This document shows, one piece after another, positions 1 through 6,885 of a stretch of DNA of 6,885 nucleotides. The stretch is taken from contig WQRL01000091.1 in the NCBI GenBank assembly GCA_009786775.1, forward strand, positions 1-6,885, written 5' to 3'. The notes under the pieces are model-generated. The model did no database searches. It worked only from the letters and a program-made list of their open reading frames with translations, and had not been told where the DNA came from. Position 1 is the stretch's first letter. Each line of letters begins with the position of its first letter. The translations under genes were made by a program, and so were the position numbers. This stretch comes from Oscillospiraceae bacterium (lineage in GTDB: Bacteria > Bacillota > Clostridia > Oscillospirales > Oscillospiraceae).

Positions 1-2
1 CC

Positions 3-800
3 GACGGTCGCCAAGAGCATTGGAAACGCAACAGCTTCAAAAACCATCCCCTGACCGTCAAAACCTCTGACAGTTATAGCCAGCACAACTGCTGAAATAA
101 TTGCTCCCACATAGCTGTCAAAGAGATCTGCACCCATGCCTGCCACGTCGCCGACATTGTCGCCGACATTATCAGCTATAACAGCGGGGTTGCGGGGGTC
201 ATCTTCTGGGATTCCTGCTTCAATCTTGCCGACGAGGTCAGCACCCACATCGGCGGCTTTCGTGAAAATACCACCGCCCACGCGGCCAAACAAGGACATG
301 GAGGTTGCTCCTAGGCCGAAGCCTGTTACATATTCCACCTGCTCTTGCGACTGCGCACCGAAGATAATAAATAAAAGCCCCAGGCCGAAAATAGCAAGCC
401 CAACGACACTGAGCCCCATTACTGCACCGCCGCGAAAGGCGATCCGGAGAGCCGGGGGCATTCCGATTCTAGCAGCAGCCGCAGTTCTCACATTGGCCTG
501 TGTGGCAGTCCTCATGCCGAAGTAGCCTGCCAGCAGAGAGAAGGTGCAGCCGAACAGGAATAAAATCGCCGTGTAGAGGTTTACCGCAAAAATAATAACC
601 ACGAACATAACTAAACCGAAAATGCCTATAGTCCGGTATTCTCGGAACAGGAAGGTCATAGCCCCCCCACGTATGTACGAGGCAATTTCACGCATGCGGT
701 CATCGCCATCGTCGTTTTTGTTAATCCATCTGGCGATAAACACGGCGGTTATTAGGGAAACCGCCCCTGCTATTGTGATTGCCAAGAAAATTGTGTCCAT
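3..800 (-). CDS. hppA: Membrane-bound ion-pumping pyrophosphatase, N-terminal part (3' end outside window)
   Basis: Integral membrane pyrophosphatase that couples hydrolysis of cytoplasmic pyrophosphate to export of H+ or Na+. Only the first 266 residues are present, against roughly 650-800 for the family; the gene continues past base 1. Translation starts at ATG 800-798, preceded by a weak GGGATGG site (815-809). Hydrophobic segments occur near residues 3-25 and 55-95, and around residues 130-150. The substrate-binding signature is intact: FTKAADVGADLVGK spans about residues 179-192 (D184, D188, K192) and DNVGDNVGD spans 210-218, carrying the Asp residues that bind Mg-pyrophosphate. The stretch after it (AGMGADLFDSYVGA) is also typical. 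The residues that separate K+-dependent from K+-independent forms lie beyond the window, so the ion pumped cannot be decided. The gene is transcribed divergently from the LysR gene. The family assignment is secure. Confidence 0.96.
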   Translation of the reverse strand, partial: MDTIFLAITIAGAVSLITAVFIARWINKNDDGDDRMREIASYIRGGAMTFLFREYRTIGIFGLVMFVVIIFAVNLYTAILFLFGCTFSLLAGYFGMRTATQANVRTAAAARIGMPPALRIAFRGGAVMGLSVVGLAIFGLGLLFIIFGAQSQEQVEYVTGFGLGATSMSLFGRVGGGIFTKAADVGADLVGKIEAGIPEDDPRNPAVIADNVGDNVGDVAGMGADLFDSYVGAIISAVVLAITVRGFDGQGMVFEAVAFPMLLATV

Positions 801-843
801 TAAAACTACCATCCCTGTTAACTTAAAAATTGTCACAGGCTTG

Positions 844-872
844 ATTATAGCTAATTTGTAAAGAAATATCAA
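844..872 (-). promoter_or_regulatory. Predicted promoter of hppA
   Basis: Read on the minus strand, a TTGATA -35 box (872-867) is followed after 17 bases by a perfect TATAAT -10 box (849-844). Transcription would begin near 838, giving a leader of about 38 bases before the hppA start at 800. The call rests on sequence match and position only. Confidence 0.7.
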
Positions 873-892
873 ACAAAATGTGAAAAGCAGCC

Positions 893-921
893 TTGTAATA
901 GCCTGCGATGTTGAATATAAT
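893..921 (+). promoter_or_regulatory. Predicted promoter of the LysR-type regulator gene
   Basis: A TTGTAA -35 box (893-898) is followed after 17 bases by a perfect TATAAT -10 box (916-921). Transcription would begin near 928, about 34 bases before the ATG at 962. It sits back to back with the hppA promoter (20 bases between the two -35 boxes), so one bound LysR-family protein could affect both directions. No specific operator was resolved. Confidence 0.65.
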
Positions 922-961
922 GCTCAGATAAATAAATTTGTGTGCTTGGAGAAGATAACAG

Positions 962-1876
962 ATGGAAATTAAACAATTGGAAATATTTACCAGTGTTGCG
1001 CGTAAGCTGAGCTTTTCAAAGGCGGCGGACGAACTGTATATATCCCAGCCCACAGTTAGTGCTCAAATTAATTCCCTTGAGAAGTCCCTGGGTGCTCAAC
1101 TTCTAATCCGCAATACCAAAGGGGTTTCCCTGACGAAAACCGGTGAGGAATTTCTCAGCTATGCAAAGAAAATCCTTAGCTTGCGCGATCAGGCTAAAAG
1201 CTGTACAGGCAGCAAGGGGAGAGGTGCAACCGGTGCAATAGACATAATAGCCTCGACACTCCCGGCCCAACACTTGCTGCCGGAGATAATCGCGTCATTT
1301 CAGAAGGAGTGGCCGAACATAATATTCCGTGTAGAGCAGAGCGACAGCGGCAAAGTCGTCGCGGAAATGAATAGCTTTAAGTATGACTTCGGCATGATTG
1401 GCACAAAGCCTGATGGCGAGAGGGGCGATAGATTTGTATGCCACACGATTTTTAATGACGAACTTGTGCTGGTGCTGCCCAAGGGCTTCGCGGCTGAAGA
1501 CTTGGATAACTTCTCGCAGGGGAAACTTGCCCAGCTTATAACCAAAACGCCCTTTTTGATGCGTGAAAGCGGTTCCGGGACAAGGACGGAGATAGGGGAT
1601 ATTCTTGACAAAAGCGGCGTGGACATTCAAAAGCTGCATGTCCCAGCTTATTTTCCCGATGCCCACAGCATTCTGGCGGCGGTGTCCAAAGGCGTGGGCA
1701 TATCCCTTGTTTCAAAAATAGCTGCGGACATGTATGTAAAAGCGGGCTTAGTAAAGCAGATAGAGATGACGGGTGGACTGTTCACGCGCCAAATCTATCT
1801 GATTTATAACAAAGAGCTATGGCTCTCACCCATGCAAAGAGCGTTTGTGGATTATGTGCGCGGCGGAGTGCAGTGA
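962..1876 (+). CDS. LysR-type transcriptional regulator, possibly linked to selenium metabolism
   Basis: A 304-residue DNA-binding regulator of normal LysR length. The N-terminal winged helix-turn-helix covers about residues 1-60, with the recognition region around SKAADELYISQPTVSAQI (19-36) and the LysR-typical LEKSLGAQLLIR (39-50). The effector-binding domain spans about residues 90-300 and resembles the CysB/CysL-like periplasmic-binding-protein fold. The start is ATG 962, with GGAGAAG (948-954) seven bases upstream. The gene is divergent from hppA and convergent with selD, ending 16 bases from the selD stop. Clostridial genomes contain a LysR subfamily that travels with selenium genes, and the selD neighbour makes membership likely; this is inference from context, not from a diagnostic residue. 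Its effector and targets are unknown, and autoregulation or control of hppA from the shared intergenic region is equally possible. Confidence 0.93.
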   Translation: MEIKQLEIFTSVARKLSFSKAADELYISQPTVSAQINSLEKSLGAQLLIRNTKGVSLTKTGEEFLSYAKKILSLRDQAKSCTGSKGRGATGAIDIIASTLPAQHLLPEIIASFQKEWPNIIFRVEQSDSGKVVAEMNSFKYDFGMIGTKPDGERGDRFVCHTIFNDELVLVLPKGFAAEDLDNFSQGKLAQLITKTPFLMRESGSGTRTEIGDILDKSGVDIQKLHVPAYFPDAHSILAAVSKGVGISLVSKIAADMYVKAGLVKQIEMTGGLFTRQIYLIYNKELWLSPMQRAFVDYVRGGVQ

Positions 1877-1889
1877 GAAACACTCTGCC
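1862..1889. terminator. Hairpin over the LysR stop codon, possible weak bidirectional terminator
   Basis: GGCGGAGTG (1862-1870) pairs with CACTCTGCC (1881-1889) over nine base pairs, one of them G-U, around a 10-base loop that contains the LysR stop codon. It fills the junction between the two convergent genes. No T-run follows directly in either direction; the nearest on the plus strand is seven Ts at 1909-1915. Classical intrinsic termination is therefore uncertain. Confidence 0.4.
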
Positions 1890-1892
1890 CAT

Positions 1893-2918
1893 CTACAGGA
1901 CGATTATGTTTTTTTCTGCCCTTGGTATAACCTCCCCTGCAACGCAGCAGGCGGGGTCTTGGTCTTTAAGCGCCTCGAGCAGGGCCTCGGCATCGTCAGG
2001 GTGGACACTTATTAGAAGGCCGCCGGAGGTTTGCGGGTCGAGAAGTATTTCCTCCATGGGCATTGAAACTCCGCAAAATTCAACTAGTTCCTGCACATAA
2101 TTGCGGTTTTTCGTGCCGCCGCCTGTGGTTAAAAATTCTCCTGCTAAGCGCTCTGCTTCCTTTATGTACAAAATATTAGATGAATGCACGCAGATGGAAT
2201 AATCCGGGCAGACCATCTCGTTTAGGTGCCCTAGAAAACCGAAGCCTGTAACATCAGTGCAACTGTGGATGCGGAAGCCTCTGGCAATCTCAAAGGCGTA
2301 TTTGTTCAGGCGCTCCATGCTCCTGACAGCCTGTAAGTACCCTTCCTCCGATGCCAGGCCTGATTTGTATGAAGCCGTAATCATCCCAACCCCCAGCGGC
2401 TTTGTAAGTATTATGCGGTCGCCTACTTGGCATCTGTTGTTATACATTATCTTCCCGGGGTGGACGGTGCCTGTCACCGAGAGGCCGTACTTGGGCTCTT
2501 TGTCATTGATTGAATGCCCGCCGCAGAGCGTACCGCCTGCTTCCAAAACCTTCTCAGCGCCACCGCGCAGAATTTCACCGAGGATGGCAGGATCCTCATC
2601 TTCAGGAAAGCATACTATGTTCAGGGCTGTTTTCACCTCGCCGCCCATGGCGTAGATATCGCTGAGGGAATTGGCTGCGGCGATTTTTCCAAAAAGATAA
2701 GGGTCGTCTACCATAGGTGGGAAAAAGTCCAGCGTGTTTACAATAGCCAGGTCGTCAGATAGCTTGTAGACTGACCCATCATCAGAGGTGTCAAATCCCA
2801 CAAGCAAGTCTGGGTCTTTAGGCTTAGGTATATGCGAAATAACATCTTGCAGCATTCCATGCGGCAATTTTGAGATTCAGCCGCCGCAGGCTGTAAATTT
2901 GTTTAGTTTCTTAATCAT
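1893..2918 (-). CDS. selD: Selenide, water dikinase (selenophosphate synthetase), a selenoprotein with in-frame TGA
   Basis: Makes selenophosphate from selenide and ATP, the selenium donor for selenocysteine tRNA and selenouridine. The full product is 341 residues if the TGA at 2879-2877 is read as selenocysteine 14. The start is ATG 2918-2916, with GGAG 11 bases upstream; an in-frame GTG at 2939-2937 is a weaker alternative. The N-terminus reads TACGG-Sec-ISKLP, which places Sec14 and Lys17 in the same relation as catalytic Cys17 and Lys20 of E. coli SelD. Downstream motifs are intact: metal-binding VGFDTSDDG (about 40-48), TLDFF with D64, AAANSLSDIYAMGG with D87, GGHSI, TDVTGFGFLGHL and LDPQTSGGLL. 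A gene caller that stops at TGA would begin at a TTG (2867) and lose the active site. The gene is convergent with the LysR gene and has its own promoter. The SelD assignment is secure and the Sec reading is very likely. Confidence 0.95.
2847..2867 (-). promoter_or_regulatory. Predicted bacterial SECIS hairpin in selD
   Basis: Immediately after the TGA, the selD mRNA can fold TTGC (2867-2864), an unpaired C, GCAT (2862-2859), loop GGA (2858-2856), ATGC (2855-2852), an unpaired T and GCAA (2850-2847). That gives eight base pairs, one mismatch and a G-containing apical loop 19-20 bases after the UGA. This is the distance range in which bacterial SelB-binding SECIS loops are found. The hairpin is entirely inside the coding sequence, as usual in bacteria. 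Confidence 0.75.
2877..2879 (-). other. Selenocysteine codon (TGA) of selD
   Basis: This in-frame TGA falls exactly at the catalytic Cys/Sec position of SelD. The reading frame is open and family-like on both sides, and Lys17 follows three residues later. A frameshift or nonsense mutation is unlikely because homology continues in the same frame and a SECIS-like hairpin follows. Confidence 0.9.
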
Positions 2919-2961
2919 GTTTTTATATACTCCATTCACCAGGATGCAAGCTGTATGTTCA

Positions 2962-2989
2962 ATTGTATCAAATAGCAAGATATTGTCAA
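2962..2989 (-). promoter_or_regulatory. Predicted selD promoter
   Basis: On the minus strand, a consensus TTGACA -35 box (2989-2984) is followed after 16 bases by TACAAT (2967-2962). Transcription would begin near 2955, leaving a leader of about 37 bases before the selD ATG. The -35 region shares TTGACAAYATC with the divergent operon promoter at 3075. Confidence 0.75.
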
Positions 2990-3074
2990 CAGTGGTTCTA
3001 GCACCCCCACTTTGACTGGCCTGTGGACTGTAACGTGGATAGTAACCAAGACGGTGCCGAAAAAGCAAATTTTA

Positions 3075-3103
3075 TTGACAACATCAAAGACATAGCGTAT
3101 ACT
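3075..3103 (+). promoter_or_regulatory. Predicted promoter of the ECF-transporter operon and its leader RNA
   Basis: A perfect TTGACA -35 box (3075-3080) and a TATACT -10 box (3098-3103) are separated by the optimal 17 bases. Transcription would start near 3110, leaving about 200 bases of untranslated leader before the first gene at 3313. Such a strong core promoter plus a long structured leader suggests control after initiation. No other candidate this good was seen closer to the gene. Confidence 0.8.
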
Positions 3104-3109
3104 TTTTCC

Positions 3110-3312
3110 GATGAATTAAATACAATTATCGGAAGTGATATGTGGACGAGCAGACCTCTTTCGCGGTGGGGCACATAGGCCGGAAAGGCCTGTGCTGTTT
3201 TGCTTTGCATGACCCCTGTCACATTTGTTTTGAGCAGAACCTATCCGCTCCTTGCCGTGACGACGGGAAGCGGGTATTTTGTTTGGAATTTTAAGAAAGT
3301 AGGAGAAACCGT
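3110..3312 (+). ncRNA. Structured 5' leader, candidate riboswitch (class not identified)
   Basis: The leader contains several pairing elements. GGGG (3168-3171) can pair with CCCC (3213-3216), enclosing a GC-rich hairpin at 3171-3195. A second hairpin covers 3251-3270: CTT/AAG, a G-G mismatch, CCGT/ACGG and a GACG loop, extended by CCG 3245-3247 with CGG 3271-3273 across a bulge. TATGTG (3139-3144) is complementary to CACATA (3172-3177), which competes with the first hairpin. CTCCT (3248-3252) is complementary to the ribosome binding site AGGAG (3301-3305), which competes with the second. GAGCAGACCT (3148-3157) recurs as GAGCAGAACCT (3232-3242). Alternating structures like these are what a riboswitch expression platform needs. 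The signature boxes of TPP and cobalamin riboswitches are absent. A Moco RNA is my leading guess from gene context, with low confidence. Confidence 0.5.
3171..3204 (+). terminator. Terminator-like hairpin inside the leader (possible attenuator)
   Basis: GCAC (3171-3174), a two-base bulge and AGGCC (3177-3181) pair with GGCCT (3187-3191) and GTGC (3192-3195) around a GGAAA loop. The stem is followed by TGTTTTGCTTT, which is T-rich but interrupted. It could end transcription about 95 bases after the predicted start, or simply be a structural arm of the leader. Confidence 0.4.
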
Positions 3313-3894
3313 ATGGTTAGAAAATTTATAAACGGATTTACAATCTACCATCTGATGATAATAACTCTGCTGGCAGCTCTTGGCATCGCGGTGAAAATAC
3401 CGTTACAGCCGCTTATTCACATGATATCGGGGCCTCTGCTGATGCCCGGGGGAGCGCTGGCGGGCGGTCTGTATATGATGTTTATAGTTCTGGCCGTATC
3501 CATAACGGGCAGGCCCGGCGCGGCCTTTCTTTGCGGCTTTGTACAAGCTATTTTGGTTATGATAACAGGGCTCGGTGGACACCATGGGGCCCTGACGATA
3601 TTTACATACACAATGCCTGGTATTATAGTAGACCTTATGATGCTAGTGAGCAGGCACCGCGGCTGTTGCCGCGCCTGCTGTTTCTTCGGCTGTATGCTGG
3701 CAAATGTGACAGGTACACTAATGGTAAGTTTTGCATTCTTTGCACTGCCGCTTGTCCCTATGCTCTTGAGGTTAGGCTCGGCGGCGCTGTCTGGCGCCAT
3801 AGGGGGGCTTGTGGCCTGGGAAGTTGCAAAGCATCTTGGCAAGATTATTAAAATAGGCGGCAAAAGCCCTAAATCAGCAAAAAATCAGGAGTAG
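3313..3894 (+). CDS. ECF transporter S component, YkoE/ABC_cobalt-like
   Basis: A 193-residue integral membrane protein expected to be the substrate-binding S component of an energy-coupling-factor importer. Six hydrophobic segments can be seen, near residues 12-33, 46-66, 68-90, 96-113, 118-142 and 146-168. A basic, hydrophilic tail of about 25 residues ends in KSPKSAKNQE. The ITGRPGAAFLCGFVQAIL stretch (about 64-81) resembles the corresponding RKPGAAL region of Bacillus YkoE, a thiamine-precursor S component; the ligand cannot be inferred from this alone. A loop near 116-128 is cysteine-rich (RGCCRACCFFGC). The start is ATG 3313, with AGGAG (3301-3305) seven bases upstream. It is the first gene of the operon, and an ECF-type ATPase lies four genes later, supporting the call. 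The usual EcfT protein is not seen and may lie beyond the right edge. Confidence 0.8.
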   Translation: MVRKFINGFTIYHLMIITLLAALGIAVKIPLQPLIHMISGPLLMPGGALAGGLYMMFIVLAVSITGRPGAAFLCGFVQAILVMITGLGGHHGALTIFTYTMPGIIVDLMMLVSRHRGCCRACCFFGCMLANVTGTLMVSFAFFALPLVPMLLRLGSAALSGAIGGLVAWEVAKHLGKIIKIGGKSPKSAKNQE

Positions 3895-3897
3895 GCC

Positions 3898-5004
3898 ATG
3901 AAGCGAAGCATAATTAATATAATTACAATACTGACCTTACTGACTTTGGCTCTGGCTGTAGCGGCGTGTGACGGCGGTGCGGCTCCGAGCGCAGAAAACA
4001 CCCCTGACGCGGCTGCAACGAAAGCCCATGGAAGCTACAGGGCTCTGGATTATCCGAGCGAAATAGGTGTCGTGGATGCTTCCGGAACCCGCAGGCTAGG
4101 GGCTGGGGAGCTTGACGGCAGGGCTGTTTCAGATTTGTTGGAAGCACAACACGATGTTATGGTGTTCGGCCGTGGAGGCTGGCAGCTGCGGGATACAGAT
4201 TTCTCAGAGGCCTCAATCTCCATATACGGAGGCAGGATTGACTACATTGCGGGCGATGGCACAGTCCATGCCAACATAGTGGGCATTATGGCAGATGCTC
4301 CCGAGCGTTCAATATCGCAGCTACACCACGATGTGCGTGAAGCACTGAGCGGCGGGGAGAGAGTCTTGGCACTGTTTCTTGACGGCTGGGGTTTGGAAAA
4401 GTTTTACTACCACATGGACAGTGCGCCGTTTTTAGCAAGCCTGGATAATATTCCGGCCCTGGTGGCATATCCTCCGATTACAAATGTCGGCCTAGCCACG
4501 GTTTTGTCCGGAGTGCTGCCTAATGTACATGGCATCCACGCCAGGGCTGACAGGATGATGCGCGAGGGAGTGCAGGATATCTTTGGCTGGGCAAGGGATA
4601 ATGGGCATAGCGTCGCATACATCCAAGGCCACACAGGAATAATTCACACGAGCGTCACACCTTTGATGTCGCCTGATGTGGACGGGAAATACGGTACGGA
4701 CAATGAAATATTTGAAAATGCCAAAAGAAATCTGGATGTGGACTTCATGTTTATCCACTTTCAGGGGATTGATGACGAGGGGCACACTTATGGCCCGTAT
4801 TCCCCTGAAGTAGCCGCGAGAATGGCTCTGATTGACGGGTACATAGAGTACTTGGTAGAGAATTTCGGGCCTGCGGCAGTTATAATAACGGCAGACCACG
4901 GCATGCGTGATATAGAGGGCAATCCATTCCGCTTGGGAGATCACTTGGACATAAGCCATGAGGAAATGATAGTGCCTTACATTTTATTTCGGAGCGGGAG
5001 GTAA
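3898..5004 (+). CDS. Lipoprotein phosphoesterase of the alkaline phosphatase/nucleotide pyrophosphatase superfamily
   Basis: A 368-residue protein predicted to be lipid-anchored outside the membrane: a hydrophobic signal ends in lipobox V-A-A-C with Cys24, followed by a low-complexity linker. Residues about 45-150 form an N-terminal region I do not recognise. The catalytic domain starts at LALFLDGWG, with metal ligand D162. Thr195 in PPITNVGLATVLSG aligns with the nucleophilic Thr of NPP-type phosphodiesterases, and NVHGI follows as in that family. Further metal ligands are D292 and H296 in DDEGH, D333-H334 in TADHGM, and H354 (or H349) near the end. The domain is shorter than typical NPPs, and Arg216 occupies the place of their conserved substrate-binding Asn. 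It is probably a phosphodiesterase, pyrophosphatase or phosphatase, substrate unknown. AGGAG (3887-3891) overlaps the preceding stop region and lies six bases before the ATG. The operon context suggests it processes a ligand for the transporter. Confidence 0.85.
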   Translation: MKRSIINIITILTLLTLALAVAACDGGAAPSAENTPDAAATKAHGSYRALDYPSEIGVVDASGTRRLGAGELDGRAVSDLLEAQHDVMVFGRGGWQLRDTDFSEASISIYGGRIDYIAGDGTVHANIVGIMADAPERSISQLHHDVREALSGGERVLALFLDGWGLEKFYYHMDSAPFLASLDNIPALVAYPPITNVGLATVLSGVLPNVHGIHARADRMMREGVQDIFGWARDNGHSVAYIQGHTGIIHTSVTPLMSPDVDGKYGTDNEIFENAKRNLDVDFMFIHFQGIDDEGHTYGPYSPEVAARMALIDGYIEYLVENFGPAAVIITADHGMRDIEGNPFRLGDHLDISHEEMIVPYILFRSGR

Positions 5005-5010
5005 CAAATA

Positions 5011-5577
5011 ATGAGTGAACAAAACGGACAAACTGAGCAAAACAACCAGCCTGAGCAGACTGGCAAAAAGAAAGCAGGCAAGGGCACAATAGCCATGATT
5101 GCGGCCTTTGCAGTGCTTGTAGCGGTGGTGGCTGTAACTGCTATACTAAACCGCGAGGCAATAGAGGAGCGTATGGAGCTTCAGGAAGCCGGAGAGTTTC
5201 TGGTGACAATTGGCGATGAAACCCATAGTGTTTCACTAGGGGATTTGCTGAACCTAAGTCCAGTGGAAGTTACATCCAGCCCTAGAGGGGAGCTGCGCAC
5301 CTTTACAGGGGTGCCGCTTGTTAGAATACTCGACTTTCTGAGTATTGATTTTTCTCAGACCAGAACCATAGTGTTTACCTCCCTTGACGGCTTTGCCACT
5401 GCACTGGGGATTGAGGAAGCGGTTGATGAAACTAACACATTTATAGTGTTTGAGGAAGACGGGCAGCCGCTGGGCACCAGGGAAGAAGGCGGGCGCGGGC
5501 CTTACATGGTTGTGGTGGCCCTCGACCCCTTTCCGAATAGATGGGCGAGATATCTAATGGAAGTAACATTACAGTAG
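5011..5577 (+). CDS. Membrane-anchored protein with a cysteine-less sulfite-oxidase-like (molybdopterin-fold) domain
   Basis: A 188-residue protein. A hydrophilic, Gln/Asn/Lys-rich N-terminus (1-26) precedes one membrane segment (about 27-45), so the domain at residues 59-188 should be extracytoplasmic. That domain resembles the oxidoreductase molybdopterin-binding fold (Pfam PF00174): VSLGDLLNL, then RTFTGVPLVRILDFL, IVFTSLDGFATAL, FIVFEEDGQPLG, GGRGPYMVVVALD and a final RYLMEVTL. The protein contains no cysteine at all, so it lacks the residue that coordinates molybdenum in sulfite oxidases, and a redox role of that type is unlikely. A binding role is my inference. GGGAGG (4996-5001) lies nine bases before the ATG. 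It is a paralogue of the C-terminal half of the next gene product; the last 60 or so residues are close to 50 percent identical by eye. Confidence 0.75.
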   Translation: MSEQNGQTEQNNQPEQTGKKKAGKGTIAMIAAFAVLVAVVAVTAILNREAIEERMELQEAGEFLVTIGDETHSVSLGDLLNLSPVEVTSSPRGELRTFTGVPLVRILDFLSIDFSQTRTIVFTSLDGFATALGIEEAVDETNTFIVFEEDGQPLGTREEGGRGPYMVVVALDPFPNRWARYLMEVTLQ

Positions 5578-5587
5578 GAGGCACACA

Positions 5588-6448
5588 GTGAGAAAACATA
5601 AACTTACTAAGAGATTTATTTGCGCGGTGCTCGCAGCTATCTGCATGCTGAGCCTTACATCCCCGCTTGCTTTGGCGAGCACTGAGACCAGGGTATTTAT
5701 CGAAGGTTCTTTAATTATTCCTAGAGATGTACAGGGCAGGGTAGTAAATCCCATAATTGTTGATGGCACGACATTTCTTCCAATAAGGGCAGTGGGGGAA
5801 GCCTTCGGCAGAGAGATTGAATGGGACGGAGCGCGGCAGGCAGTAATCGTAGGGACACCGCCCGCATCCATCCCTGCGCGCGGGGCGAATATAAGAGTTT
5901 TCATTGATGGCAGGCAGCTTACAGCGAGAGATGCCCAAGGCAGGGTTGTACATCCCATTATACGTGAGGGTACTACATTTCTTCCCTTGCGCGCAATTGG
6001 CGAAGCCTTCGGCAGAGAGGTTCACTGGGATGCGAGAAACCGAAGTGTATTCGTTGGGCGGGGTACACTTACAATCAGGGCAGGCAGCAATGAACACATA
6101 GTCACGATGGCAGACATTCTGGCACTGGAGCCGCGTGCTGTAACTCAGAGGCACAGAGATGAAATTAGAAACTTTACCGGAGTGCCTTTAGCAGCAGTGT
6201 TTGCGCGTGCAGGGGTCAATACTGCGGATATGCGCACTGTGACATTTAGCTCAGAGGATGGATTCTCAGCTGTAATAACCATCTCTGAGGCTCTTGACAG
6301 AAACAATAGCTTTATAGTGATAACACAAAATGGAAATCCACTGGGTACAATTGAAACAGGTGGGCGCGGGCCATTTATGAATGTGGTTTCGCTGGACATG
6401 TTCGCAAACCGGTCTGCCCGGTATCTTAATGAGATAGTGCTGTCTTGA
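5588..6448 (+). CDS. Secreted protein: two copper-amine-oxidase-N-like repeats plus a sulfite-oxidase-like domain
   Basis: A 286-residue protein with a signal peptide (basic MRKHKLTKR, then a hydrophobic stretch ending near LALAS, about residue 31). Two repeats of the copper-amine-oxidase N-terminal type (Pfam PF07833) follow at 35-89 and 103-157, each with GRVV-PII, GTTFLP-RA-GEAFGRE and a closing V-VG. In Firmicutes this module is a common cell-surface element and does not imply amine oxidase activity. Residues 160-286 repeat the cysteine-less molybdopterin-fold domain of the preceding gene: NFTGVPLAAVF, VTFSSEDGFSAV, NSFIVITQNGNPLG, GGRGPFMNVVSLD and ARYLNEIVL. Cysteines occur only in the signal peptide. 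Translation uses GTG 5588, with a perfect AGGAGG (5576-5581) that overlaps the previous stop codon, six bases upstream. It is likely a wall-associated ligand-binding partner of the transporter; this is inference. Confidence 0.78.
   Translation: MRKHKLTKRFICAVLAAICMLSLTSPLALASTETRVFIEGSLIIPRDVQGRVVNPIIVDGTTFLPIRAVGEAFGREIEWDGARQAVIVGTPPASIPARGANIRVFIDGRQLTARDAQGRVVHPIIREGTTFLPLRAIGEAFGREVHWDARNRSVFVGRGTLTIRAGSNEHIVTMADILALEPRAVTQRHRDEIRNFTGVPLAAVFARAGVNTADMRTVTFSSEDGFSAVITISEALDRNNSFIVITQNGNPLGTIETGGRGPFMNVVSLDMFANRSARYLNEIVLS
5690..5854 (+). repeat. Copper-amine-oxidase-N repeat, copy 1
   Basis: Encodes residues 35-89 of the secreted protein. It repeats with a 204-base (68-residue) period; the 18 bases at 5798-5815 (coding EAFGRE) are identical to those at 6002-6019, pointing to an internal duplication. 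Confidence 0.85.
5894..6058 (+). repeat. Copper-amine-oxidase-N repeat, copy 2
   Basis: Encodes residues 103-157 and aligns with copy 1 without gaps. Conserved positions include RVFI-G, RD-QGRVV-PII, GTTFLP-RA and GEAFGRE, followed by W-D. Differences are spread along the length, so the duplication is not recent. Confidence 0.85.
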
Positions 6449-6885
6449 CGGCAATAGAGGTGAAAAACCTCACCGTGTCATATGGTGAGTACGATGTGCT
6501 ACAGGACTTCTCCCTCAAAGTGGAAACAGGTGAAGCAGTCCTTCTGCGGGGGCCGTCAGGCTGCGGGAAATCGACGCTGCTCCACACGATATGCGGGCTT
6601 TTGCCGGGGGTAGTTGAGGCAGAATGCTCAGGTGAGGTGCTGGTTTTTGGAAAACCTGTGAAGTCCCTCAGTGCACAGGAGCGGGCCGGAAGCCTTGGAA
6701 TAGTGTTTCAAAATCCGGACACACAGCTTTTTTGCGACACTATAGAGGATGAAATAGCCTTCGGCCTTGAAAATCTATGCGTGCCCAGAGATGAGATGGC
6801 GGCGCGTATTGATGAGATGCTAAAACTTACTAACATGGAGAATCTAAGGTTTGCCTCGCCGTCGAAGCTGTCAGGCGGGCAGAAA
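6445..6885 (+). CDS. ECF-type ABC transporter ATP-binding protein, N-terminal part (3' end outside window)
   Basis: Cytoplasmic ATPase that would power the ECF importer. The first 147 residues are visible. Walker A is GPSGCGKST (36-44, Lys42), the Q-loop is VFQNPDTQLF (87-96, Gln89), and the signature LSGGQK lies at 142-147, exactly at the window edge. QNPDTQLF is the form typical of EcfA/CbiO-like ATPases. The start is most likely TTG 6445, which overlaps the preceding TGA stop (6446-6448) by four bases. An in-frame stop at 6430-6432 rules out an earlier start, and the next candidate (GTG 6460) would remove the conserved first strand. The overlap suggests translational coupling. It may be a single EcfA or the first half of a YkoD-like double ATPase; the window does not show which. 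Confidence 0.92.
   Translation, partial: MTAIEVKNLTVSYGEYDVLQDFSLKVETGEAVLLRGPSGCGKSTLLHTICGLLPGVVEAECSGEVLVFGKPVKSLSAQERAGSLGIVFQNPDTQLFCDTIEDEIAFGLENLCVPRDEMAARIDEMLKLTNMENLRFASPSKLSGGQK

Follow-up and report, generated by a model that had tools for sequence, protein, structure and literature searches.

What does an ECF transporter import when the gene of its substrate-capturing S component is followed by genes for a phosphodiesterase and for two proteins of a molybdopterin-type fold? Such a cluster lies at the end of the window, the whole 6,885-nt stretch of DNA analyzed here. Based on sequence and genomic context, we propose, with a probability of roughly 0.7, that it encodes a transporter by which cells salvage ready-made molybdenum or tungsten pterin cofactor (Moco/Tuco), either as such or dephosphorylated.

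Gene content of the window operon

Table 1. Features of the candidate operon and its upstream region, in window coordinates.
Feature	Position	Strand	Evidence
Promoter-like site, TTGACA-17-TATACT, upstream of operon	3075..3103	+	Consensus scan, 11/12
Leader, partly conserved in two same-genus relatives	3124..3312	+	blastn, alignment; Rfam negative
ECF S component (substrate capture), PF09819/YkoE-like	3313..3894	+	PF09819 54 bits
NPP/alkaline-phosphatase-superfamily phosphodiesterase (NPP)	3898..5004	+	PF01663 66.5 bits; lipobox (by eye)
SUOX-1: N-terminal membrane helix (residues 24-59), SUOX-fold domain (60-188), cysteine-free	5011..5577	+	PF00174 22.1 bits, below the 24-bit cut-off; fold model matches SUOX clearly
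SUOX-2: signal peptide (by eye), Cu_amine_oxidN1 stretches, SUOX-type domain (residues 195-285)	5588..6448	+	PF07833 100.3 bits over two stretches; PF00174 32.3 bits
EcfA ATPase, first 147 residues	6445..6885	+	PF00005 67.6 bits; TIGR04520 120.5 bits (curated cut-off of 315 applies to the whole protein)

The initial annotation had described five tightly packed genes, two of them encoding extracytoplasmic proteins of the molybdopterin-type fold. Reading frames and domain assignments confirm all five (Table 1), and PF00174 in SUOX-2 together with the fold model of SUOX-1 bears out the shared fold. From S to SUOX-2, successive genes are 3, 6, and 10 bp apart, and SUOX-2 overlaps EcfA by 4 bp. Since the contig stops at position 6885, the EcfA gene and the operon are incomplete; the ECF transporter is represented by the S fold and the 147-residue EcfA fragment, and the window ends before the place where many relatives (e.g. 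L016, T named by eye) encode EcfA' and EcfT downstream of A1. The five-gene set recurs in relatives and thus reflects more than chance.

The phosphodiesterase shares PF01663 and seven site residues (D162, T195, D292, H296, D333, H334, and H349) with the NPP/alkaline phosphatase superfamily. These residues, whose metal-binding and nucleophile roles we presume from the NPP family, are invariant in 17/17 family members. Unlike the superfamily in general, the window protein is a lipoprotein (by eye) tied to a transporter operon. Neither SUOX protein has the Mo-ligating cysteine of SUOX molybdenum enzymes: the last 130 residues of SUOX-2 contain no cysteine, and SUOX-1, being entirely free of it, is not a sulfite oxidase or MsrP (YedY)-type enzyme. 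Among 45 SUOX members, 23 have at least one cysteine within the last 130 residues, a count that is made irrespective of its position in the fold and that weighs against the importer reading.

The promoter-like site upstream of the operon is weak evidence, because two such sites were found in the region against 0.8 expected. The leader matches that of L014 by blastn (68% over 148 nt, E 2.8e-7), with short matches to L015 and nothing of note in L016; selD was not seen adjoining the operon in L014 or L016. The initial annotation had proposed identifying this leader RNA, which matches no Rfam family above the gathering threshold, including RF01055, the molybdenum/tungsten-cofactor riboswitch. Searched up to E = 5, the whole window contains just two sub-threshold matches at chance level, both outside the leader. 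RF01055 is likewise absent from the leaders of three genus relatives (L002, L003, and L004); both absences count against the importer reading. A diverged Moco riboswitch was rejected as the identity of the window leader, given that neither it nor these three have an Rfam match up to E 5 and that its fold is not significant (z -1.57).

Conservation of the gene set and its riboswitch

The window cluster belongs to a widespread, conserved operon family. We sampled 50 S loci and scored the gene neighborhood within 8 kb of S in 49 of them, adding L084 (gene order S-SUOX-A1-A2-T-MobB) separately; the stronger S places G435, G424, G444, G246, and G440, as well as weaker ones, lie outside this sample. 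SUOX-fold proteins are encoded near S in 42 of the 49 scored loci (43/50 with L084), and MobB/FeS in 28, always on the same strand (29/50 with L084); a RIO/APH-like kinase is encoded there in 20/49 and NPP in 17/49. With NPP in just 17 loci, an extracellular cleavage step would not be universal, and the presence of NPP and kinase each in under half of the loci counts against the importer reading. The P-loop residues of MobB/FeS are invariant in 28/28 proteins, as are the kinase site residues across the family members compared. The MobB/FeS of the relatives resembles PRK14494-type GTPases (PF03205, 66.6 bits, P-loop kept), but differs from known MobB by scoring below the TIGR00176 cut-off (63.1 vs. 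76.2), by its FeS domain, and by adjoining a transporter. Genes that look ApbE-like or NusG-II-like by eye lie close to a few loci, e.g. L051, L052, and L058, and in L018 an FMN_bind domain is found beside a SUOX domain.

RF01055 was found in 19 of the 50 S loci and, by a script rule, heads the S gene run in 15. It is the sole metabolite riboswitch reported among these loci, none of which has a TPP riboswitch in Rfam.

Cofactor synthesis and Mo/W enzymes in genomes with the S component

We compared 48 genomes with the S component (S+) to 32 without it (S-), searching for the synthesis genes MoaA, MoaC, and MoeA, the ion transporter TupB, and the enzymes PF00384 and AFOR. MoaE was dropped as an uninformative marker, found in 2/6 synthesizer controls. 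In 18 of the 48 S+ genomes (two being single contigs), the searches gave no MoaA, MoaC, MoeA, or TupB-type tungstate permease, and every one of these 18 encodes Mo/W-pterin enzymes (PF00384 and/or AFOR). Of the S- genomes, by comparison, 16 lack both MoaC and MoeA; the tungsten-enzyme family AFOR was found in none of these and a PF00384 match in one. G323, which is MoaC-negative yet has MoaA and MoeA, was counted among the synthesizers.

In a phylum-wide screen of 398 genomes for S, AOR, and MoaC, the S component (E<=1e-20) is present in 17/35 AOR-positive genomes without MoaC vs. 26/193 with it. Fourteen of the 35 MoaC-negative genomes have no S at 1e-10, including G118, G171, and G331 (completeness of 97% or more), and four have weak matches alone, which counts against the importer reading. 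Salvage would often not be needed, because 26 of the 47 S+ genomes in the phylum have both AOR and MoaC; that the same-genus genomes G012, G015, G016, and G017 encode S together with MoaC and MoeA also counts against the salvage reading. Organisms with Mo/W enzymes, without Moco synthesis, and mostly without Mo transporters have been noted before: a passage in a 2018 study (PMC6147048) mentions some 300 bacteria with Mo enzymes and an incomplete Moco pathway, and leaves these "orphan" molybdoproteins unexplained, whereas for the S+ genomes here we propose an importer.

Uptake of molybdate or tungstate ions instead of the cofactor would fit a Moco riboswitch, which according to a passage in PMC2408646 also controls metal-ion transporters and which stands before TupABC in L067. 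It would also agree with the occasional TupA (3/49 loci) or ModE (4/49) in the neighborhood of S and with the missing TupB in the 18 non-synthesizers. However, ions alone would be useless to these 18 genomes, because MoaA, MoaC, and MoeA were not found there, and at E<1e-60 TupB is already present in 22/26 other S+ genomes vs. 0/18 non-synthesizers. As the S model is also nearest to a vitamin S component and the gene set includes a phosphodiesterase, a kinase, and pterin-fold proteins, we consider ion import unlikely.

Proposed function and alternative ligands

A Moco/Tuco importer is made likely by its context, namely the gene set, its conservation, the riboswitch of relatives, and the genomes in which MoaA, MoaC, and MoeA were not found but which have Mo/W enzymes. 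The match of the SUOX-1 model to PruR and sulfite oxidase and the invariant NPP and kinase site residues also speak for it. The salvage of a molybdopterin cofactor suggested by the initial annotation is supported: the genes are kept together, no riboswitch for an unrelated ligand was found in the 50 loci, and the link to loss of Moco synthesis that it proposed was found in the 18 S+ genomes. Outside the cell, the NPP-type lipoprotein may cleave a dinucleotide or phosphate, and the anchored and exported SUOX-fold proteins may bind the pterin, not as an enzyme cofactor, and hand it over to the S component, which would import it with EcfA, EcfA', and EcfT. In relatives, the RIO/APH-like kinase might then restore the phosphate after entry, and MobB/FeS could help to ready the cofactor for enzymes.

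Moco is generally considered too labile for exchange between free-living cells. A dedicated importer, if confirmed, would explain the cofactor supply of "orphan" Mo/W enzymes and make cofactor cross-feeding directly testable. It would also widen the range of substrates known for ECF vitamin transporters by a further class and hint at what the SUOX-fold proteins currently named molybdopterin-dependent oxidoreductases might do. In the open-licence PMC texts searched, an ECF importer of Moco/Tuco was nowhere described, and molybdopterin import came up in passing phrases alone: one suggests a possible role of certain T11SS outer-membrane proteins in taking up molybdopterin (PMC12282271), another names a 'molybdopterin import cluster' in Desulfitobacterium (DPCES_0024-6), and neither passage offers evidence. 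At close to even odds, this could be the first dedicated importer of the intact, metal-loaded Mo/W pterin cofactor, sustaining natural auxotrophs that lack both synthesis and a tungstate transporter on cofactor released by neighbors, with a new kinase rephosphorylating it after import.

A different pterin, e.g. a monapterin-like compound or a Moco breakdown product used for signaling or recycling, is suggested by the similarity of SUOX-1 to PruR, which ranks first for its model in Foldseek and ties with sulfite oxidase in VIA-align. SUOX-1 shares with PruR (7kom, 7rkb) an extracytoplasmic location and a SUOX fold minus the Mo-ligating cysteine, and PruR, a binder of small pterins, is considered too small to hold Moco (PMC13259868), which also counts against the importer reading. 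SUOX-1 W178, invariant in 37 close relatives, lies near the pterin-binding Trp160 of A. tumefaciens PruR, as judged by aligned ranges, not residue by residue. PruR, though, functions in c-di-GMP signaling with DcpA, whereas SUOX-1 is encoded alongside an importer, and three observations favor the cofactor itself and make another pterin improbable: the Moco riboswitch, the MobB genes, and the occurrence of the operon in Mo/W-enzyme genomes where no synthesis genes were found.

Export of the cofactor by the ECF module to load extracytoplasmic SUOX-fold redox proteins would have a parallel in the ECF transporter reported in a passage of PMC9973259 to traffic flavin in Listeria, and would accommodate the ApbE-like, NusG-II-like, and FMN_bind neighbors mentioned above. 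It is nevertheless very improbable, as genomes without synthesis genes would have nothing to send out and the SUOX domains in the window lack a cysteine that could bind the metal.

Thiamine, HMP, or thiamine phosphate, the remotest of the candidate ligands and an alternative of the initial annotation that gained no support, would match PF09819, the YkoE fold, and the naming of some public homologs as thiamin/hydroxymethylpyrimidine permease, but the lack of TPP riboswitches in the 50 loci led us to reject a YkoE-type thiamine transporter, no thiamine gene family was noticed in the conserved neighborhood, and no sequence match between S and YkoE was found, whether with a single protein or with a profile. 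The S fold model is nearest to YkoE of the Group I ECF transporter YkoEDC (PDB 5edl), with the same fold at 18% identity. The window family differs from YkoEDC in its separate A1 and A2 genes, in the added SUOX proteins, MobB, and kinase, and in having a Moco riboswitch where YkoEDC has a TPP riboswitch.

Cofactor synthesis genes and the S component

In a comparison of 80 genomes, 48 with the ECF S component and 32 without it, MoaC and MoeA are both missing from 18 of the S-encoding genomes, and MoaA is missing from the same 18. These non-synthesisers, which span 10 family labels and include two single-contig assemblies (G193 and G408) as well as the window's own incomplete genome, all encode a Mo/W-pterin oxidoreductase (PF00384) and/or an AFOR tungsten enzyme. 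The genomes lacking S, MoaC and MoeA (n = 16) contain no AFOR, and PF00384 was found in one (G003). The link to loss of molybdenum cofactor (Moco) synthesis proposed in the initial annotation is seen in these 18 enzyme-bearing genomes. Within genus g138, G154 encodes MoaC and lacks S, and G193 encodes S and lacks MoaC. The tungstate permease TupB (E < 1e-60) is present in 22/26 other S-encoding genomes vs. 0/18 non-synthesisers (best match 8.5e-15), a comparison that covers TupB-type permeases. Since MoeA is absent along with MoaA and MoaC, a cofactor imported by non-synthesisers should already hold its metal. MoaC and MoeA were found in the window's genus (G012, G015, G016, and G017), which therefore probably makes its own cofactor and would use the operon as an additional source. 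Four genomes (G012, G113, G150, and G390) encode MoaA, MoaC, and MoeA without a MoaE match, so these anaerobes probably use a different molybdopterin synthase.

A profile built from ten S components and run on 398 genomes of the phylum identified S in 60 genomes at E ≤ 1e-10, 47 of them at E ≤ 1e-20. AFOR (AOR) was found in 228 and MoaC in 263 of the 398. AFOR is encoded by 43/47 genomes with S vs. 185/351 others (Fisher p = 7.7e-8), and S (E ≤ 1e-20) by 17/35 AOR-positive genomes without MoaC vs. 26/193 with MoaC (p = 1.0e-5); the p values are a guide only, as the genomes are related. Among AOR-negative genomes, S (E ≤ 1e-20) occurs in 1/70 with MoaC and 3/100 without, and all three of the latter (G344, G424, and G444) have PF00384 matches. 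However, S was not found at 1e-10 in 14 of the 35 AOR-positive genomes without MoaC, and four more have weak matches only; these genomes count against cofactor import. Eight of the 14 are below 90% complete, and four (G202, G251, G368, and G413) have congeners with MoaC, making assembly gaps likely. That leaves G118, G171, and G331 (AFOR present, MoaC and S absent, completeness at least 97%), which may use another cofactor route.

We found no description of an ECF importer for the molybdenum or tungsten cofactor in the open-licence PMC texts searched. PMC6147048 reports several hundred organisms with orphan molybdoproteins, most without Mo transporters, and proposes unknown synthesis genes or Mo-independent forms. 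Two other papers touch on the subject in passing: one, on a Desulfitobacterium genome, names a "molybdopterin import cluster" (PMC4511579), and the other suggests a role for some T11SS proteins in molybdopterin uptake (PMC12282271).

Riboswitches and leader sequences

An Rfam scan of 50 loci (40 places from the phylum search, nine earlier loci, and the window) gave 21 matches above the gathering score to the molybdenum/tungsten-cofactor riboswitch RF01055, in 19 loci. By a scripted rule, it heads the gene run reaching S in 15 loci, in some of which called frames overlap the RNA. By coordinates, it lies ~70 nt upstream of S in L084, and in L075 it lies 121 nt upstream of the SUOX-fold gene preceding S. 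Locus L067 has two copies, one heading the S operon and the other TupABC; in L069, the match has TupABC on one side and a sister SUOX operon on the other, and in L079 it precedes a different gene. Among the fetched loci of non-synthesisers (n = 15), RF01055 precedes the S operon in 11 (L075 and L084 included) and MobB/FeS is present in 12. Retention of a Moco riboswitch without Moco synthesis genes is best explained by uptake. Matches are 115–129 nt long in 20/21 cases (137 nt in L090), which, on a rough alignment, would be consistent with the variant lacking stem P3 that Regulski et al. (PMC2408646) tie to the tungsten cofactor.

No RF01055 match was obtained in the window, in relatives from its genus, or in the loci from Pelotomaculum. 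Part of the window leader (3124-3312) is common to two genus relatives, and the stretch TGGACGAGCAGA is identical in three same-genus relatives. Together with a promoter-like site, this conserved part makes another regulator possible.

Gene content and conservation of the operon

The five tightly packed genes described earlier were recovered as plus-strand frames with domain matches, spaced by 3, 6, and 10 bp plus one 4-bp overlap. The contig stops at base 6885, and its source genome is 69% complete in 345 contigs.

Features of the window
Feature	Position	Strand	Evidence
Frame end, membrane pyrophosphatase-like	3-872	-	by eye
LysR regulator, selenium-metabolism family	962-1876	+	NF040786, 303.6 bits (cut-off 250)
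selD	1893-2912	-	TIGR00476, 364.2 bits
ECF S component		+	PF09819, 54 bits
NPP-type phosphodiesterase		+	PF01663, 66.5 bits; lipobox by eye
SUOX protein, membrane-anchored		+	PF00174, 22.1 bits (below 24-bit threshold)
SUOX protein, exported		+	two PF07833 stretches; PF00174, 32.3 bits
EcfA		+	initial 147 residues only

The LysR gene lies upstream of the operon, divergent to selD; the latter reads through an in-frame TGA (ACGG-TGA-ISK) and is probably a selenoprotein.

The gene set is in line with how vitamin salvage usually works: the substrate would be cleaved outside the cell, bound, imported, and then rephosphorylated. It recurs in same-genus relatives, where it extends further: L016 has S, SUOX, the ATPases A1 and A2, EcfT (T), and MobB/FeS, and L014 has S, NPP, two SUOX, A1, a 681-aa SUOX protein, T, MobB/FeS, a RIO/APH-like kinase, and a methyltransferase, with no intact A2 frame called. 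Scripted scoring of 49 loci, with contig-end-truncated loci including the window counted as misses, placed SUOX-fold proteins (42/49), MobB/FeS (28/49, always on the same strand), the kinase (20/49), NPP (17/49), ModE (4/49), and TupA (3/49) within 8 kb of S; families outside the Pfam/NCBIfam scans were named from similarity or by eye. The most frequent complete order is [riboswitch]-SUOX-S-NPP-SUOX-A1-A2-T-MobB-kinase. Locus L084, whose S gene was missed by frame calling, was inspected separately and reads S-SUOX-A1-A2-T-MobB. The Pelotomaculum loci (L011-L013) contain S, A1, A2, and T-like genes and lack MobB; L012 and L013 each encode multiple SUOX proteins.

Further genes were observed near S. 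TrmO-like genes are close to it in L011 (7536-8417; weak FmdE match, PF02663 E = 0.0047, below cut-off), L012, L053, and L055. A MotA-like gene with a small partner (families 27 and 28, by eye) immediately precedes S in L013 (8841-9789), L053, L054, and L055. ApbE-like, NusG-II-like, and Gx-type genes (by eye) in L051, L052, L058, and L069 perhaps indicate an extracytoplasmic redox link. Finally, the S homologue P0106 (49% identity), representing 53 contigs, carries the species name Zhenpiania hominis, which may offer a named organism for testing.
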